The translations under genes were made by a program, and so were the position numbers. A stretch of 64,000 nucleotides of DNA from Rhodococcoides kyotonense (lineage in GTDB: Bacteria; Actinomycetota; Actinomycetes; Mycobacteriales; Mycobacteriaceae). The DNA lies in the NCBI RefSeq assembly GCF_900188125.1, contig NZ_FZOW01000014.1:62001-126000 (forward strand), in the 5' to 3' direction. Positions 1 to 64,000 of the stretch are shown here, in pieces. Positions within the stretch are counted from its first letter, which is position 1. Each line of letters begins with the position of its first letter. The notes under the pieces are model-generated. The model did no database searches. It saw only the letters and a program-made list of their open reading frames with translations, and was not told the origin of the DNA.

Positions 1-9
1 TCGCTGTAG

Positions 10-963
10 TCAGACCGCTGCGGCCCAGGCCTCGAGCATTCCTCGGGCGATGGAGATGGACCCCGGCAGAAGAAGCCGGGAGTCCGCGTCCGCAGCCCAG
101 TCCCCCAGCTTCAGCGCAGCCTGAACCTCCGCACGCTCGAACCAGTACGCCTCGGCGATCTCGCCGTCGACGAAGTCCAACGGTGCGTCGGGGTCGCCGA
201 TCGCGGAGAAACCCAACATGATCGAGCGCGGGAACGGCCACGGCTGACTGCCGAGATAGGTGATGTCGGACACGGAGATTCCGACTTCTTCTCTGATCTC
301 TCGTCCTACGCAGGTCTCCAGCGATTCCCCTGCCTCGACGAATCCCGCGAGAACCGAGAAGCGCCGCTCCGGCCACGCCGGGGCCCTGGCGAGGAGAACC
401 TTGTCGGCACCGTCGTGCACCAAGCAGATCACCGCAGGATCGGTCCGCGGAAACTCCTCGTGACCGTTCGACGTACTTGTCCGCGACCATCCCGCGGCCG
501 AGGGCGTCGTCGCCGCGCCGTCGATCGCGCTGAAGCTCGCGCCAGCATGCCAATTCAGAATCGCGAGAGCGCTCGTGAGAATCGACAGCTCGGTCTCGTC
601 GAGGTACTCCGCGAACGACCGCAGATCGGCGAGCTTGCCGGTGAGGACACCGACACGTTTGGTCCACAGATGACGATCGTCGTGAATTCCGAGAAAAACT
701 GCGTCGAGAGCGGGCTCGGCAGCGATGTCCGTGGCCGATGTGTAGACGATTCCGTCGTCGTCGACGCGGAGTTGACCGCGGTGATCGATCTCGATCACTC
801 GTGCTGTCGACCAACCCGCACGCAGCGCTGCTGTGTCCTTGCGTAGCTCTTCCGCTCGATGGAGAGGAGATCGCGACAGCAGAGGGGGCTGGGAAAGCTC
901 GAAACGTGGCACGGTGAAGACACTATCGCGGTCGAGCACGGACCCGACTTTCTGCGTCGTCAC
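10..963 (-). CDS. nudC: NAD+ diphosphatase, Nudix family (NudC)
   Basis: Hydrolyses the pyrophosphate of NAD(H) and, in characterised relatives, removes NAD caps from RNA. The 317-residue protein has the Nudix box GFVEAGESLETCVGREIREE followed by SQPWPFPRS, the signature that separates NudC from other Nudix enzymes. The zinc-ribbon cysteines of E. coli NudC are absent: after LNWH the sequence is SFSAIDG instead of a CxxC pair. Mycobacterial NudC looks the same, so this appears to be a lineage trait. The GTG start overlaps the stop of the upstream channel gene by four bases (GTGA), which implies co-translation. It matches the Rv3199c position next to Rv3200c. Confidence 0.93.
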   Translation of the reverse strand: MTTQKVGSVLDRDSVFTVPRFELSQPPLLSRSPLHRAEELRKDTAALRAGWSTARVIEIDHRGQLRVDDDGIVYTSATDIAAEPALDAVFLGIHDDRHLWTKRVGVLTGKLADLRSFAEYLDETELSILTSALAILNWHAGASFSAIDGAATTPSAAGWSRTSTSNGHEEFPRTDPAVICLVHDGADKVLLARAPAWPERRFSVLAGFVEAGESLETCVGREIREEVGISVSDITYLGSQPWPFPRSIMLGFSAIGDPDAPLDFVDGEIAEAYWFERAEVQAALKLGDWAADADSRLLLPGSISIARGMLEAWAAAV

Positions 964-2027
964 TCACCCACGCGGCGGATGTACAGCAGGCGGTCCGTCG
1001 CTTCGACGGCGTCGACCTCCGGCGACCCGACCCGGAACAGCTTGCCGCTCCGCACGACACCGAGAACGATGTCGGTCAGGTGCCTCGGAGAGCCTCCGAC
1101 CTCGTCGCGCTCCACCTCGCGCTCGGCGATGGCGAAACCGGCTTCGGGTGTCAGAAGATCCTCGATCATCTCCACCACGCTCGGCGTCGACGTCGCGATG
1201 CCCAGCAAGCGACCGGCCGTTTCCGACGACACCACCACCGAGTCGGCACCGGACTGCCGGAGCAGATGGGTGTTCTCCGCCTCGCGAATCGCGGCCACGA
1301 TCTTGGCCTTCGGCGCGATCTCGCGCGCCGTCAACGTCACCAGCACCGCGGTGTCGTCGCGGTTGGTCGCCACGATGATCGCCGCTGCATGCTGTGCACC
1401 GGTCAACCGGAGAACGTCCGACTTGGTGGCCGAGCCGTGCACCGTGACCAACCCCATGTTCGACGCGGTGTCCAACACCGTCTGGTCGGTGTCGACGACA
1501 ACGATCTCCGACGCGGGAACGCCGTCGCCCAGCATGGCGTCGACGGCGGTGCGGCCCTTGGTTCCGAAACCGATGACCACGGTGTGATTGCGCACGCTGC
1601 GCCTCCATCGCTGAATTTTGAATGCCTGCCGAGACCGCTCCGTCAGAACCGCGAGCGTCGTACCGACCAACAAGATGAGGAAGAAGATTCGAAGGGGTGT
1701 GATCACGAGGATGTTCACCAGGCGCGCCGACGGCGCGATCGGTGTGATGTCCCCGTATCCCGTGGTCGACAGCGACACCGTCGCGTAGTACAGCGCGTCG
1801 AGGAACGACAGCTCGTTGTCCTGCGCGTCTCGGTATCCGTCACGATCGATGTACACGATGAGCGCTGCGATGAGCAGCGCCGCGAGCGCAACCAGTATTC
1901 GCCGGTAGATCGCTCGCCACGGACTGCTCTGCAGTTCCGGAACACGAAGTACACCGACGAGAGCGAAGTCCGGCCTGTCCGTCAACGTGTCACCGGCGCT
2001 CAAGCGAGCGCGCAATCTACCTGCCAC
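960..2027 (-). CDS. Potassium channel with RCK (TrkA-N/TrkA-C) domain
   Basis: Single-subunit K+ channel homologous in place to Rv3200c. An N-terminal membrane part has two hydrophobic helices (about residues 44-60 and 103-125) flanking the pore, with selectivity filter TTGYGD near residue 90. A cytoplasmic RCK domain follows, starting VVIGFGTKGRTAV (Rossmann nucleotide-binding loop) with VVVDTD at the end of strand 2, then a TrkA-C-like C-terminus. The length of 355 residues is normal for the family. The start is GTG; an internal start is possible because the first 25 residues are not membrane-like. It lies upstream of nudC in the same transcription unit. Confidence 0.88.
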   Translation of the reverse strand: MAGRLRARLSAGDTLTDRPDFALVGVLRVPELQSSPWRAIYRRILVALAALLIAALIVYIDRDGYRDAQDNELSFLDALYYATVSLSTTGYGDITPIAPSARLVNILVITPLRIFFLILLVGTTLAVLTERSRQAFKIQRWRRSVRNHTVVIGFGTKGRTAVDAMLGDGVPASEIVVVDTDQTVLDTASNMGLVTVHGSATKSDVLRLTGAQHAAAIIVATNRDDTAVLVTLTAREIAPKAKIVAAIREAENTHLLRQSGADSVVVSSETAGRLLGIATSTPSVVEMIEDLLTPEAGFAIAEREVERDEVGGSPRHLTDIVLGVVRSGKLFRVGSPEVDAVEATDRLLYIRRVGE

Positions 2028-2155
2028 GTCGCCTGCCTAGTACGAGATCGTCCACGGCTGGCAGCGTAGCCCTCTTCGGCGACGTCGTAGCGTCGGGCGC
2101 GCGAGTCGGTCTCGTCGGAACTCTGTCGGCGACGACCGTGTGGCACGGTGTAGCC

Positions 2156-2542
2156 ATGACACAGGACAAGAGCCGGGCTGCCGCCGTGCGCCTCGCGGTG
2201 TTGCTGGGCGGGGCGGGCGTACTGCATTTCGCGACACCGGCGTTCTTCGACATGCAGGTGCCTGCCGCGTTGCCGGGCAAAGCTCGCACCTACACCCAGA
2301 TTTCGGGCGTCGCCGAACTCGGAGTCGCCGCGGCACTGGTCGTCCCGCGTACCCGTCGACTCGGCGGCACCCTCGCGGCAGCCCTGTTCGTCGCTGTCTT
2401 CCCCGCGAACATCGACCTCGCACGACGGTACGTGCAGAGCTCGAAGACGTCCCCTGCCGTCAAGGCCGCGGTGATCGCTCGGCTTCCGCTACAGATCCCG
2501 CTGGTGACCGAGGCGCTGAAGGTCCGCCGCACCGCCCGGTAG
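2156..2542 (+). CDS. Small DoxX-like membrane protein
   Basis: 128-residue hydrophobic protein with about four membrane segments. The N-terminal pattern (LGGAGVLHFATPAFFDMQVPAALPGKARTY, split here only for reading as LGGAGVLHF then PAFFDMQVP) is typical of the DoxX-like/DUF4267-type membrane family in actinobacteria. Function is unknown; relatives are annotated only by similarity to the DoxX subunit of an archaeal quinol oxidase. The ATG at 2156 is preferred over the in-frame GTG at 2138. The gene stands alone on the plus strand, convergent with adnB and eleven bases from its stop. Confidence 0.7.
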   Translation: MTQDKSRAAAVRLAVLLGGAGVLHFATPAFFDMQVPAALPGKARTYTQISGVAELGVAAALVVPRTRRLGGTLAAALFVAVFPANIDLARRYVQSSKTSPAVKAAVIARLPLQIPLVTEALKVRRTAR

Positions 2543-2553
2543 GCCGTGAACGG

Positions 2554-5500
2554 TCATGCGCTCGAATCGAAGTCGACTGCAGAGGTGCCGTCGATGAGGG
2601 CCGCCAACGCGTCGGCGTCGGGTAACTCGTCCGGCGCCACGGTGCGTCCACTGCGCACGTAGTGGAACGCCGCTCGCACCTTGCCGAGCGGTACCGGCTC
2701 CGCGGACACAGCGGACATCAACTCCGCCCACGCGATTCGATAGGCAGCCAGCTGCATCACCACCGACTTCTCCTCGCGCGGAGTGGGTTCGGCGCCCGTC
2801 TTCCAGTCGACGACGGTCCAGCCGCCGTCGGCGTCGGCGAACACCGCGTCGATACGGCCTCGCAGAACCGTTCCTGCAACCGACGTCTCGAACGGAACCT
2901 CCACCTCGACGGGACTGCGCAGCGACCATTCCGAGTCTTCGAACGCCTGCTGGAGCACCTCGAGATCGGTGTCCATCGCAGCTCCCGTGTCCGCCGAACC
3001 GGGAAGTTCGTCGAGGTCGAGCAGACGTGTCGCACCGAATCGGCGCTCGATCCAGGCGTGAAATGCCGTGCCTCGCCGCGCCAGAGGATTCGGCGGAAAC
3101 GGCAACGGCCGACGCAGCCTCGACGCCAGGGCGTCGGGATCTGCTGCGAGGTCGACCAACTGGCTGACCGACAGGTTCTCGGGTAGCGCCACAGTGACGG
3201 TGGCCTGCGCTCGCTCCGCACGCTCGGCCAGCAACGCATCCACGTCGGCGGCCCACCGTTCGGGATCGGGTTCCGACTCGTCGACGTGGTCCGGCCCGCT
3301 CTCCTCACGCAACGCAGCAAGGACCGCCTGCGCTCCGGCCTCGACGGCACTCCTCCTCGCTCCGAGCGGATCACGTGGCCACGACGCCGAATGAGGTTCG
3401 GCAGCAAGTGGATTGGGAACCTCGGAGTCCGGGCCGTCGGCCCATCGATCGACGACGGCGACGGGCGCCACGTCCGTATCGGTACGCGCGTCGACGAGTT
3501 CCTTCAGTTCCACCAGGAACGGCGACGGGCCGCGTGGTTTGGCGGAGGTCTCGTCCCAGTGGTGCGCGGAGACGAACAGTGCGCGCTCGGTGCGCGTGAG
3601 GGCGACGTAGAACAGCCGCCGGTCCTCGGCGAGGCGTCGACGCGCGAGTGCCTCCTTGTGCCGGTCGACTGCGTCCTGCAGATCTTTTCGGTTGTGCACG
3701 TCGTTCAGGTCGAGTACCGGTACTCCCTCGGACATTCGGCCGTCGTCCTCCACGACGGCCTTGTCACCTCGAAGCGACGGCGGTAGTTCCGCCAACGCAC
3801 CGAGCCAGGTCGCCGATGCCGTCGTCGACGGGAAGACCCCGGTCGCGACGTGCGGGACAGCGACGACTTCCCACTCGAGCCCCTTGGCCGAGTGCACCGT
3901 CAACACCTGCACGCGGTGCGGCGCGACCTCCACCTCTCCCGGCGCGAGCCCGTTCTCCACGGTCTCGGCCGCACCGAGGAACGACAGGAATCCGGTGACG
4001 GTCGCGGTCGGGTTGTCGGCGTAATCGGCCACTACCGAGGCGAATTCATCGAGATGCTCACGACCCACCACGCCACCGGGGGCACCGGACATGCGGGCCG
4101 AGGCTTCGACACCGATCCCCATGGCACGCTCGATGTCCGCGACGAGCTCGGTGAGCGGCTGCCCGATGCGCTCGCGCAGCGAGTGCACTTCGGCGGCCAG
4201 CGCGGAGATTCGGCGATGTCCGACCTCGGAATAGTGCTCGGCAGGCCCCGGGTCCGCGATGGCGTCCGCTAGACCGGCGTCCTCGGAGTGCTCACCGGGC
4301 AGCGAACTTTCGAGTGCTGCATCGAGCGCGGCTCGGTCGTCGACTCGGCCGGACGCGCCGTACCCGACACCGATCGACAACTGCTTTGCCCGTCGAGCCA
4401 ATGCGCGTATGTCGGCCGCGCCGATTCTCCATCGCGAACCGGTCAGCACACGCATCGCTGCACTGCCGGCCAGCGGGTCGGCCACCAGCCGCAACATTGC
4501 GGTCACGTCGGCGATCTCCGGAATGTGCAGCAGCCCGCCGAGGCCGACCACTTCCACCGGGAGCCCCCGGCTGCGAAGAGCGTCCGCGATCGGCTCGGCG
4601 TCGGCGTTACGACGCACCAGCACCGCCGCGGTCGGCGGCGGACGGTTCTCCTCACGTGCGCGTCGATACTCGTCGGCGATGCGGTCGGCCACCCAGTCAC
4701 GCTCCTCGAGCACCGTCTCGGTGACCGCGAGCCGGACGTCTCCCGGGGTCGCGCCCGGTCGAGCGCGCAATGTCGGTACCGGAACACCCGTGCGGCGCAA
4801 CGGTTCCGTGATGTGATTGGCGAGTTCGAGTGCCTCGGGGGGATTGCGCCAACTGGTCAACAATTCGAGCCTCGGGGCCGGCTCGCCCGTGGAGAGAGGA
4901 AAGTCGCTCGCAAATCGTGGCAGGTTCGCCGCGGAAGCCCCACGCCAGCCGTAGATCGACTGCATCGGGTCCCCGACGGCCGTCAGGGCCAGCGTCGAAT
5001 CCGATCCCCCGCCGAACAACGACGACAACAGCACACGCTGGGCGTGACCGGTGTCTTGGTACTCGTCGAGAAGGACGAGCCGGAAGCGCTCACGCTCGGC
5101 TCGGCCGACCTCGACGTGATCTGCGGCGACGCGTGCGGCAAGGGACATCTGACTGCCGAAGTCGAGTGCGCCTTCGCGTCGCAACGTGTCGGAGAGTCGT
5201 TCGACCAAGGGCAACAACGACACTCGATCGTGCTGAGCGGCGAGGATGTCCAACAAGGCCTTCGACGGACCACCGCGCTGCTTCGGTCCCGCGGGCAGGC
5301 CGTGCACCAGCTTGTCCAGGTCGGTATGTGCCTCTCTCAGTTCGTCGGCGTCGACCAGATGCTCGGCGAGCTGACCCGACAACGCCAGCACTGCCTCGGT
5401 GATCGATGTCGGATTGCGATCCGTGTCCAAGTCCCCGTCCCACGTGCTGACGACTCGGTGCGCTAGTTGCCAGAGTTCGGTCTCCGACAACAACGTCGCC

Positions 5501-5958
5501 GATGGTTCGATCGGCAGCAGCAACCCGTGCTCGGTGAGCAGTCGGCCAGCATACGAGTGGTAGGTGCTGACTTCGGGCTCGCCGGTCAGGATTCGTTCGC
5601 GTAGCTGCAGGCTCGGATCGAGAGCACGCACCACGTCCGAGCCGGCGAGCCGGTTCAGACGTGCTCGGATACGGGTCGTCAGCTGTTGTGCTGCCTTACG
5701 CGTGAAGGTCAGGCCGAGAACGCTGTCCGGATCGACGAACTCGTTGGCGACCATCCAGACGACGCGTGCGGCCATCGTCTCGGTCTTGCCTGCACCTGCA
5801 CCTGCGACCACCAGGGTCGGTCCGGACGGTGCCGAGATGACCGCGGCCTGCTCGGGGGTCGGCGGATACTTCTGTCCGAGTGCGCGGGCAAGCTCGATCG
5901 GATCGATGCGCGGTTCCCGGCGGTGCTGCCGCTTCTTGGATGTGGACCGCGTGCTCAA
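2554..5958 (-). CDS. adnB: AdnB helicase-nuclease subunit (UvrD motor plus RecB-like nuclease)
   Basis: Subunit of the AdnAB double-strand-break resecting motor that replaces RecBCD/AddAB in actinobacteria. About 1134 residues. Visible motifs: Walker A AGAGAGKTE (about residues 53-61), motif II LLDEYQDTGHAQ, motif III GDPMQSIYGWRGA, motif IV-VI region ending VALTRTERALFVSA, and a C-terminal nuclease with RGRIDAVF and VVDWKTG. The start is called as TTG at 5958 because it gives the four-base overlap TTGA with the adnA stop; the longer open frame upstream reads arginine-rich antisense-like sequence. Order adnA-adnB with lipV divergent matches Rv3202c-Rv3201c-Rv3203. Confidence 0.92.
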   Translation of the reverse strand: MSTRSTSKKRQHRREPRIDPIELARALGQKYPPTPEQAAVISAPSGPTLVVAGAGAGKTETMAARVVWMVANEFVDPDSVLGLTFTRKAAQQLTTRIRARLNRLAGSDVVRALDPSLQLRERILTGEPEVSTYHSYAGRLLTEHGLLLPIEPSATLLSETELWQLAHRVVSTWDGDLDTDRNPTSITEAVLALSGQLAEHLVDADELREAHTDLDKLVHGLPAGPKQRGGPSKALLDILAAQHDRVSLLPLVERLSDTLRREGALDFGSQMSLAARVAADHVEVGRAERERFRLVLLDEYQDTGHAQRVLLSSLFGGGSDSTLALTAVGDPMQSIYGWRGASAANLPRFASDFPLSTGEPAPRLELLTSWRNPPEALELANHITEPLRRTGVPVPTLRARPGATPGDVRLAVTETVLEERDWVADRIADEYRRAREENRPPPTAAVLVRRNADAEPIADALRSRGLPVEVVGLGGLLHIPEIADVTAMLRLVADPLAGSAAMRVLTGSRWRIGAADIRALARRAKQLSIGVGYGASGRVDDRAALDAALESSLPGEHSEDAGLADAIADPGPAEHYSEVGHRRISALAAEVHSLRERIGQPLTELVADIERAMGIGVEASARMSGAPGGVVGREHLDEFASVVADYADNPTATVTGFLSFLGAAETVENGLAPGEVEVAPHRVQVLTVHSAKGLEWEVVAVPHVATGVFPSTTASATWLGALAELPPSLRGDKAVVEDDGRMSEGVPVLDLNDVHNRKDLQDAVDRHKEALARRRLAEDRRLFYVALTRTERALFVSAHHWDETSAKPRGPSPFLVELKELVDARTDTDVAPVAVVDRWADGPDSEVPNPLAAEPHSASWPRDPLGARRSAVEAGAQAVLAALREESGPDHVDESEPDPERWAADVDALLAERAERAQATVTVALPENLSVSQLVDLAADPDALASRLRRPLPFPPNPLARRGTAFHAWIERRFGATRLLDLDELPGSADTGAAMDTDLEVLQQAFEDSEWSLRSPVEVEVPFETSVAGTVLRGRIDAVFADADGGWTVVDWKTGAEPTPREEKSVVMQLAAYRIAWAELMSAVSAEPVPLGKVRAAFHYVRSGRTVAPDELPDADALAALIDGTSAVDFDSSA

Positions 5959-8900
5959 CCGTCGGTCACCTGCCTTCCGGTTTCGTGCGCGGGGCAGCTC
6001 GATTTCACCGGACAGTGCCGACAACCGTCGTTCACGTAGGCCGTGAAGTCCGGCCCCCGGGTGGCGGATGCGGCGGCGTGCACGATGTCGCGCCACTCCT
6101 CGAGAGTCTCGGGACTCGGCGCCTCCTGGATCCGCTGCGTCGCACCGTCCTTGTTGTGAGGCTTGGCGACATAGACCAGACGAGCGCCTCCCGGCTGAGC
6201 CGCAGGTTCGCCCTCGATTGCGCCCGCAGCGGCCGCGACTTGATACGTGGCCAGCTGATTGTGGCTGCGCGCGTCCTCTTTCGACAGTGCATTCTTGGCG
6301 GTCTTGACGTCGATGACGACCGGCCGACCTTCGGTATCGTGTTCGAGCCGATCGATGCGACCGCGCAACGCGACAGCAGGTTCGTCGGCGGAACGAGCGG
6401 GGAGGACGCCCTGCACCGTCACCTCGACGCCCGCCTCGGTGAGCTCACCGCGACTTCCCCGAAGCCAGGTCTCGAACGTGTCGAGCATCGTGGCAGTACG
6501 ATCCAACTCTCGCCGAGAGAACCACTGCGATCCTAGATCCACTGCATCCCAAGCACTTTCGAGCGCTCGTCGGACCTGCTCGGGAGGCATGGTGCCGGCG
6601 ACCGCCTGAACGAGAGTGTGCACCAGGGTGCCCGTCACGGCATGCGTGTTGGCCCCGTCGTTTCCACCGTGCCGGTCGAGCATCCACCGCAGCGGGCACG
6701 TGGTGAGCTGTTCGACGGTCGACGGCGACAACGGCACGGGACCGTCGTCGAGATGCCACAACGGCGCGTCGGTGCTGACGCCCGCAAGCCCGAACCACTC
6801 GTCCGGATGTGCGCCCTTGACCCCCGCGGCCGCCAGTCGCGCCAACTGCGCCGCCGCGCGATCCCGCTTTGCCGGATTCTCCTCGGACACGACCGGATCG
6901 CACACGACACTGCGCAACTCGGCAACGACCATCGGCAGAGCCAACACGCGCTCGGTCGTATCGTCACGCGCAGTGCCGTCACGCGCTGTGCCGTCGGGTA
7001 CCTGCTCGTCGGAATCCCCGCCGAGGAGTTCATCGACGAATCGGGACCGTACGAGGTCCGCATCACCGGTAGTGGAGTCGACTGCCGACACCAACAGCAC
7101 CGAGCGCGCGCGGCTGCAGGCGACCATGAACAGTTTGCGTTCCTCGGCCAGCAGCGGAGCGGTGCGGGACAGCCTGCCGTCGATCAACGACGCGGCGTCG
7201 CCCATCCCCGATGTGAGATCGACGAGCGCTTCGGTGCCGAGCAGGCTGCCTCGTGCACGAAGGCCGGGCCACAGCCCCTCCTGCACACCGGGAACCGCGA
7301 CGAGCTCCCACTCCCTGCCCGCAGCGGAGTGCGCACTGAGAATCGTCACGGCGTCGGTCGCCGCGGCCGCCGATATCCGTGTGCCCGGGATCTGTTGCTG
7401 CGTGATGTAGTCGACGAACCCACCGAGCCGCGCCTGCGGCAACCGGTCCACGTACGACGCGGCCGCGTCGAACAGCGCGACGACGGCGTCCAGATCCCGA
7501 TCCGCCTGTGCCCCGGCGGAACCGCCCCATGCCGATACCGAGGCCCACCGCCGTTCGAGCCCGGAGCCCTGCCACGCCGCCCACAGCACGTCTTCGACAC
7601 CGCGTCCGCGTCGTGCGACCGCCGCAGCCTTGCGCACGACCGACAGCACTCGCCGGAGCGGCGCCGCCTCGACCTCCGACAGTTGCGTCATCCACGCCGA
7701 CTCTGCTTTCACCACAGCCGGATTCGCCGACCACGCCCCGGCACCGATCAACGCGGCGCGTAACAGTTCGGACGAGTCGCGCTCTCCGCCGGACGCCAAC
7801 TCGATGCGCCTGACACCGCGCCGTAGCCGCCTGAGTGCAACGGGATCGGCACCGCCTATGGGCCCGGACAACAGCGCCAACGCGTCCTCACCGTCGAAGG
7901 ACTCGTCGACCATGGCTCGAAGAACCAGCAGCAGACCGACCGTGCCGTGCTGTCGATGCAGCGGCAGTTCCGACGCCGGCGTCACGACGGGTACCCCGGC
8001 CGCCTGCAGCGCACGACGCAGTGGTGCGACGACCCGAGGGACGGACCTGACGACCACGGCCATCTCCGACCACGGCATCCCGTCGACCAGGTGGGCGCGC
8101 CGCATGACGTCGGCCACCGCGGTTGCTTCCTTGGCCGCGGAGGTGTGCACGCGCACGATCGCCTCGGCCTCGCCGTAACTGGGCGATCCGACCGCTTCTG
8201 CGCCGCGATGCCGGGCAAGCCCTGGCAGTCTCCCTGCCACGGCGTGCGCGACCCTCGCGACGACCGGGTCGCTGCGGAAGTTGTGCGTCAACATCACTCG
8301 CCGCGGATCGCCCGGCTCTGCCAGATCGGCCACGAACGACGGATCCGCACCCCGGAACGTGAAGACAGATTGGTCGGGGTCACCGGCGACGACGGTGGAA
8401 TCAGTGTTGATTCCGATCGCTCGCACCAATTGCGCCGCTTGCGGATCGAGATGCTGCGCGTCGTCGACCACGAGGTGGCGGATACGAGCACGCTCGGACC
8501 TCAGCAGGTCCGGATCCGTTGCGAACGCCATCAATGCGCTGCCGATGAGCTCGGCCGCATCGAGCCCCGGCGCCGACGCCCCTGCCGCCTCCATTCCGAC
8601 GGCACCGCGCAACAGCATTGCCTGCTCGTACCGCGCAGCGAACTTGCCGACGGCCACCCATTCCTCACGCGCATGCTTACGTCCGAGTTTGACCAGATCC
8701 TCCGGGCCGATCCCTCGCTCGACGGAACGCAGCATCAGGTCACGTACGGCGGTCGCGAAACCCGACAGCCCCAGTGCGGGGCGAAGACGCTCGGGCCAGT
8801 CGGTGGCACCGTCGTCGATGTCGCCGCGCAGCATCTCCCGTACCACCGCGTCCTGTTCTGCACCCGTCAACAGTCGGGGCGGCGGGTTGCCGTGGATCGC

Positions 8901-9293
8901 CGCCTGCAACCGGAGCACGGCGAACGCGTACGAGTGCACGGTGCGCACGAGCGGTTCACGCGTAGCGCGCACGGGCAGTTCCCCGGCGAACAGGCCGGCC
9001 GTGATCTGCTCACGCATGCGAACCGACGCGCGTTTCGACTGAGTGAGCACGAGAACCGATTCGGGATCGCCGTGGGCGATACGAGAGACGGCGTAATCGG
9101 CTATCAGCGATGTCTTTCCGGTGCCGGGACCACCGAGGACCTGCCACGGCCGCCACGCCGCCGCACCGTCGGCCGCTGCCGCAGCGGCGTCGGAGGAACC
9201 GACGAGCAGGCGGCCTGCGTCACCCGTCCACGTCCGACGGGCCTGTGGGACCCGCGGCGCGCGCACGAGAGTGGCACCAGCGATTCCGTCCAT
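5955..9293 (-). CDS. adnA: AdnA helicase-nuclease subunit with Fe-S-type cysteine cluster
   Basis: Partner of AdnB in the AdnAB end-resection complex. About 1112 residues from the ATG at 9293. Walker A is GGPGTGKTS (about residues 54-62). Motif II reads VVDDAQHLDPQ, not the canonical DExQD, so this motor may be weaker than AdnB. The nuclease domain shows RGRIDRLEH and VVIDVKTAKN. The C-terminus has a cysteine set (GCRHCPVKSSCPAH) consistent with the AddB/AdnA 4Fe-4S staple. An alternative ATG lies at 9326; the longer open frame reaching 9833 runs antisense through lipV and is not credible. Confidence 0.92.
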   Translation of the reverse strand: MDGIAGATLVRAPRVPQARRTWTGDAGRLLVGSSDAAAAAADGAAAWRPWQVLGGPGTGKTSLIADYAVSRIAHGDPESVLVLTQSKRASVRMREQITAGLFAGELPVRATREPLVRTVHSYAFAVLRLQAAIHGNPPPRLLTGAEQDAVVREMLRGDIDDGATDWPERLRPALGLSGFATAVRDLMLRSVERGIGPEDLVKLGRKHAREEWVAVGKFAARYEQAMLLRGAVGMEAAGASAPGLDAAELIGSALMAFATDPDLLRSERARIRHLVVDDAQHLDPQAAQLVRAIGINTDSTVVAGDPDQSVFTFRGADPSFVADLAEPGDPRRVMLTHNFRSDPVVARVAHAVAGRLPGLARHRGAEAVGSPSYGEAEAIVRVHTSAAKEATAVADVMRRAHLVDGMPWSEMAVVVRSVPRVVAPLRRALQAAGVPVVTPASELPLHRQHGTVGLLLVLRAMVDESFDGEDALALLSGPIGGADPVALRRLRRGVRRIELASGGERDSSELLRAALIGAGAWSANPAVVKAESAWMTQLSEVEAAPLRRVLSVVRKAAAVARRGRGVEDVLWAAWQGSGLERRWASVSAWGGSAGAQADRDLDAVVALFDAAASYVDRLPQARLGGFVDYITQQQIPGTRISAAAATDAVTILSAHSAAGREWELVAVPGVQEGLWPGLRARGSLLGTEALVDLTSGMGDAASLIDGRLSRTAPLLAEERKLFMVACSRARSVLLVSAVDSTTGDADLVRSRFVDELLGGDSDEQVPDGTARDGTARDDTTERVLALPMVVAELRSVVCDPVVSEENPAKRDRAAAQLARLAAAGVKGAHPDEWFGLAGVSTDAPLWHLDDGPVPLSPSTVEQLTTCPLRWMLDRHGGNDGANTHAVTGTLVHTLVQAVAGTMPPEQVRRALESAWDAVDLGSQWFSRRELDRTATMLDTFETWLRGSRGELTEAGVEVTVQGVLPARSADEPAVALRGRIDRLEHDTEGRPVVIDVKTAKNALSKEDARSHNQLATYQVAAAAGAIEGEPAAQPGGARLVYVAKPHNKDGATQRIQEAPSPETLEEWRDIVHAAASATRGPDFTAYVNDGCRHCPVKSSCPAHETGRQVTDG

Positions 9294-9368
9294 GGAAGAA
9301 GATTGGATCACGAGCCACCGACACATCTCGACGCGCCCGACTGCGCCTGCATGCGGCACACTGGGGCG

Positions 9369-10151
9369 GTGCCACAGCTGAACCTTCACACTTTCGGACC
9401 CGTCGACGGCCCCGAGATCCTCGCCGTGCACGGCATGACAGGACACGGCGCGCGGTGGCGCGACCTGGCCGACAACTACATTCCCGAGGCCAGGGTCCTT
9501 GCTCCCGACCTGATCGGGCACGGCCGCTCCCCCTCGACACCGCCGTGGGACATCGACGCTCAGGTCGAGAAGCTGCGGTTGCTCGTCCAGGACAACGCCC
9601 GTGGACCGGTACTCGTCGTCGGGCACTCGTACGGCGGCGCGCTCGCGGTCCATCTCGCCGCGAAGCACCCGGAGCTCGTTCGGGGTCTGATCCTGCTCGA
9701 CCCCGCCATAGAGCTCGATGCGGGCGATCTGCTCGAGGTCGCCGAACTCACCGCGAAGTATCCCGATTACACCGACGCGGACGAGGCGAAATCGGAGAAG
9801 ATCAACGGCGCGTGGGCGGACGTTCCGCTCCAACTACTGGACCGCGAGGTCGACGAGCACCTCGAAGCCGCCGAGAACGGACGCGTCAAGTGGCGGATCT
9901 CGACGGCGGCGATCGTCGCGTCGTGGGGTGAGCTCGCGCGTCCGCTCGTCGTTCCCCCTGCCGACATGCCCACTGTCGTCGTGCAGGCGATGCGCGTTCA
10001 GCCGCCCTACGTGAGCGATGCGTTCAAGAAGGCACTCGACGCGCAGCTCGGCGCGAACCTCAGGATCGTCGAGCTCGACTGCGATCACATGGTCGCCCAG
10101 GCAAAACCGGCCGACGTGGCCTCCCTGGTTCGAGAGCTACTGCATGCGTGA
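9369..10151 (+). CDS. lipV: Alpha/beta-hydrolase, LipV-like
   Basis: Predicted esterase/lipase of the alpha/beta-hydrolase fold, 260 residues. The oxyanion region is AVHGMTGHG (about residues 19-27), the nucleophile elbow GHSYGG (Ser near 88), and a late DCDHMVAQ gives the catalytic histidine. The GTG at 9369 is chosen because the product then starts MPQLNLHTFGPVDG, matching the known start pattern of Rv3203 LipV; an ATG at 9351 is possible. It is divergent from adnA, separated by about 75 bases that must hold both promoters. Natural substrate is not apparent from sequence. Confidence 0.85.
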   Translation: MPQLNLHTFGPVDGPEILAVHGMTGHGARWRDLADNYIPEARVLAPDLIGHGRSPSTPPWDIDAQVEKLRLLVQDNARGPVLVVGHSYGGALAVHLAAKHPELVRGLILLDPAIELDAGDLLEVAELTAKYPDYTDADEAKSEKINGAWADVPLQLLDREVDEHLEAAENGRVKWRISTAAIVASWGELARPLVVPPADMPTVVVQAMRVQPPYVSDAFKKALDAQLGANLRIVELDCDHMVAQAKPADVASLVRELLHA

Positions 10152-10161
10152 GCTGCTGTAG

Positions 10162-10464
10162 ATGGCGTCGATCACCGAGGACCAGGTCGAACGAGTCCGC
10201 ACACTCGTCGCATCGATCCCCGAGGGACACGTGTCGACGTACGGCGACATCGCGGCGGCGGCGAACCTGTCGAGTCCACGCATCGTCGGATGGATCATGC
10301 GGACCGACTCCGCTGACCTCCCATGGCATCGTGTGCTCTCGGCAAGCGGAAAGCCCGCGGCCCACCTGGCAACACGGCAACTGGAGAAGCTGGTAGCGGA
10401 AGGCGTCGTGGTGCGCGACGGACGAGTCGACCTGAAATCCATCCGGTTCCAGTTCACCGACTAA
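10162..10464 (+). CDS. Alkyltransferase-like protein (ATL; MGMT fold without the reactive cysteine)
   Basis: 100-residue protein with the MGMT DNA-binding fold: STYGDIA (residues 25-31), arginine-finger region SSPRIVGWIM (Arg40) and the active-site loop PWHRV (54-58). The alkyl-accepting cysteine of PCHR is replaced by Trp55, which defines ATL proteins that bind O6-alkylguanine and recruit nucleotide excision repair rather than reverse the damage. It starts ten bases after lipV and occupies the position of Rv3204, annotated as a DNA methyltransferase. The DNA-damage neighbourhood with AdnAB fits. Confidence 0.85.
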   Translation: MASITEDQVERVRTLVASIPEGHVSTYGDIAAAANLSSPRIVGWIMRTDSADLPWHRVLSASGKPAAHLATRQLEKLVAEGVVVRDGRVDLKSIRFQFTD

Positions 10465-10475
10465 CCTCGTCAGGT

Positions 10476-10910
10476 ATGGATCTCGGACAGTTCGACCCCC
10501 GACCGACCGCGAAGTACTCGCTGAAGAAGGCGAGCCCGTTCGTGGCGGCGGCAGGTCTGGTGATCGACGAGGTGTCGGGCACACGCGTCGCCGGCCACAT
10601 CGACCTGTCCGAAGAACACTTCACCCCGTGGGGTGTGGTGCACGGTGGTGTCTACACCACAGCAGTCGAGAGTGCGGCGAGTATCGGTGCGAGCGAGGCC
10701 GTCAAGGACCGAGGCGAATTCGCGGTCGGCGTGCACAACGGAACCGACTTCCTGCGCGCGAGCAAGGGCGGACACGTCGACGTCGTCGCAGAACCGTTGC
10801 AGCAGGGCCGCGTTCAGCAGTTGTGGCTCGTGACCATCACGGCGACGGACAGCGGAAAGACCATCGCGCGTGGTCAGGTTCGTCTGCAGAACGTACCGCT
10901 TCCGACGTGA
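10476..10910 (+). CDS. PaaI-type hotdog-fold acyl-CoA thioesterase
   Basis: 144 residues starting at ATG 10476. The core HFTPWGVVHGGVYTT carries the family HGG motif (HxxPxGxxHGG), with Glu in ESAASIGA seven residues on, the usual hotdog catalytic geometry. The C-terminal half has the NGTDFLRASKGG and ARGQVRLQN pattern of this superfamily. It probably hydrolyses an aromatic or short acyl-CoA; the substrate cannot be told from sequence. The stop overlaps the GTG start of the next gene (GTGA), so the two are co-translated. Confidence 0.85.
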   Translation: MDLGQFDPRPTAKYSLKKASPFVAAAGLVIDEVSGTRVAGHIDLSEEHFTPWGVVHGGVYTTAVESAASIGASEAVKDRGEFAVGVHNGTDFLRASKGGHVDVVAEPLQQGRVQQLWLVTITATDSGKTIARGQVRLQNVPLPT

Positions 10911-12646
10911 GCCGTAGCTCCAGAGACTTCCACGCCGTCGTCCTCGCCGGCGGGGCCGCCCGCCGCATGGGCGGCATCGACAAGCCCGGACTGCGCGTCG
11001 GCGCAACGTCTCTCGTCGAGAAGGCAGTTGACGCGGTCGCAGCAGCCCGACGGATCGTCGTGGTGGGACCTCACCGTGCGAATCTCGCCGACGACATTCT
11101 TCAGACACGCGAGGAGCCGGCCCACTCCGGTCCGGTGTCCGCCATCGCCGCAGGGCTGCAAGCACTTTCGTCGTCGGATTCCGATGTCGTCGTGGTACTC
11201 GCAGCCGATCTCCCGTCCGTCGACGCGGCGTCCATCGCCACTCTGCTTGCCGCGCTCGACGATTCGTCCGCGGTGTTCGCGTCCGATCAGGACGGACGAA
11301 CGCAGTACCTGTTCGGCGCGTGGAGACGATCGGTTCTGGAACAGAAGATCTCCGAACTCGATACGCCGGCAGGACAACCGGTACGGTGCATCCTCCCGGC
11401 CACCTTCGACACGGTGACCATCACCGGTGTCGACGATTGCGATACACCGGCAGACCTGCGCCTCGCTCGGGAACGTAACGCCGTCCACGCGTCGGGAATC
11501 GAGTTCGCACGCGAGAGCATTCGAGAGCAGTTGCCCCCGTTGGCCATCCGCCGCGTTTCGCCGACGGACGCCGAGGGCGGGGTACTCGCGGAACCTCTGA
11601 TCTCCGCTGCCGCACTCCCCCACGTCGACACGTCGGCAATGGACGGTTACGCCGTCTCCGGCGCCGAACCGTGGACTCTCCGGGAAGATGTCGCCTACGC
11701 CGGAACCTCCGGCCTCGGCGCACTGCGTGACGGCGATGCGGTCCGTATCGCGACCGGCGCTCGCGTCCCGTCCGGCGCCACCTCGGTCGTCCGGGACGAA
11801 CACGTCGTCGTCGGCGACGACGGGCGCCTGCGTCGACTCCCGGGCACGCCCGTGAAGGACGATTCGCGCCGACGCGGTGAGGATTGGCAGCCGGAAACCG
11901 AACTCGTCGCCGCCGGCACGACGGTGACGGCAGCCGTGGCCTCGGTCGCCCTCAGTGCCGAAGTGAGCGAAGTGACCATCCGCGGGCCCGTGCGGGCACG
12001 AACAGTGTTCAGCGGCAACGAGATCCGCTCGAAAGGACCGCTCGATCCCGGGCAGACACGCGACAGCATCGGACCGGTACTGCCTCGCTATCTCCGATCG
12101 TGCAGCATCGACACAGCCGATTCGGTGCACCTCGACGACACTGCAGACGCATTCGACGACCTACTCGATCGTTCCACCGACGTCGATCTCCTCGTCGTCG
12201 TCGGGGCAACCGGAGGCGGCGCGGCAGATCAGCTGCGCTCGGCGCTGGAGCGCGCGTCGGCGACGACGATCGTGAACCGGGTCCCGGTTCGCCCCGGTGG
12301 TTCCCAGATCACCGCGGTACTGCCGAACGGCGTTGTCGTACTGGGCCTTCCAGGTAATCCGCTCGCCGCGGTCAGTACGCTCATGATGACGGCACCCGCG
12401 ATCGTCGATGCTCTCACCGGCAGAACCCCGCCCGCGCCGTGGCTCGGATATCTGACCAATACGACCGACGTCGACTCGGACGTCGCGCGCATCGTGCCCG
12501 TCATGCGCGACGGGGCCGGATGGCGAGCCGATGCGGCAGTGCGGACCGCGCACCTGCTACACCTCGTCGGGCACAACGCGTTGGCGGTCGTCCCGCCGCA
12601 CATCAGCCCCGACGAGCCGGTGGAGCTGCTACCCCTACTGCGCTGA
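10907..12646 (+). CDS. MobA-MoeA fusion: molybdopterin nucleotidyltransferase plus molybdenum insertase
   Basis: 579-residue two-domain enzyme for the last steps of molybdenum cofactor synthesis. Residues 8-190 are MobA: nucleotide loop LAGGAARRMGGIDKP (13-27), SGPVSAIAAGL, and AADLPSVDA with Asp101. Residues from about 200 to the end are MoeA: DTSAMDGYAV (241-250), ATGARVPSGA, GDxxxSxG-like FSGNEIRSKG, and the MPT-binding VVVGATGGGAADQL, then VLGLPGNPLA. MobA normally attaches the nucleotide to Mo-molybdopterin while MoeA inserts Mo. GTG start in GTGA overlap with the thioesterase gene. The cofactor would serve an assimilatory nitrate reductase, fitting the adjacent nitrite operon, although no such reductase is in the window. 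Its 3' end overlaps the convergent chelatase gene by 44 bases. Confidence 0.9.
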   Translation: MSRSSRDFHAVVLAGGAARRMGGIDKPGLRVGATSLVEKAVDAVAAARRIVVVGPHRANLADDILQTREEPAHSGPVSAIAAGLQALSSSDSDVVVVLAADLPSVDAASIATLLAALDDSSAVFASDQDGRTQYLFGAWRRSVLEQKISELDTPAGQPVRCILPATFDTVTITGVDDCDTPADLRLARERNAVHASGIEFARESIREQLPPLAIRRVSPTDAEGGVLAEPLISAAALPHVDTSAMDGYAVSGAEPWTLREDVAYAGTSGLGALRDGDAVRIATGARVPSGATSVVRDEHVVVGDDGRLRRLPGTPVKDDSRRRGEDWQPETELVAAGTTVTAAVASVALSAEVSEVTIRGPVRARTVFSGNEIRSKGPLDPGQTRDSIGPVLPRYLRSCSIDTADSVHLDDTADAFDDLLDRSTDVDLLVVVGATGGGAADQLRSALERASATTIVNRVPVRPGGSQITAVLPNGVVVLGLPGNPLAAVSTLMMTAPAIVDALTGRTPPAPWLGYLTNTTDVDSDVARIVPVMRDGAGWRADAAVRTAHLLHLVGHNALAVVPPHISPDEPVELLPLLR

Positions 12647-13334
12647 GTGTCCGTGCACCGGCACGGAACCGATCGACGACGAGATCGACGATGCCCGTAT
12701 GCACGCCGAGGGGATCGGCCACACCGTCGCTGCCCGCGTCGACGAGACGAGAGTGAAAAAGCCCGCGCGCCAACAGGTACGACGCCACGAATACCGTGGC
12801 GTGGCCCTGGCGTCGGAGTTCGGCGACGGCGTCGGGCACAGCGGGCTGCGCAGTCGCGACGTATCCGATACGAACCGGAACCTGGGCGATCTCGGCGAGC
12901 ATCGCCGCGGCACGACGATGCTCACGCAGCGCGCGCGGGTCGGACGAGCCTGCCGCCGCGAACACGATGGCGTCACCTGCATTCCACCCGACGGCGCGGA
13001 GCCGGTCGAGCATGACGCGCGCGAGAACAGGGTCCGGACCCAGTGCCGGAGTGACCATCACACAGGGATGATCGCTGTCGGTGACTTCACGGGGCACATC
13101 GGTGTGCACGTGGTAGCCCGACGCGAGGAATGCCGGAACGACGACGGCCGGGCCGGCCAGCCCGCGGAGAACCTCCGACGGCGACGGACCGAGCACGTCG
13201 ACGAAGGCGACCCGGGTTTCGCCGACCTGCTGTCCGACGGCCTCGGCCAGTTCGGCGATCATCTCGACGCCGCGAGGATTGCGCGTGCCGTGCGCGACCA
13301 GTACGAGGGTCGCATCCACTCCATGAGTGCTCAT
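12603..13334 (-). CDS. Sirohydrochlorin chelatase-like protein (CbiX/SirB family)
   Basis: 243 residues with two chelatase half-domains. The N-terminal half starts LVLVAHGTRNPRG with the catalytic-type histidine; AFLASGYHVHTDVP carries the second His pair, and FAAAGSSDP opens the second half. The family inserts Fe2+ or Co2+ into sirohydrochlorin. As last gene after nirB-nirD it most likely supplies siroheme to NirB. It starts directly at the end of the nnaR-like gene. It corresponds to Rv0259c, which sits beside the Rv0260c and narK3 genes elsewhere in M. tuberculosis. Confidence 0.85.
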   Translation of the reverse strand: MSTHGVDATLVLVAHGTRNPRGVEMIAELAEAVGQQVGETRVAFVDVLGPSPSEVLRGLAGPAVVVPAFLASGYHVHTDVPREVTDSDHPCVMVTPALGPDPVLARVMLDRLRAVGWNAGDAIVFAAAGSSDPRALREHRRAAAMLAEIAQVPVRIGYVATAQPAVPDAVAELRRQGHATVFVASYLLARGLFHSRLVDAGSDGVADPLGVHTGIVDLVVDRFRAGARTLSAVGVAAPPARRG

Positions 13335-14549
13335 CTAGTACTTGCTCCCTTCGGGAAGCCGAATCGGGGGTGTGGACGGCCGTGTCGGAGTCTGCTCGTC
13401 GTCGCGCTCGACATCAGCCGGGTCGATCGCGAGTCGATAACCTCGTTTCACCACTGTCTGAATCGTTTTCGGAGCGCCGAGCGACGACCGAAGCCGCGTC
13501 ATGGCGGTCTCGACGGCGTGTGTGTCGTCGCCACCACCGGGCAACGACGCGAGTAGTTCGTCGCGCGAGACGACTTTCCCTGGCCTGCGAGCGAGGGTCT
13601 TGACCAACGCCATCCCTGCGGGCGACACGGACCGCACGGTGCCGTCGACGACGACGCATCGACCCCGAACGCTGATCGTGTGCCCGCCCGCGTCCATCGG
13701 CCTCGCCCGACGCGGCAGCTCCTCGGCGATATGCCGAGCCAGCGCACCGAGACGCGCACGGGCAGGCTGCGTCGTCGGGACGTCCAGTTCTTCGAGAGGC
13801 GCCGCCGTCACCGGGCCGACGCACACGGGCAGCACCCGTGTGCGCAGCGACTGCAACAGCGGTTCGAGAACGCCGTTCTCATGGGCGCGCATCAGCAGTG
13901 AGGCCACCGCAGGGGCGCTGGTGAAGCTGATGGCGTCGAGATCGCCGACGACGACCGCTTCGATCATGCGGTCCATCGGCGTGCCGTCGTCGGGTGCCGT
14001 CCAGCGATACACGGGGACGGGTACGACCTCGGCGCCCGCGTCACGCAGGACTTCGCAGAAGTCGGGCACCGGCTCCCATTCGGTCGTTGCCCCGTGCAGT
14101 TGCACGGCGATGCGCTTTCCGCGCACACCCTCGTCCAGCAGATGTTCGAGGACTTCCGCGGAGGATTCCGACGCAGGAGACCACTCCTCGCGGAGGTCCG
14201 CCGCCCGGATCGCGCCCTTCGCCTTGGGACCGCGCGCCAACACCCTCGACGACGCCAGCGCACGCCCCAGACTTTCCGCCTGCCCCCAGCCGTCGGCCGC
14301 TTCGATCCAGCCTCGGAATCCGATTCCGGTTGTGGCGACGGTGATTTCGGGGGGCTCGGCGATGATGGCCTCGGTGACGCGTTCGAGTTCCGCGTCATCC
14401 GCGAGCGGGATGATCCGAATGGCCGGGGCATGCATCACCGATGCACCCCGACGCTCCAGCAACGTGGCGAACTCTTCAGCGCGCCGCGACGCTGTGACCC
14501 CGACGGCGAACCCTGCCAGAGGCGACGTGGCCTCGGCGGCTTCGCTCAT
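13335..14549 (-). CDS. nnaR: HemD-like/winged-helix transcriptional regulator (NnaR type)
   Basis: 404-residue fusion of a uroporphyrinogen-III synthase-like domain (about residues 10-265, starting LAGFAVGVTASRRAEEF) and an OmpR-type winged helix (about 295-385; GKVVSRDELLASLPGGG, then AVETAMTRLRSSLG and VVKRGYRLAID). Proteins of this architecture (NnaR in Streptomyces and Mycobacterium, Rv0260c) co-activate nitrate/nitrite assimilation genes with GlnR. The HemD part may sense a tetrapyrrole precursor; that is inference. The ATG at 14549 gives ATGA overlap with nirD, better than an upstream in-frame start inside nirD. Confidence 0.85.
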   Translation of the reverse strand: MSEAAEATSPLAGFAVGVTASRRAEEFATLLERRGASVMHAPAIRIIPLADDAELERVTEAIIAEPPEITVATTGIGFRGWIEAADGWGQAESLGRALASSRVLARGPKAKGAIRAADLREEWSPASESSAEVLEHLLDEGVRGKRIAVQLHGATTEWEPVPDFCEVLRDAGAEVVPVPVYRWTAPDDGTPMDRMIEAVVVGDLDAISFTSAPAVASLLMRAHENGVLEPLLQSLRTRVLPVCVGPVTAAPLEELDVPTTQPARARLGALARHIAEELPRRARPMDAGGHTISVRGRCVVVDGTVRSVSPAGMALVKTLARRPGKVVSRDELLASLPGGGDDTHAVETAMTRLRSSLGAPKTIQTVVKRGYRLAIDPADVERDDEQTPTRPSTPPIRLPEGSKY

Positions 14550-14953
14550 GTCGTCGCGCCCCGCACGAAGATCACGCCGCTCGTCACCTTGGTCTCGAAC
14601 GAACCGAGGCCGACTGCCTCGTCGTCGAGGCAACGGCCGTCGACCAGTGAGAAGACCTGCTTGAGCAGAGGCGAGGCGACAGTGGGTTCACCGGCACGGT
14701 CTCCCACGAGCCCCCGGGACATGACAGCTGCCCGACCGAACGGGTCGATGTTCCCGACGGCGTGCAGTTCCCCACCGGGAAGCATGAACAACGCGACCTG
14801 CGTGCCTCCACGCAGGAGCACCGCGACGCCTCGGCCGGGCACCAGTGTGTCGATCGCGCACGCTGCCGTCCATTCACGGGCAGAGTGCGTCCCGATCTGA
14901 TGAGCAGACTGCGTGGTCCGGTCCGCGCTGGTTCGAGTATCGATGACAGTCAT
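14546..14953 (-). CDS. nirD: Nitrite reductase [NAD(P)H] small subunit NirD
   Basis: 135-residue Rieske-like-fold small subunit of cytoplasmic assimilatory nitrite reductase. The fold shows as VPGRGVAVLLRGGTQVALF, then HAVGNIDPFGRAAVMSRGLVG and VFSLVDGRCLDD. It lacks the iron-sulfur cysteines and histidines of true Rieske proteins, as is normal for NirD. Translationally coupled to nnaR downstream and 107 bases from nirB upstream; that gap holds no further gene. Confidence 0.92.
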   Translation of the reverse strand: MTVIDTRTSADRTTQSAHQIGTHSAREWTAACAIDTLVPGRGVAVLLRGGTQVALFMLPGGELHAVGNIDPFGRAAVMSRGLVGDRAGEPTVASPLLKQVFSLVDGRCLDDEAVGLGSFETKVTSGVIFVRGATT

Positions 14954-15060
14954 GACGTACCTCCTGGTGCTATTGCACGTTGCCGATGTTTCTTCGTCGT
15001 TAAGCGGCCATTACTGCGGTGTGCACATGCGATCAGTTCCTGCAGTGCGTCGATGACAGG

Positions 15061-17556
15061 TCACGCACCCACGCGCGGCATCCCCATCAGCACGGGCACC
15101 TTGCGCGAGCCCGAGTCGTCGAACGAGATCGTCGGATCCGCTTCGTCCGGTGCGTTCACGAAGGACACGAACCGTCCCAGCTTCTCCTCGTCCTCGAGCA
15201 CGCCGGCCCACTCGTCCTTGTACCCGGCCACATGGCGCTCCATGTCCGCTTCGAGCTCGGCTCCGATTCCGAGACTGTCCTCGCAGACGATTGCCTTCAG
15301 GTGATCGAGACCGCCGTCGAGCGATTCGAGCCACGGCGCCGTCCGCTGCAGGCGGTCGGCGGTCCGTACGTAGAACATCAGGTAGCGGTCGATGTAGCTG
15401 ACGAGTGTCGCGTCGTCGAGGTTCGACGCCAGCAGCTGTGCATGCTTCGGCGATTGGCCTCCGTTGCCTGCGACGTAGAGATTCCATCCACCTTCGGTCG
15501 CGATGACACCGACGTCTTTGCCGCGCGCCTCTGCGCATTCACGGGCGCACCCGGACACGCCGAACTTGATCTTGTGCGGCGACCGCAGTCCGCGGTAGCG
15601 GTTCTCGAGGTCGACGGCCATGCCCACCGAGTCCTGCACTCCGTAACGGCACCAGCTCGATCCGACGCAGCTCTTGACCGTGCGCAACGACTTGCCGTAC
15701 GCCTGGCCGGACTCCATGCCCGCGTCGACGAGTCGTTTCCAGATCGCAGGTAACTGCTCGACGCGAGCGCCGAACAGGTCGATGCGCTGGCCGCCGGTGA
15801 CCTTCGTGTACAGCCCGAAGTCGCGAGCGACCTCGCCGATCACGATGAGCTGCTCGGGTGTGCACTCTCCACCCGGCATCCGCGGCACCACCGAGTAGGT
15901 GCCGTTCTTCTGGATGTTGGCGAGGAAGTGGTCGTTGGTGTCCTGCAGCGACGCCTGTTCGCCGTCCAGGATGTGATCCGACGACGTCGACGCCAGGATC
16001 GACGCGACGACAGGCTTGCAGATGTCGCAGCCGGTTCCCTTGCCGTACTTGGCGATCAGTGACGAGAACGTCCGAGTGTTCGTGGCACGCACGATCTCGA
16101 ACAACTCGGCGCGGGACTGAGAGAAGTGCTCGCACAACGACTTCGACAACACGACACCGGATGCGGCGAGGAGTTGCTTGATCGACGGGAGGCAGCCACC
16201 ACACGTCGTGCCTGCGGTGGTGCAACTCTTCACCGATGCCAGATCGCATGCACCGTCGGCGATGGCACCGCAGATCGCACCCTTGGTCACGCCGTTGCAC
16301 GAGCAGATCTCGGCGTCGTCCGGTAGTGCACCGATCCCGACCTGCTCGGCGGCCGGTGAGATCAACGAGCCGGGATCGCCGGGCAGTTCACGCCCGACGA
16401 GCGGACGCAGCAGGGAATAGGCGGTCGCGTCGCCGACGAGGATTCCGCCGAGGAGCGTCTTCGCGTCGTCGGACACGACGAGTTTGGCGTAGGTGCCCTT
16501 CGGCGCATCGCTGAAGACGACCTCGAGCGCGCCCGGCGTTGCGGCCATCGCGTCGCCGAAACTCGCGACGTCGACGCCCATGAGCTTGAGCTTGGTGGAC
16601 ATGTCGGCGCCCGGGAATTCGGCTGCACCCCCGAGCAATCGGTCGGCGACGACCTCGGCCGTCGAATATCCGGGCGCGACGAGTCCGTAGCAACGACCTT
16701 CGACGGCCGCGCATTCACCGATGGCGTAGATGTCGTGATCCGCTGTGCGGCAGCCGATGTCGACCATGATGCCGCCGCGCTCACCGACGTCGAGACCGCA
16801 GTCCCTGGCCAATTGGTCCTGCGGCCGAACACCCGCCGAGAACACCAGGAGTGCGGCGTCGATGACCGAGCCGTCCGACAGTTCCACCGACAGACCGGCA
16901 CCGTCGTTCTCCGTGATCGACGACGTTCCGACGCCCGTGTGCACGTGCAGTCCGAGATCGGTGACGAGGCGGGCCAGCAGCGCGCCACCGCCCTCGTCGA
17001 CCTGAAGCGGCATCAGACGCGGCGCGAACTCGACGACGTGCGGCGTCATGCCCATCTTCTTCAGCGCGTTGGCAGCTTCGAGGCCGAGCAATCCGCCACC
17101 GACGACCACGCCGACCGCGCCCGGGCCTGCAGCATCCGCCCGAGCCCGGATTTGGTCGAGGTCGTCCAGGGTGCGGTAGACGAAGCAGGCGTCCAGATCG
17201 TGGCCGGATATCGGCGGCACGAAAGGGTAAGAGCCCGTGGCGAATACGAGCGCGTCGTAGTCCACGATGTCACCGGCCGACGTCGCGACCGTCTTCGCCG
17301 TGCGATCGATGCTGTCGGCCCGCACCCCGATCCTCATGTCGACGGCGCTGTCACCGAGATAGTCGTTGCCCGCGAGCGCGAGTTCCTTGTGATCCCAGGC
17401 CCCGACATAGGACGACAGACCGACGCGGTCGTAGGCCGGCAGTGCCTCCTCGCACAGCACTGTGATTTTCCAGTCGGTCCCTTCGTCGCGAGCGCGCAGC
17501 GCCTCCACGAACCGGTGACCGACCATTCCGTGTCCTACTACCACCGCGTTCTTCAT
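15061..17556 (-). CDS. nirB: Nitrite reductase [NAD(P)H] large subunit NirB
   Basis: 831-residue siroheme enzyme reducing nitrite to ammonium with NAD(P)H. Domain order: FAD-binding oxidoreductase with GHGMVG (residues 8-13) and second Rossmann loop GGGLLG; a BFD-like [2Fe-2S] domain with CSCNG and CTTAGTTCGGC; the nitrite/sulfite reductase ferredoxin half; and the catalytic domain with the 4Fe-4S/siroheme cysteines 630, 636 (CVGSSWC), 670 and 674 (GCAREC). The start at 17556 gives the expected MKNAVVVGHG N-terminus; 67 extra in-frame residues upstream look non-coding. Operon order narK-nirB-nirD. Confidence 0.95.
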   Translation of the reverse strand: MKNAVVVGHGMVGHRFVEALRARDEGTDWKITVLCEEALPAYDRVGLSSYVGAWDHKELALAGNDYLGDSAVDMRIGVRADSIDRTAKTVATSAGDIVDYDALVFATGSYPFVPPISGHDLDACFVYRTLDDLDQIRARADAAGPGAVGVVVGGGLLGLEAANALKKMGMTPHVVEFAPRLMPLQVDEGGGALLARLVTDLGLHVHTGVGTSSITENDGAGLSVELSDGSVIDAALLVFSAGVRPQDQLARDCGLDVGERGGIMVDIGCRTADHDIYAIGECAAVEGRCYGLVAPGYSTAEVVADRLLGGAAEFPGADMSTKLKLMGVDVASFGDAMAATPGALEVVFSDAPKGTYAKLVVSDDAKTLLGGILVGDATAYSLLRPLVGRELPGDPGSLISPAAEQVGIGALPDDAEICSCNGVTKGAICGAIADGACDLASVKSCTTAGTTCGGCLPSIKQLLAASGVVLSKSLCEHFSQSRAELFEIVRATNTRTFSSLIAKYGKGTGCDICKPVVASILASTSSDHILDGEQASLQDTNDHFLANIQKNGTYSVVPRMPGGECTPEQLIVIGEVARDFGLYTKVTGGQRIDLFGARVEQLPAIWKRLVDAGMESGQAYGKSLRTVKSCVGSSWCRYGVQDSVGMAVDLENRYRGLRSPHKIKFGVSGCARECAEARGKDVGVIATEGGWNLYVAGNGGQSPKHAQLLASNLDDATLVSYIDRYLMFYVRTADRLQRTAPWLESLDGGLDHLKAIVCEDSLGIGAELEADMERHVAGYKDEWAGVLEDEEKLGRFVSFVNAPDEADPTISFDDSGSRKVPVLMGMPRVGA

Positions 17557-17623
17557 CTGCGGTCCTTTCCCGAAAGTACTTGTAGAACGATGCTCGAGTA
17601 TCGAAATGACCCGTGGAGTGGAG

Positions 17624-19102
17624 TCAGACGGCGACGGTGGCGTCGGCCCCTGCGACGACCCGCGGCTTGCGCAGGTACACAGCCCAGGTGACGGCGCAGC
17701 AGACGACGTAGAAGGCGAGGAAGACCCAGAAGGCCGTCGTGGCCGATTTGGCCTCACCGGAGTACGAGGCGCGCAGCACCAGGTTGATGCCGACGCCGCC
17801 CAGAGCGCCGATGGCGCCTGCGATTCCGATCAGTGCGCCGGACATCTTGCGCGACCAGTGCTGCTGCTCGTCGATCGTCATTCCCTGCAGTTCGGTCGAC
17901 TTCGCGGCGAAGATCGCGGGGATCATCTTGTAGACCGAACCGTTGCCGAGGCCGGACAGCAGGAAGAGCAGGATGAATCCGACGACGAAGAGCGCCATCA
18001 TCGTTCCGCTCGCGGCGCCGGCCGTGTTGTCGTCCCACGTGCTTGCCGCGACGAGGATGCCGGTCGAGAAGACCATCGCGACGAACGTGTAGAGCGTGAT
18101 CTTGCCGCCACCGATCTTGTCGGCGAGCTTGCCGCCGAACGGACGCGAGATGGATCCGAGAAGCGGTCCGAGGAAAGCGATCTGAGCTGCGTGCAGCGAA
18201 GCCTGTGCCTGCTGCGCGGCGGTCGCGGGGGCGCCGTCGGTCAGTCCGGCGAGGAAGTTGATCTGCAGAACCTGCCCGAACGCGAAGCTGAATCCGATGA
18301 ACGAGCCGAACGTACCGATGTAGAGGAAGGCGATCCACCAGGAATCGGAGAAGCGGAGCACGTCGATCATCGAGCGGCCGTTGGTCTTCTGGTTCTCGAG
18401 GTTGTCCATGAACAGTGCCGCGCCGACGGCAGCGATGGCGATGAAGACGAGGTATACGGCACAGACGATTTCGGGTGCCGTGTTGCCGATCGTCGCGATG
18501 ACGAGCAAGCCGATCAACTGGATGACCGGTACGCCGATGTTGCCGCCGCCCGCGTTCAGCCCTAGCGCCCAACCCTTTTCACGCTGCGGGTAGAACGCGT
18601 TGATGTTGGTCATCGACGACGCGAAGTTGCCACCACCGAGACCGGCGAACGCGGCGATCACGATGTACGTGGTGTACGACGCCGGATTCATCATGAAGTA
18701 CATCGTCAGAATCGTCGGTACGAGTAGGACGAGAGCGCTGAAGATCGTCCAGTTGCGTCCGCCGAACTTCGCCGTCGCGAAGGTGTACGGGATACGCAGA
18801 ATGCCACCGACGAGGGTGGGTACGGCGACGAGGAAGAACTTGCCCGCCGCGTCGATGCCGTACACCGACACCGGCATGAACAGCACCATGACCGACCAGA
18901 TGGACCAGATCGAGAATCCCACGTGCTCGGCGACGACGGACCAGATCAGGTTGCGCTTGGCGATGGCCTTGCCGCCGCCTTCCCACGCCTCGACGTCCTC
19001 GGAATTCCAGTGGGTGATGCGATGGTTGATCGACACGGGAACTGTGCCCGGTGATGCAGGAGAACCCGGCACCGCGGATTCTGTGTGGGAAACGCTGGTC
19101 AC
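17624..19102 (-). CDS. narK: Nitrate/nitrite MFS transporter (NarK/NasA family)
   Basis: 492-residue, roughly 12-helix MFS transporter. Diagnostic NarK glycine-rich stretches are visible: GLGGGNFASSMTNINAFYP and, in the second half, GLGNGSVYKMIP. It imports nitrate and/or exchanges nitrite across the plasma membrane. As first gene of the operon it feeds NirBD. The start ATG at 19102 has a purine-rich GGAGG-type site just upstream on the minus strand. The upstream 176 bases before the 19279-19318 hairpin must contain the operon promoter. Confidence 0.92.
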   Translation of the reverse strand: MTSVSHTESAVPGSPASPGTVPVSINHRITHWNSEDVEAWEGGGKAIAKRNLIWSVVAEHVGFSIWSIWSVMVLFMPVSVYGIDAAGKFFLVAVPTLVGGILRIPYTFATAKFGGRNWTIFSALVLLVPTILTMYFMMNPASYTTYIVIAAFAGLGGGNFASSMTNINAFYPQREKGWALGLNAGGGNIGVPVIQLIGLLVIATIGNTAPEIVCAVYLVFIAIAAVGAALFMDNLENQKTNGRSMIDVLRFSDSWWIAFLYIGTFGSFIGFSFAFGQVLQINFLAGLTDGAPATAAQQAQASLHAAQIAFLGPLLGSISRPFGGKLADKIGGGKITLYTFVAMVFSTGILVAASTWDDNTAGAASGTMMALFVVGFILLFLLSGLGNGSVYKMIPAIFAAKSTELQGMTIDEQQHWSRKMSGALIGIAGAIGALGGVGINLVLRASYSGEAKSATTAFWVFLAFYVVCCAVTWAVYLRKPRVVAGADATVAV

Positions 19103-19171
19103 GTTGGAGCCTCCTGATAAGGGATGGAGCTATCAAGGTAGAAAACCGATGTTTCGAAGGCGCTGCATGCC

Positions 19172-19187
19172 GTGACTTGACGGTGAA
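19172..19187. promoter_or_regulatory. Weak candidate GlnR-type site upstream of narK
   Basis: GTGAC TTGACG GTGAA lies about 75 bases upstream of the narK start. The actinobacterial GlnR consensus is roughly GTNAC-N6-GNAAC; the first half-site fits and the second has two mismatches. Supporting context is only the expected GlnR/NnaR control of nitrite genes. Confidence 0.25.
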
Positions 19188-19278
19188 ATCTCGCTCACCA
19201 ACCGCATTTGCCCGAAGTGAGACGGTTGTGGACCACGTCGGAGCTACGCGAAACCGCAGGCAGAGGCCCTATACGACG

Positions 19279-19318
19279 AAAAAGGAGTAGTTCGCCGATG
19301 GGCGAAATACTCCTTTTT
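19279..19318. terminator. Bidirectional intrinsic terminator between ycnI and narK
   Basis: Near-perfect hairpin: arms AAAAAGGAGTA and TTCGCC pair with GGCGAA and TACTCCTTTTT around a GATG loop, with one unpaired base in each arm. It has A/T tracts on both sides, so it can act in either direction. It lies 20 bases past the ycnI stop and closes the six-gene envelope operon before the narK promoter region. Confidence 0.88.
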
Positions 19319-19338
19319 CCGGGCGATCCGGTCGGACT

Positions 19339-20022
19339 TCAGCTCTTGCGGTTACGCACCACCGCGAACGCGCCGCACCCCAGTGCGAAGACTGCGACCA
19401 CAAGCGCCACTCCAGCCAGGATCGTAGCCCCCGAGTCGGTGTGGTCCATCTCCATCGCCGAACTCTCGGCGGTCGACCCAGTCATACCGTGTTCGTCGGA
19501 TCCGGCGACCGCCGCGGCGAGTGTCAACGTGGGCGCCGGATACTGAGGTTCGTCTCCGCCCTCCGGTGCTTCCTCGATCCAACTCACAACCTCACCGTCG
19601 GAGTACGTCTGGAGGAACTTGAACGTCATCGTCGGTGCCTCAGGAAGCGGGCCGGCCGAGATGTCGAACTCGGCGAATTCCCCGGCGAGTATTCCTGGGC
19701 CGGCTGCAGTCCACACGACGCGATCGACGACCTCGGAGGCGGCGGAGTCACCCGTCGGGGAGGACTTGATCACCTCGTAGTTCCACCCAGTAACAGGCTT
19801 GACTCGAACGGACGCCAGTGGAGCGTCGGACGGCATTGCAAGCTCGACCACGGTGGTCGGCACGTCCTTTTCGTTCGGTACTCGGAATGTGATTTTCGTG
19901 TAGCCACCTTGCGTTGCATCCGGCGCGTAGGCCGAGATGTGCGCGGTCGCAACGCCGGCCATAGGCCCCAGCAGCATCACTGCGGCTGCGATTGCGGCGC
20001 CGATCAATCGACGTGCCTTCAT
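19339..20022 (-). CDS. YcnI-like (DUF1775) copper-binding membrane-anchored protein
   Basis: 227 residues: signal peptide (residues 1-27, cleavage after GVATA), a DUF1775 domain beginning at His28 (HISAYAP), a linker, and a C-terminal membrane helix (about 200-222) followed by RNRKS. In B. subtilis YcnI the mature N-terminal histidine binds Cu(II); the same His is exposed here. ATG at 20022 is chosen over MNHK at 20049 because a GAGGAG ribosome site precedes it. Last gene of the operon, 23 bases after copC-copD, before the terminator. Confidence 0.85.
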   Translation of the reverse strand: MKARRLIGAAIAAAVMLLGPMAGVATAHISAYAPDATQGGYTKITFRVPNEKDVPTTVVELAMPSDAPLASVRVKPVTGWNYEVIKSSPTGDSAASEVVDRVVWTAAGPGILAGEFAEFDISAGPLPEAPTMTFKFLQTYSDGEVVSWIEEAPEGGDEPQYPAPTLTLAAAVAGSDEHGMTGSTAESSAMEMDHTDSGATILAGVALVVAVFALGCGAFAVVRNRKS

Positions 20023-20045
20023 CGAAACTCCTCGTGTCTTGTGGT

Positions 20046-21782
20046 TCATCGGATACGAACAGTGAAAAGTGTTGTCGTCGCGTCGATATCGCTCGTCTGA
20101 GTTGTTACGGCCAACTGCCACAGGCCAGGTACCGGTAACGTCACGCCCGCCACCTCGTAGTGACCGGGGCTGGTGGCGGCTGCCTCGACAGGCACCAGAT
20201 ACTCCCCCGACTCCGAAGTCCAACGCGCGCCGACACGGACCGGATCGACGGTAGCGCCGGCTTCGGAGTAGACAAGGCTCATCGAATTGACACCGGTCCG
20301 TGCAGGATTCACTCCGACGACGACCGAGATGCCGTCGGAGGCCGGCCCGGTCTGTTCGAAAACCGGGAAATACGTGTCCTTGGCAGGCGTGGTCGCCACC
20401 AGCACCGCCGTGATCGCGACGACCAACAGTGAAACACCCGACTCCAGGGCAATCCTCCATCGCAACGGCCGAATGTCGATTCTCCCCACACCTGTGTCGT
20501 GGTCACCTGGCGTGGACGCTTCGAGATCTCCGGTTGCGGCGTTCCCTCCCACCATCGCGTATTCGGGCACCGTTTCGGCAGACCGAATTGGATAGTGGTG
20601 ACGTATCCACCATCTGGCGCCTGCGCCCAGCAGCACCATTGCCACCACGAGAGCGAGCTTGATCAGCAGTAGCTTCCCGTACTCTGTCGACGTCAAGGCC
20701 CCGAGTTCGCGTACCTGTCGCCACGCGGTGAACGATCCCGATACGACAAGCACGAGGATCGACACCGCCGCATATCTGGACCAATTCGGCAACAAGACTG
20801 TCAGAGTCGACGTTTCGGATGGCCGAAGCAGTACCACCATCATCACAAGCCCGCCGAGCCACGCGGACGCTGCGATCAGGTGCAGGACGTCTGCCGGCAG
20901 AGCCAGGTCTACCAGCTCGCCCGCACCAGCATGCCCCACAGCTGACACCGTCAGCGACAGCGGGACAACCGCCACGACTGCACCGAAGATTCCCAACCGC
21001 ACAAGGCGCACACGGCGCACCACGAGGACCAGGGTCAGTGCGAGAAGAGCGAGGCGCACGATGGATACCACTCCGAACCTGGTCCCGAGTACCGGTCCGA
21101 ACAGCGAAGTATCGAACACCGTTGACAATGGAGTTCCAGCGGTGAACGGCCCCTGAAGCAACAACCCTGCGACAGTCGCGGTCACGGCGAGCACCCACCC
21201 GAACACCAGAATGCGGTGGACCACATGGGACCTTCTGCCCTCGCGCCACAATATGGTGACGAACATCAATCCGCCGAGCAACAGAATCAGTCCCACGAAC
21301 AGTGTTCCACGGGCTATGTCGAGCAACCGCGCGGCGCCGACACCTTCGGACTCCTGCGCGGAGGCGGCATCCGAAGCCGCTGTAGCGCTGACCTCGCCGA
21401 CACTGAATGTCGTTGCGCCGAATATGGAATGGGTGTCCTCACTGAGCACCCTCCACAGGACGGTGTATGTCCCGGTTCCCAAAGTCAGCGGTAGCGGGGC
21501 CACGACCACACGACCTTCGTCGCGGGTCGTGATTTCCCCGAGTTCCACCCTCGATCCGTCGGGCGCGAGCACTTTGACTGCACCTGAGGAAATGCCGACT
21601 GCTTCGTCGTATCGCAGCAACATTTCACCGGGCGAGTCCGCCAGTACGGTCCCTTCGCCCGGAAGCGCCTCGAGCAGAGTCGCATGCGCCGATGCCACGG
21701 CAGGCCAACCGATCGTCAGCGCGAGGGAGATCCAACCGAGGACTAGAATCCTGAGCCATCGACGGCTCTTGCCGGAATTCAC
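20046..21782 (-). CDS. CopC-CopD fusion: copper-binding domain plus copper transport membrane domain
   Basis: 578 residues. A signal peptide ends AVASA, so the mature protein starts at His33 (HATLLEALPGEG). The CopC domain includes a later D116-T-H118, giving the His1/Asp/His Cu(II) ligand set known in CopC. From about residue 165 to 440 a CopD-type domain has eight or so membrane segments (LLDIARGTLFVGLILLLGG, HLIAASAWLGGLVMM). A C-terminal soluble domain (YcnJ-like) follows a final helix near 468. GTG start at 21782 overlaps the DUF305 stop (GTGA). CopD/YcnJ relatives import copper. Confidence 0.88.
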   Translation of the reverse strand: MNSGKSRRWLRILVLGWISLALTIGWPAVASAHATLLEALPGEGTVLADSPGEMLLRYDEAVGISSGAVKVLAPDGSRVELGEITTRDEGRVVVAPLPLTLGTGTYTVLWRVLSEDTHSIFGATTFSVGEVSATAASDAASAQESEGVGAARLLDIARGTLFVGLILLLGGLMFVTILWREGRRSHVVHRILVFGWVLAVTATVAGLLLQGPFTAGTPLSTVFDTSLFGPVLGTRFGVVSIVRLALLALTLVLVVRRVRLVRLGIFGAVVAVVPLSLTVSAVGHAGAGELVDLALPADVLHLIAASAWLGGLVMMVVLLRPSETSTLTVLLPNWSRYAAVSILVLVVSGSFTAWRQVRELGALTSTEYGKLLLIKLALVVAMVLLGAGARWWIRHHYPIRSAETVPEYAMVGGNAATGDLEASTPGDHDTGVGRIDIRPLRWRIALESGVSLLVVAITAVLVATTPAKDTYFPVFEQTGPASDGISVVVGVNPARTGVNSMSLVYSEAGATVDPVRVGARWTSESGEYLVPVEAAATSPGHYEVAGVTLPVPGLWQLAVTTQTSDIDATTTLFTVRIR

Positions 21783-22450
21783 AGCGATCCCAGCATCGCC
21801 TGCATGACTGCGATCTCGGATGTCTGCGAGTCCAGAACCTGCTGAGCGAATTCCTTCTCCTGCTCGTTGATTCCCTCGGCCAAAGCATTCATGGCAATCG
21901 GCAGAACGGCCTGATGATGCTCGATCATGATCGTCAGAAACTGCCGATCGAACACTGTGCCAGTCAACGGAATCAACGTCTCGGCTGTTGCTGCCTCCGA
22001 GGTGCCTGCGCTGTGATTGTGGCCCGATACCGACGCCGGATCGGTCGAGGGAACGGGTTGCCCCCATGCGATCGCGATTTCGGACACACGCAGATACCGC
22101 GTGCTCGTATCTGCATCGATCGACGCCGCGAGATCCTTCACCTGCTGGCTGGCAGCCTGCGTCTCTGCCAGAGCTGCCATCTGGCTGGCAACCGCGTCAT
22201 GCGGAGTGATCCACGAGATCATGTAGGTGTCCCAGCCGTTGTACTCGGTGGAGATACCGTTCACCATCGGTGCGCCATTGCCCGGTGGAACGATGCAGCA
22301 CACCTGCCCGACGATGTCCTGGCCGGTCCCGTCCAGGACTGCAGGGGTGTCCTCACCTGACGAGCACCCACCGAGAACGAGCACGACGCCGACGGCGGTC
22401 GCCGCTGCGCGTCCGCGGCCGAAGGACGAGACATTGCGAAATGTGGACAC
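21779..22450 (-). CDS. DUF305 lipoprotein (putative copper-binding helical bundle)
   Basis: 223 residues. A type II signal peptide has lipobox LGGC (Cys29). Two DUF305-like halves are present: a degenerate first one (ISWITPHDAVASQMAALAE) and a clear second one (DRQFLTIMIEHHQAVLPIAMNALAEG, shown in pieces: DRQFLTIMIEHH at 169-179). His178/179 and several methionines (175, 187, 216, 219) are potential metal ligands, as in cyanobacterial CopM, a copper-binding DUF305 protein. HNH at 144-146 and Cys51-Cys52 are further candidates. Translationally coupled to copC-copD. Confidence 0.85.
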   Translation of the reverse strand: MSTFRNVSSFGRGRAAATAVGVVLVLGGCSSGEDTPAVLDGTGQDIVGQVCCIVPPGNGAPMVNGISTEYNGWDTYMISWITPHDAVASQMAALAETQAASQQVKDLAASIDADTSTRYLRVSEIAIAWGQPVPSTDPASVSGHNHSAGTSEAATAETLIPLTGTVFDRQFLTIMIEHHQAVLPIAMNALAEGINEQEKEFAQQVLDSQTSEIAVMQAMLGSL

Positions 22451-22487
22451 GTCCGGTCAACTCCTCATTGCTGGCAGGCACGACATT

Positions 22488-22994
22488 TCAGTTTCCCGAG
22501 TAGTCGACTGAACCGGATGGATTCCATACTGCTTCGGCGCCTGCTTCACCTGTCTGGACGGTCAACACGACGACACCTACCGCTACAACGGTGACCACGA
22601 AGGCCGAAACGATCCCGATCACCGCGTTTCCGGTACGCCCGACAACGACCGCCACGGCGAGAGACACCGCGAACAACACGAGCGATGCTATGAACAACCG
22701 ACCGCCCAAGGCTGCGTGACGGTCGACGATCTCGCCGGTGATATTGCCTTCCAACTGGGCTGCGATCGAGCGCTGCAACACCTCACCGCTCTCCTTCGTG
22801 AGGTAGACCGCAACGACGGCGACAGCCGACAACACCAGGAATGGCCAACGTGCGAACTTCCGCCACCGTGGAACCCACACAGCGAGTCCCGACACCGCTG
22901 CAAGCGGTGCAGCGATGACCGCCAGGTGAAGCACCAGTACATGCACCGGAAGCCCATTGAACATTCCGAACACTTGATTCCACTCCTCTGTCAT
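22488..22994 (-). CDS. DUF2231 four-helix membrane protein
   Basis: 168 residues with four predicted membrane helices (about 16-40, 50-66, 98-118, 122-146). The family signature is visible as GLPVHVLVLHLAVIAAPLA in helix 1 and the HAALGG loop at 93-98. His18, His23 and His93 are the only well-placed histidines and could ligate a heme or metal. DUF2231 proteins are often encoded beside, or fused to, Rieske proteins, which is the case here (Rieske gene immediately upstream). An electron-transfer anchor role is inference. Start ATG 22994. Confidence 0.8.
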   Translation of the reverse strand: MTEEWNQVFGMFNGLPVHVLVLHLAVIAAPLAAVSGLAVWVPRWRKFARWPFLVLSAVAVVAVYLTKESGEVLQRSIAAQLEGNITGEIVDRHAALGGRLFIASLVLFAVSLAVAVVVGRTGNAVIGIVSAFVVTVVAVGVVVLTVQTGEAGAEAVWNPSGSVDYSGN

Positions 22995-23041
22995 TGATTG
23001 TGCGTCGCAGGACTTTCTGCTATCCGCGCGATGAGAGCCGA

Positions 23042-23512
23042 TCAGCCCAGTGAAATCGCGCCACCGGAGACGGTGACGACTTTCTCCGGTAGGGGCTCGG
23101 TCGCCGGACCCTGGAGCACCGAACCGTCGGTGAGCGAGAACTTGCTGTTGTGGCAGGGGCAAATCATCGCGCCGTCCTCGATCGAGGAGATCGCACAGCC
23201 CTGATGGGTGCATACCGACGAAAAGGCCTTGTAACTACCGGAAGTCGGCTGAGTCACGACCACCTCCTGATCCTTGAAGATCACGCCGCCGCCAACGGCA
23301 ACGTCGGCGGCCGACCCCAGAGACACGGGACCATCCGCGGCCTCGGTCGGCACCGCACCACCGATACCGGCAGCCTTGGTAGACGTCTCAGCCACGGACG
23401 ACGAGTCACCGCCGCCACACGCTGCCAGCGTTACGGCTGCCGCTGCGCCTGTTGCCGCAACTACGCTGCCGCGCAGGATTGTTCGACGATCAAGGCTGTT
23501 CATGGTGTTCAT
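23042..23512 (-). CDS. Exported Rieske [2Fe-2S] lipoprotein
   Basis: 156 residues. The N-terminus has a Tat-like twin arginine (DRRTILRG, residues 8-15) and lipobox LAAC (Cys32), so it should be folded and cofactor-loaded before export and then lipid-anchored. The Rieske cluster motifs are complete: CTHQGC (Cys101, His103, Cys106) and CPCHNSKF (Cys118, Cys120, His121); Cys106-Cys120 would form the usual disulfide. It is likely a one-electron carrier on the outer face of the membrane, placed between the propeller and DUF2231 genes. Confidence 0.92.
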   Translation of the reverse strand: MNTMNSLDRRTILRGSVVAATGAAAAVTLAACGGGDSSSVAETSTKAAGIGGAVPTEAADGPVSLGSAADVAVGGGVIFKDQEVVVTQPTSGSYKAFSSVCTHQGCAISSIEDGAMICPCHNSKFSLTDGSVLQGPATEPLPEKVVTVSGGAISLG

Positions 23513-23569
23513 TGGTGATTCCCTTCGAATTGTTCGGTGACATTTGTACGCTCGCGGAGGTGAGCGGGC

Positions 23570-24796
23570 TCAGGAACCATTGGACAGATCCTGGCCGGGA
23601 GTCGGGGTCCCGAAGGCGGAGTACGGCACGAACTGAATCTCGTGCGGCATTGCCTCCGTTGGAATCTCGGCGACAAGCTGCCCTGTCTCGGTTTCCCATA
23701 CCTGGACGCCCTGCACCGGTTCACCCGCGAGTAGGAACGGATAGCGCTCCGTGTCCATACCATGATTGAGCGTCCACAACTCCTTGCCGTCCGGACTGAG
23801 TCCGGTGTGCGCTGGAATTACTGTGCCCTTCGACTCCCACACGGTGGAGTAATTCTCGGTGTCCACCTTGTAGATCAAGTTGTCCGCGGTCGTTATGTAC
23901 ACGAACCTGTTGTCCGGACTCGGGCTGATATGGATGGGATTGCCTGGGATAGGCAGCTTCTGGACGATCTCCAGTGTTTTCGCGTCGATGACCCAGACCT
24001 CCTTGAAGGCCTGTCCTGCCAGCCAGACGTGCTTTCCGTCGGCGGTGAGATTCACCCCGTGCGCCGAGCCCGGAAGTGGAATCTGCTTTGCAATTTCGTT
24101 CGTCGTAACATCGATCACAGCAAGAGTTTTCGCACCGTCGACAGTGACGAACATGTACTGAGTGTCGATGGCCTGGCCCTCCCAGTACATGCTCGGCGAG
24201 ATGTAGTCGGGGCCCTCGCCGACGTCCAATGTCTTGACCTTCGTCATTGTCGCTATGTCGATGACGTCGAGCGTTGCCGCGTATTGATTCGCGACGTACA
24301 TGAATTTGTCGTCGGGAGTCAGCGCAATGTGATGAGATCCCTTGCCCGCGTCCACACGTGCAACTTCTCGCAACGTCAGCGGGTCGTACTCGATCACTGT
24401 CGACACGTCGTAGTTGAACCCTACGGCCGTGAACATTCGCTTGAAGTCCTTCGTGAACACGATGGCGTGCGAATCCCTGACATTGGGGTATTTGTCCGGC
24501 TCGGTCCGTTCGTTGAATGGCCCTTCGTTGGTTATTGCTGTGACCAACTTGTGGGAACGCGCGTCGATGATCATCAGTTTGTTGGCCTGTCCGCCACCGA
24601 TGACCGCAATACCCGCCCATCCGAGAACTCCACCGGCGTTTGCGACATCGGTGAATGCCGGCGCAGTCGGCGTTTCTGCCGCGCCATCATCACCCGATGT
24701 GGAACACGCTGCGAGAGCGACCATTCCCGCAGCCCCTGCCGAGCCCGCAAGGAAGCGTCGGCGGCTGGGCAGGCCAGCTGGAGCGAACTTCTTCAT
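23570..24796 (-). CDS. Tat-exported beta-propeller lipoprotein with a histidine ring
   Basis: 408 residues. A Tat signal SRRRFLAGSAGAAG (11-24) ends in lipobox LAAC (Cys31). The rest is a YVTN/YncE-type propeller with blades of about 40-50 residues, for example ALTPDDKFMYVAN and LSPDGKELWTLN. Histidines recur just before the blade strand in six blades: His110, His155-His156, His246, His289, His330 and His385, seven in all; the blade near residue 199 lacks one. NosZ and cytochrome d1 use propeller histidines to hold cofactors, but there is no CuA domain and no CxxCH heme site, so no enzyme name is given. First gene of the six-gene operon. Confidence 0.85.
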   Translation of the reverse strand: MKKFAPAGLPSRRRFLAGSAGAAGMVALAACSTSGDDGAAETPTAPAFTDVANAGGVLGWAGIAVIGGGQANKLMIIDARSHKLVTAITNEGPFNERTEPDKYPNVRDSHAIVFTKDFKRMFTAVGFNYDVSTVIEYDPLTLREVARVDAGKGSHHIALTPDDKFMYVANQYAATLDVIDIATMTKVKTLDVGEGPDYISPSMYWEGQAIDTQYMFVTVDGAKTLAVIDVTTNEIAKQIPLPGSAHGVNLTADGKHVWLAGQAFKEVWVIDAKTLEIVQKLPIPGNPIHISPSPDNRFVYITTADNLIYKVDTENYSTVWESKGTVIPAHTGLSPDGKELWTLNHGMDTERYPFLLAGEPVQGVQVWETETGQLVAEIPTEAMPHEIQFVPYSAFGTPTPGQDLSNGS

Positions 24797-25482
24797 TCTG
24801 TTCCTCTTTCAAGGGAATTCAGTCGGCGCACATGGAGAGACGACTGATAGTTGAGGGATTCCGAAGACGGGCGACCACTCCGATAGTCGTGAACGGCACG
24901 CCACAAGGCCCTGGTCGGACAAATGCAATGTTCAACAACATTTGTTTCGCTAGGCGGCCGAGTTGGAGTCGTTCAGGTTAACTTCCGCATACATGAAGCA
25001 GAACCGAACCGTGAGAATCGACGTACTCGAGCCACGAAACATACTTTCGCGCAGTCTTATTCAAGATCTGTGAGAGTTTCTTGACAAAACGGAAACACAG
25101 GAATGCAAGTAAAGTAACTTTGCCGACCGAACATGCCGCACATCCACGCAAGCTGCTGGCATCCATGGATTCATCCGTCGAAACAGCGCTCGAAGCGCCG
25201 GCGACATTTCGCGAATACCATGAGTGTGGCCTTGGGCCGCAGGACAACTGGCGGTGTTGTTCACCACTAGCGCCGGCCTCCGTGCCGCGAGTCACGGGCC
25301 GTCATGCCGTCCTCGAGACGCTGGCCACCCGGCAGTTCGACGACGACGCGGCGCAATCGACATTTGTTGCGACAATTGCCGCCCGGGCAACCAAGCAATC
25401 GCGAATCACCGAGGACGAAAAGCTCACGTTCACTCGGTAGGCAGCGTCGATTCGACAAATTCGACGAGACAGGTCGGCGACG
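24797..25482. other. AT-richer intergenic region upstream of the envelope operon
   Basis: 686 bases between the propeller gene start and the MFS gene stop. Visibly poorer in G+C than its surroundings between about 24920 and 25125. It must contain the promoter for the six-gene minus-strand operon. I see an inverted repeat at 24927-24942 and a small palindrome AAAGT-A-ACTTT at 25111-25121. Open frames on either strand here have no recognisable family features or ribosome sites, so no gene is called. Confidence 0.6.
24927..24942. promoter_or_regulatory. Inverted repeat, candidate operator of the envelope operon
   Basis: AATGTT-CAAC-AACATT, a perfect six-base repeat with a four-base spacer, about 130 bases upstream of the propeller start. 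No CsoR-type GC-rich copper operator was seen in this interval. Confidence 0.4.
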
Positions 25483-26742
25483 TCACCAGGTGTCTTCGAG
25501 CATGCGAGGCCTGCAGCAGTAGAAACCAGCCACGAGCAGGACCGCGACACAGCCGGTGAGGGCGAGGATCGGCACACCCCATCCGCCGGACAGCGTGTGC
25601 AGCAGGCCGAACGACAGCGGCCCCATCGACGAGACGACGTACCCGAGTCCCTGAGTGAATCCGGACAGCCCCGACGATCCGGCCGGAGTACGGGTGCGCA
25701 GATTCATCAGCGTCAGCGACATCGGGAACGTCAACGTGCCGAGACCGATCAAGCAGACCCAGACGACGGTGCCCACGGTCGGTGAAAAGTGCAGCCCGGC
25801 GAATCCGACGAGGTAGAACACCGCAGCCGCGACGACGAGACCGTACGGGTTACGCAGACGCGCGCACAGCGACGGCGCCCCGAGCGAGGTGACGAGACCC
25901 ATCGCACCGAACGCCGCGACGGATGCGCCCGCGGGAGCCTCGCCGATACCCGCGTCGGTCAGCAGCGTCGGCAGCCACGTCAGCATCGCGTAGGTGATGA
26001 ACGACGTCATCGCGAACATGCCGACCATGCCCCACGCGAGCGACGACCGCCAGATGCGGCCGGCCGAGTGCTCGTGAACCGCAGCCGACCCCTGCTCCTC
26101 GGACACATCGTTCACATCGTGGCCGCGGCGGGCCCACACGACACCGAGCCACGGCAGCGCCGCTGCCAGACCGACGACGGCCCACACACCGATCGAGAGG
26201 CGCCACCCGTGCGCGTCGGCGACGGGAACAGCCAACAGCGGAGGAACCAGTGTGCTGACCTGCAGTGCGCAGATGTACATCGTGCTGACGATTGCGAGAC
26301 GATCGGAGAAATAGCGCTTCACCAGCGGCGGAATGACGACGTTGCCGATTCCCATACCGGCAAGCGCCACGGCCGAGAGCACCAGCAACGACGCGGTACC
26401 AGGTGCGAACGCGCGTGCGGCCATGCCGACCGTGGTCAGTGTCATCGCGATCAGGGCGGCGCGCTCGAGCCCGGTGCGCTTCGCGATCACAGGCGTGAGC
26501 AGGCCGAACACGGCGAACATCGCGGGCGGCAACATTCCGACGATGCCGACGACCCCGGATCCGAAGTGAAGGTCCTCGCCGATTCGGCCGAACAGTGGAC
26601 TGATACTCGTGACGGCAGCGCGCAGTGTCAGAGCGGAGACGATGACCGCAGCGAAGACCAGAATGCGCCCGCGGACGAGCACTGAGGAGTCGATGCGGTC
26701 TGAAGTCTCGGTGACGGCGCTGGTACCCACGGCAAGAATCAT
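25483..26742 (-). CDS. MFS transporter, CynX/NimT-like
   Basis: 419-residue transporter with about 12 membrane helices. The pattern near the start (LTLRAAVTSISPLFGRIGEDL) and MGIGNVVIPPLVKRYF resemble the CynX/NimT cyanate-nitroimidazole subfamily of MFS permeases. The substrate is unknown. It is divergent from a GntR/FadR-type regulator with only a short gap containing a palindrome, the usual arrangement of a regulator controlling its neighbouring transporter. Confidence 0.82.
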   Translation of the reverse strand: MILAVGTSAVTETSDRIDSSVLVRGRILVFAAVIVSALTLRAAVTSISPLFGRIGEDLHFGSGVVGIVGMLPPAMFAVFGLLTPVIAKRTGLERAALIAMTLTTVGMAARAFAPGTASLLVLSAVALAGMGIGNVVIPPLVKRYFSDRLAIVSTMYICALQVSTLVPPLLAVPVADAHGWRLSIGVWAVVGLAAALPWLGVVWARRGHDVNDVSEEQGSAAVHEHSAGRIWRSSLAWGMVGMFAMTSFITYAMLTWLPTLLTDAGIGEAPAGASVAAFGAMGLVTSLGAPSLCARLRNPYGLVVAAAVFYLVGFAGLHFSPTVGTVVWVCLIGLGTLTFPMSLTLMNLRTRTPAGSSGLSGFTQGLGYVVSSMGPLSFGLLHTLSGGWGVPILALTGCVAVLLVAGFYCCRPRMLEDTW

Positions 26743-26744
26743 AG

Positions 26745-26759
26745 GATGACCGGATCATC
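26745..26759. promoter_or_regulatory. Palindrome between MFS and FadR-type genes, candidate operator
   Basis: GATGA-N5-TCATC lies immediately upstream of the MFS start codon and upstream of the regulator. Position and symmetry fit an autoregulatory GntR-family site. Confidence 0.5.
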
Positions 26760-26812
26760 GGTGGCAAAGCGTTACCATGGCATCGATCGCGAAGAACGAC
26801 GGGGAGACCAAC

Positions 26813-27475
26813 GTGCAGCAGGTTCAGCGCTCCAGCCTGATTTCCCAGGTGACCGCGCAGCTACGGGACGAGATCGTGTCCAAGCGGTGGCCGGTCGGCT
26901 CGCGCATACCGACCGAATCCGAGCTCTGCGAGATGACCGGCACCGGACGAAACACCGTCCGTGAAGCCGTCCAGGCGCTCGTCCACGCTGGAATGGTCGA
27001 ACGTCGACAGGGTTCGGGCACCTTCGTACTTGCCACGTCGGACCTGGGCGGAACGCTCGGAAAATACTTCGCCGACGCCCTCGATCGAGACGTGACCGAG
27101 CTGCGTAGGGCGCTCGAAGTGACTGCAGCGATCCTCGCCGCCGAGCGCCGGGACGACGAGGACATCCGCGCACTCACCGAGGCACTCGCGAATCGGAACC
27201 AATCGATGCGCACCGGAGTCACGGCCGAATCGATCGCAGTCGACGCGCTGTTCCATCGAGCGATCGTGGCAGCGAGCCACAACACCGTCTATCTCGAGTT
27301 CTACGACTCCCTACTTCCGGTGATCCAGCAGGCGATGCTGCATCACCTCATCGCACACGATCTGAACTACGACGCCGAGCACGACGCACTGGTCGACGCG
27401 ATCGTCGACGGCGACGCCGATCGCGCCGGTGAAGCAGCACGGGTGCTGTTCGACGAGCTCGTTCGCGCCGACTGA
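26813..27475 (+). CDS. GntR/FadR-family transcriptional regulator
   Basis: About 220 residues. The N-terminal winged helix is clear (SSLISQVTAQLRDEIVSK, then GSRIPTESELCEMTGTGRNTVREAVQAL and GMVERRQGSGTFV), and a C-terminal FCD-type helical ligand domain has FHRAIVAASHN near the metal/ligand site. The GTG at 26813 follows a GGGGAG ribosome site; an ATG at 26777 would add twelve residues without one. It probably represses or activates the divergent MFS gene; the effector is unknown. Confidence 0.85.
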   Translation: MQQVQRSSLISQVTAQLRDEIVSKRWPVGSRIPTESELCEMTGTGRNTVREAVQALVHAGMVERRQGSGTFVLATSDLGGTLGKYFADALDRDVTELRRALEVTAAILAAERRDDEDIRALTEALANRNQSMRTGVTAESIAVDALFHRAIVAASHNTVYLEFYDSLLPVIQQAMLHHLIAHDLNYDAEHDALVDAIVDGDADRAGEAARVLFDELVRAD

Positions 27476-27490
27476 CCGGGCCCTGCCGGC

Positions 27491-28354
27491 TCAGAGCAGC
27501 AGACGGACGAGATCGGCACTGCGCGCCAACCCCGGAAACGCCTCAGGCGTCGAACGCGCGTGCAACGCATGCACCGCGAAACGAAAAATCAGTGCACGCA
27601 GAAGCATCTGCGGCCACTCCGGCAGATCCTCCCAGCGACCGACGAGTGCGTCGTCCGCGCCGCCCCACGAGATCGCGTCGACGACCGCGACGGCTGCTGC
27701 CCACGATGCGGGCCGCCAGTACGGCGTGATGTCGGTGATGCCGGGTGCGTCACTGCCCTCGAACAGAACGGTGCCGAACAGGTCACCGTGCACCAACTGA
27801 TCCGGCGATTCGACGGGTTTGCGCAGGCTGGCGAGCTGCTTGATCAGCTCGAGACTCTGCTTACCGTCGTCGGACACCACCTCGGGCGCACCCGTGCCGC
27901 GGGCAGCCCGCAGCGGAACTGCCTCCCACGCGGCCCTGTCGGCGGCCGAGAACACATCGACGTCGGCCCACGGCGCGACGGGAAGCTGAGACAGGAAACG
28001 CGGTCGATCCAGCTGAGCGGTCGCTGCGTGCAATCGCACCGACAACGACACGACCTCGTCGTGTCGCGGTTCGGGCGAGCCCTCGATGAACGTGTCTGCG
28101 CGCCAACTGCTGACGACGTAGCGCCCGTCGGTCGAGCGCACCGGACGAGCGAGTCGGACGCCGTCGACCACCAAGTTCTCTCGCACCTTCGCGGACCACG
28201 CCGCGCGCGCATGATCGGCGACGGGCGACAGCACGACGTCACCGAGTCGCCACCCGCCGTCCCAGTCTGCTCCGAGCGGGATGGGAGGCACATCGCGCAG
28301 CCCGAACGTGGAGATCACGTGTTGAGGAGGTTCCACAGAGCTCACGCTCGTCAC
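27491..28354 (-). CDS. TIGR02569-family protein (Rv3205c homologue), kinase-like fold
   Basis: 287 residues of an actinobacterial family named only by model TIGR02569. LVHGDLFGTVLFEG resembles the HGDxxxxN loop of aminoglycoside phosphotransferase-like folds, and ITDITPYWRP takes the place of the DFD segment, suggesting a degenerate kinase fold. No activity can be claimed. Gene order with moeZ and the DUF3152 gene matches Rv3205c-Rv3206c-Rv3207c. GTG start; nearby in-frame GTG codons make the exact start uncertain. Confidence 0.8.
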   Translation of the reverse strand: MTSVSSVEPPQHVISTFGLRDVPPIPLGADWDGGWRLGDVVLSPVADHARAAWSAKVRENLVVDGVRLARPVRSTDGRYVVSSWRADTFIEGSPEPRHDEVVSLSVRLHAATAQLDRPRFLSQLPVAPWADVDVFSAADRAAWEAVPLRAARGTGAPEVVSDDGKQSLELIKQLASLRKPVESPDQLVHGDLFGTVLFEGSDAPGITDITPYWRPASWAAAVAVVDAISWGGADDALVGRWEDLPEWPQMLLRALIFRFAVHALHARSTPEAFPGLARSADLVRLLL

Positions 28355-28390
28355 GGTACCGCCGACCGACCGCGGCCCGACGCAGGCGCG

Positions 28391-29566
28391 CTAGTACTGC
28401 GGAAGGCTCGGATCCACCTGCCCGGCCCACGCGACGATCCCGCCCTGCAGATGCACGGCATCGGCGAACCCCGCATCGTGCAGCACGGCAAGAGCTTCCG
28501 CCGATCGAATACCGGTCTTGCAGTGCAGCACGATCCGACGGTTCTGCGGCAGATCGGCGAGCGCCTCCCCCGACAGGATCTTTCCCTTCGGTACGAGCGT
28601 CGCGCCTTCGATGTGGGCGATGTCCCATTCGACCGGCTCCCGCACATCGATCAGCGCGACGTCGTCGGAGTCCTTCATCAGCGCCGCCAGTTCGACGGGC
28701 GTGATCGTCGAGCCGTCCGCGGCCGCAACGGCCTCGTCCGACACGACACCGCAGAAGGCGTCGTAATCGATCAATTCGGTGATCGGCGAGCGATCCGGAT
28801 CTCGCTGCACACGTAGCGTGCGGTAGTTCATCGACAGGGCGTCGTAGATCATCAGTCGCCCCAACAGCGTCTCCCCGATGCCGGTGATCAGCTTGATCGC
28901 CTCGGTCACCATGACCGATCCGACCGACGCGCACAGCACACCGAGCACACCGCCCTCGGCGCACGACGGCACCATCCCCGGCGGAGGCGCTTCCGGATAG
29001 AGATCCCGATAATTGAGGCCGACGCCGCCCGGGGCGTCCTCCCAGAACACCGATATCTGGCCTTCGAACCGGTAGATCGATCCCCACACGTACGGCTTGC
29101 GTGCGAGAACGGCTGCGTCGTTGACGAGGTAGCGCGTCGCGAAGTTGTCCGTGCCGTCGAGGATCAGGTCGTACTGTTCGAACAGTGCGACGGCGTTGCT
29201 TCGGTCGAGTCTGAATTCGTGCAGGCGTACGTCGACGCCGTCGTTGATCTCACGGATCGACTCGGCTGCGCTCTGCGCCTTCGACCGGCCCACGTCGGAG
29301 CGGCCATGGATGATCTGACGCTGAAGGTTGGACATCTCGACCGTGTCGTCCTCGACGATGCCCAGCGTCCCGACCCCTGCTGCGGCGAGGTACAGCAGCG
29401 CAGGCGATCCGAGTCCGCCCGCGCCGATGACCAGCACACGTGCGTTGCGAAGTCGTCGCTGGCCGACGGTTCCGACGTCGGGAATGATCAGGTGTCTGCT
29501 GTAACGCGCGACCTCGTCGTGCGACAACGGCGCCGACGGCTCGACCAGCGGGGGCAGCTGGGTCAT
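28391..29566 (-). CDS. moeZ: Adenylyltransferase/sulfurtransferase MoeZ
   Basis: 391 residues: an E1-like ThiF/MoeB domain (ATP loop GAGGLGSPALLYLAAAG near residues 48-64, adenylation-site region DGTDNFATRYLVND, catalytic-type CASVGS) and a C-terminal rhodanese domain with active-site loop HCKTGIRS (Cys349). In M. tuberculosis MoeZ activates and thiocarboxylates sulfur-carrier proteins such as CysO and MoaD, linking cysteine and molybdopterin synthesis. Start ATG 29566; it follows the DUF3152 gene by 20 bases on the same strand. Confidence 0.92.
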   Translation of the reverse strand: MTQLPPLVEPSAPLSHDEVARYSRHLIIPDVGTVGQRRLRNARVLVIGAGGLGSPALLYLAAAGVGTLGIVEDDTVEMSNLQRQIIHGRSDVGRSKAQSAAESIREINDGVDVRLHEFRLDRSNAVALFEQYDLILDGTDNFATRYLVNDAAVLARKPYVWGSIYRFEGQISVFWEDAPGGVGLNYRDLYPEAPPPGMVPSCAEGGVLGVLCASVGSVMVTEAIKLITGIGETLLGRLMIYDALSMNYRTLRVQRDPDRSPITELIDYDAFCGVVSDEAVAAADGSTITPVELAALMKDSDDVALIDVREPVEWDIAHIEGATLVPKGKILSGEALADLPQNRRIVLHCKTGIRSAEALAVLHDAGFADAVHLQGGIVAWAGQVDPSLPQY

Positions 29567-29586
29567 GTCCTGTTTCCTGCTCGCTC

Positions 29587-30741
29587 TCAGCTTCGGGGAT
29601 AGGGCCACGGATTGAACCGGCAGGTCTTGCCGTCCATCGGGACGACACCTTCCGGATCGAGCCGCGCGATGTCGTCGTTCGCGGTTCCGAACGTCTGCTG
29701 CATCATCACCGGCGCCAGTCCACCCTCGGTCTCACATGGCTGATGTTGCTGATAACCGATCGCGTGCCCTACTTCGTGGTTGATCTGATACTGACGATAC
29801 GAGCCGATGTCACCCTGGTAGGCGATCGCACCCCGTACCCACCGTGGTTCGTTCAGCACGACGCGGCCGATACCGGGGTTGTAGCAGGACACTTCGAGTT
29901 GGATGTCGTAGCCGCACGCCTGACGAATGGTCATCTGCGACGTCAACGAAATCCGGAAATCGGGGTCACCCGAATCGATCCGCCGGAATGCGAATCGCGG
30001 ATCGTTTGTCCAGCTCTTCGGGTTCGCGAGCGTCTGGTCGACGAGACGGCCGAATGATTCGTCGCCGCCGAACCCGACGGTGTCGACGCCGTCCTCGACC
30101 TCGACGGTGTAGGTGAACACCCGCTCGGTGCCCTGCCCGACCTGGGCTGTCGTACCCGGCACGCCGTGCCACGTACCCGCGCCCTGAACCGCGAACGGGC
30201 CGCCGTCGGGCAACTCGCCCGACGGAATGGACTCGGCGAAGTTCCCGTCGGCGGCGGGCGGCACACCGATGACGTCGGTCGAATTGGTGGAGTCGGTGCT
30301 CAACGCACCGAACCCCGGATCGGCGGGCTGGGTCGGACTTCCGGCGGTAGTCGTCGCGGGGTCGCCGGTGCGAACGGCGTCGAACACGACCAAAGCCGTC
30401 ACGACCAGAAGAATCGGGATCGCATACGCGCGCCAGCCGTAGACCGACGCGAACTTTCCAAGCTTGCTCTGCTTCTTGGCCTGACGTTCCGGGCGCGGAG
30501 ACCTCGAGCGCGGCCTGCGCGGCTCGGTGCGGGTCGTCGGATCCCACTGCGCGCGCAGCGGTTGATGAGAGCCTCGTGCACCGACCTCGGGCGGGAAGTC
30601 GCCCGAGTCGTGGTCGTCGTAGCCTCGGCGCGCGCGGTTGCCGACAGTCGAATACTGCCGCTCTCGTTCCGCGTCGCGGGAGTCGTCAGCGCGGGGTCGA
30701 TTCCTTGCGCTGCGCCGCGGCCCACCTCGGTCAGTCACCAC
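29587..30741 (-). CDS. DUF3152 membrane-anchored metallopeptidase-like protein
   Basis: 384 residues: a charged, proline/arginine-rich cytoplasmic N-terminus (1-100), one membrane helix (about 106-123), a low-complexity T/S/P linker, and an extracellular DUF3152 domain. The domain has NHEVGHAIGYQQHQPC: His322, Glu323, His326 form the HExxH zinc motif, with Gly329 and His333, close to but one residue longer than the metzincin HExxHxxGxxH. Extracellular cysteines (ACGYD, SCYN, QPC, KTC) may be disulfides. Peptidase activity is inferred from the motif only. Homologue of Rv3207c. Confidence 0.85.
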   Translation of the reverse strand: MVTDRGGPRRSARNRPRADDSRDAERERQYSTVGNRARRGYDDHDSGDFPPEVGARGSHQPLRAQWDPTTRTEPRRPRSRSPRPERQAKKQSKLGKFASVYGWRAYAIPILLVVTALVVFDAVRTGDPATTTAGSPTQPADPGFGALSTDSTNSTDVIGVPPAADGNFAESIPSGELPDGGPFAVQGAGTWHGVPGTTAQVGQGTERVFTYTVEVEDGVDTVGFGGDESFGRLVDQTLANPKSWTNDPRFAFRRIDSGDPDFRISLTSQMTIRQACGYDIQLEVSCYNPGIGRVVLNEPRWVRGAIAYQGDIGSYRQYQINHEVGHAIGYQQHQPCETEGGLAPVMMQQTFGTANDDIARLDPEGVVPMDGKTCRFNPWPYPRS

Positions 30742-30794
30742 GCCAGAATCTCACAGTCGACGACATCCTCCGTCCGCCGCGCCGAAATCAGTGA

Positions 30795-31670
<876 letters not shown>

Positions 31671-31684
31671 ATCCGAGACATACG

Positions 31685-31721
31685 ACGAGGCCCCGTATCG
31701 ACAGTCGATACGGGGCCTCGT
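31685..31721. terminator. Bidirectional hairpin between TetR and DUF3107 genes
   Basis: Perfect 17-base arms (ACGAGGCCCCGTATCGA and its complement) with a CAG loop, placed between two convergent stop codons. No long U tract, as is common in high-GC actinobacteria. Confidence 0.85.
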
Positions 31722-31735
31722 TGCATGTACGGCTC

Positions 31736-31960
31736 CTAGGTTGCGAACCCGACCTTGCGCGCATCGGCGGGGCCGATCTCGACGTAGGCGACCTTCGAGG
31801 TGTGGATCAGGAACTTGCGGCCCTTCTCGTCGACGAGCGAGAGCACGTCGTCCTTGCCCTCGAGCGCCTTCGCGACGAGCGCTTCGACCTCGTCGGGAGA
31901 CTGAGCACTGTTCACCACGAGCTCGCGAGAGCTTTCCGACACACCGATCTTGACCTCCAC
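31736..31960 (-). CDS. DUF3107 small protein (TB9.4/Rv3208A homologue)
   Basis: 74 residues beginning MEVKIGVSESSRELVVNSAQ and ending EIGPADARKVGFAT. Start is GTG at 31960 with a GGAGG ribosome site; in-frame sequence further upstream is not conserved-looking. The family is small, cytosolic and of unknown function; the M. tuberculosis member is the T-cell antigen TB9.4. Confidence 0.85.
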   Translation of the reverse strand: MEVKIGVSESSRELVVNSAQSPDEVEALVAKALEGKDDVLSLVDEKGRKFLIHTSKVAYVEIGPADARKVGFAT

Positions 31961-32079
31961 GGCCAACCTCCGAACTCCTAGAGAAACTTCAGCTGCTTCG
32001 CCCAGGCTAGTGCAGCAGGACCTCACCACGCGCGTGGCGGGCACGTGCTGTCAGCGAACACCCACGCCGACTGCGATCC

Positions 32080-32793
32080 TCAGACGAGGCCGAGAACTTT
32101 CATCCGCTCGGCATGTTGTTCCTGCATACGATCGAACAACGCAGCGACGCCGTTCAGATCTCCCGACGCCGTGATGACCAGATCGGTCAACTCCTCGCGC
32201 TGCGCGAGGACGTACTGCGCCTGTGTGATCGCCTCGCCCAGCAGACGCCGTCCCCACAGCATCAGGCGCGCCTTGTCCTGCGAACTCGCCTTCACTCGCG
32301 TCGCCACCTCGTGCACGACGAACTCGGAGTGGCCCGTTTCGGCCAGAACCTCTCGGACCGTCGCGGCCACCGCCGGATCGAGAGTGTGAGCGATCTCCCG
32401 ATAGAAGTCGGCGGCCAGGCCGTCGCCGACGTGCGCCTTGACCAACGTCTCCAGCCACGTCGACGGGTTGGTCGACGCGTGGTACTCGTCCAGGGCGCGC
32501 ACGTAGGGGTCCATTGCCGTGTACACGTCGATTCCTCGGCCCGACAGTGCCTGCACCAGAGTCTCGAAGTGATTCATCTCGGCCGCTGCCATACTCGCCA
32601 GCGCGACACGTCCCTGCAGCGTAGGCGCCATCCTGGCGTCCTCGGCGAGCCGGTAGAACGCGGAGATCTCGCCGTAAGCGAGCACCGCGAACAGCTCGGA
32701 CACGCCCGGGTGGTCGTAGGCGATCCGGGGATCGTCGGCGACGCCGGTGATCGACGGGTCGGAGGTCACAGCATCTGACGAATGGGCTCCCAT
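32080..32793 (-). CDS. Ferritin-like-fold protein (Rv3210c homologue)
   Basis: 237 residues, nearly all helical. Carboxylate/histidine ligands recur as in diiron four-helix bundles: AYGEISAFYRLAEDA, ASMAAAEMNHFETLV and ETGHSEFVVHEV fit the ExxH pairs of the ferritin-like/MiaE-type superfamily. A diiron role is plausible but the substrate is unknown. Gene order TetR, DUF3107, ferritin-like, rhlE follows M. tuberculosis. Confidence 0.82.
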   Translation of the reverse strand: MGAHSSDAVTSDPSITGVADDPRIAYDHPGVSELFAVLAYGEISAFYRLAEDARMAPTLQGRVALASMAAAEMNHFETLVQALSGRGIDVYTAMDPYVRALDEYHASTNPSTWLETLVKAHVGDGLAADFYREIAHTLDPAVAATVREVLAETGHSEFVVHEVATRVKASSQDKARLMLWGRRLLGEAITQAQYVLAQREELTDLVITASGDLNGVAALFDRMQEQHAERMKVLGLV

Positions 32794-33140
32794 GAGGGCA
32801 ATCCTATGTCTCGACCGCCGCGGTCACACCGATCGTGCACACATGCGAAAACTCACACCTCGAGTGGCCGCGTGGACACCATGAATGTGCGTCGATACCG
32901 GTCCGAAGCGCTCGGCAAGCTACCATGGTCCACGGATCAGCGCGCGGACCTTTTTCACACGGACCGATTTCACCGCGCAGGTCCGATGACAATGTGTGCG
33001 CACCTGTCCCGGGTCGCTACGACTGCTTCGCCGATCGTGTGTCTTCTACCGACACGGCTGAGGCTCGATGCGACATCACATCGGGACGAGGGCATCGACT
33101 TCGGCCGGCAATAGGCCTGTGCCCTTCTTCGTGCGTACGT
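32794..33140. other. Intergenic region upstream of rhlE
   Basis: 347 bases between divergent genes. A long in-frame extension of rhlE runs through it but lacks family conservation. No hairpin, small ORF with a ribosome site, or recognisable operator was seen. Confidence 0.5.
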
Positions 33141-34772
33141 GTGACCACGAGGAAGGCCAGACCCCTGAGCAAGATCATCATCGACCAAGAATCCGAGACC
33201 GGCGACACCACGTTGTCCGCGCAACTGGACGACACGCACGTCCCGCCCACGTTCGCCGAACTGGGAGTTCGCGACGACATCGTGCGTTCGCTGGCCGACA
33301 TCGGAATCGAACGCACCTTCGCGATCCAGGAACTCACGCTGCCCCTCGCGCTGGCGGGCGACGACCTCATCGGTCAGGCACGCACCGGCATGGGCAAGAC
33401 GTTCGGTTTCGGCGTCCCGCTTCTGCACCGCGTCGCGACCACCGACTCCGGCACCACGCCGCTCGACGGCACACCCCGTGCACTGGTCATCGTGCCGACG
33501 CGCGAGCTGTGCATCCAGGTCAGCTCCGATCTCGCCAACGCGTCGAAGTACCTGAAGTCGACCAACGGCCCGGTGAAGATCCTGTCGATCTACGGCGGAC
33601 GTCCCTACGAGACGCAGATCAGCGCACTCCAGCAGGGCGTCGACGTCGTCGTCGGCACCCCCGGTCGTCTGCTCGACCTCGCCAAGCAGGGCCATCTCAT
33701 CCTCGGAAAGATCGGCGTCCTCGTCCTCGACGAGGCCGACGAGATGCTCGACCTGGGCTTCCTGCCCGACATCGAGCGCATTCTCGGCATGGTGCCGGAC
33801 GGCCCGTCCGCGCAGTCGTCGCATGCCGGACGCCAGACGATGCTGTTCTCGGCAACGATGCCCGGGCCGATCATCACGCTCGCCCGTACGTTCCTCACCC
33901 AGCCGACGCACATCCGGGCAGAGGAAGCCGAATCCTCTGCGGTGCACGACCGCACCACGCAGCACATCTACCGCGCCCACGCACTCGACAAGGTCGAGAT
34001 GGTGTCGAAGGTCCTGCAGGCCGACGGTCGCGGCGCGACGATGATCTTCGTCCGGACCAAGCGCACCGCGCAGAAGGTCGCCGACGAGCTACTCGAGCGC
34101 GGCTTCGCGGTCGGCGCCGTGCACGGTGACCTGAACCAGATTCAGCGCGAGAAAGCGCTGAAGAAGTTCCGGAACGGCAGCATCGATGTTCTCGTCGCCA
34201 CCGACGTCGCGGCACGAGGCATCGACATCGACGACGTCACCCATGTCATCAACTATCAGTGCCCCGAGGACGAGAAGACCTACGTCCACCGCATCGGCCG
34301 TACCGGCCGCGCAGGTCGTACGGGTATTGCCGTGACCCTCGTCGACTGGGACGACATTCCTCGCTGGCAGAGCATCGACAAGGCCCTCGATCTTCAGATC
34401 CCCGACCCGGTGGAGACGTACTCGAGTTCACCGCACCTGTTCACCGACCTGGGTATCCCCACCGACGTGTCGGGCTCGATCAAGAAGGCTCCCGCCGAGA
34501 CGCCCACGGAGTCGGACGCACCGACGTCGGACAGCGACGAGGCTTCCGCACCGACCAAGCCGCGACGCACCCGCTCGCGGACGCGCACGAGGGCCGGCAA
34601 GCCCACAAGTCCTCGTACGGAGTCGGGTGGCGAGTCGGCGCCCGCCGGTGACGCGGATGCTGCCTCCGGCGCCACCGACGCGACCGGCTCCGAGGACGCC
34701 GCACCGCGTAGGCGTCGGCGTCGTCGCCGCTCGCCTGCCTCGGCCACGTCCGCTCCCACCGCGTCGGAGTAG
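33141..34772 (+). CDS. rhlE: DEAD-box ATP-dependent RNA helicase RhlE
   Basis: About 543 residues. Helicase motifs in order: Q motif FAIQELTLPLALAG, motif I ARTGMGKT, Ia PTRELCIQ, GG, Ib TPGRLLD, II VLDEADEMLD, III SATMP, IV IFVRTKRTAQ, V ATDVAARGIDID, VI HRIGRTGRAGRTG. A long disordered tail (about 430-543) is rich in T/S/P/E with RRRRRRRRSP, typical of RNA-binding extensions. GTG at 33141 is the first usable start; a CTG at 33165 has the better-placed GAGGAAGG site, so the true N-terminus may be LSKIIIDQ. Role in RNA unwinding and degradosome is family knowledge. Confidence 0.9.
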   Translation: MTTRKARPLSKIIIDQESETGDTTLSAQLDDTHVPPTFAELGVRDDIVRSLADIGIERTFAIQELTLPLALAGDDLIGQARTGMGKTFGFGVPLLHRVATTDSGTTPLDGTPRALVIVPTRELCIQVSSDLANASKYLKSTNGPVKILSIYGGRPYETQISALQQGVDVVVGTPGRLLDLAKQGHLILGKIGVLVLDEADEMLDLGFLPDIERILGMVPDGPSAQSSHAGRQTMLFSATMPGPIITLARTFLTQPTHIRAEEAESSAVHDRTTQHIYRAHALDKVEMVSKVLQADGRGATMIFVRTKRTAQKVADELLERGFAVGAVHGDLNQIQREKALKKFRNGSIDVLVATDVAARGIDIDDVTHVINYQCPEDEKTYVHRIGRTGRAGRTGIAVTLVDWDDIPRWQSIDKALDLQIPDPVETYSSSPHLFTDLGIPTDVSGSIKKAPAETPTESDAPTSDSDEASAPTKPRRTRSRTRTRAGKPTSPRTESGGESAPAGDADAASGATDATGSEDAAPRRRRRRRRSPASATSAPTASE

Positions 34773-34783
34773 TCTTTCCGACT

Positions 34784-36031
34784 GTGCTGGCACCGGAACG
34801 TCGACGGCGATCGGATCTCGTCGCGGCAGCGGTGATTCTCGTCGTGGCAGTGGTCGCTCTCGGAGTCGTATGGCTCCGGAGCGACGCGCACGGCACCACG
34901 TATTCGCCGGCCGCATCACCGCTTCCGCAGGCAGACACCGCCACGTCGGTGCCCACGTCTCTGAACGAAGTCTGGCGAGCATCGAGTCCGGTCACGCGCT
35001 CCCCCGCTGTCACCGGCTCGGCGGTCGTCACCGGCGACGGCGGCACAGTGCGCGGCCTCGACCCGGCAACGGGGTCGGTCGCGTGGTCCTATTCACGGGA
35101 TCGGGATCTGTGCAGCGTGACCGACGCATGGAACACCGCGGTCGCGGTCTTCTCCGACGACCGCGGGTGCTCGCAGGTCACCGAACTCGACGGCGCCACC
35201 GGAAACAGGAAGGCGCAGCGCACATCCGACGCCGACGACGCCGTCCACACCAGCGACGACGGAACCTACCTGACGGCACGCGGTGACACACGCATGGAAG
35301 TGTGGCGATCAGATCTCGTGCGCACCCTCGAATACGGGCGCGTGGACGCTCCGGTCAACCCGAACAGCCAACCGCGCACCGGGTGCACGCTCCTGTCGTC
35401 GGCGTCCAACAGCTCTCGCGTCGCCGTTCTCGAACGGTGCCCTGGCGAGTCCGCTGCACGGCTGACGATGCTCGCCCCTGCGCCGAAGGACGCTCAGCAG
35501 CCCGAGGTGTACGGATCGTCCGTCGTGGCCGCTCTCGAAGGACCGAGCGGCGCTTTCGATGGCGCGACCGTTCTCGTCGCGTCGGGAGACCGTGTGGCAC
35601 TTGCCATTCCGACCACTGCGGGCATTCCGGCGCGGGTCGGGATCTACGACGGCAACGCCCAACCACTGTCGGAGTTCGAGCTACCCGACGCAGTCGCGGG
35701 TACGGGTCCGTTTCCCGATACCGAACCCGTCAAGGCAGCCTCGGTCTTCGCATGGTGGACGGGCACGGCAACCGTGGCCCTGAACCTGGGCGATCTGTCT
35801 CCGGCGTGGTCGTTACCGTCGGCCCTCGGTCCAGGTGCGGTCATGGCCGGCCGACTTCTCGTGCCGGTGCCCGACGGCATCGCCGTGATCGACCCCGCGA
35901 CAGGCTCCATCGACGACACCGTCGCGGTGGATCGCGCCGGGTACACCGGTCCGATCGGGACAGCCGTAGTCGGTGACGTCGTTCTCGAACAGCGTCAGGA
36001 CACGGTCGTCGCGCTGGCAGCCGGTTCCTAG
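34784..36031 (+). CDS. Membrane-anchored PQQ-like beta-propeller protein (Rv3212 homologue)
   Basis: 415 residues: one N-terminal membrane helix (about 12-31) and an extracytoplasmic propeller of PQQ-like blades, e.g. GLDPATGSVAWSYSRD, ELDGATGNRKAQ and VIDPATGSIDDTVAVD. Four cysteines (RDLCS, RGCSQ, TGCT, RCPG) in the exported part may form disulfides. No catalytic residues are recognisable; probably a structural or scaffolding lipoprotein-like component. Starts GTG twelve bases after the rhlE stop and is likely co-transcribed. Its stop overlaps the parA-like stop by four bases. Confidence 0.8.
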   Translation: MLAPERRRRSDLVAAAVILVVAVVALGVVWLRSDAHGTTYSPAASPLPQADTATSVPTSLNEVWRASSPVTRSPAVTGSAVVTGDGGTVRGLDPATGSVAWSYSRDRDLCSVTDAWNTAVAVFSDDRGCSQVTELDGATGNRKAQRTSDADDAVHTSDDGTYLTARGDTRMEVWRSDLVRTLEYGRVDAPVNPNSQPRTGCTLLSSASNSSRVAVLERCPGESAARLTMLAPAPKDAQQPEVYGSSVVAALEGPSGAFDGATVLVASGDRVALAIPTTAGIPARVGIYDGNAQPLSEFELPDAVAGTGPFPDTEPVKAASVFAWWTGTATVALNLGDLSPAWSLPSALGPGAVMAGRLLVPVPDGIAVIDPATGSIDDTVAVDRAGYTGPIGTAVVGDVVLEQRQDTVVALAAGS

Positions 36032-36828
36032 TCGCCCGCCGACGGCGAGTACGTCTCCAACTCGGAGCCGTTGTTCCAGTAGGACAGCAGGTTCGTCGCC
36101 AGTTCGCGATACGCTTGCGCGCCCTTGCTCTTTCGTCCCGACAACACCGATGCACCCGACGCCGTGGCCTCGGCGAACCGCACGGTCCTCGGGATGGGAG
36201 GCGCCAGCACCGGCAGCTGGTACCGATCGGACACGTCCCCGAGTACGTCACGGCTGTGCGTGGTCCTCGCGTCGAACAACGTCGGCAGAGCGCCCAGCAG
36301 GGCGAGGTCCGGATTGGTGATCTGCTGGACGTCGGAGACCGTACGCAGCAGTTGTCCGACCCCGCGGTGCGCCAACGTCTCGCACTGCAACGGGACGAGA
36401 ACCGAATGAGCCGCGGTCAAGCCATTGAGCGTCAGAACGCCGAGCGACGGCGGGCAATCGATGACGACGACGTCGAAATCGTCGAGCACCGACGCCAACG
36501 CCCGCTTGAGCGCGTACTCCCGACCTGGACGCATCAGCAGCAATGCCTCGGCACCCGCGAGATCGATGGTCGCCGGCAACAGGACGATCCCCTCGCTCGT
36601 CTCGACGACGACGTCCGACACCGTCATGTCTCCGGTCAGGACGTCGTGCACCGACTTGTCGAGCTTGTCCGGGTTGTGCCCCAACGAGAACGTGAGACAG
36701 CCTTGGGGATCGAGGTCGACCACGAGAACTCGTTGGTCCAGCGCATGCAGTGCCGCCGCAAGAGATGCCACTGTCGTGGTCTTCGCGACGCCACCCTTCT
36801 GATTCGCAACCGCCAATACAGTCGTCAC
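36028..36828 (-). CDS. ParA/Soj-family ATPase (Rv3213c homologue)
   Basis: 266 residues from GTG 36828. Deviant Walker A ANQKGGVAKTTTVAS (residues about 8-22), Walker A' VLVVDLDPQG and Walker B DVVVIDCPPSLG identify a ParA/MinD-type ATPase. No partner parB is adjacent, so this is an orphan ParA rather than the chromosome segregation pair. GAGAGGA ribosome site precedes the start; an upstream ATG in a longer frame lies within the downstream terminator and is rejected. Confidence 0.88.
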   Translation of the reverse strand: MTTVLAVANQKGGVAKTTTVASLAAALHALDQRVLVVDLDPQGCLTFSLGHNPDKLDKSVHDVLTGDMTVSDVVVETSEGIVLLPATIDLAGAEALLLMRPGREYALKRALASVLDDFDVVVIDCPPSLGVLTLNGLTAAHSVLVPLQCETLAHRGVGQLLRTVSDVQQITNPDLALLGALPTLFDARTTHSRDVLGDVSDRYQLPVLAPPIPRTVRFAEATASGASVLSGRKSKGAQAYRELATNLLSYWNNGSELETYSPSAGD

Positions 36829-36879
36829 AGCGTTAGATCCTCTCCCACATCGGCGCCGGGGGCCAGACGAAGACGACGA

Positions 36880-36923
36880 TGGGCGCGTCGGATCCCCACG
36901 AACAGGGATGTCCGACGCGCCCA
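36880..36923. terminator. Hairpin terminator after the DHA2 efflux gene
   Basis: Arms TGGGCGCGTCGGA (36880-36892) and TCCGACGCGCCCA (36911-36923) pair perfectly; an inner TCCC/GGGA adds stem. It lies 26 bases beyond the MFS stop. Confidence 0.8.
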
Positions 36924-36948
36924 CTCGCGCGTGCGTACTACGCCGGTA

Positions 36949-38424
36949 TCAGTGCAGCAGAACCGGTTTCGTGCCGTCGGCGCCGTCGACCGGGGTGACC
37001 TTCTTGCGCGGCAGGAAGAACGCGGGCACGAACGTCAACACGATCAGCACGAGTGCAACCATGAACGTCGTTCCGAATGCGCCGGCGGAGATGTCCAGCG
37101 CATCGGTGGGTGACGTCGCGTTCACGACGTTCTTCAGTTGGTTCGTCAGCACGACCGACATGACGGCCGTGCCGATGGAACCTGCCGTCTGCTGCACGAT
37201 GTTCATCAACGTCGAGCCTCGTGCCACGTTGTGATCGGTCAGCGTCTGCAACGCGGCCGTCATGATCGGCATCATCGTCGATCCGAGACCCATGCCCATG
37301 ACGAACAGCGCACCGAGCAGGATCCAGTACGACGTCCCTGCACCGACCTGTGTGAACACGGCCATGCCTGCGGTGATGAACACCATGCCGGTCAGAACGA
37401 TCTTTCCCGGTCCGATGCGGTCGGCCAGTGTGCCTGCGATCGGCATGGTCAACATCGCGCCGATACCCTGCGGGGCGAGCAGCAAACCGGCCGCGAGCGT
37501 CGTCTCGCCACGGATCTGCAGAAAGTAACTCGGGAACAGCAGGCCCGCACCCATGAACGCGACCATGAAGAGCGTCGTGGTGATGACGGCGACCGTCAGA
37601 GCCCTGTTCGCGAACAAGCGGAGGTCGATCAGCGGGTGCTCGGTGCGCAGGGCGTGGAACACGAACAGCACGATCAGAACGGCTCCGACGATCGCGGGCA
37701 CGAGCACACGCGTCGCGAACACGGTTTCGGTTTCGGGAATCGACGACACACCGAACAGGAACAACGCGAGACCCGGCGACAACATCAGCATGCCCAGGAA
37801 GTCGAACGATTCCGACGGCGTCGGATCGTCCTTGGGGAAGATCACGACAGCGGCGATGAGCGCGACGAAGCCGATCGGAACGTTGATCAGGAAGATCCAG
37901 TGCCAGCTCGCAGCTTCGAGAAGCCAGCCACCGAGGATCGGTCCGCTGATCGGCCCGAGCAGCATGGGTACGCCGAGCACGGCCATGACGCGACCGATGC
38001 GTTCGGGTCCCGCGGCGCGAGTCATGATCGTCATGCCCAGCGGCATCAGCATGCCGCCACCGAGGCCCTGAAGTACCCGGAACGCGATCAGCGTCGTGAT
38101 GTCCCACGCGAAGCTGCACAGCACCGATCCGAGAACGAACAGAACGAGCGCCGTGATGTACAGGCGTTTGGTACCGAACCTGTCCGCTGCCCATCCGGTC
38201 AGCGGAATGACCGTTGCGAGAGCGAGGGTGTATCCCGTCATGGTCCACGCGACGGTGGCGTAGGTCGCGTCGAAGACGTCCATGAACGTCGGCAGCGCCA
38301 CACTGACGACGGTGACGTCGAGGATGGACATGATGGCGCCGAGCACCACGACGCCCGCGACCTTCAGAACGGCCGAATCGAGCTTGTCGCCTGCGGCCGG
38401 CGGCGATGATCCTGGCTGCGTCAT
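36949..38424 (-). CDS. DHA2-family drug efflux MFS transporter (14 TM, EmrB/QacA type)
   Basis: 491 residues with about 14 membrane helices. Family motifs: LDVTVVSVALPTFMDVF in helix 1 (motif D1), WAADRFGTKRLYI loop (motif A), RVLQGLGGGMLMPLG (motif B), GPISGPILGGWL (motif C, antiporter). Probably a proton-drug antiporter. The ATG at 38424 is preferred because GAAGGA is nine bases upstream; 38430 is in frame but too close. It is not in the corresponding M. tuberculosis interval (Rv3213c-Rv3214), so it looks like an insertion into the backbone. Confidence 0.9.
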   Translation of the reverse strand: MTQPGSSPPAAGDKLDSAVLKVAGVVVLGAIMSILDVTVVSVALPTFMDVFDATYATVAWTMTGYTLALATVIPLTGWAADRFGTKRLYITALVLFVLGSVLCSFAWDITTLIAFRVLQGLGGGMLMPLGMTIMTRAAGPERIGRVMAVLGVPMLLGPISGPILGGWLLEAASWHWIFLINVPIGFVALIAAVVIFPKDDPTPSESFDFLGMLMLSPGLALFLFGVSSIPETETVFATRVLVPAIVGAVLIVLFVFHALRTEHPLIDLRLFANRALTVAVITTTLFMVAFMGAGLLFPSYFLQIRGETTLAAGLLLAPQGIGAMLTMPIAGTLADRIGPGKIVLTGMVFITAGMAVFTQVGAGTSYWILLGALFVMGMGLGSTMMPIMTAALQTLTDHNVARGSTLMNIVQQTAGSIGTAVMSVVLTNQLKNVVNATSPTDALDISAGAFGTTFMVALVLIVLTFVPAFFLPRKKVTPVDGADGTKPVLLH

Positions 38425-38716
38425 GGGCATCCGTCCTTCGTTCTGGCAAGTGGAAGAGTTATCTGACCGATGGAGAAAGAGCTGTCGACGTAGCGAAGGG
38501 CATTCGAGACGGCTACCGACGCCAAGCGGGGCACGCGATGTGCGCCGAGCGTTCCGGTCGACGCGAAACAGTATTCCCTGATGTCGCCGGTCACTCAATT
38601 CGATTTCCGAACAGATCTGCGCACGGGACTGTGAGACCCGACACCACAGTCGGTTTCGTCCGTTTCGGTGGTCCCTGCCGCGTCTGCCGCGCGCCACGCA
38701 CGGCAGTATTGACCCC

Positions 38717-39343
38717 ATGACCACATCAGCCAACGGTGACATCGGACGCGTCGTGCTACTGCGACACGGTGAGACCGAGTGGGCGACGACGGGTCGTCAC
38801 ACCGGAACCACCGATGTTCCCCTCACCGCGGTCGGTGAGGAACAGGCGGTTGCGGCAGGAACGCTGGTGCAGGAACTCGATCTGCGCGCTCCGCTTGTGT
38901 TGTGCAGTCCACGCGCGCGGGCGCAGCACACCGCGCGCCTGGCCGGTCTCGAGATCGATCGGTCGTGGGACGCGTTGGCCGAGTGGGACTACGGCGACTA
39001 CGAAGGTCTGACCACGAAGGAGATTCGGAAGAGCGTTCCGCACTGGACGGTCTGGACGCACCCGTGCCCGAACGGCGAAACGATCGACGAGATCGGCACC
39101 CGCGCCGATCTGGTCCTGTCCGTCGCCTTGTCCGCGCTCGAGGAACGCGACGTGGTTCTCGTCGGCCACGGACACTTCTCGCGTGCGCTGCTGACCCGGT
39201 GGATCGAGCTACCCGTCTCGGAGGGCAAACGATTCGCGTTGTCCCCGGCGGCATATTCGGTCCTCGGATTCGAGCACGCGTACCGGCAGATCTCCGTGCA
39301 CAACATCCATCCGTCCGTCAGGACAGGCAGGAAGCAGAGCTAG
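38717..39343 (+). CDS. Histidine acid phosphatase (phosphoglycerate mutase-like, Rv3214/Gpm2)
   Basis: 208 residues of the histidine phosphatase superfamily: catalytic LLRHGETEW (about residues 14-22), SPRARAQHTA with the second arginine, WDYGDYEG and the second catalytic histidine in VLVGHGHFSRALL. The Rv3214 protein was shown to be a broad acid phosphatase rather than a mutase; the same is expected here. Its stop overlaps that of the convergent membrane-protein gene by four bases. Confidence 0.88.
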   Translation: MTTSANGDIGRVVLLRHGETEWATTGRHTGTTDVPLTAVGEEQAVAAGTLVQELDLRAPLVLCSPRARAQHTARLAGLEIDRSWDALAEWDYGDYEGLTTKEIRKSVPHWTVWTHPCPNGETIDEIGTRADLVLSVALSALEERDVVLVGHGHFSRALLTRWIELPVSEGKRFALSPAAYSVLGFEHAYRQISVHNIHPSVRTGRKQS

Positions 39344-39762
39344 CGCTCTTCCTCGTCGGGGCCGTACTCGGCGGCCATCCAGCGGGACGACGGTGGACTG
39401 AACAGCAGCACCAGAATCGCGAGCACCCCGGCACCGAGAACAGCCCCGTACAGAGGCTGGTGCGAATCGGTGAGCAACGCCCAGACGACGGGAAGCAACA
39501 GCAGCTGCACGACGAGTGCGATGGCACGTCCCCATCGCCTGCCCGCGATCAACGCTATGCCCGCGGCGAGTACCGCCACTCCGATCACCGCGAACCACCC
39601 GGCAGTTCCGTAGCCGTTCGCGGTGGTGCGATCCGAACCCTCGAGCGCACGCACCAGGAGAACGACCGCTGCGACGAGTGCGACGACCCCCTCGACGGCG
39701 ACGAGCACCCCGGCCGATCGGAACGTCGCGGGAGGCACCTGAGGCAGTGAGGGCGTCGACAC
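39340..39762 (-). CDS. Small integral membrane protein (Rv3217c-like)
   Basis: 140 residues with four membrane helices (about 16-38, 53-73, 79-97, 104-121) and a charged tail ending GPDEEER. No functional motif. The position between the phosphatase and the lipid-kinase gene matches Rv3217c. The genes Rv3215 (entC) and Rv3216 found in M. tuberculosis are absent from this stretch. Confidence 0.78.
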   Translation of the reverse strand: MSTPSLPQVPPATFRSAGVLVAVEGVVALVAAVVLLVRALEGSDRTTANGYGTAGWFAVIGVAVLAAGIALIAGRRWGRAIALVVQLLLLPVVWALLTDSHQPLYGAVLGAGVLAILVLLFSPPSSRWMAAEYGPDEEER

Positions 39763-39802
39763 CCGGCCAGCCTAGAACACGCCCACGTTAGGCTCAGTCC
39801 CC

Positions 39803-40792
39803 GTGCGCGCGCTCTTGATCGTCAACCCCAATGCGACCTCGACCACCCCCGCCGCCCGCGACCTACTTGCACACGCTCTGTCGAGCCGTGTTCGGGTCAC
39901 CGTGGCGCATACGACGCATCGCGATCATGCTGCCGAGCTGGCCCGCCAGGCCCGCGAGGACGGAATGGGTCTGGTGATCGTGCACGGCGGCGACGGCACC
40001 GTGAACGAAGTCGTCAACGGCATGCTCGGTGTCCCGTTACCCACATCGATGAAGTCCGTGACCATCGGGGCGATCCCACCACTCGCAGTCGTTCCTGGCG
40101 GCAGTGCGAACGTGTTCGCGAGGTCACTCGGCATCGCATCCGATCCAGTGGCCGCGACGAATCAGTTGATCGATCTCCTCGCGTCGCGATCGAGACGGAC
40201 CATCGGACTCGGCCACTGCGACAATCGGTGGTTCACCTTCAATGCCGGCCTGGGGCTCGATGCCGACGTCTGCCGCGCCATCGACGCGAGCAGGAAGGAC
40301 GGCAGACCGGTCTCCGCGAGCAGATACGTGCGGTCGTCTGTACGCGAGTTCTTCCGCAAGAAACGTCACGAGCCGACGCTGACCGTCGACATTCCGGATC
40401 ACGATTCGGTAACGGGAGTTCATTACGCTTTCGTGTCCAATTCGAGTCCGTGGACTTACCTGAACGAGCGGCCGGTTCACACCAACCCCGGTACGTCGTT
40501 CGAGACCGGACTCGGCCTGTTCGCCATGCGTACGACGAAGGTTCTTCCGAGCTTGAACGTCTCGCGGCAACTCCTGTCGGCGACCGCGGAACCCAAGTCC
40601 CGCAAACTCTTCCGGCACGACGACGTCCCCCGAATCCGCATCACGTCGTCGGAACCGATCGGATTGCAGATGGACGGGGACTACTTGGGAGAGCGCACGG
40701 AGGCGGAATTCTTCTCGACCCCGGCGGTGTTGGAAGTACTGGCTCCGACAGCTGGCGCGGACCTGCCCGATCGGGCAGTTACGTCCCCGTAG
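39803..40792 (+). CDS. Diacylglycerol/lipid kinase family protein (Rv3218 homologue)
   Basis: 329 residues with a DAGK catalytic N-domain: LLIVNPNATST at the start, GGDGTVNEVVNGML (nucleotide-binding GGDGT) and PGGSANVFARSLG. The C-domain has the conserved SSEPIGLQMDGDYLGE. Such enzymes phosphorylate diacylglycerol, sphingosine or other lipids; the substrate is not predictable. GTG start at 39803, 40 bases from a divergent gene. Confidence 0.88.
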   Translation: MRALLIVNPNATSTTPAARDLLAHALSSRVRVTVAHTTHRDHAAELARQAREDGMGLVIVHGGDGTVNEVVNGMLGVPLPTSMKSVTIGAIPPLAVVPGGSANVFARSLGIASDPVAATNQLIDLLASRSRRTIGLGHCDNRWFTFNAGLGLDADVCRAIDASRKDGRPVSASRYVRSSVREFFRKKRHEPTLTVDIPDHDSVTGVHYAFVSNSSPWTYLNERPVHTNPGTSFETGLGLFAMRTTKVLPSLNVSRQLLSATAEPKSRKLFRHDDVPRIRITSSEPIGLQMDGDYLGERTEAEFFSTPAVLEVLAPTAGADLPDRAVTSP

Positions 40793-40948
40793 GACAGGAC
40801 GCAAGACCAGCTGTCAGGCCTGTTTTGCTGGGGAAATCTCAGCAGAAACAACCCTGGAAGGGTACAAAGGAGCGCAGGAGGCTTAAGCGAGCCTAACAGC
40901 GTGAGCTTGACCACGGACCGGCGGCTATCTATTGACTTCCCCTAAGTT

Positions 40949-40964
40949 CGTGAAAGCATTCACA
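40949..40964. promoter_or_regulatory. CRP/cAMP-receptor-type site upstream of whiB1
   Basis: CGTGA-AAGCAT-TCACA is one base from the TGTGA-N6-TCACA consensus and lies about 85 bases upstream of the whiB1 start, just downstream of a -35-like TTGACT (40932-40937). M. tuberculosis whiB1 is known to be controlled by CRP (Rv3676) from its promoter region. Confidence 0.75.
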
Positions 40965-41046
40965 AGCAACAGTGCGGAAACATTCGATACGCACTCGTGA
41001 ACTACAGAGAAACTATGGCGCTACGGCGCCCGGTAAGGAGCAGAGG

Positions 41047-41301
41047 ATGGACTGGCGCCACAAAGCCATTTGTCGCGACGAAGACCCGGAGCTGTTTTTC
41101 CCCGTAGGAAACAGTGGCCCGGCGCTCGCGCAGATCGCTGATGCCAAGGTCGTCTGCACGCGTTGCCCAGTCACCGCAGAGTGCCTTTCCTGGGCACTCG
41201 AGTCCGGCCAGGACGCAGGCGTGTGGGGTGGAATGAGCGAAGACGAACGTCGCGCACTCAAGCGACGCAATGCACGTACGCGTGCACGCAGTTCCGTCTA
41301 G
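41047..41301 (+). CDS. whiB1: WhiB1, NO-sensitive [4Fe-4S] transcription factor
   Basis: 84 residues. Iron-sulfur cysteines Cys9, Cys37, Cys40 and Cys46 (CxxC-x5-C in VCTRCPVTAECLSW), the turn GVWGGM (58-63), and a basic DNA-binding tail KRRNARTRARSS. In mycobacteria WhiB1 is essential, binds the housekeeping sigma factor and reacts with nitric oxide. ATG 41047 is preceded by AAGGAG. Single gene with its own promoter region and terminator. Confidence 0.95.
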   Translation: MDWRHKAICRDEDPELFFPVGNSGPALAQIADAKVVCTRCPVTAECLSWALESGQDAGVWGGMSEDERRALKRRNARTRARSSV

Positions 41302-41337
41302 GTAACGGATCGGATACTCGTATCGCACGAGCATGTC

Positions 41338-41377
41338 GTGAAAGAACCCGGCACCCGAGGGTGCCGGGTTCTTTCAC
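41338..41377. terminator. Bidirectional terminator between whiB1 and pdtaS
   Basis: 18-base perfect arms starting GTGAAAGAACCCGGCACC with a CGAG loop, 36 bases after the whiB1 stop and 31 before the pdtaS stop. Confidence 0.88.
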
Positions 41378-41408
41378 GTTTCCGGCATCACCGCGACGTG
41401 GTGGGCAG

Positions 41409-42884
41409 TCAGTGCCGCGCCCGGCGACCGAGTGGAACCCGAAGGGATGCATCGGTTCCGCCGCCCTGTGCGGGATGCAGTCCGAGCGAACCACTCAGTT
41501 CGACCGACACCAACGTGCGCACGATCTGCAGCCCCAGTCCTTCCGATCGTTCGAGCGAGAAACCCGTCGGCAGCCCTTGTCCGTCGTCGTGGATCACGAC
41601 GTCGAGCCAGCGGGCCGAACGGTCGGCCTTGATCAGCACGGTTCCGGCCGAGCCTGCCTCGAACCCGTGTTCCATCGCGTTCTGGACCAATTCGGTCAGC
41701 ACCATGACCAGCGGTGTCGCACGCTCCGCGGAGAACACTCCGAGCTTGCCCTCCCGCTTGACTCGAACACGGGAGTCGACCGTGGCGACATCGAGCATGA
41801 TCGGAACGAGACGATCCACGATCTCGTCGAGATCGACCTCTTCGTCGACCGACATCGACAACATCTCGTGCACGACGGCGATCGACGTCACGCGTCGCAC
41901 GGACTCCGACAGCGCGGAACGCGCTTCCTCGTTCTCCATCCGCCGCGACTGCAATCGCAACAGTGCAGCGACGGTCTGCAAATTGTTCTTGACGCGATGG
42001 TGAATCTCGCGGATCGTCGCGTCCTTGCTGAGCAGCGCTCGGTCCCGACGCTTCACCTCGGTGACGTCGCGGACGAGCACGATGGCTCCGACCGAGCGGT
42101 CGCGGGGGCGTAACGACAGCGTCCTGATGAGCACCGTCGCGCCGCGGGCGTCGACTTCCATCCGGTGCCCGACACTCGACGAGAGCGTCGCTCGGATATG
42201 GTCCGCAGCCTCCTGCGAGTCGAACGGGTCGGTGATCAGCGATCGCGTCACCGACGCAAGATCCCGCCCAGACAGTTCGGTTGCCAAACCCATCCGGTGA
42301 TACGCGGAAAGGGCATTCGGACTCGCGTAGACGACCCTGCCTTCGGTGTCGAGACGGATGAACCCGTCGCCTGCACGCGGCGACGAATTGACGTCCGTCC
42401 GTTCCACAGGCGTCGGGAACGTGCCGTCGCTGATCATGCGGCACAGATCGTCGGCGCTGGTGCGATAGGCGATCTCGAGCGAGCTTGGCCTGCGCTGCTG
42501 CGCGGGGCTCGTGTCTCTCGTCAGTACGGCGATGACGTGCTCTCCGCACCGGACCGGCACGCTCTCCGATCCGCGAACCTCGCCACGCACGATCTCGCGG
42601 GTGATCAGCGAATCGATGACCGTCGGGTGCTGGGATTCGGACACCACGGCTCCGACCATGTCCTCCGTGAACGCGGTCGGCGCAGTGGTCGGCCTGCACT
42701 GCGCCACGCACAGCACCTTCGCATCGGGGCTACCGGCGACGTCGTCGGTACCGACCCACAACAGCAGGTCAGCGAAGGACAGATCGGCGAGCAGTTGCCA
42801 TTCGCCTACGACCCGTTGCAGATGGTCGACGGCCTCACCCGGCAGATCGGTGTGCTCGGCCAGGAGGTCGCTCAGCGTGGACAT
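41409..42884 (-). CDS. pdtaS: Sensor histidine kinase PdtaS
   Basis: 491 residues: an N-terminal GAF domain (1-150), a PAS domain (about 165-275, starting GDGFIRLDTEGRVVYASPNA) and a HisKA_2-type kinase core with phospho-acceptor EIHHRVKNNLQTVAALLRLQ (fragments EIHHRVKNN) followed by HATPase_c motifs ELVQNAMEHG and DDGQGLP, then GLGLQIVRTL. PdtaS is soluble and phosphorylates the ANTAR regulator PdtaR, encoded elsewhere. In M. tuberculosis the pair responds to copper and nitric oxide, of interest given the copper and nitrite clusters here. Position matches Rv3220c. Confidence 0.92.
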   Translation of the reverse strand: MSTLSDLLAEHTDLPGEAVDHLQRVVGEWQLLADLSFADLLLWVGTDDVAGSPDAKVLCVAQCRPTTAPTAFTEDMVGAVVSESQHPTVIDSLITREIVRGEVRGSESVPVRCGEHVIAVLTRDTSPAQQRRPSSLEIAYRTSADDLCRMISDGTFPTPVERTDVNSSPRAGDGFIRLDTEGRVVYASPNALSAYHRMGLATELSGRDLASVTRSLITDPFDSQEAADHIRATLSSSVGHRMEVDARGATVLIRTLSLRPRDRSVGAIVLVRDVTEVKRRDRALLSKDATIREIHHRVKNNLQTVAALLRLQSRRMENEEARSALSESVRRVTSIAVVHEMLSMSVDEEVDLDEIVDRLVPIMLDVATVDSRVRVKREGKLGVFSAERATPLVMVLTELVQNAMEHGFEAGSAGTVLIKADRSARWLDVVIHDDGQGLPTGFSLERSEGLGLQIVRTLVSVELSGSLGLHPAQGGGTDASLRVPLGRRARH

Positions 42885-42903
42885 CTCAGCGGTGGTTCGC
42901 TGG

Positions 42904-43119
42904 TCAGGCGACGACGGCGATGAGATCGCCCTGCTGGATCACGTCACCGACCTCGACGCCGACGGTCGTCACCATACCTGCGGTCTCGGCGAGTACCGGG
43001 ATCTCCATCTTCATCGATTCGAGAACGACGAGCGTATCGCCGACGGCGACCGTGTCGCCCTCTGCCACGACGATCTGAAAGACAGTCGACACCATTTCCG
43101 CCCGCACGTCCTCGGCCAT
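42904..43119 (-). CDS. Biotinyl/lipoyl carrier protein (TB7.3, Rv3221c homologue)
   Basis: 71-residue single-domain carrier. ESMKMEIPV carries the biotinylated lysine in the AMKM/SMKM hairpin, and the rest follows the biotinyl domain (AEGDTVAVGDTLVVLESMK, then GDVIQQGDLIAVV). The stand-alone domain is presumably biotinylated by BirA; its carboxylase partner is not in the window. ATG 43119; 19 bases upstream of pdtaS and likely co-transcribed. Confidence 0.9.
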   Translation of the reverse strand: MAEDVRAEMVSTVFQIVVAEGDTVAVGDTLVVLESMKMEIPVLAETAGMVTTVGVEVGDVIQQGDLIAVVA

Positions 43120-43212
43120 GACTCTCCCTCTCGTCCCACGCTCCACGAGACCCGTGGAAGCGCACTCGGTCTCACGTGAAAGACTGTAGTGAACCTACGA
43201 GAGGAGCTACAC

Positions 43213-43287
43213 ATGGGTAAGCGTGGACGCAAGAAGCGCAGTCGCAAGAACAACAAGGCAAACCACGGCAAGCGTCCCAACAGCTGA
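43213..43287 (+). CDS. 50S ribosomal protein bL37 (24 residues)
   Basis: A tiny gene encoding MGKRGRKKRSRKNNKANHG then KRPNS. This is close to the mycobacterial ribosomal protein bL37 seen in cryo-EM structures (AURKAIP1/COX24-like domain), which binds 23S rRNA in the large subunit. A strong GAGAGGAG ribosome site ends seven bases before the ATG, and a perfect terminator hairpin follows the stop. Location between the biotinyl carrier and rshA agrees with mycobacteria. Confidence 0.9.
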   Translation: MGKRGRKKRSRKNNKANHGKRPNS

Positions 43288-43305
43288 CGCAGTGCCCTGA
43301 TACAC

Positions 43306-43342
43306 GAGAAGGCCGGGAAGCTCGATGCTTCCCGGCCTTCTC
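43306..43342. terminator. Bidirectional terminator between bL37 and rshA
   Basis: 16-base perfect arms GAGAAGGCCGGGAAGC and complement with loop TCGAT, 19 bases after the bL37 stop and 16 before the rshA stop. Confidence 0.9.
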
Positions 43343-43357
43343 CGTGTTCGGCTGGTT

Positions 43358-43645
43358 CTAGTCGATCTCGGACTGCTTGATCAGAACGGTCCGTCGAATT
43401 TCGATGCTCAATCGCTCTCGGAGCCCGGCAGGCGCCTGCTCTCCCCCGCACTTGCGCCCGATGAGGCTCTTGACCTTCTCCTCGATTCCATATGCAGCGA
43501 GGCACGAACCACACTCGTCCAGGTGGCGCTTCAGTCGGTGTTTGGTTCCCTCGTCGCACTCGTTGTCCAACATCAGCCATACATCGGCGATCACCGCCGA
43601 GCAGTCCAGCTTCTCGAACTCGCTGTTCTCCGCATCCGATGTCAC
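43358..43645 (-). CDS. rshA: Anti-sigma factor RshA (ZAS family)
   Basis: 95 residues with the zinc anti-sigma signature HxxxCxxC in [12 protein letters not shown] (His41, Cys45, Cys48). RshA binds SigH in the reduced state and releases it upon thiol oxidation. It starts GTG in four-base overlap with the sigH stop, so translation is coupled and stoichiometry maintained. Confidence 0.93.
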
Positions 43646-44397
43646 CGCGAAACCTCCTGCTCGTGCGCGTCGACCGCGCCGCCCCGATTGAATCCACGCT
43701 CGCGGGCCACACCGGCGAGCAGACCCCTGAGTTGCTTGCGGCCACGATGCAGCCGCGACATCACCGTTCCGATGGGCGTGCCCATGATCTCGGCGATCTC
43801 CTTGTACGGGAATCCCTCGACGTCGGCGTAGTAGACCGCCATGCGGAATTCTTCCGGCAACGACTGCAGTGCAGTCTTGATGTCGTCGTCGGGCAAGGCG
43901 TCCAACGCCTCGACTTCCGCCGACCGCAGGCCGGTCGACGTGTGCTCGGCCGTAGCGGCGAGCTGCCAGTCGGTGATCTCGTCGGTCGGGTACTGCGCGG
44001 GTTGCCGCTGCTTCTTCCGGTACGAGTTGATGTAGGTGTTGGTCAGAATTCGGTACAACCAGGCCTTGAGATTCGTGCCTTCACGGAACGACCGGAAGGC
44101 GGAATAGGCCTTGATGTAGGTCTCCTGGACCAGGTCTTCCGCGTCTGCAGGGTTTCGCGTCATGCGCAGTGCGGCACCGTACAGCTGGTCCAGCATCGGG
44201 AGCGCGTCACGTTCGAAACGTTCCGTCAGTTCGGTCTCCGATTCAGCCGCCGCCTGAGCTGTGCGCTCGACTTCCTCCACGCTGATCCCTTCGGTAGCCA
44301 TGTTCGACCAGGTTACCGCGGGCTCTGTCAGGTCCTTCACGTAGATCGCACTGCCACCGGCAGCGCGGACGGGTCGCTCGGTCGTGGTTGCAGCCAC
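43642..44397 (-). CDS. sigH: ECF sigma factor SigH (thiol-oxidative and heat stress)
   Basis: 251 residues from GTG 44397, which has a GGAAGGGA ribosome site. Region 2 shows [23 protein letters not shown] and [20 protein letters not shown]; region 4 shows [42 protein letters not shown] (in fragments: [30 protein letters not shown]). An internal ATG at 44301 would give a 219-residue protein nearer the M. tuberculosis length. Promoter placement (44438-44464) excludes the longer frame to 44484. Streptomyces SigR likewise has a long, stress-induced isoform. Confidence 0.9.
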
Positions 44398-44437
44398 AGC
44401 GTGTCCCTTCCTGCTCGTTAGATACTCGAACCAGAAG

Positions 44438-44464
44438 AACACCGAGACTGCTCGACGTGTTCCC
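44438..44464 (-). promoter_or_regulatory. SigH-type autoregulatory promoter of sigH
   Basis: On the minus strand GGGAAC (44464-44459), exactly 18 bases, then GTT (44440-44438), matching the SigH/SigR consensus GGAAC/T-N18/19-GTT. It would start transcription about 35 bases before the GTG start of sigH. Confidence 0.8.
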
Positions 44465-44482
44465 ACCGATACAGTGACGCGC

Positions 44483-44977
44483 ATGGCCGCCGCATCGACA
44501 CCAGCTATAGCGGTACTCGCTCGAGCGAAGGTCGACCACGAGGTTCACACCTACGACCACGATCCGCGCTCGGAATCGTTCGGGACGGAAGCCGCCGACA
44601 TCCTGTGCGAACGCCTCGGTGTCGAGCGCGCGCAGATCTTCAAGACGCTCGTGATCCGCAAGCACGACGGAAAACTCGCCGTCGCCGTCCTCCCGGTCAC
44701 CAAGACGCTGTCGCTCAAGTCCGCTGCCGCGGCACTCGACACCCGCAAGGTCGCGATGGCCGAACGCGGCGAAGCCGAACGTTCGTCCGGCTACGTCTTC
44801 GGAGGCATTTCCCCTCTCGGCCAGAAGCGAGCACTGCCTACCGTCGTCGACGATTCCGCGCTCGGCTGGGATCGTGTGCTGTGCAGCGGCGGACGGCGCG
44901 GGCTGGAGATCGAACTCGATCCCCGTGAACTCGTTCGACTCACCCACGCAGTCACCGCGCCCATCGTGACGACGTGA
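44483..44977 (+). CDS. ybaK: YbaK/EbsC-type aminoacyl-tRNA deacylase
   Basis: 164 residues of the YbaK family: [12 protein letters not shown] near the start, [10 protein letters not shown] (invariant catalytic-type lysine in FKTL), and [21 protein letters not shown] (GGxSPxG loop, quoted as [10 protein letters not shown]). These enzymes remove misacylated cysteine from tRNA-Pro. ATG 44483; it is divergent from sigH and its start lies inside the interval used by the sigH promoter. Confidence 0.9.
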
Positions 44978-45001
44978 ACGTCGATGCGCAAAGATGGGCA
45001 G

Positions 45002-46303
45002 GTGAGCAATTGGACAGCGCCGACCGCAACCACCCCAGTCCACGCAACCGTCACGTTGCCCGGATCGAAGTCCATCACCAATCGCGCGCTGGTCGTCTCC
45101 GCGCTCGCCGAGGGAACGTCGACGGTGACCGGAACCCTCCGAAGTCGTGACACCGACCTCATGATCGCCGCGTTGCGCGATCTCGGAGTCGTCATCGACA
45201 TCGATCCGGCCGACCCGACGTCGTTGACCGTCGTTCCAGCTCCCCTGCGCGGCGCGACCATCGATTGCGGCCTGGCAGGAACGGTCATGCGTTTCGTCCC
45301 GCCCCTCGCTGCCCTGGCTCGGGGCGCAGTGGCATTCGACGGTGACGAGCAGGCCCGTTCCAGGCCGCTGGACACTATCCTCGGGGCCCTTCGGTCGCTC
45401 GGCGCGCAGGTGGACGGAGATGCTCTTCCGTTCACCGTGACGGGCTCTGGAAGCGTTGCAGGCGGGTCCGTCGAGATCGACGCGTCGGGCTCGTCTCAGT
45501 TCGTCTCCGGTCTCATGCTGTCGGCAGCCGCGTTCGACGACGGGGTCACCATCCACCACGTCGGCAAGCCCGTCCCGTCGATGCCGCACATCGACATGAC
45601 CGTCGAGATGCTGCGAGCCGCAGGCGTTCGCGTCGACACCCCTGCCGACAGCGGCGACGCCGATACGTGGCGCGTGCATCCAGGGCCCATCCGGTCCGTC
45701 GACTGGGTCGTCGAGCCCGATCTGTCCAACGCCACGCCGTTCCTCGCGGCCGCCGCGGTGACTTCCGGCGAAGTGCGAGTGCCGCATTGGCCGTCGACGA
45801 CGACGCAGCCCGGCGATGCCATCCGCGGCATTCTCGAGTCGATGGGCGCCGCCGTGAGGCTCGACGACGGGACTCTCGTCGTCCGGGGCCCGGAGAAGTT
45901 GCGCGGCATCGATGTCGATCTGCACGACGTCGGTGAGTTGACGCCTACCGTCGCGGCACTCGCCGCAGTTGCCGAAGGCCCGTCGTGGTTGCGAGGGATC
46001 GCGCACCTCCGTGGGCACGAAACCGACCGTCTCGCGGCGCTGACCACCGAGATCACGCGACTCGGCGGCACCGCGATCGAGATCGAGGACGGCCTGGAGA
46101 TCCGACCCGTGCCCCTGCACGGCGGTGTGTGGCACGCGTACGCGGATCACCGAATGGCCACGGCGGGAGCCATTCTCGGACTCGTCGTCGACGGGGTCGA
46201 GGTGGACGACATCGACACGACGTCCAAGACGTTGCCGGGCTTCGCTGCGTTGTGGAACCAGATGCTGGCCGGCTCGCCTGCGCACGAAGGGTCGTCGTCC
46301 TGA
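45002..46303 (+). CDS. aroA: 3-phosphoshikimate 1-carboxyvinyltransferase (EPSP synthase) AroA
   Basis: 433 residues. [12 protein letters not shown] (binding Lys near residue 22), [15 protein letters not shown], substrate loop [12 protein letters not shown], and [12 protein letters not shown] then [11 protein letters not shown] (catalytic-type residues) are all present. The GTG at 45002 is chosen because it yields [13 protein letters not shown], aligning with the known M. tuberculosis N-terminus; an ATG at 44984 adds six residues. It makes EPSP in the shikimate pathway. Overlaps rsgA. Confidence 0.93.
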
Positions 46304-47289
46304 GTCCCCGTCGGTACGACGAATCGGATGTGCGGATTCGTCCGGGCAAGAGCACACGCCCCAGGACGAAGACGCGCCCCGACCATGCAGACGCGGAATC
46401 GGCCATGGTGGTCTCGGTGGACCGAGGTCGCTGGGGATGCGTCCTCGGCGGGGATCCTGCCAAACCGGTGGTGACGATGCGGGCGCGCGAACTCGGCCGC
46501 ACACCCATCGTCGTCGGCGACGACGTCGACATCGTCGGGGATCTGTCCGGCAAAGTGGACACTCTGGCCCGCATAGTTCGAGTCTCCGAACGCCGAACGG
46601 TGTTGCGGCGCACCGCAGACGACACCGATCCGTACGAACGTGTTGTCGTCGCGAACGCCGAACAACTACTCATAGTCGCGGCGCTTGCCGACCCTCCCCC
46701 ACGAACCGGGTTCGTCGAGCGTGCCTTGGTCGCGGCCTATGTCGGCGGTCTGACGCCGATCCTGTGCCTCACCAAGAGCGACCTCGCCGATCCCGCGGAG
46801 TTCGTGGCAGCGTTCGCAGACCTCGACGTGCCCGTGGTGCTCGCGGGGCAGACGGAGGACCTCGGTGAGGTGACCGGAATTCTCACCGGCACCGTGACTG
46901 CGCTGATCGGCCACTCCGGGGTCGGCAAATCGACTCTCGTCAACAGACTCGTGCCCGACGCCCACCGCGCCACCGGCGTCGTCTCGGGCGTCGGCAAAGG
47001 ACGTCACACGTCGACGCAGTCCGTCGCTCTGCCGTTGCCGGGTGGTGGCTGGGTCGTCGACACCCCCGGTATTCGATCGTTCGGCCTCGCGCACATTTCG
47101 CCCGAGGATGTGGTGGCCGCGTTCTCCGACCTCGCGCAGACCATCGAGGACTGCCCCCGCGGGTGTACGCACCTCGGTCCGCCCGCAGATCCCGAATGCG
47201 CCCTCGACACCCTCACCGGCGATGCGGCTCGACGCGTCCACGCGGTCCGGCTCCTGCTGGAAGCGGTACGTACGAACGAGGCCTGGTAG
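46300..47289 (+). CDS. rsgA: Small-ribosomal-subunit biogenesis GTPase RsgA
   Basis: About 329 residues: OB-fold N-terminus, circularly permuted GTPase with G4 TKSD, G1 [12 protein letters not shown] and G3 DTPG, and a zinc motif [16 protein letters not shown]. RsgA releases 30S maturation factors. The start is unsettled: a CTG at 46300 overlapping the aroA TGA would give [16 protein letters not shown], the conserved family N-terminus, while the first ordinary start is GTG at 46330, which cuts this segment. The longer frame inside aroA is rejected. Confidence 0.88.
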
Positions 47290-47295
47290 GCGCTA

Positions 47296-47337
47296 CGTGA
47301 GTGAAAATGTATAGCGGGCTATACATTTTCACTCACG
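47296..47337. terminator. Perfect 20-base palindrome between rsgA and desaturase stops
   Basis: CGTGAGTGAAAATGTATAGC, two G bases, then the exact complement. It lies seven bases past the rsgA stop and four before the stop of the convergent desaturase gene, so it serves both. It is unusually AT-rich for this genome. Confidence 0.8.
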
Positions 47338-47340
47338 AGG

Positions 47341-48594
47341 TCATTTGGTGAATTTCGCGACGAGGCCGCGAATTCCCTTGTTTTTCTTCGATTCCTGGAT
47401 CGCGGTACGCAGTCCGCGACGCTTGCCCGTCTCGGGATCGATGGTCAGCAGACCACCGGCGGCGCCGGCGAACTTCTTCTCCGACGCGGTTTCCGGGGCA
47501 TCGTCCGCGGTCGCCTTCAGGTACTTGTTCGGCAGCGACAGCTTCGCGATGGTGCGCCACGACAGCAGGTACTGCTTGCCGATCGAGCCCGTCGTGTAGG
47601 GCAGGTCGTACTTCTCGGCGAGCTCGAGAACGCGAACCTTGATCTCCCGCAACCGATTACTGGGCAGGTCCGGGAACAGATGATGCTCGATCTGGTAGCA
47701 GAGGTTGCCGCTCATGAACTCCATGACAGGACCGGCGTCGAAGTTCGCACTGCCGAGCATCTGACGCAGGTACCACTGACCCTGTGTCTCGTTGTCCATG
47801 TCCGCCTTGGTGAACTTCTCGGCACCGTCGGGGAAGTGACCGCAGAAGATGACCGTGTTGGTCCACACGTTGCGAATCATGTTGGCGACGATGTTCGCGG
47901 TCAGCGTGCTCTTCCACGCCGGACCGGTGAGCGCCGGGTAGACGACGTAGTCCTTCGCGATCTGCTTGCCGATCTTCTCGAGCACCTCGCGACGCTTCTG
48001 CTCGAACTCCTCGCGTGGCACGCGTCCCTTGGCGACCTTGCCGAGCTCGAGGTGCTGCGCGGCGACGCCGTACTCGAAGAACAGCTGCAGCAGCAGGTTG
48101 TACACCGGGTTACCCAGGTTGAAGGGCTTCCATCGCTGGTCGCGGGTGACACGAAGCAGGCCGTAGCCGACGTCGTCGTCCATGCCGAGGACGTTGGTGT
48201 ACTTGTGGTGGATGTAGTTGTGGGTCTGCTTCCAGTGCGCGGACGGTCCAGTGTTGTCCCATTCCCACGACGTGGAGTGGATCTCCGGATCGTTCATCCA
48301 GTCCCACTGCCCGTGCATCACATTGTGCCCGAGCTCCATGTTCTCGATGATCTTCGCGGCACCGAGCATGCCGGTCCCCAACAACCACGCCGGGCGCTTA
48401 CGGCTGGCGAAAAGCACAGCGCGACCGCCTATTTCGAGCGTGCGCTGGAGTCTGATGGTGTTACGGATGTATCGCGCATCTCGCTCGCCGCGCGACGCTT
48501 CGATGTCGCGTCGGATCGCGTCGAGCTCGACGCCGAGCGCTTCGACGTCGGCATCGGTCAGATGGGCGTATTCCTTGATGTCCGATATCGCCAC
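47341..48594 (-). CDS. Membrane fatty-acid desaturase (DesA3 paralogue)
   Basis: 417 residues. Three histidine boxes of the diiron acyl desaturases: HNVMH (90-94), HNYIHH (125-130) and QIEHHLF. It is close to the neighbouring desaturase along its full length (NMELGHNVMHGQWDWMNDPE identical in both), so a tandem duplication is likely. Expected to introduce a cis-9 double bond in acyl-CoA using the ferredoxin-reductase-like partner nearby. It has its own upstream region containing a shared sequence element (48648-48681). Ends by the 20-base palindrome. Confidence 0.9.
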   Translation of the reverse strand: MAISDIKEYAHLTDADVEALGVELDAIRRDIEASRGERDARYIRNTIRLQRTLEIGGRAVLFASRKRPAWLLGTGMLGAAKIIENMELGHNVMHGQWDWMNDPEIHSTSWEWDNTGPSAHWKQTHNYIHHKYTNVLGMDDDVGYGLLRVTRDQRWKPFNLGNPVYNLLLQLFFEYGVAAQHLELGKVAKGRVPREEFEQKRREVLEKIGKQIAKDYVVYPALTGPAWKSTLTANIVANMIRNVWTNTVIFCGHFPDGAEKFTKADMDNETQGQWYLRQMLGSANFDAGPVMEFMSGNLCYQIEHHLFPDLPSNRLREIKVRVLELAEKYDLPYTTGSIGKQYLLSWRTIAKLSLPNKYLKATADDAPETASEKKFAGAAGGLLTIDPETGKRRGLRTAIQESKKNKGIRGLVAKFTK

Positions 48595-48647
48595 GGGTTA
48601 CGGCCCTCCTGGCAGTCGTCGGTCGTGCAGTATGCACGTTGATTCAA

Positions 48648-48681
48648 CTACCGTACCGTAACTTACGGCTCCGTAGGTTAC
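48648..48681. promoter_or_regulatory. Repeat cluster upstream of desaturase, shared with 51312-51326
   Basis: Contains CTACCGTA, the palindrome CCGTAA-C-TTACGG (48656-48668) and CCGTAGGTTAC (48671-48681). CTACCGTA and CCGTAGGTTAC recur upstream of the reductase-desA3 operon at a similar distance from the start codon, suggesting one regulator binds both. Confidence 0.6.
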
Positions 48682-48707
48682 GTGCCCGTAGGTGTGAGTG
48701 AACTCAC

Positions 48708-50003
48708 CTAGCGGTTGCGCCGCGCCTGCCGCAGGGCCTTGGCCTGCCGCTTGGCTTCCTTCTTCGCATGCCGCAACGACACGCGCGCCTCCGCGATCGC
48801 AGACCTCAGTCCCCGTCGCTTGCCCGTCAACGGATCGATCCGCAACGCGTGGACAACGGGGGTATCACCCGTCCTGAACCGGCGCTCCGAACTGGTCTCC
48901 GGTGCATCGTCCGACGTCGCACGCAACCACGAGTCCGGCAACGACAGCTTGTGGATGGTCCGCAGCGCGAGCAGGTACTGCTTGCCCAGCGATCCCGTCG
49001 TGTACGGGAGGTCGTACTTCTCGCACAACGCGTGGACTCGCTCGGCGATCTCGGAGTACCGGTTGCTCGGTAGATCCGGGAACATGTGGTGCTCGATCTG
49101 GTAGCACAGATTGCCGCTCATGAACGCCATGACCTTGCCGGCCTCGAAGTTGGCGCTACCGAGCATCTGACGCAGATACCACTCGGCTCGCGTCTCCTTC
49201 TCGAACTGGCCCATGGTGAACTTCTCGGCGCCGTCGGGAAAGTGACCGCAGAAGATCACCGCGTATGCCCAGAGGTTACGGACCAGGTTCGCAGTGGCAT
49301 TGGCAGTCAACGTGCTCTTCCACGCCGGACCCGTCAGCGCCGGAAACAGAACGAAATCCTTACCGACCTGACGGACGATCTTGGACGCGAACGCGCGATT
49401 GGACGGCGACTGCCAGAAGGACAGACCGTCCTCCCCGTCCATCTCCTTCTGCGCGGAATGGTCGTGGATTGCGATGCCCCACTCGAACGTCGTCGCGAGA
49501 ACGACGTTGGCCAGCGGCTGAAGAAGATTGATCGGCTTCCACGGTTCGTCGCGGGTCATGCGAAGAATGCCGAAGCCGATATCCTCGTCCATGCCGACGA
49601 TGTTGGTGTAAGTGTGGTGCGAGTAGTTGTGCGCGCGCTTCCACTGTTCCGACGGACCGGTCTGGTCCCATTCCCACGACACGGAGTGAATCTCCGGATC
49701 GTTCATCCAGTCCCACTGCCCGTGCATCACATTGTGGCCGAGTTCCATGTTCTCGATGATCTTGGCGACGCTCAACATGGCGGTACCAGCCAGCCACGCA
49801 GGCCGATATTTGCTGCCCAGCAACACGATTCGGCCGCCGAGCTCGAGACAGCGTTGCAGTTTGATGGTCCGCCGAATGTACGACGCGTCGCGCTCGCCCC
49901 TGCTGTCCTCGATATCGCGGCGTACCGCGTCGAGTTCGCGACCGAAAGCTTCGAGATCTTCCTCGGTCAGATGAGCGAACTCCTTGATGTCCGTGATGGC
50001 CAT
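48708..50003 (-). CDS. desA3: Membrane fatty-acid desaturase DesA3
   Basis: 431 residues from ATG 50003, with GGAGGA upstream. Histidine boxes HNVMH (90-94), HNYSHH (125-130) and QIEHHMF; a basic, lysine/arginine-rich tail. Adjacent to the reductase gene as in Rv3230c-Rv3229c, where the pair forms the stearoyl-CoA delta-9 desaturase system producing oleate. Relative to its paralogue it has a region with HDHSAQKEMDGEDG in the middle. Probably co-transcribed with the reductase, since the 120-base gap shows no operator copy. Confidence 0.92.
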   Translation of the reverse strand: MAITDIKEFAHLTEEDLEAFGRELDAVRRDIEDSRGERDASYIRRTIKLQRCLELGGRIVLLGSKYRPAWLAGTAMLSVAKIIENMELGHNVMHGQWDWMNDPEIHSVSWEWDQTGPSEQWKRAHNYSHHTYTNIVGMDEDIGFGILRMTRDEPWKPINLLQPLANVVLATTFEWGIAIHDHSAQKEMDGEDGLSFWQSPSNRAFASKIVRQVGKDFVLFPALTGPAWKSTLTANATANLVRNLWAYAVIFCGHFPDGAEKFTMGQFEKETRAEWYLRQMLGSANFEAGKVMAFMSGNLCYQIEHHMFPDLPSNRYSEIAERVHALCEKYDLPYTTGSLGKQYLLALRTIHKLSLPDSWLRATSDDAPETSSERRFRTGDTPVVHALRIDPLTGKRRGLRSAIAEARVSLRHAKKEAKRQAKALRQARRNR

Positions 50004-50123
50004 CGTGGTCCTCCGAAAGTCATGGGCGGTGCCCGAAACTACATATTCGCGACAAGCGCCACCTGCAAGCCTAACCGAGATTGCTGAGAAGTCCGTGTGG
50101 GTGCTCACACATTCCGTGCGTAC

Positions 50124-51251
50124 CTACAACTCCAGGGTGCAATCGCCCGCCGCTGCCGAGATGCAGGTCTGAATACGATCGCCTTCGCCGTGCTCCTTGC
50201 CGGACCGCAGGTCGATGACGTGGCCTTCCGTCAACGGAACCACGCACGTCTGACAGATTCCCATCCGGCAACCGAACGGCATCTGAACACCGAGCTTCTC
50301 CCCGGCTTCGAGCAGGCTCGTCGCTCCGTCGACCTCGGTGGACCGATCGGACTTGGAGAACGTGACCTTCCCACCCTTGCCGGAGGTATCGGCGCGCGCG
50401 ATCTCGAATCGTTCGAGATGCAGCTTGTCCTCGATGCCTTCGCGCTTCCACACGCGCTCGATCTCCTCGAGCAACGCCGACGGGCCACAAGCCCACGTCT
50501 GCCGTGTCCGCCAGTCGGGGTACAGCTCGTCGAGCGAAGCAAGTGCGAACTTTCCGCCCGATCGCGTCAACTGAACGTGCGAGGTGAACTGCGGGTGCCC
50601 CTCGGCAATGGACGAGAGCTCGTCCGCGAACATGACCTCGTCCTCGGTCGGCGCGGAATGGATGTGCACCGTGTTCGGCATGTCACCGTGTCGGTCCATC
50701 GACCGCAGCATCGACATGATCGGGGTGATCCCGCTACCGGCGGTGAGGAACAGAATCTTTTCGGGCGGTGGCGTGGGGAGCGCGAAGTTACCCTTCGGCG
50801 CCGCCAGCCGAACGATGGTTCCCTGCGGAACGCCACCGACGAGGTGGCTGGACAGGAATCCCTCGGGCATCGCCTTGACCGTGATGGAGATCAGTTTCTC
50901 GTCCCAGTTGGGCGGAGACGTGAGCGAGTACGAACGCCAGTGCCAGCGACCCTCGAGGTGGAGGCCGATGCCGATGTACTGGCCCGGTCGATAGTCGAAG
51001 TTGAATCCCCATCCGGGCTGGATGACGAGCGTCACGGCAGTCGCGGTCTCCTGCTTCACCTCGACGACGCGACCACGCAGCTCGCGCGCCGACCACAGCG
51101 GATTCGCCAGGTGGAGATAGTCGTCGGGGAGCAGTGGCGTCGTGATCCTGGTGAATGCACCGCGCAACATGTTCAGCTTCGGTCTCTTGGGTGCAGACAC
51201 ATCGGCAGCAGGAGCTTCCAGCCACTTCTTGATGTTCATTCGGGGGTTCAT
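50124..51251 (-). CDS. Desaturase electron-transfer partner: FAD/NAD(P)H reductase with plant-type [2Fe-2S]
   Basis: 375 residues in the order FAD domain (RSYSLTS near residue 106), NAD(P)H domain (FLTAGSGITPIMSMLRSMDR, quoted as GSGITPIMSML), and C-terminal ferredoxin domain with CRMGICQTC and a distal cysteine in QTCISAAAGDC. Homologue of Rv3230c, which delivers electrons to DesA3. Start ATG 51251; the second methionine MNIKK is also possible. The element at 51312-51326 lies upstream. Confidence 0.92.
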   Translation of the reverse strand: MNPRMNIKKWLEAPAADVSAPKRPKLNMLRGAFTRITTPLLPDDYLHLANPLWSARELRGRVVEVKQETATAVTLVIQPGWGFNFDYRPGQYIGIGLHLEGRWHWRSYSLTSPPNWDEKLISITVKAMPEGFLSSHLVGGVPQGTIVRLAAPKGNFALPTPPPEKILFLTAGSGITPIMSMLRSMDRHGDMPNTVHIHSAPTEDEVMFADELSSIAEGHPQFTSHVQLTRSGGKFALASLDELYPDWRTRQTWACGPSALLEEIERVWKREGIEDKLHLERFEIARADTSGKGGKVTFSKSDRSTEVDGATSLLEAGEKLGVQMPFGCRMGICQTCVVPLTEGHVIDLRSGKEHGEGDRIQTCISAAAGDCTLEL

Positions 51252-51311
51252 CTCCTCGATCGCGACGACGCGGCAGCGCGCACACGTCGCGCTGCCGTCG
51301 TCCAGGTTACG

Positions 51312-51326
51312 CTACCGTAGGTTACC
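51312..51326. promoter_or_regulatory. Copy of desaturase-upstream element before the reductase gene
   Basis: CTACCGTAGGTTACC shares CTACCGTA and CCGTAGGTTAC with 48648-48681. It is 61-75 bases upstream of the reductase start and in the same orientation relative to the gene. Confidence 0.6.
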
Positions 51327-51345
51327 GTGAGGTAGACCGCCGATG

Positions 51346-51885
51346 TCACAACAATTCGAGCAGGAACGGCAACTCCTGCGTGGCGTACCACGCCAGACTA
51401 TGGTCTTCCGCGTCGCCGAGCACGAATTCCGCGTCCGGATCTCCCATGTCCGCCGCGTCGATCACCCCGACGGCTTTCTCGACAGCGGATTCGGCGCCTT
51501 CCAGATCGAGGTGCACCGATGCGACCTGATCGAGGCGCAGCGGTTCCTTCAACCGAACGACCGCATCGTCCAGATCGGGACGGAGCGTCGGGTCGTCGAC
51601 GTCCGCGGCGATGACAGCCCGTCGATGCACGGTGCCTCCGTCGATCGCACCGCTGTCTTCCTCGTCGTCGCGGGCCGCAGCGATCAAACGCAACGACGCG
51701 CGTGCCGCTTCGTTCATCGCGACCTCGGCGAGTTCCTCGTCGTCACCCGACGAGTACGCCTCGCGCAACGTCGGAGTCACGGCGAACGCCGTTCGGCTGA
51801 CGGGATGGAACTCCTCATCGGCAACCAGTGTCCTCAACATCGAGATCGTCGCCGGCACATACACTCTCACGCGTTCATTCCTCAT
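51346..51885 (-). CDS. Conserved actinobacterial hypothetical protein (DUF6912-like, Rv3231c homologue)
   Basis: 179 residues starting MRNERVRVYVPATISMLRTLV. Mixed alpha/beta, acidic, without signal or membrane segments and without catalytic motifs I can name. The VRVYVPATI start is typical of the family near Rv3231c. ATGA overlap with the upstream WS/DGAT stop indicates co-translation. Function unknown. Confidence 0.75.
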   Translation of the reverse strand: MRNERVRVYVPATISMLRTLVADEEFHPVSRTAFAVTPTLREAYSSGDDEELAEVAMNEAARASLRLIAAARDDEEDSGAIDGGTVHRRAVIAADVDDPTLRPDLDDAVVRLKEPLRLDQVASVHLDLEGAESAVEKAVGVIDAADMGDPDAEFVLGDAEDHSLAWYATQELPFLLELL

Positions 51886-53354
51886 ACTCTCGATTCGTTG
51901 CTTGCATCGATCAGTTCTTCGAGAGACTCCAGGAGCAGCGCCGTGACGACATCCACGTCGGGCATGGCTCCACGGTCCGCGTTCAGTCCGAAGAAGACGT
52001 TGCCGTCGTAGGACGTCAATCCGATGCTCAGCGCCTGGTTCTCGAACAACGGGGACACCGGGAACATCTCCAGCATTCGCGCGCCGCCGACGTACAGCGG
52101 GAACTGCGGTCCGGGCGCGTTGGTGATGATCAGGTTGAAGAGTCGCTGCGACAACCGGCTACCCGCTCGTGCGCCCATCGCATGCAGGCTCGCCGGGGCG
52201 AACCCCGAGATCCGCATCAACGTGTGCGCAGTGACGCCGGGTGACTGCTTCTCGTGCGCCTCGGTGGCATGTGCGATGTGCGAGAGGCGAACCACTGCAT
52301 TCGGTTCTCCCACTGGAAGATCCACGAGGAACGACGACACCTCGCTTCGCTGCGACTCCGGACCGTGCACCTCGTCCGGCGAGTCGGGCTCGCCGACCGG
52401 CCTGTCGGTGGACCCGTCGTATCCGGCCCTGACATCGGAGACGTACACCGACATCGGGACCATCGCACGCACCGTCGACGACGCGGTCACCGGTTCCCCC
52501 CTGGACAGCAGCCAATTGCGCAGCGCGCCGGTCACGACGGCGAGGACGACGTCGTTGATGCTGCAGCCGAACCGCGTGTGAATCTTGCGGTAGTCCGACA
52601 ACTCTGTCTTCGCGACTGCAAATCGGCGGTTTCGCGAGATCGGAGCATTGAGCGGGCTCGACGGCGCGACCTGCGCAGCCGTGCGCACAGCGGACAGCAC
52701 CTTTCCGGTCGCCTGCACCGCACCGCTTGCCACCTCGGCGACTCCGCGCGCGACACCCCTGATCATCTCGACGCCCTCGCTCGGGCGAACGATCATCTCT
52801 GTGATCGCGTCGAGCACAAGCGCCGATTCCTTCGGCTCGCTCGCCGGCATCCACAGCTCCTCGGCCATGGCAGGCGGGTTCTTGCTCGCGTCCAGAATCA
52901 CCTGTCCGATCTCGAGCGCCTTCTCGCCGTCGACGAGAGCCGAGTGCGACTTGGTGAAGATCGCGAATCGGTTCTTGGACAACCCTTCGACCAGATACAT
53001 CTCCCACAGCGGACGTGTTCGGTCCAACGGCCGTGACGTCAGCCGTGCAACGAGGTCGTGAAGCTGATCCTCGGATCCAGGCTTCGGCAGTGCCGAGCGA
53101 CGGATGTGATAGGTGATGTCGAAGTCCGGATCGTCGACCCACACGGGCCGCGCGAAGCCGAAGGCCACTTCCCGAACCTTCTGGCGATATCGAGGGACCA
53201 GGATCAGACGCTGCTCGACGAGTGAGAGCAAGTTCTCGTAGCTGAACCCGGATCGCGGTGTACGAAACACCGCCAACGATCCGAGATGCATCGGGGTACT
53301 GCTCGCTTCGAGAAAATAGAACGATGCGTCCTGCGTGGTCAGCCTTGTCGCCAT
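51882..53354 (-). CDS. WS/DGAT-family acyltransferase with altered active-site motif
   Basis: 490 residues of the bifunctional wax ester synthase/diacylglycerol acyltransferase family, which make storage lipids in actinobacteria (Rv3234c/Tgs3 region). The catalytic HHxxxDG motif reads HSALVDG (His137, Ser138, Asp142, Gly143), so the second, catalytic-base histidine is serine. Other family features are intact, e.g. PLWEMYLVEGL (116-126), NDVVLAVVTGALR and a late NAPGPQFPLYVGGARM. It may have changed activity or be non-catalytic. Divergent from an Rv3235-like gene. Confidence 0.87.
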   Translation of the reverse strand: MATRLTTQDASFYFLEASSTPMHLGSLAVFRTPRSGFSYENLLSLVEQRLILVPRYRQKVREVAFGFARPVWVDDPDFDITYHIRRSALPKPGSEDQLHDLVARLTSRPLDRTRPLWEMYLVEGLSKNRFAIFTKSHSALVDGEKALEIGQVILDASKNPPAMAEELWMPASEPKESALVLDAITEMIVRPSEGVEMIRGVARGVAEVASGAVQATGKVLSAVRTAAQVAPSSPLNAPISRNRRFAVAKTELSDYRKIHTRFGCSINDVVLAVVTGALRNWLLSRGEPVTASSTVRAMVPMSVYVSDVRAGYDGSTDRPVGEPDSPDEVHGPESQRSEVSSFLVDLPVGEPNAVVRLSHIAHATEAHEKQSPGVTAHTLMRISGFAPASLHAMGARAGSRLSQRLFNLIITNAPGPQFPLYVGGARMLEMFPVSPLFENQALSIGLTSYDGNVFFGLNADRGAMPDVDVVTALLLESLEELIDASNESRV

Positions 53355-53554
53355 CGCGTACCCCGGTCCCCGTTCCTGCTCGCACCGTCACGTGCACCCG
53401 AGTCGGGCACACGATCCGTTTCCTCGAACTTAGATGAAGGAGAACGCTACAGCCATTCCTGCGCGAGACGACGCAGGCCGCGATGGAACCGAGTGTGTAT
53501 CGGCTTCGTCATAAGTCATCGAGGAGCGGATGCACACGAGAGAAGGACCGGCAC

Positions 53555-54121
53555 ATGGAGTCGACACCCGCGGCGCGCACGCACAGGTACCTGTCCCGGG
53601 CACTGCCGTATGAGCCTCCCGGCACCGAGTGCCACTGCACGACGCCCTCGGTCCCCTGTCGAATCGACTTGCGCGCCAATGCCGTTCACAGCGCGACGAC
53701 GTCCGGCCGCAGTCGCCCGTTTCCGCGGAGCCTCGGGACACATCGAGCGCCGACGCCGGCGGTAGTGGGTCCCTACGCGGAACCCGAGATCCCGGAGTAC
53801 GTGCGCCGCAGTGTCGATCAGGCCATGCGACTTCTGCTCGAGGTACTCGATCGTCGCCGGACGGCCGACCAACTACGCGGACTGTTCACCCCGACCGTCA
53901 TCGAATCGATAAGAACGGTCGTCAAGACCGGACCACCCGGGCAACGACTCGGTGTCGCATCGCTTCGTGGTGTCCACCTGAGTCGCGCCACGAACTCCGC
54001 GACCGAGATCTTCGCGACCTACGTGCGTGGCCCTCGTGTCTTCGCGATCGCGGCCCGGATCGAATCTCGGTCCAGGCCGCGTCGCGAGAAGTGGACGGTG
54101 ACGTCACTCAGAGTGCTGTAG
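53555..54121 (+). CDS. Rv3235-family protein
   Basis: 188 residues from ATG 53555, preceded by AGAAGGA. The N-terminal 70 residues are disordered and arginine/proline-rich with three cysteines (ECHCTTPSVPC). The C-terminal domain (from VRRSVDQAMRLLLEVLDRRR, read as AMRLLLEVLDRRR, to EKWTVTSLRVL) is the conserved Rv3235 domain of unknown function; the layout resembles small SecA-associated proteins encoded beside secA, but no role is established. Convergent with secA, 41 bases apart. Confidence 0.78.
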   Translation: MESTPAARTHRYLSRALPYEPPGTECHCTTPSVPCRIDLRANAVHSATTSGRSRPFPRSLGTHRAPTPAVVGPYAEPEIPEYVRRSVDQAMRLLLEVLDRRRTADQLRGLFTPTVIESIRTVVKTGPPGQRLGVASLRGVHLSRATNSATEIFATYVRGPRVFAIAARIESRSRPRREKWTVTSLRVL

Positions 54122-54162
54122 AATCCGCCAGCACGCGACAACCCGGGCGCTGTGAAAACCCG

Positions 54163-57105
54163 TCAGCGCTTCTTCTTGGACCGCGCAGGCTTGGAGGTCT
54201 TCGCCTGTGCCCGAGCCGCCTCACGGCGTTCGCGGCGGGTGCCCTGTGCTGCGTTGTCTCCATCGGCAGCGCCACCGTCGGCCTTGTCCCCGGCCGGCTT
54301 GTCCCCGTTCGATGTCCCGCGTCGAACCTCGGTGCCGCCGCCCTCGTCGGGGCCCGAGTAGGTGAGTCCCCCGGTCGGACGCTCGTCGAGGCCTTTCGCG
54401 CGCAACGCCGACGGTGCAGAAGCCCCGACGGGCGCAGCAGGTCGCTCCTCGGTCGGCAGCGGCTTGGCCGCGGGCGCCTTCCGAGTGGAGACAGCCGCCT
54501 GCTGTTGCTGCCCGCCCGCACCGACCGGCGATGCGAGGCCAGGAGCGACGGCGAGTCCGGCGCCTGCTGCCGGGCCCGCCGGAGCAGGCGTTGCTTCCAC
54601 GGACAGGTTGAACAGGAAGCCGACCGACTCCTCCTTCAATCCGTCGAGCATGCCCTGGAACATGTCGTATCCCTCGCGCTGGTACTCGACGAGCGGATCA
54701 CGCTGCGCCATCGCACGCAGACCGATGCCCTCCTTGAGGTAGTCCATCTCGTAGAGGTGTTCGCGCCATTTGCGGTCGAGCACGGACAGCAACACGCGGC
54801 GCTCGAGCTCGCGCATACCGTTCTCGCCTGCGATCTCCTCGATCTCGGCTTCACGCTTGCTGTATGCGGCACGCGCGTCGGCGAGCAGTGCCTCCGACAA
54901 TTCTTCGCGGCTGAGGTCGCCCTTCTCGCCGAGTTCGTTCTCCTGCGTGAGTTCCTTGTGATCGACTCCGACCGGGTAGAGCGTCTTCAGCGCGGTCCAG
55001 AGCTGTTCGAGATCCCAGTCCTCGACGTAGCCTTCGCCGGTCGCGCCGTCGACGTAGGCAGTGATCACGTCGGTGATCATGCCTTCGACCTGGCCCTCCA
55101 TGTCAGCACCTTCGAGAATGCGGCGACGCTCCTCGTAGATGACCGTGCGCTGCTGGTTCATGACCTCGTCGTACTTGAGGACGTTCTTTCGGATCTCGAA
55201 GTTCTGCTGCTCGACCTGCGTCTGCGCGCTCTTGATGGCCTTCGAGACCATCTTGGCTTCGATCGGGACGTCGTCGGGCAGATTCAGTCGGGTCATGATC
55301 GACTCGAGTGCGCCGCCGTTGAAACGGCGCATCAACTCATCGCCCAGCGACAGGTAGAAGCGCGACTCACCGGGGTCACCCTGGCGGCCGGAACGACCAC
55401 GAAGCTGATTGTCGATTCGGCGCGAATCGTGACGTTCGGTGCCGAGAACGTACAGCCCGCCTGCTTCTCGGACCGTCTCGGCGTCGTCCTTGACCTGCTC
55501 CTTGACGGACTCGAGAGTCGAGTCCCATTCCGTCTGGTACTCGTCCGGGCTTTCCACCGGGTCGAGACCCTTCTTGCGAAGTTGCAGGTCGAGAATGATG
55601 TCGGGGTTTCCACCGAGCACGACGTCAGTTCCACGTCCGGCCATGTTGGTCGCCACGGTGACGGCTCCGAGACGGCCTGCCTCGGCGACGATCGTCGCTT
55701 CCTGCTCGTGGAACTTGGCGTTCAGAACGCTGTGGACGACGCCTCGCTTGGTGAACTGCTTGGAGAGATACTCCGAGCGCTCGACGCTGGTGGTGCCGAT
55801 CAGTACCGGCTGGCCCTTCTCGTGACGCGTGACGACGTCGGCGACCACTGCGTCGAACTTGGCCTCTTCGGTCTTGTAGATGAGGTCACCGTTGTCGACG
55901 CGAACCATGGGCCGGTTGGTCGGGATCGGAATGACTCCCAGTCCGTAGGTCTGATGCAGCTCGGCGGCCTCGGTCTGGGCTGTACCGGTCATACCGGACA
56001 GCTTCTCGTAGAGCCGGAAGTAGTTCTGCAGCGTGATCGTGGCGAGAGTCTGGTTCTCTGCCTTGATCTCGACCTTCTCCTTGGCCTCGATGGCCTGGTG
56101 CATACCTTCGTTGTACCGGCGACCGACGAGGATACGACCGGTGAACTCGTCGACGATGATGACCTCACCGTCGCGGACGATGTAGTCCTTGTCCTTGGTG
56201 TACAGCTCTTTCGCCTTGATGGCGTTGTTCAGGTAGCTGACGAGCGGCGAGTTGGCCGCCTCGTACAGGTTGTCGATACCGAGCTGGTCCTCGACGAGCT
56301 CCACGCCCGCCTCGTGTACGCCGACCGTGCGCTTCTTGATGTCCACCTCGTAGTGGACGTCCTGCTTCAGCAACGGTGCGATCCGCGCGAACTCTCCGTA
56401 CCACTTCGACGACGCGTCGGCGGGGCCCGAGATGATCAGCGGGGTGCGCGCCTCGTCGATGAGGATCGAATCGACCTCGTCGACGACGGCGAAGTTGTGG
56501 CCGCGCTGCACCAGGTCGTCGAGCGAGTGAGTCATGTTGTCGCGGAGGTAGTCGAAACCGAACTCGTTGTTGGTTCCGTAGGTGATGTCCGCCGCGTAGG
56601 CCGTGCGGCGCTCGGCCGGAGTCATTCCCGACAGGATCACGTCGGTCTCGAGACCGAGGAACCGGTGGACGCGTCCCATCCACTCGGAGTCACGCTTGGC
56701 GAGGTAGTCGTTGACCGTGACGACGTGGACGCCGTCTCCGGACAGTGCGTTGAGGTACGCGGGGAGCACACAGGTCAGGGTCTTGCCCTCACCGGTCTTC
56801 ATTTCGGCGACGTTGCCGAAGTGCAGTGCAGCACCACCCATCACCTGGACGTCGAAATGGCGCTGGGACAACACACGCCACGACGCCTCGCGGGCGACGG
56901 CGAAGGCTTCGGGCAGCAGCTCGTCCAGAGTCTCGCCGCCGGCGTAGCGCTCCTTGAACTCCGTGGTCTTGGCGCGCAACTCGTCGTCGGACAAGCCCTC
57001 GACGTCCGGGGACAGGGTGGACACGTGGTCAGCGATGTTCTTGAGTCGCTTGACCATGCGACCTTCACCAACACGGAGCAGCTTGGAAAACGACAGCGAA
57101 GGCAC
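54163..57105 (-). CDS. secA: Protein translocase ATPase SecA (SecA1)
   Basis: 980 residues. Walker [14 protein letters not shown]-type [16 protein letters not shown], the preprotein crosslinking domain, [30 protein letters not shown], and the [19 protein letters not shown] motif VI region. Helical scaffold/wing [14 protein letters not shown]. The C-terminal linker (about 840-980) is long and P/A/G/K-rich without the SecB-type zinc finger, ending [10 protein letters not shown]. It drives export through SecYEG. ATG 57105 is consistent with MLSKLLR-type starts in relatives; MVKRLKN at 57057 is the alternative. Confidence 0.97.
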
Positions 57106-57268
57106 GGGCTTTCTCGTCCTCGATCCTCGGTTACGGATATCGGCTAATCAGGGCGTCACAACTGCCGGGAGCACGACGCGCTCACGCCCGAGGCGCGAGT
57201 CGTCGGTGACCCGACGCGTCCATGGTAGGCGTTGCCGCGGTGGACGTAGAAGACCCACCACACCGAAA

Positions 57269-57304
57269 CGGGCCCGACCTGGGATTTCTCCCAGGACGGG
57301 CCCG
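57269..57304. terminator. Hairpin terminator downstream of hpf
   Basis: CGGGCCCG-A-CCTGGGA pairs with TCCCAGG-A-CGGGCCCG around a TTTC loop, with one A-A mismatch. 15 bases past the hpf stop. Confidence 0.85.
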
Positions 57305-57318
57305 CATGTCGGTGGATG

Positions 57319-57984
57319 TCAGGTGAGCCTGATCAGTCCGTAGTCGAACGCATGCCGTCGGTAGACGACGGATGGTCGATCCGTTGCGCTGTCATGGAAC
57401 AGGAAGAAGTCGTGTCCGACCAATTCCATCTCGTAGAGTGCGTCGTCCACACTCATCGGCGCGGCAGAGTGCACCTTGGTGCGCACGATCTGACCGGGTC
57501 CGGCAGGTACGTCCTCGAACGAGTCCAGTGAGATGGTCGGGTCGATGGCCAGAGAATCGTCTTCGGCGAGTTCTGCGGTGGCCTCGGCGACCGACACCGG
57601 GGTCTTCTCGCCGTAGTGGACCTTGCGACGGTCCTTGGTCCTACGGAGTCGACTCTCGAGCTTGGACGTCACCGATTCCAGAGCGGCATAGAAACTGTCG
57701 GCACAGGCTTCTGCACGGACAACCGGACCCTTGCCTTTCGCGGTGATCTCCACGCGCTGACAGGCCTTGCGTTGGCGACGGTTGCGTTCGTGCTGGAGTT
57801 CGACGTCGAACAGGTATATGGAGGGGTCGAATCGTTCGAGCCGGGCGAGTTTTTCGGATACGTAGACCCGGAAGTGATCCGGAATCTCGACGTTGCGGCC
57901 TTTGACCACGACGTCGGCATGGTTGGTGGACTCGTCCGAAGGCTTCTCGTCGAAGAAAACAGAAGCTTGTGAAGGGGTCGTCAC
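57319..57984 (-). CDS. hpf: Long-form ribosome hibernation promoting factor HPF
   Basis: 221 residues from GTG 57984 with a GGGAGG site. N-terminal S30AE domain (VVVKGRNVEIPDHFRVYVSEKLARL, quoted as GRNVEIPDHFRVYV; AEACADSFYAALESVTSKLE as DSFYAALESV) and the C-terminal dimerisation domain (SVDDALYEMELVGHDFFLFHD, as ALYEMELVGHDFFLF, then VVYRRHAFDYGLIRL). Long HPF silences ribosomes as 100S dimers or, in mycobacteria, as 70S monomers. Homologue of Rv3241c. Confidence 0.93.
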   Translation of the reverse strand: MTTPSQASVFFDEKPSDESTNHADVVVKGRNVEIPDHFRVYVSEKLARLERFDPSIYLFDVELQHERNRRQRKACQRVEITAKGKGPVVRAEACADSFYAALESVTSKLESRLRRTKDRRKVHYGEKTPVSVAEATAELAEDDSLAIDPTISLDSFEDVPAGPGQIVRTKVHSAAPMSVDDALYEMELVGHDFFLFHDSATDRPSVVYRRHAFDYGLIRLT

Positions 57985-58211
57985 GCGTACCTCCCGATAT
58001 CGGTCGCGTCGCGATGTGCGACGCGGCAAGTGCTCATGCCGACTGGGGAACCAACCGGCATCATTTTCTGCCGCATCACCTCCACGTACGAGAACAACGC
58101 ATCCGCCTTCGAAGGGCGTGCACACGACGCTAGTCGGTCATCCGCTCGTGTGCCACTGTTCATCCGAATTCGGTAGCGGGGCGTGTCGCAGCCGCGCCCG
58201 TCCGTCGCATG

Positions 58212-58892
58212 TCAGACCGCTGCAAGTACCAGCACACCGTCGACTCGGACACCGAAATCGTTTAGTACACAGACCGTTTCGGCAGCCGTCGATCCTGTCG
58301 TGAGTACGTCGTCGACCACGACGACGGTGACGTCGACGGGCGCAGGCCCGGTGCCGCCTCGCCGCAACACTGGAGGCGCCGTCAAGATTCGACCCGCAAC
58401 GTTGGCTTGCCGCTCCGCGGCCCCGAGGCCGACCGAGTCACGTACTCCCCTACCCATCCGCAACACGTGCGGGACCGACACGTTCTCGGGCCGTAGCGCC
58501 GACGCCGCCGCCCGGGCGAACCGCTCGACGTGGTCCCCGCCGCGAATGCGCGCGGCCCGCGCACGCGAGGGTGCAGGCACGAGCGCGAGTGCGGCGAACT
58601 CGGGCGGATCCAGTTCACCGAAGAGACGCAAGTGAGACACCGCACGCGCCAGCGCATGCCCCAACGGGACTGCGAGATCGTGTCGGTTGCGTTCCTTCAA
58701 CGCGAGAACGGCACCGCGGCAGGCACCCGCGTAGGGCCCGAGCGCCCAGCACGGTACGCCGACGTCCACGCGCGGCCGCACCGCGACCGGTGGTCGGACG
58801 AGAGACTCCTCGCATCTGATGCACCACGATGCACCAGGTGTGTCGCAGCCACCGCATTCACGAGGAAGTACCAGGTCGAAGAGCGTCCGCAT
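58212..58892 (-). CDS. ComF-family phosphoribosyltransferase-like protein
   Basis: 226 residues. An N-terminal zinc-finger pair CGGC and CIRC (residues 13-16 and 24-27) and a C-terminal type-I phosphoribosyltransferase PRPP loop VVVVDDVLTTGSTAAE. In competent bacteria ComF acts with ssDNA uptake; in actinobacteria its role is unknown. ATG 58892. Homologue of Rv3242c, downstream of lpqB. 227 bases separate it from hpf. Confidence 0.88.
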   Translation of the reverse strand: MRTLFDLVLPRECGGCDTPGASWCIRCEESLVRPPVAVRPRVDVGVPCWALGPYAGACRGAVLALKERNRHDLAVPLGHALARAVSHLRLFGELDPPEFAALALVPAPSRARAARIRGGDHVERFARAAASALRPENVSVPHVLRMGRGVRDSVGLGAAERQANVAGRILTAPPVLRRGGTGPAPVDVTVVVVDDVLTTGSTAAETVCVLNDFGVRVDGVLVLAAV

Positions 58893-58942
58893 GGGCGGAG
58901 AGTATGACGACCGGGTCCGACACGATCGCGTCGCGTCATGAC

Positions 58943-60718
58943 TCAGCCGGGCAGGATCGGCGTCGCCTTCACTCCGGCGAGGCCGGGAACCTCCCGCCAA
59001 TATCGGTCTCCGGCCGGGTCGTTGTTGTCCAACTCGAACACCGCACGCGAATCGGCGACGAACTCGTTCGACGGCGACGCGTCCACCGACAGCACCGGCG
59101 CGGTCAGATTTCGGCTCGGGAGCGCGTCGAGCCTCGATCCGTCGGTCGTGACCTGCACGACGGGGACGTCGGTTGCGATGCGGACGATGACGATCGAATC
59201 ACCGGTGCTCCAGTCGAGCGCCAACGCATCGCTACCGAGCCCGTTGGCCACGGCTCTGGGCGAAGTCAGCGAGTAGAGCCCGTTCTCTTGACGCACGACG
59301 GTGGCGACGTACACGAGACCGTCGACGATCATGGCCGCACGAACTCCGTCGCGAGACAAGCGCAGATCCGTGATTCTGGAGCCGAGCGCCGTGACCGCAC
59401 CTGCGTCCACCGGAACCACCGACACCTGCCCGGTGGCCGGATCACGAGCTGCGCGAATGACATTCGTTCCGTCGATGACGGCCCATACGGCATTGTTGTC
59501 CGCACCCCACGTCGGCCTCGTGATCGATTGCCCCTCAGCCACCGGGAACGCGCCACTGTCGTAGCCGCCGATCATCAACGCCGACGACGGCTCGGGAGCC
59601 GGCCGCCCGGTGTCGGCGACGCCTGCGACGAGCGTACCGTCGGTGGACAGGGCAACCGTCCTCAAGTTGGTGACCGTTCCGAAATAGCCTGGTACAGGCG
59701 TGGTTCCGGTGTCATCGACGGACACGAGCCGCCCACCGACCACTGCATGCAATCCGACGGTGTCTTCCGGCGTACCGAGAGGATCGAATTCGGCCACGTC
59801 GAGCGTGGTCCATCCATCGGGTTTGGAGTTGTCCAGCGGCTGGCCGTCCGCCAGCAGCACGTACGGGCCGGAGATCTCGGCCGACGCCAACGTCCAGATC
59901 ACCTGCGCTGCAAGCAGTTCACGGTTCTTGGCATCCATCGACTGCAGACCGCCGAAATCGATACGGACACCACCGGATCCGACACCGACCTGCCCGGTTC
60001 GACCGTCCGCCTTGGTGATCGGTCCGCGGACGCCGACGTCGTCGGCGAGTTCGTTGGAGACCGCGGACTCCAACGTCGACTTGGGTCCGTCGATCAGCAG
60101 TTGCACGAGCTGGTTCGCCATCTGGTCCGACGCACCCGTCAGCCATCGCACGTCGGGAACGAGTTCCGAGCCCAGTGGATCGACGAAATACAGCGATTTA
60201 CGTTGGTAGGCACTGAAGAACTGGGATCTGTCGATGAGGACACCGGGAGGCAACTCGTCGATACGCCACTCTCCGTCGACCTTCACCATCTTGATCGTCG
60301 TGTCGACCGTTCCTGCGCCCGCCTGGTAGTCGCCGCCGGACGCCAACAGCCCCACGGTGTTGGACCGAAGGGTGTACTCCGCCTCGGTGTCCGTTCGTGG
60401 CCCGTACAGAAGGTCGATCTTGTCCGCGACAACGGTCTTCGCACCGTCGTCCCACCCGGTCGATGCCCCGCTCGTGAGGAACTGCCGCGCAGCCTGATGC
60501 CGGTTCGCGGAACTGGCACTCGCCGCGATGAAGTCCCGCACGAGACGGTCCGGTTCCCGACCCGCGGCCGGAGGCGGTGGCGTCGTGGTTTCCGCGCCGG
60601 CGGCGCTCAGCGAGCCGATCGCCTGCGGCGTCGACGATTCGGGCAGGCTCGCGCACCCGACGAGGAGCGCCAGGACACTGCACAGGACCACCAACGGCCC
60701 GATTCCGCGAGAATTCAC
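58943..60718 (-). CDS. lpqB: Lipoprotein LpqB, MtrAB accessory protein
   Basis: 591 residues from GTG 60718. Signal peptide with lipobox LLVGC (Cys22), an N-terminal GerMN domain (about 130-300; [16 protein letters not shown]) and a C-terminal beta-propeller. LpqB binds the extracellular part of MtrB and tunes MtrA phosphorylation in mycobacteria. GTGA overlap with mtrB. Confidence 0.93.
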
Positions 60719-62478
60719 GCGTCTCCTTCGCTGCCGTGCGGGTCGGGTGCATCGTCCGACGCGCGGGGCACGGTCAACGCCTTCGACGCGTTGTCCATCT
60801 TCGGGACCGCGACCGCCCTCGTGATCTGGTCGTTCGGGAGCGGCTGCCCCTGGGTGTACTGCTTCGTGCTCGGCTTCAGTGGCAACGGACTGCCGATCAC
60901 CTTGTGCCCGCGCACGAGTGGCAACGTCAAGCGGAAGCACGCACCCTCACCGAGGGCACCCCATGCTTCGAGCTTGCCGTCGTGCAGCCGCGCGTCTTCG
61001 ACACTGATCGCGAGCCCGAGGCCCGTACCGCCGGATCGACGAACGCGCGACGGGTCCGAGCGCCAGAACCGATTGAAGACGAGTTTCTCTTCTCCCGGGC
61101 GCAGTCCGATGCCTTGATCTCGGACGACGAACGCGGCGGCATCCGAGTTGGCACGCAGCCTGATCAGAACCGGCTTTCCCTCGCCGTGGTCGATGGCGTT
61201 CGCCAAGAGATTGCGCAATATTCGTTCCACACGTCGTGGGTCGACCTCGGCGACGACGGACTGATCGGGAAGATCGACGATCAGTTCCGTTCCGCTCTCC
61301 TTCGCGAGGTGCCGGACTGTCGACACTGCAGCCCTGGCACACATCCTGAGGTCGAGCTGCTCGGCGGCGAGCTCGGCCACACCCGCGTCGTGCCGACTGA
61401 TCTCGAGAAGGTCACCGAGCAGAGTCTCGAACCGATCGAGCTCGTTGACGAGCAGTTCCGACGACCGTCGCAGCGCAGGGTCCATGTCCCCGCTACCGTC
61501 GTGAATGAGGTCGGCTGCCATGCGGACTGTCGTCAGCGGAGTACGCAACTCGTGGCTGACGTCGGATGTGAAGCGGCGCTGAAGGTTTCCGAACTCCTCG
61601 AGCTGAGTGATCTGTTTGGACAGACTCTCGGCCATCTCGTTGAACGACATGGCAAGCCTGGCCATGTCGTCCTCGCCGCGAACCGGCATTCGTTCCTTGA
61701 GTCGTCCGTCGGCGAATCGAACGGCGATGCGCGACGCGGAACGAATCGGTATGACGACCTGCCGCGCAACCAGCATGGCGATCGCTGCGAGCAGCACCAA
61801 CAGGACGACGGCGCCGATCAGCAACGTTCCACGCACGAGCGACAGAGTGCGCTCCTCGCTGCCGAGCGGAAACACCAGGTACAGCTCCAGGGACGAGATG
61901 TCGGAGCCGGTCGGTGTACCGAGAATCAACGCCGGTCCGGAGTACCCACCCTGCTCGGGGTCGGTGACGGTCGCGAACTGGTAACTGATCTGCCCGTTCG
62001 TGACGAAGTTTCTCAGGCTCTGCGGAATCTGATCCGCGGGCCCGACCGACGCGTCGGCGCGCACGCTGTCGCCCTCGACGACGAGGACGGGATCGAAGGT
62101 GCCTGCCGAACCCGACGCCTGCCCTGCATCGATGTCTCTACTGGTGAGCTGCGCGCGCGCACGTTCCAGCCGAAGATCGAGACCGGTCGAGTCGTCGGCA
62201 CCCGCCAGCGAACCCTCGACGGTCAAACGACTGCGATCGAGTTCCTCGGTCGCGGCAGTGATCTTCGCTTCCAGCAGACGATCGGTGATCTGGCTGGTCA
62301 ACACCATGCCGAGAATAGTGATGACGACCAGGGACAGCGTCAGCGTCGACACCACCACACGCAGCTGGAGCGAGCGGCGCCACATGTGGCCGAGCGAGGT
62401 GCTCACCGAGCGAAACCAACGCAGGAGCGGCGAGAAGGTTCCGTTTATTCTGCGCCGCGAACGGGAGAACCAGATCAC
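60715..62478 (-). CDS. mtrB: Sensor histidine kinase MtrB
   Basis: 587 residues from GTG 62478 overlapping the mtrA stop. Two membrane helices (about 38-60 and 205-228) flank a 145-residue extracellular domain; then HAMP, HisKA with phospho-acceptor [17 protein letters not shown], and HATPase_c with [19 protein letters not shown] and [10 protein letters not shown]. It senses cell-wall/septal state and phosphorylates MtrA to control division and envelope genes. Confidence 0.95.
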
Positions 62479-63152
62479 GGCGGTCCGGCCTTGTAGCCGA
62501 CCCCTCTCACGGTCAGCACAACCTCGGGGTTCTCCGGATCCTTCTCGACCTTGGCGCGTAGGCGCTGCACGTGCACGTTGACCAACCGCGTATCGGCCGC
62601 ATGCCGGTAACCCCACACCTGTTCGAGCAACACCTCGCGAGTGAACACCTGACGCGGCTTGCGCGCAAGTGCGACGAGCAGGTCGAACTCGAGCGGCGTC
62701 AGGGATACGAGCTCCTCGCCGCGGCTCACCTTGTGCGCAGGAACATCGATGACGATGTCGGCGATGGACAGCAATTCGGCGGGCTCGTCCTCGGTCCTGC
62801 GCAGGCGCGCACGGACGCGGGCGACGAGTTCCTTCGGCTTGAACGGCTTCATGATGTAGTCGTCGGCACCCGATTCGAGTCCGAGGACCACGTCGACGGT
62901 GTCGGTCTTCGCCGTCAACATCACGATCGGAACTCCGGAATCGGCACGCAGCACACGGCACACGTCGATTCCGTTCATTCCGGGAAGCATCAGATCGAGC
63001 AGTACCAGATCGGGACGGTTCTCTCGAACCGCGGACAACGCTTGGGTGCCGTCACCGACCACGAACGGTTCGAAACCCTCGCCGCGAAGGACGATGGTCA
63101 ACATTTCGGCGAGAGCCGAATCGTCGTCGACTACAAGAATCCGAGGCTTCAT
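62475..63152 (-). CDS. mtrA: Response regulator MtrA
   Basis: 225 residues, OmpR/PhoB class. Receiver domain with VVDDD acidic pocket, phospho-acceptor Asp53 in LLDLMLPG, switch Thr in MLTAK; winged helix ending [20 protein letters not shown] and [13 protein letters not shown]. Controls replication, division and peptidoglycan enzymes in mycobacteria/corynebacteria. Five bases from the tmk stop, part of the sahH-tmk-mtrAB-lpqB operon. Confidence 0.97.
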
Positions 63153-63156
63153 GGTC

Positions 63157-63822
63157 CTATGTTGTCACTTTCCCGCCGTCAGATGGCTGATTGAAGATGT
63201 CGGCGGCGAGTCGATCCGGATCCACGTCGGGCCCGACGACCTCCCACGACGACCCCCACTCCGCCGCTGCGAGCCCACCGTAGACCGCGGATGTACGGCT
63301 CTGCAGAGATCCGTCACGCTCGTAGGCGTCACGGGTACGCGACGCGTCGTCGGCCTCCCGTGAGGCGGCGCGCTCGGCAGCCAAGTCCACGGGGACGTCG
63401 AGCAGGATCTGTACGTCCGGGACGGGGACGCCGAAACGCTCGAACTCGAGCGCGCGAATCCACTCGACCGCTTCGCCGTCGGCGGACTGCTCCAACCGAG
63501 CCGCCGTGTACGCGGCATTGGATGCCACATATCGGTCGAGTAAGACGATGTCGTTGTGCGAGAGCGCTTTTCGCAGATCCGGCGCGGCATACTTGCGATC
63601 GAGAGCGAACAACAGAGCCATCGCGTGCACGCTCTGCGCGGTATCACCGTGCTCGCCGCGCAACGCTTCCGCTGCCAGATCGGCGTGGACCGAGGAGTCG
63701 TAACGAGGAAATCCGATTCGGGTGACCTCGAGGTCGTCTCGTTCCCACGCCGAGACGAGCCGACGGGCGAGCGTGTTCTTGCCCGCGCCGTCGACTCCCT
63801 CGATGACGATCAGTGTGCCCAC
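63157..63822 (-). CDS. tmk: Thymidylate kinase
   Basis: 221 residues starting GTG. P-loop GVDGAGKNTL, DR(Y) motif LLDRYVASNAAY, and base-binding FPRYDS. It phosphorylates dTMP to dTDP. The P-loop carries Asn where other kinases have S/T/R. Seven bases downstream of sahH. Confidence 0.93.
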   Translation of the reverse strand: MGTLIVIEGVDGAGKNTLARRLVSAWERDDLEVTRIGFPRYDSSVHADLAAEALRGEHGDTAQSVHAMALLFALDRKYAAPDLRKALSHNDIVLLDRYVASNAAYTAARLEQSADGEAVEWIRALEFERFGVPVPDVQILLDVPVDLAAERAASREADDASRTRDAYERDGSLQSRTSAVYGGLAAAEWGSSWEVVGPDVDPDRLAADIFNQPSDGGKVTT

Positions 63823-63829
63823 AGGAGCG

Positions 63830-64000
63830 TCAGTACCGGTAGTGCTCGGGCTTGTACGGACCCTCGACGTCGACGCCGATGTACTCCGCCTGCTCCTTGG
63901 TCAGCTTGGTGATGGTGCCACCGAGTGCCTCGACGTGGATACGGGCCACCTTCTCGTCGAGGTGCTTCGGCAGGCGGTAGACCTCGTTGTCGTACTCGTC
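63830..64000 (-). CDS. sahH: Adenosylhomocysteinase, C-terminal 56 residues (truncated by window edge)
   Basis: Reverse translation from the window end gives [20 protein letters not shown], continuing through a [15 protein letters not shown] segment to end KPEHYRY, the invariant SAHH C-terminus with the lysine/tyrosine that contact NAD+ of the neighbouring subunit. The enzyme splits S-adenosylhomocysteine. The rest lies beyond the window. Confidence 0.95.

Follow-up and report, generated by a model that had tools for sequence, protein, structure and literature searches.

A compact seven-histidine beta-propeller lipoprotein in a copper-gene module: a probable multicopper redox enzyme with a ligand frame like that of nitrous oxide reductase

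An exported beta-propeller lipoprotein (P0001), encoded among copper genes of Rhodococcoides kyotonense, raises the question of whether the histidines distributed over its blades hold a metal centre and which chemistry such a centre could serve. The stretch of DNA analysed, called here the window, has a length of 64,000 nucleotides, and an initial annotation of it had proposed that seven histidines of the propeller bind a cofactor comparable with the CuZ cluster of nitrous oxide reductase (NosZ). To our knowledge, propellers with a multinuclear copper cluster occur in few enzymes, namely NosZ, L-NosZ and thiocyanate dehydrogenase (TcDH). The last of these contains a sulfide-free multicopper centre, and L-NosZ is said to have been described by He et al. 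in 2025 as the clade III lactonase-type N2O reductase.

The P0001 gene lies on the minus strand, and its product carries the seven histidines at the positions where they had been annotated (110, 155, 156, 246, 289, 330 and 385). At the N-terminus, an RR signal is followed by a lipobox with cysteine 31; the Pfam TAT model matches weakly (16.8 bits against a cut-off of 22.7). Four Pfam families exceed their cut-offs, YNCE, Cytochrom_D1, DUF5074 and Lactonase, with the best stretch of Cytochrom_D1 (43.6 bits, cut-off 25.5) confined to residues 220-283. The top NCBIfam model is NF052460, which describes L-NosZ, also a lactonase-type propeller; P0001 reaches 107.4 bits with it, against a cut-off of 700, and the two NosZ models of the same collection match faintly (26 and 17 bits). 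The match to NF052460 stops at model position 321 of 480, and those of the NosZ proteins in the orthologue genomes extend to position 479. Whereas NosZ ends in a C-terminal CuA cupredoxin domain, P0001 stops directly after a compact propeller of about 340 residues, and no cupredoxin match was obtained in it or in the four orthologues scanned, as had been anticipated for P0001. A fold search with the P0001 model returned the generic YVTN propeller 1l0q first and NosZ structures as the next 27 matches, and similarity to TcDH was also detected. Generic propellers and WD40 proteins were among the matches listed in a BFVD fold search, and no relative appeared in a scan of viral contigs.

Table 1. 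Features of the propeller locus, in positions of the window
Feature	Coordinates	Strand	Basis
Beta-propeller lipoprotein gene (P0001)	24796..23570	-	Open ORF, ATG start, 408 aa
Rieske [2Fe-2S] lipoprotein	23042..23512	-	Pfam Rieske 49.1 bits, cut-off 20.3; CTHQGC and CPCHNS intact
DUF2231 membrane protein	22488..22973	-	Pfam 28.5 bits, cut-off 26.4 (longer ORF); GTG start by eye
DUF305 lipoprotein, distantly CopM-like	21779..22450	-	Domain scan; Nakamurella orthologue 51%
CopC-CopD fusion, copper binding and transport	20046..21782	-	Scan of longer ORF; GTG start by eye; Nakamurella 45%
YcnI (DUF1775)	19339..20022	-	Pfam 121.8 bits (longer ORF); ATG start by eye; Nakamurella 52%
Inserted module, six genes (read as such)	19177..25477 (approximate, about 6.3 kb)	.	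Congener comparison and GC

P0001 has ten histidines in all, the remaining three being H82, H256 and H345. The innermost blade strands, picked from the DSSP list of its AlphaFold model, start near residues 111, 154, 199, 248, 287, 328 and 386, and H110, H155, H156, H246, H289, H330 and H385 each lie at most two residues from one of these starts, which bears out the claim that they stand just before blade strands. With 35 of the 376 positions lying within +/-2 of a strand start, the occurrence of seven of the ten histidines there has a hypergeometric P of 3e-6; the value is P = 4e-5 at +/-3 and P = 0.014 at +/-1, where only three of the ten fall. In the model the seven are spread over six of the seven blades, the blade near 199 giving none and one blade giving an HH pair, the same count as had been made from the sequence.

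Conservation of these residues was followed in an alignment (A1) of 13 full sequences, that is, P0001 and 12 full-length orthologues, with the partial orthologue L026 left out. H82, H110, H155, H156, H246, H289, H330, H345 and H385 are invariant in all 13, so that the seven positions on which the proposed metal site was built are all retained, and H256 is the sole histidine that varies. Among all 338 propeller columns 124 are invariant, and against this background nine invariant histidines out of ten give P about 7e-4, near-duplicates included; since four pairs of Bacillota sequences are at least 90% alike, the effective number of sequences is below 13. In L026, the four histidines within its coverage are all conserved. 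As a control, 14 weakly similar propellers were aligned singly, and none had more than three histidines at the nine positions. Four of the 14 have a common trio (110, 155 or 156, and 330), and partial histidine sets therefore exist more widely among YVTN lipoproteins. With the L-NosZ model, the control YVTN lipoproteins L044-L046 and L080 reach 72-94 bits, against 99-120 for the P0001 family, whose orthologues in this range all stay below the cut-off of 700; the family scores higher without standing clearly apart. Proteins of the wider YVTN group (L080, L044, L045, L046 and L013) share two or three of these blade histidines; a Met-rich tail is present in L080 and a His-rich insertion in L046, and the group possibly binds metal.

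According to the accessible text of PMC11573801, the CuZ ligands of NosZ are H132, H133, H181, H323, H378, H429 and H490, two of them contributed by blade II and none by blade IV. NosZ of clades I and II and P0001 are alike in being seven-bladed and exported, and the fold match is colinear. In the model, P0001 also has seven histidines on six blades with one HH pair and none of the seven on blade IV, a distribution that appears to follow that of NosZ although the register of some blades shifts between alignments. Profile alignment of the 13 family sequences with nine Bacillota NosZ (L049 left out; prob 97, P 4e-11) brought six residues (H110, H155, H246, H289, H330 and H385) into line with CuZ ligand columns; the seventh column, that of the second histidine of the NosZ pair, faces A111, and H156 is an extra residue. 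When 25 NosZ were taken, L049 among them, the plain alignment set HH155/156 opposite the NosZ pair and kept H246, H289 and H385, H110 being unaligned and H330 opposite a Gln. Replacement of all histidines by alanine in both profiles, under which Ala is still able to match Ala, left five exactly on ligand columns and H330 4-6 positions off; with histidine given as X, the global alignment kept four and the local one (prob 76) slipped by blades. H345 stood opposite the lysine of the NosZ motif LNK in all eight of the plain and Ala-masked runs with the 25 NosZ, and would thus replace the lysine of the NosZ cluster. Blade counting in the model gives H110 and then HH155/156 in P0001, against HH and then H in NosZ, and it favours the first register, that of the nine NosZ. 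As far as the model can be followed, P0001 appears to keep the blade scheme of NosZ with the HH pair one blade later. For the CuZ-like layout suggested at the outset there speak the rank of NosZ as the leading fold family after one generic YVTN propeller and the single alignment that has six ligands in register, and the blade of the HH pair has to be amended.

The genes that follow the propeller on the same strand encode the Rieske lipoprotein, the DUF2231 protein, the DUF305 lipoprotein, CopC-CopD and YcnI, with neighbouring genes overlapping by 4 bp at the closest and lying 68 bp apart at the widest, and the description of the locus as a copper-gene operon with a Rieske protein is thereby confirmed. 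Gene order from propeller to YcnI is identical in the window and in Nakamurella, where the Rieske orthologue also adjoins the propeller. In these two actinobacteria the protein ends after the propeller and the gene of the Rieske lipoprotein, whose ligand motifs are intact, comes next; this lipoprotein is the probable electron partner of the propeller, and the DUF305 lipoprotein is a probable copper chaperone. The first helix of the DUF2231 protein has two histidines in common with its Nakamurella counterpart, on account of which a haem b or quinol link may be possible. A second pairing of a propeller with DUF305 was seen on an Aureimonas plasmid (L010:4624-6407), where the propeller gene lies directly after the DUF305 gene.

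A contig scan turned up relatives at 13 loci: one in Nakamurella endophytica and 12 in Bacillota of the genera Mesobacillus, Neobacillus and Bacillus, of which one is partial. Identity to P0001 is 71% in Nakamurella and 50-54% in the 11 full Bacillota proteins. The L-NosZ model is the top NCBIfam match in three of the four orthologues scanned, and in L017 a PQQ-associated propeller model scores better (119 against 100 bits). All the Bacillota orthologues, the partial one included, carry a C-terminal CxxCH and a GMMP motif, and the three that were scanned exceed the cut-off of Pfam Cytochrome_CBB3. Their lipoprotein signals, read from the sequence, are without the RR pair; Tat export is therefore not a feature of the family, and loading before export is no general need. 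Copper genes adjoin the propeller in the genome of P0001 and at four of the 13 orthologue loci (L024 by eye): in Mesobacillus selenatarsenatis, CopC-CopD and YcnI are directly upstream, and at L022 a P-type ATPase with two HMA domains is near the propeller, L024 being similar by eye. At the other nine loci no copper-handling gene was recognised directly beside the propeller, the neighbours being partly Pfam-scanned; among these is Neobacillus niacini AT2.8, in which nosD lies upstream at a distance of about 5.5 kb and nosZ ends farther off, at about 7.6 kb. A DUF1541 lipoprotein gene (L021:5683-6318, L024:517-1122) is located within 2-7 kb of the propeller at two Bacillota loci.

The nos genes were searched in 11 genomes, that of P0001 and ten orthologue genomes. 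The same six of the ten contain both NosD and NosZ-type matches, the latter obtained with the L-NosZ model; NosD is therefore present in six of the 11 and absent from five, and NosL is present in two and absent from nine. None of NosZ, NosD and NosL was found in five of the 11 (that of P0001, Nakamurella and three Bacillota), and NirK was over its cut-off in none, four Bacillota reaching 186-193 bits against 296 and the genome of P0001 48 bits. Sets of 1, 10, 299 and 396 genomes yielded no L-NosZ sequence over the cut-off. The lack of NosD and NosL in five of the 11 genomes makes a NosDFY-dependent cluster unlikely and a sulfide-bridged CuZ cluster doubtful there, and it speaks for a sulfide-free site. 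In the genome G534, genes for NosL, an ABC ATPase, a permease, a second NosL and NosD are clustered (L104:5122-9213), with no NosZ in the stretch read. Parageobacillus has a NosL/ABC/NosD-type cluster much like it (PMC13068155, in the text available). The cluster of G534 is a possible copper loader for the propeller-cytochrome of that genome.

The reading that we prefer, with a probability of about 0.65, is that P0001 is a compact multicopper propeller redox enzyme with a NosZ-like ligand frame and an electron partner other than CuA; copper binding, the number of ions and catalysis are what we infer for it. A predicted CuZ-like metal site in the propeller channel, as first put forward, is well supported in this indirect way by the invariant histidines, their strand-start positions, the NosZ fold, the nine-NosZ register and the copper neighbours, and the corrections concern Tat loading and the blade of the HH pair. 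In such an enzyme, the active site would lie at the propeller mouth and consist of some three or four clustered copper ions, with ligands from six of the seven blades (H110, H155/H156, H246, H289, H330, H385) and H345 at the place of the active-site lysine of NosZ. In the two actinobacteria electrons would pass through the Rieske protein, for which DUF2231 may provide a link to quinol; in Bacillota they would take the fused C-terminal cytochrome c. Copper would be supplied by DUF305, CopC-CopD and YcnI. The centre would probably be a sulfide-free multicopper one in a NosZ-like ligand frame, because five of the 11 propeller genomes are without NosD or NosL. N2O, a pseudohalide or another small molecule might be the substrate, and the family is best read as a sister design to NosZ, L-NosZ and TcDH.

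A non-catalytic protein for copper storage, sensing or delivery would suit an operon whose neighbours are copper-handling proteins, and related YVTN lipoproteins do have partial histidine sets. A metallochaperone propeller also exists in AztD, which binds zinc outside the cytoplasm, as far as the accessible text of PMC6689063 describes it, and has eight blades and ligands that are not those of NosZ. P0001 is likewise an extracytoplasmic propeller, its metal being predicted, but it reaches 17.4 bits with the AztD model against an NCBIfam cut-off of 400, and identity with this zinc chaperone was rejected. The fused cytochrome c and the adjoining Rieske protein make little sense unless redox chemistry is involved, and we give a non-catalytic role roughly one chance in five. 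Slightly less probable, and unlikely in our view, is a true N2O reductase of a further type, in which a CuZ-like cluster, fed by Rieske or cytochrome c and not by CuA, would reduce N2O to N2. It would agree with the one alignment that has six CuZ ligands in register, the NosZ structures that lead the fold list after 1l0q, the rank of L-NosZ as top NCBIfam match for P0001 and three of four orthologues, and the presence of NosZ with NosD in six of the ten orthologue genomes, with nosZ upstream of the propeller in Neobacillus niacini AT2.8. However, the genome of P0001 and four others have none of NosZ, NosD and NosL, no NirK is over the cut-off in the 11 genomes, the active-site lysine is replaced, and the genomes with NosZ would carry two such enzymes.

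An equally unlikely reading is that of an oxidising enzyme like TcDH, whose tricopper site would oxidise a small anion and hand the electrons to Rieske or cytochrome c. TcDH resembles P0001 as a copper propeller (copper being predicted in P0001) with a Tat signal, and its context resembles that of the family, with copC/copD neighbours in some hosts and cytochrome c as partner; but NosZ is closer in structure by about 5 Z units, and the adjoining CynX-type transporter is part of the genus backbone and lies outside the module. If the protein were an ordinary YVTN or cd1/NirF-type propeller whose histidines form no metal site, this would explain the four Pfam families over their cut-offs and the generic YVTN propeller as top fold match. 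This reading is nevertheless highly improbable, given nine of ten histidines invariant across two phyla, the strand-start P = 3e-6 and the presence of at most three of the nine histidine positions in the 14 other propellers; a plain YVTN propeller or lactonase was set aside on the invariance and the 14-propeller control.

A more specific and rather speculative idea, somewhat less likely than a true N2O reductase in general, is that of a further, independent kind of N2O reductase: a single propeller without CuA, wired to Rieske or to a fused cytochrome c, whose cluster would be assembled without NosDFY/NosL by a mobile DUF305/CopCD/YcnI module. If so, bacteria without nos genes could consume N2O. 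Surveys with NosZ or L-NosZ models would miss the family if it reduced N2O, because it scores far below the L-NosZ cut-off and is without CuA. A family that keeps the NosZ ligand layout while having no CuA and, in five of 11 genomes, neither NosD nor NosL would help to separate the parts of NosZ that are essential to the cluster, and it makes testable whether a cluster forms in a NosZ frame without NosDFY.

No description of a seven-histidine propeller family or of its Rieske operon was found in a literature search mostly of papers outside subscription, nor of the combination of Rieske, DUF2231, DUF305 and YcnI. Lactonase-type NosZ-like proteins retain the cupredoxin domain, and nosDFLYX is present in one genome that encodes them, in the part of PMC11033732 that is available; these proteins are probably the L-NosZ clade, and P0001 differs from them in having no cupredoxin domain and no NosD in its own genome. 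The Parageobacillus lipoprotein AOT13_18635, a propeller that matches the N2OR copper domain entry, with a C-terminal cytochrome c-like peroxidase domain, is mentioned in one sentence of the available text of PMC13068155 as a possible copper recipient; judged by this published description, it probably belongs to the P0001 family.

As to the origin of the locus, none of the six module genes is present between narK and cynX in seven congeners examined, out of 11 others with a narK match. The module has a GC content of 60.6%, against 64.9% in the window; four genes that flank it have GC3 values of 0.78-0.86, and the module itself 0.69-0.74. In 151 genomes of the family (E 1e-20) and 394 of the class (E 1e-40) the search for P0001 relatives matched only its own genome, and in 396 of the phylum four others matched, with 28-31% identity and E values of 1e-15 to 1e-17. 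On the basis of these restricted matches, the module-free congeners and the lower GC3, the copper-propeller module is read as a horizontally acquired insertion in this genome. A functional link of the module to the CynX-type transporter and NarK was rejected, as both co-occur without it in the seven congeners examined. The narK gene follows the module at 17624-19102 of the window, where it is genus backbone, and at L015:15142-16518 in Nakamurella, about 1.5 kb after YcnI (13616 to 15142 in L015). At the same narK-cynX site, one congener carries another insertion of about 3.4 kb (L091:2131-5515), in which the genes of the module are absent.
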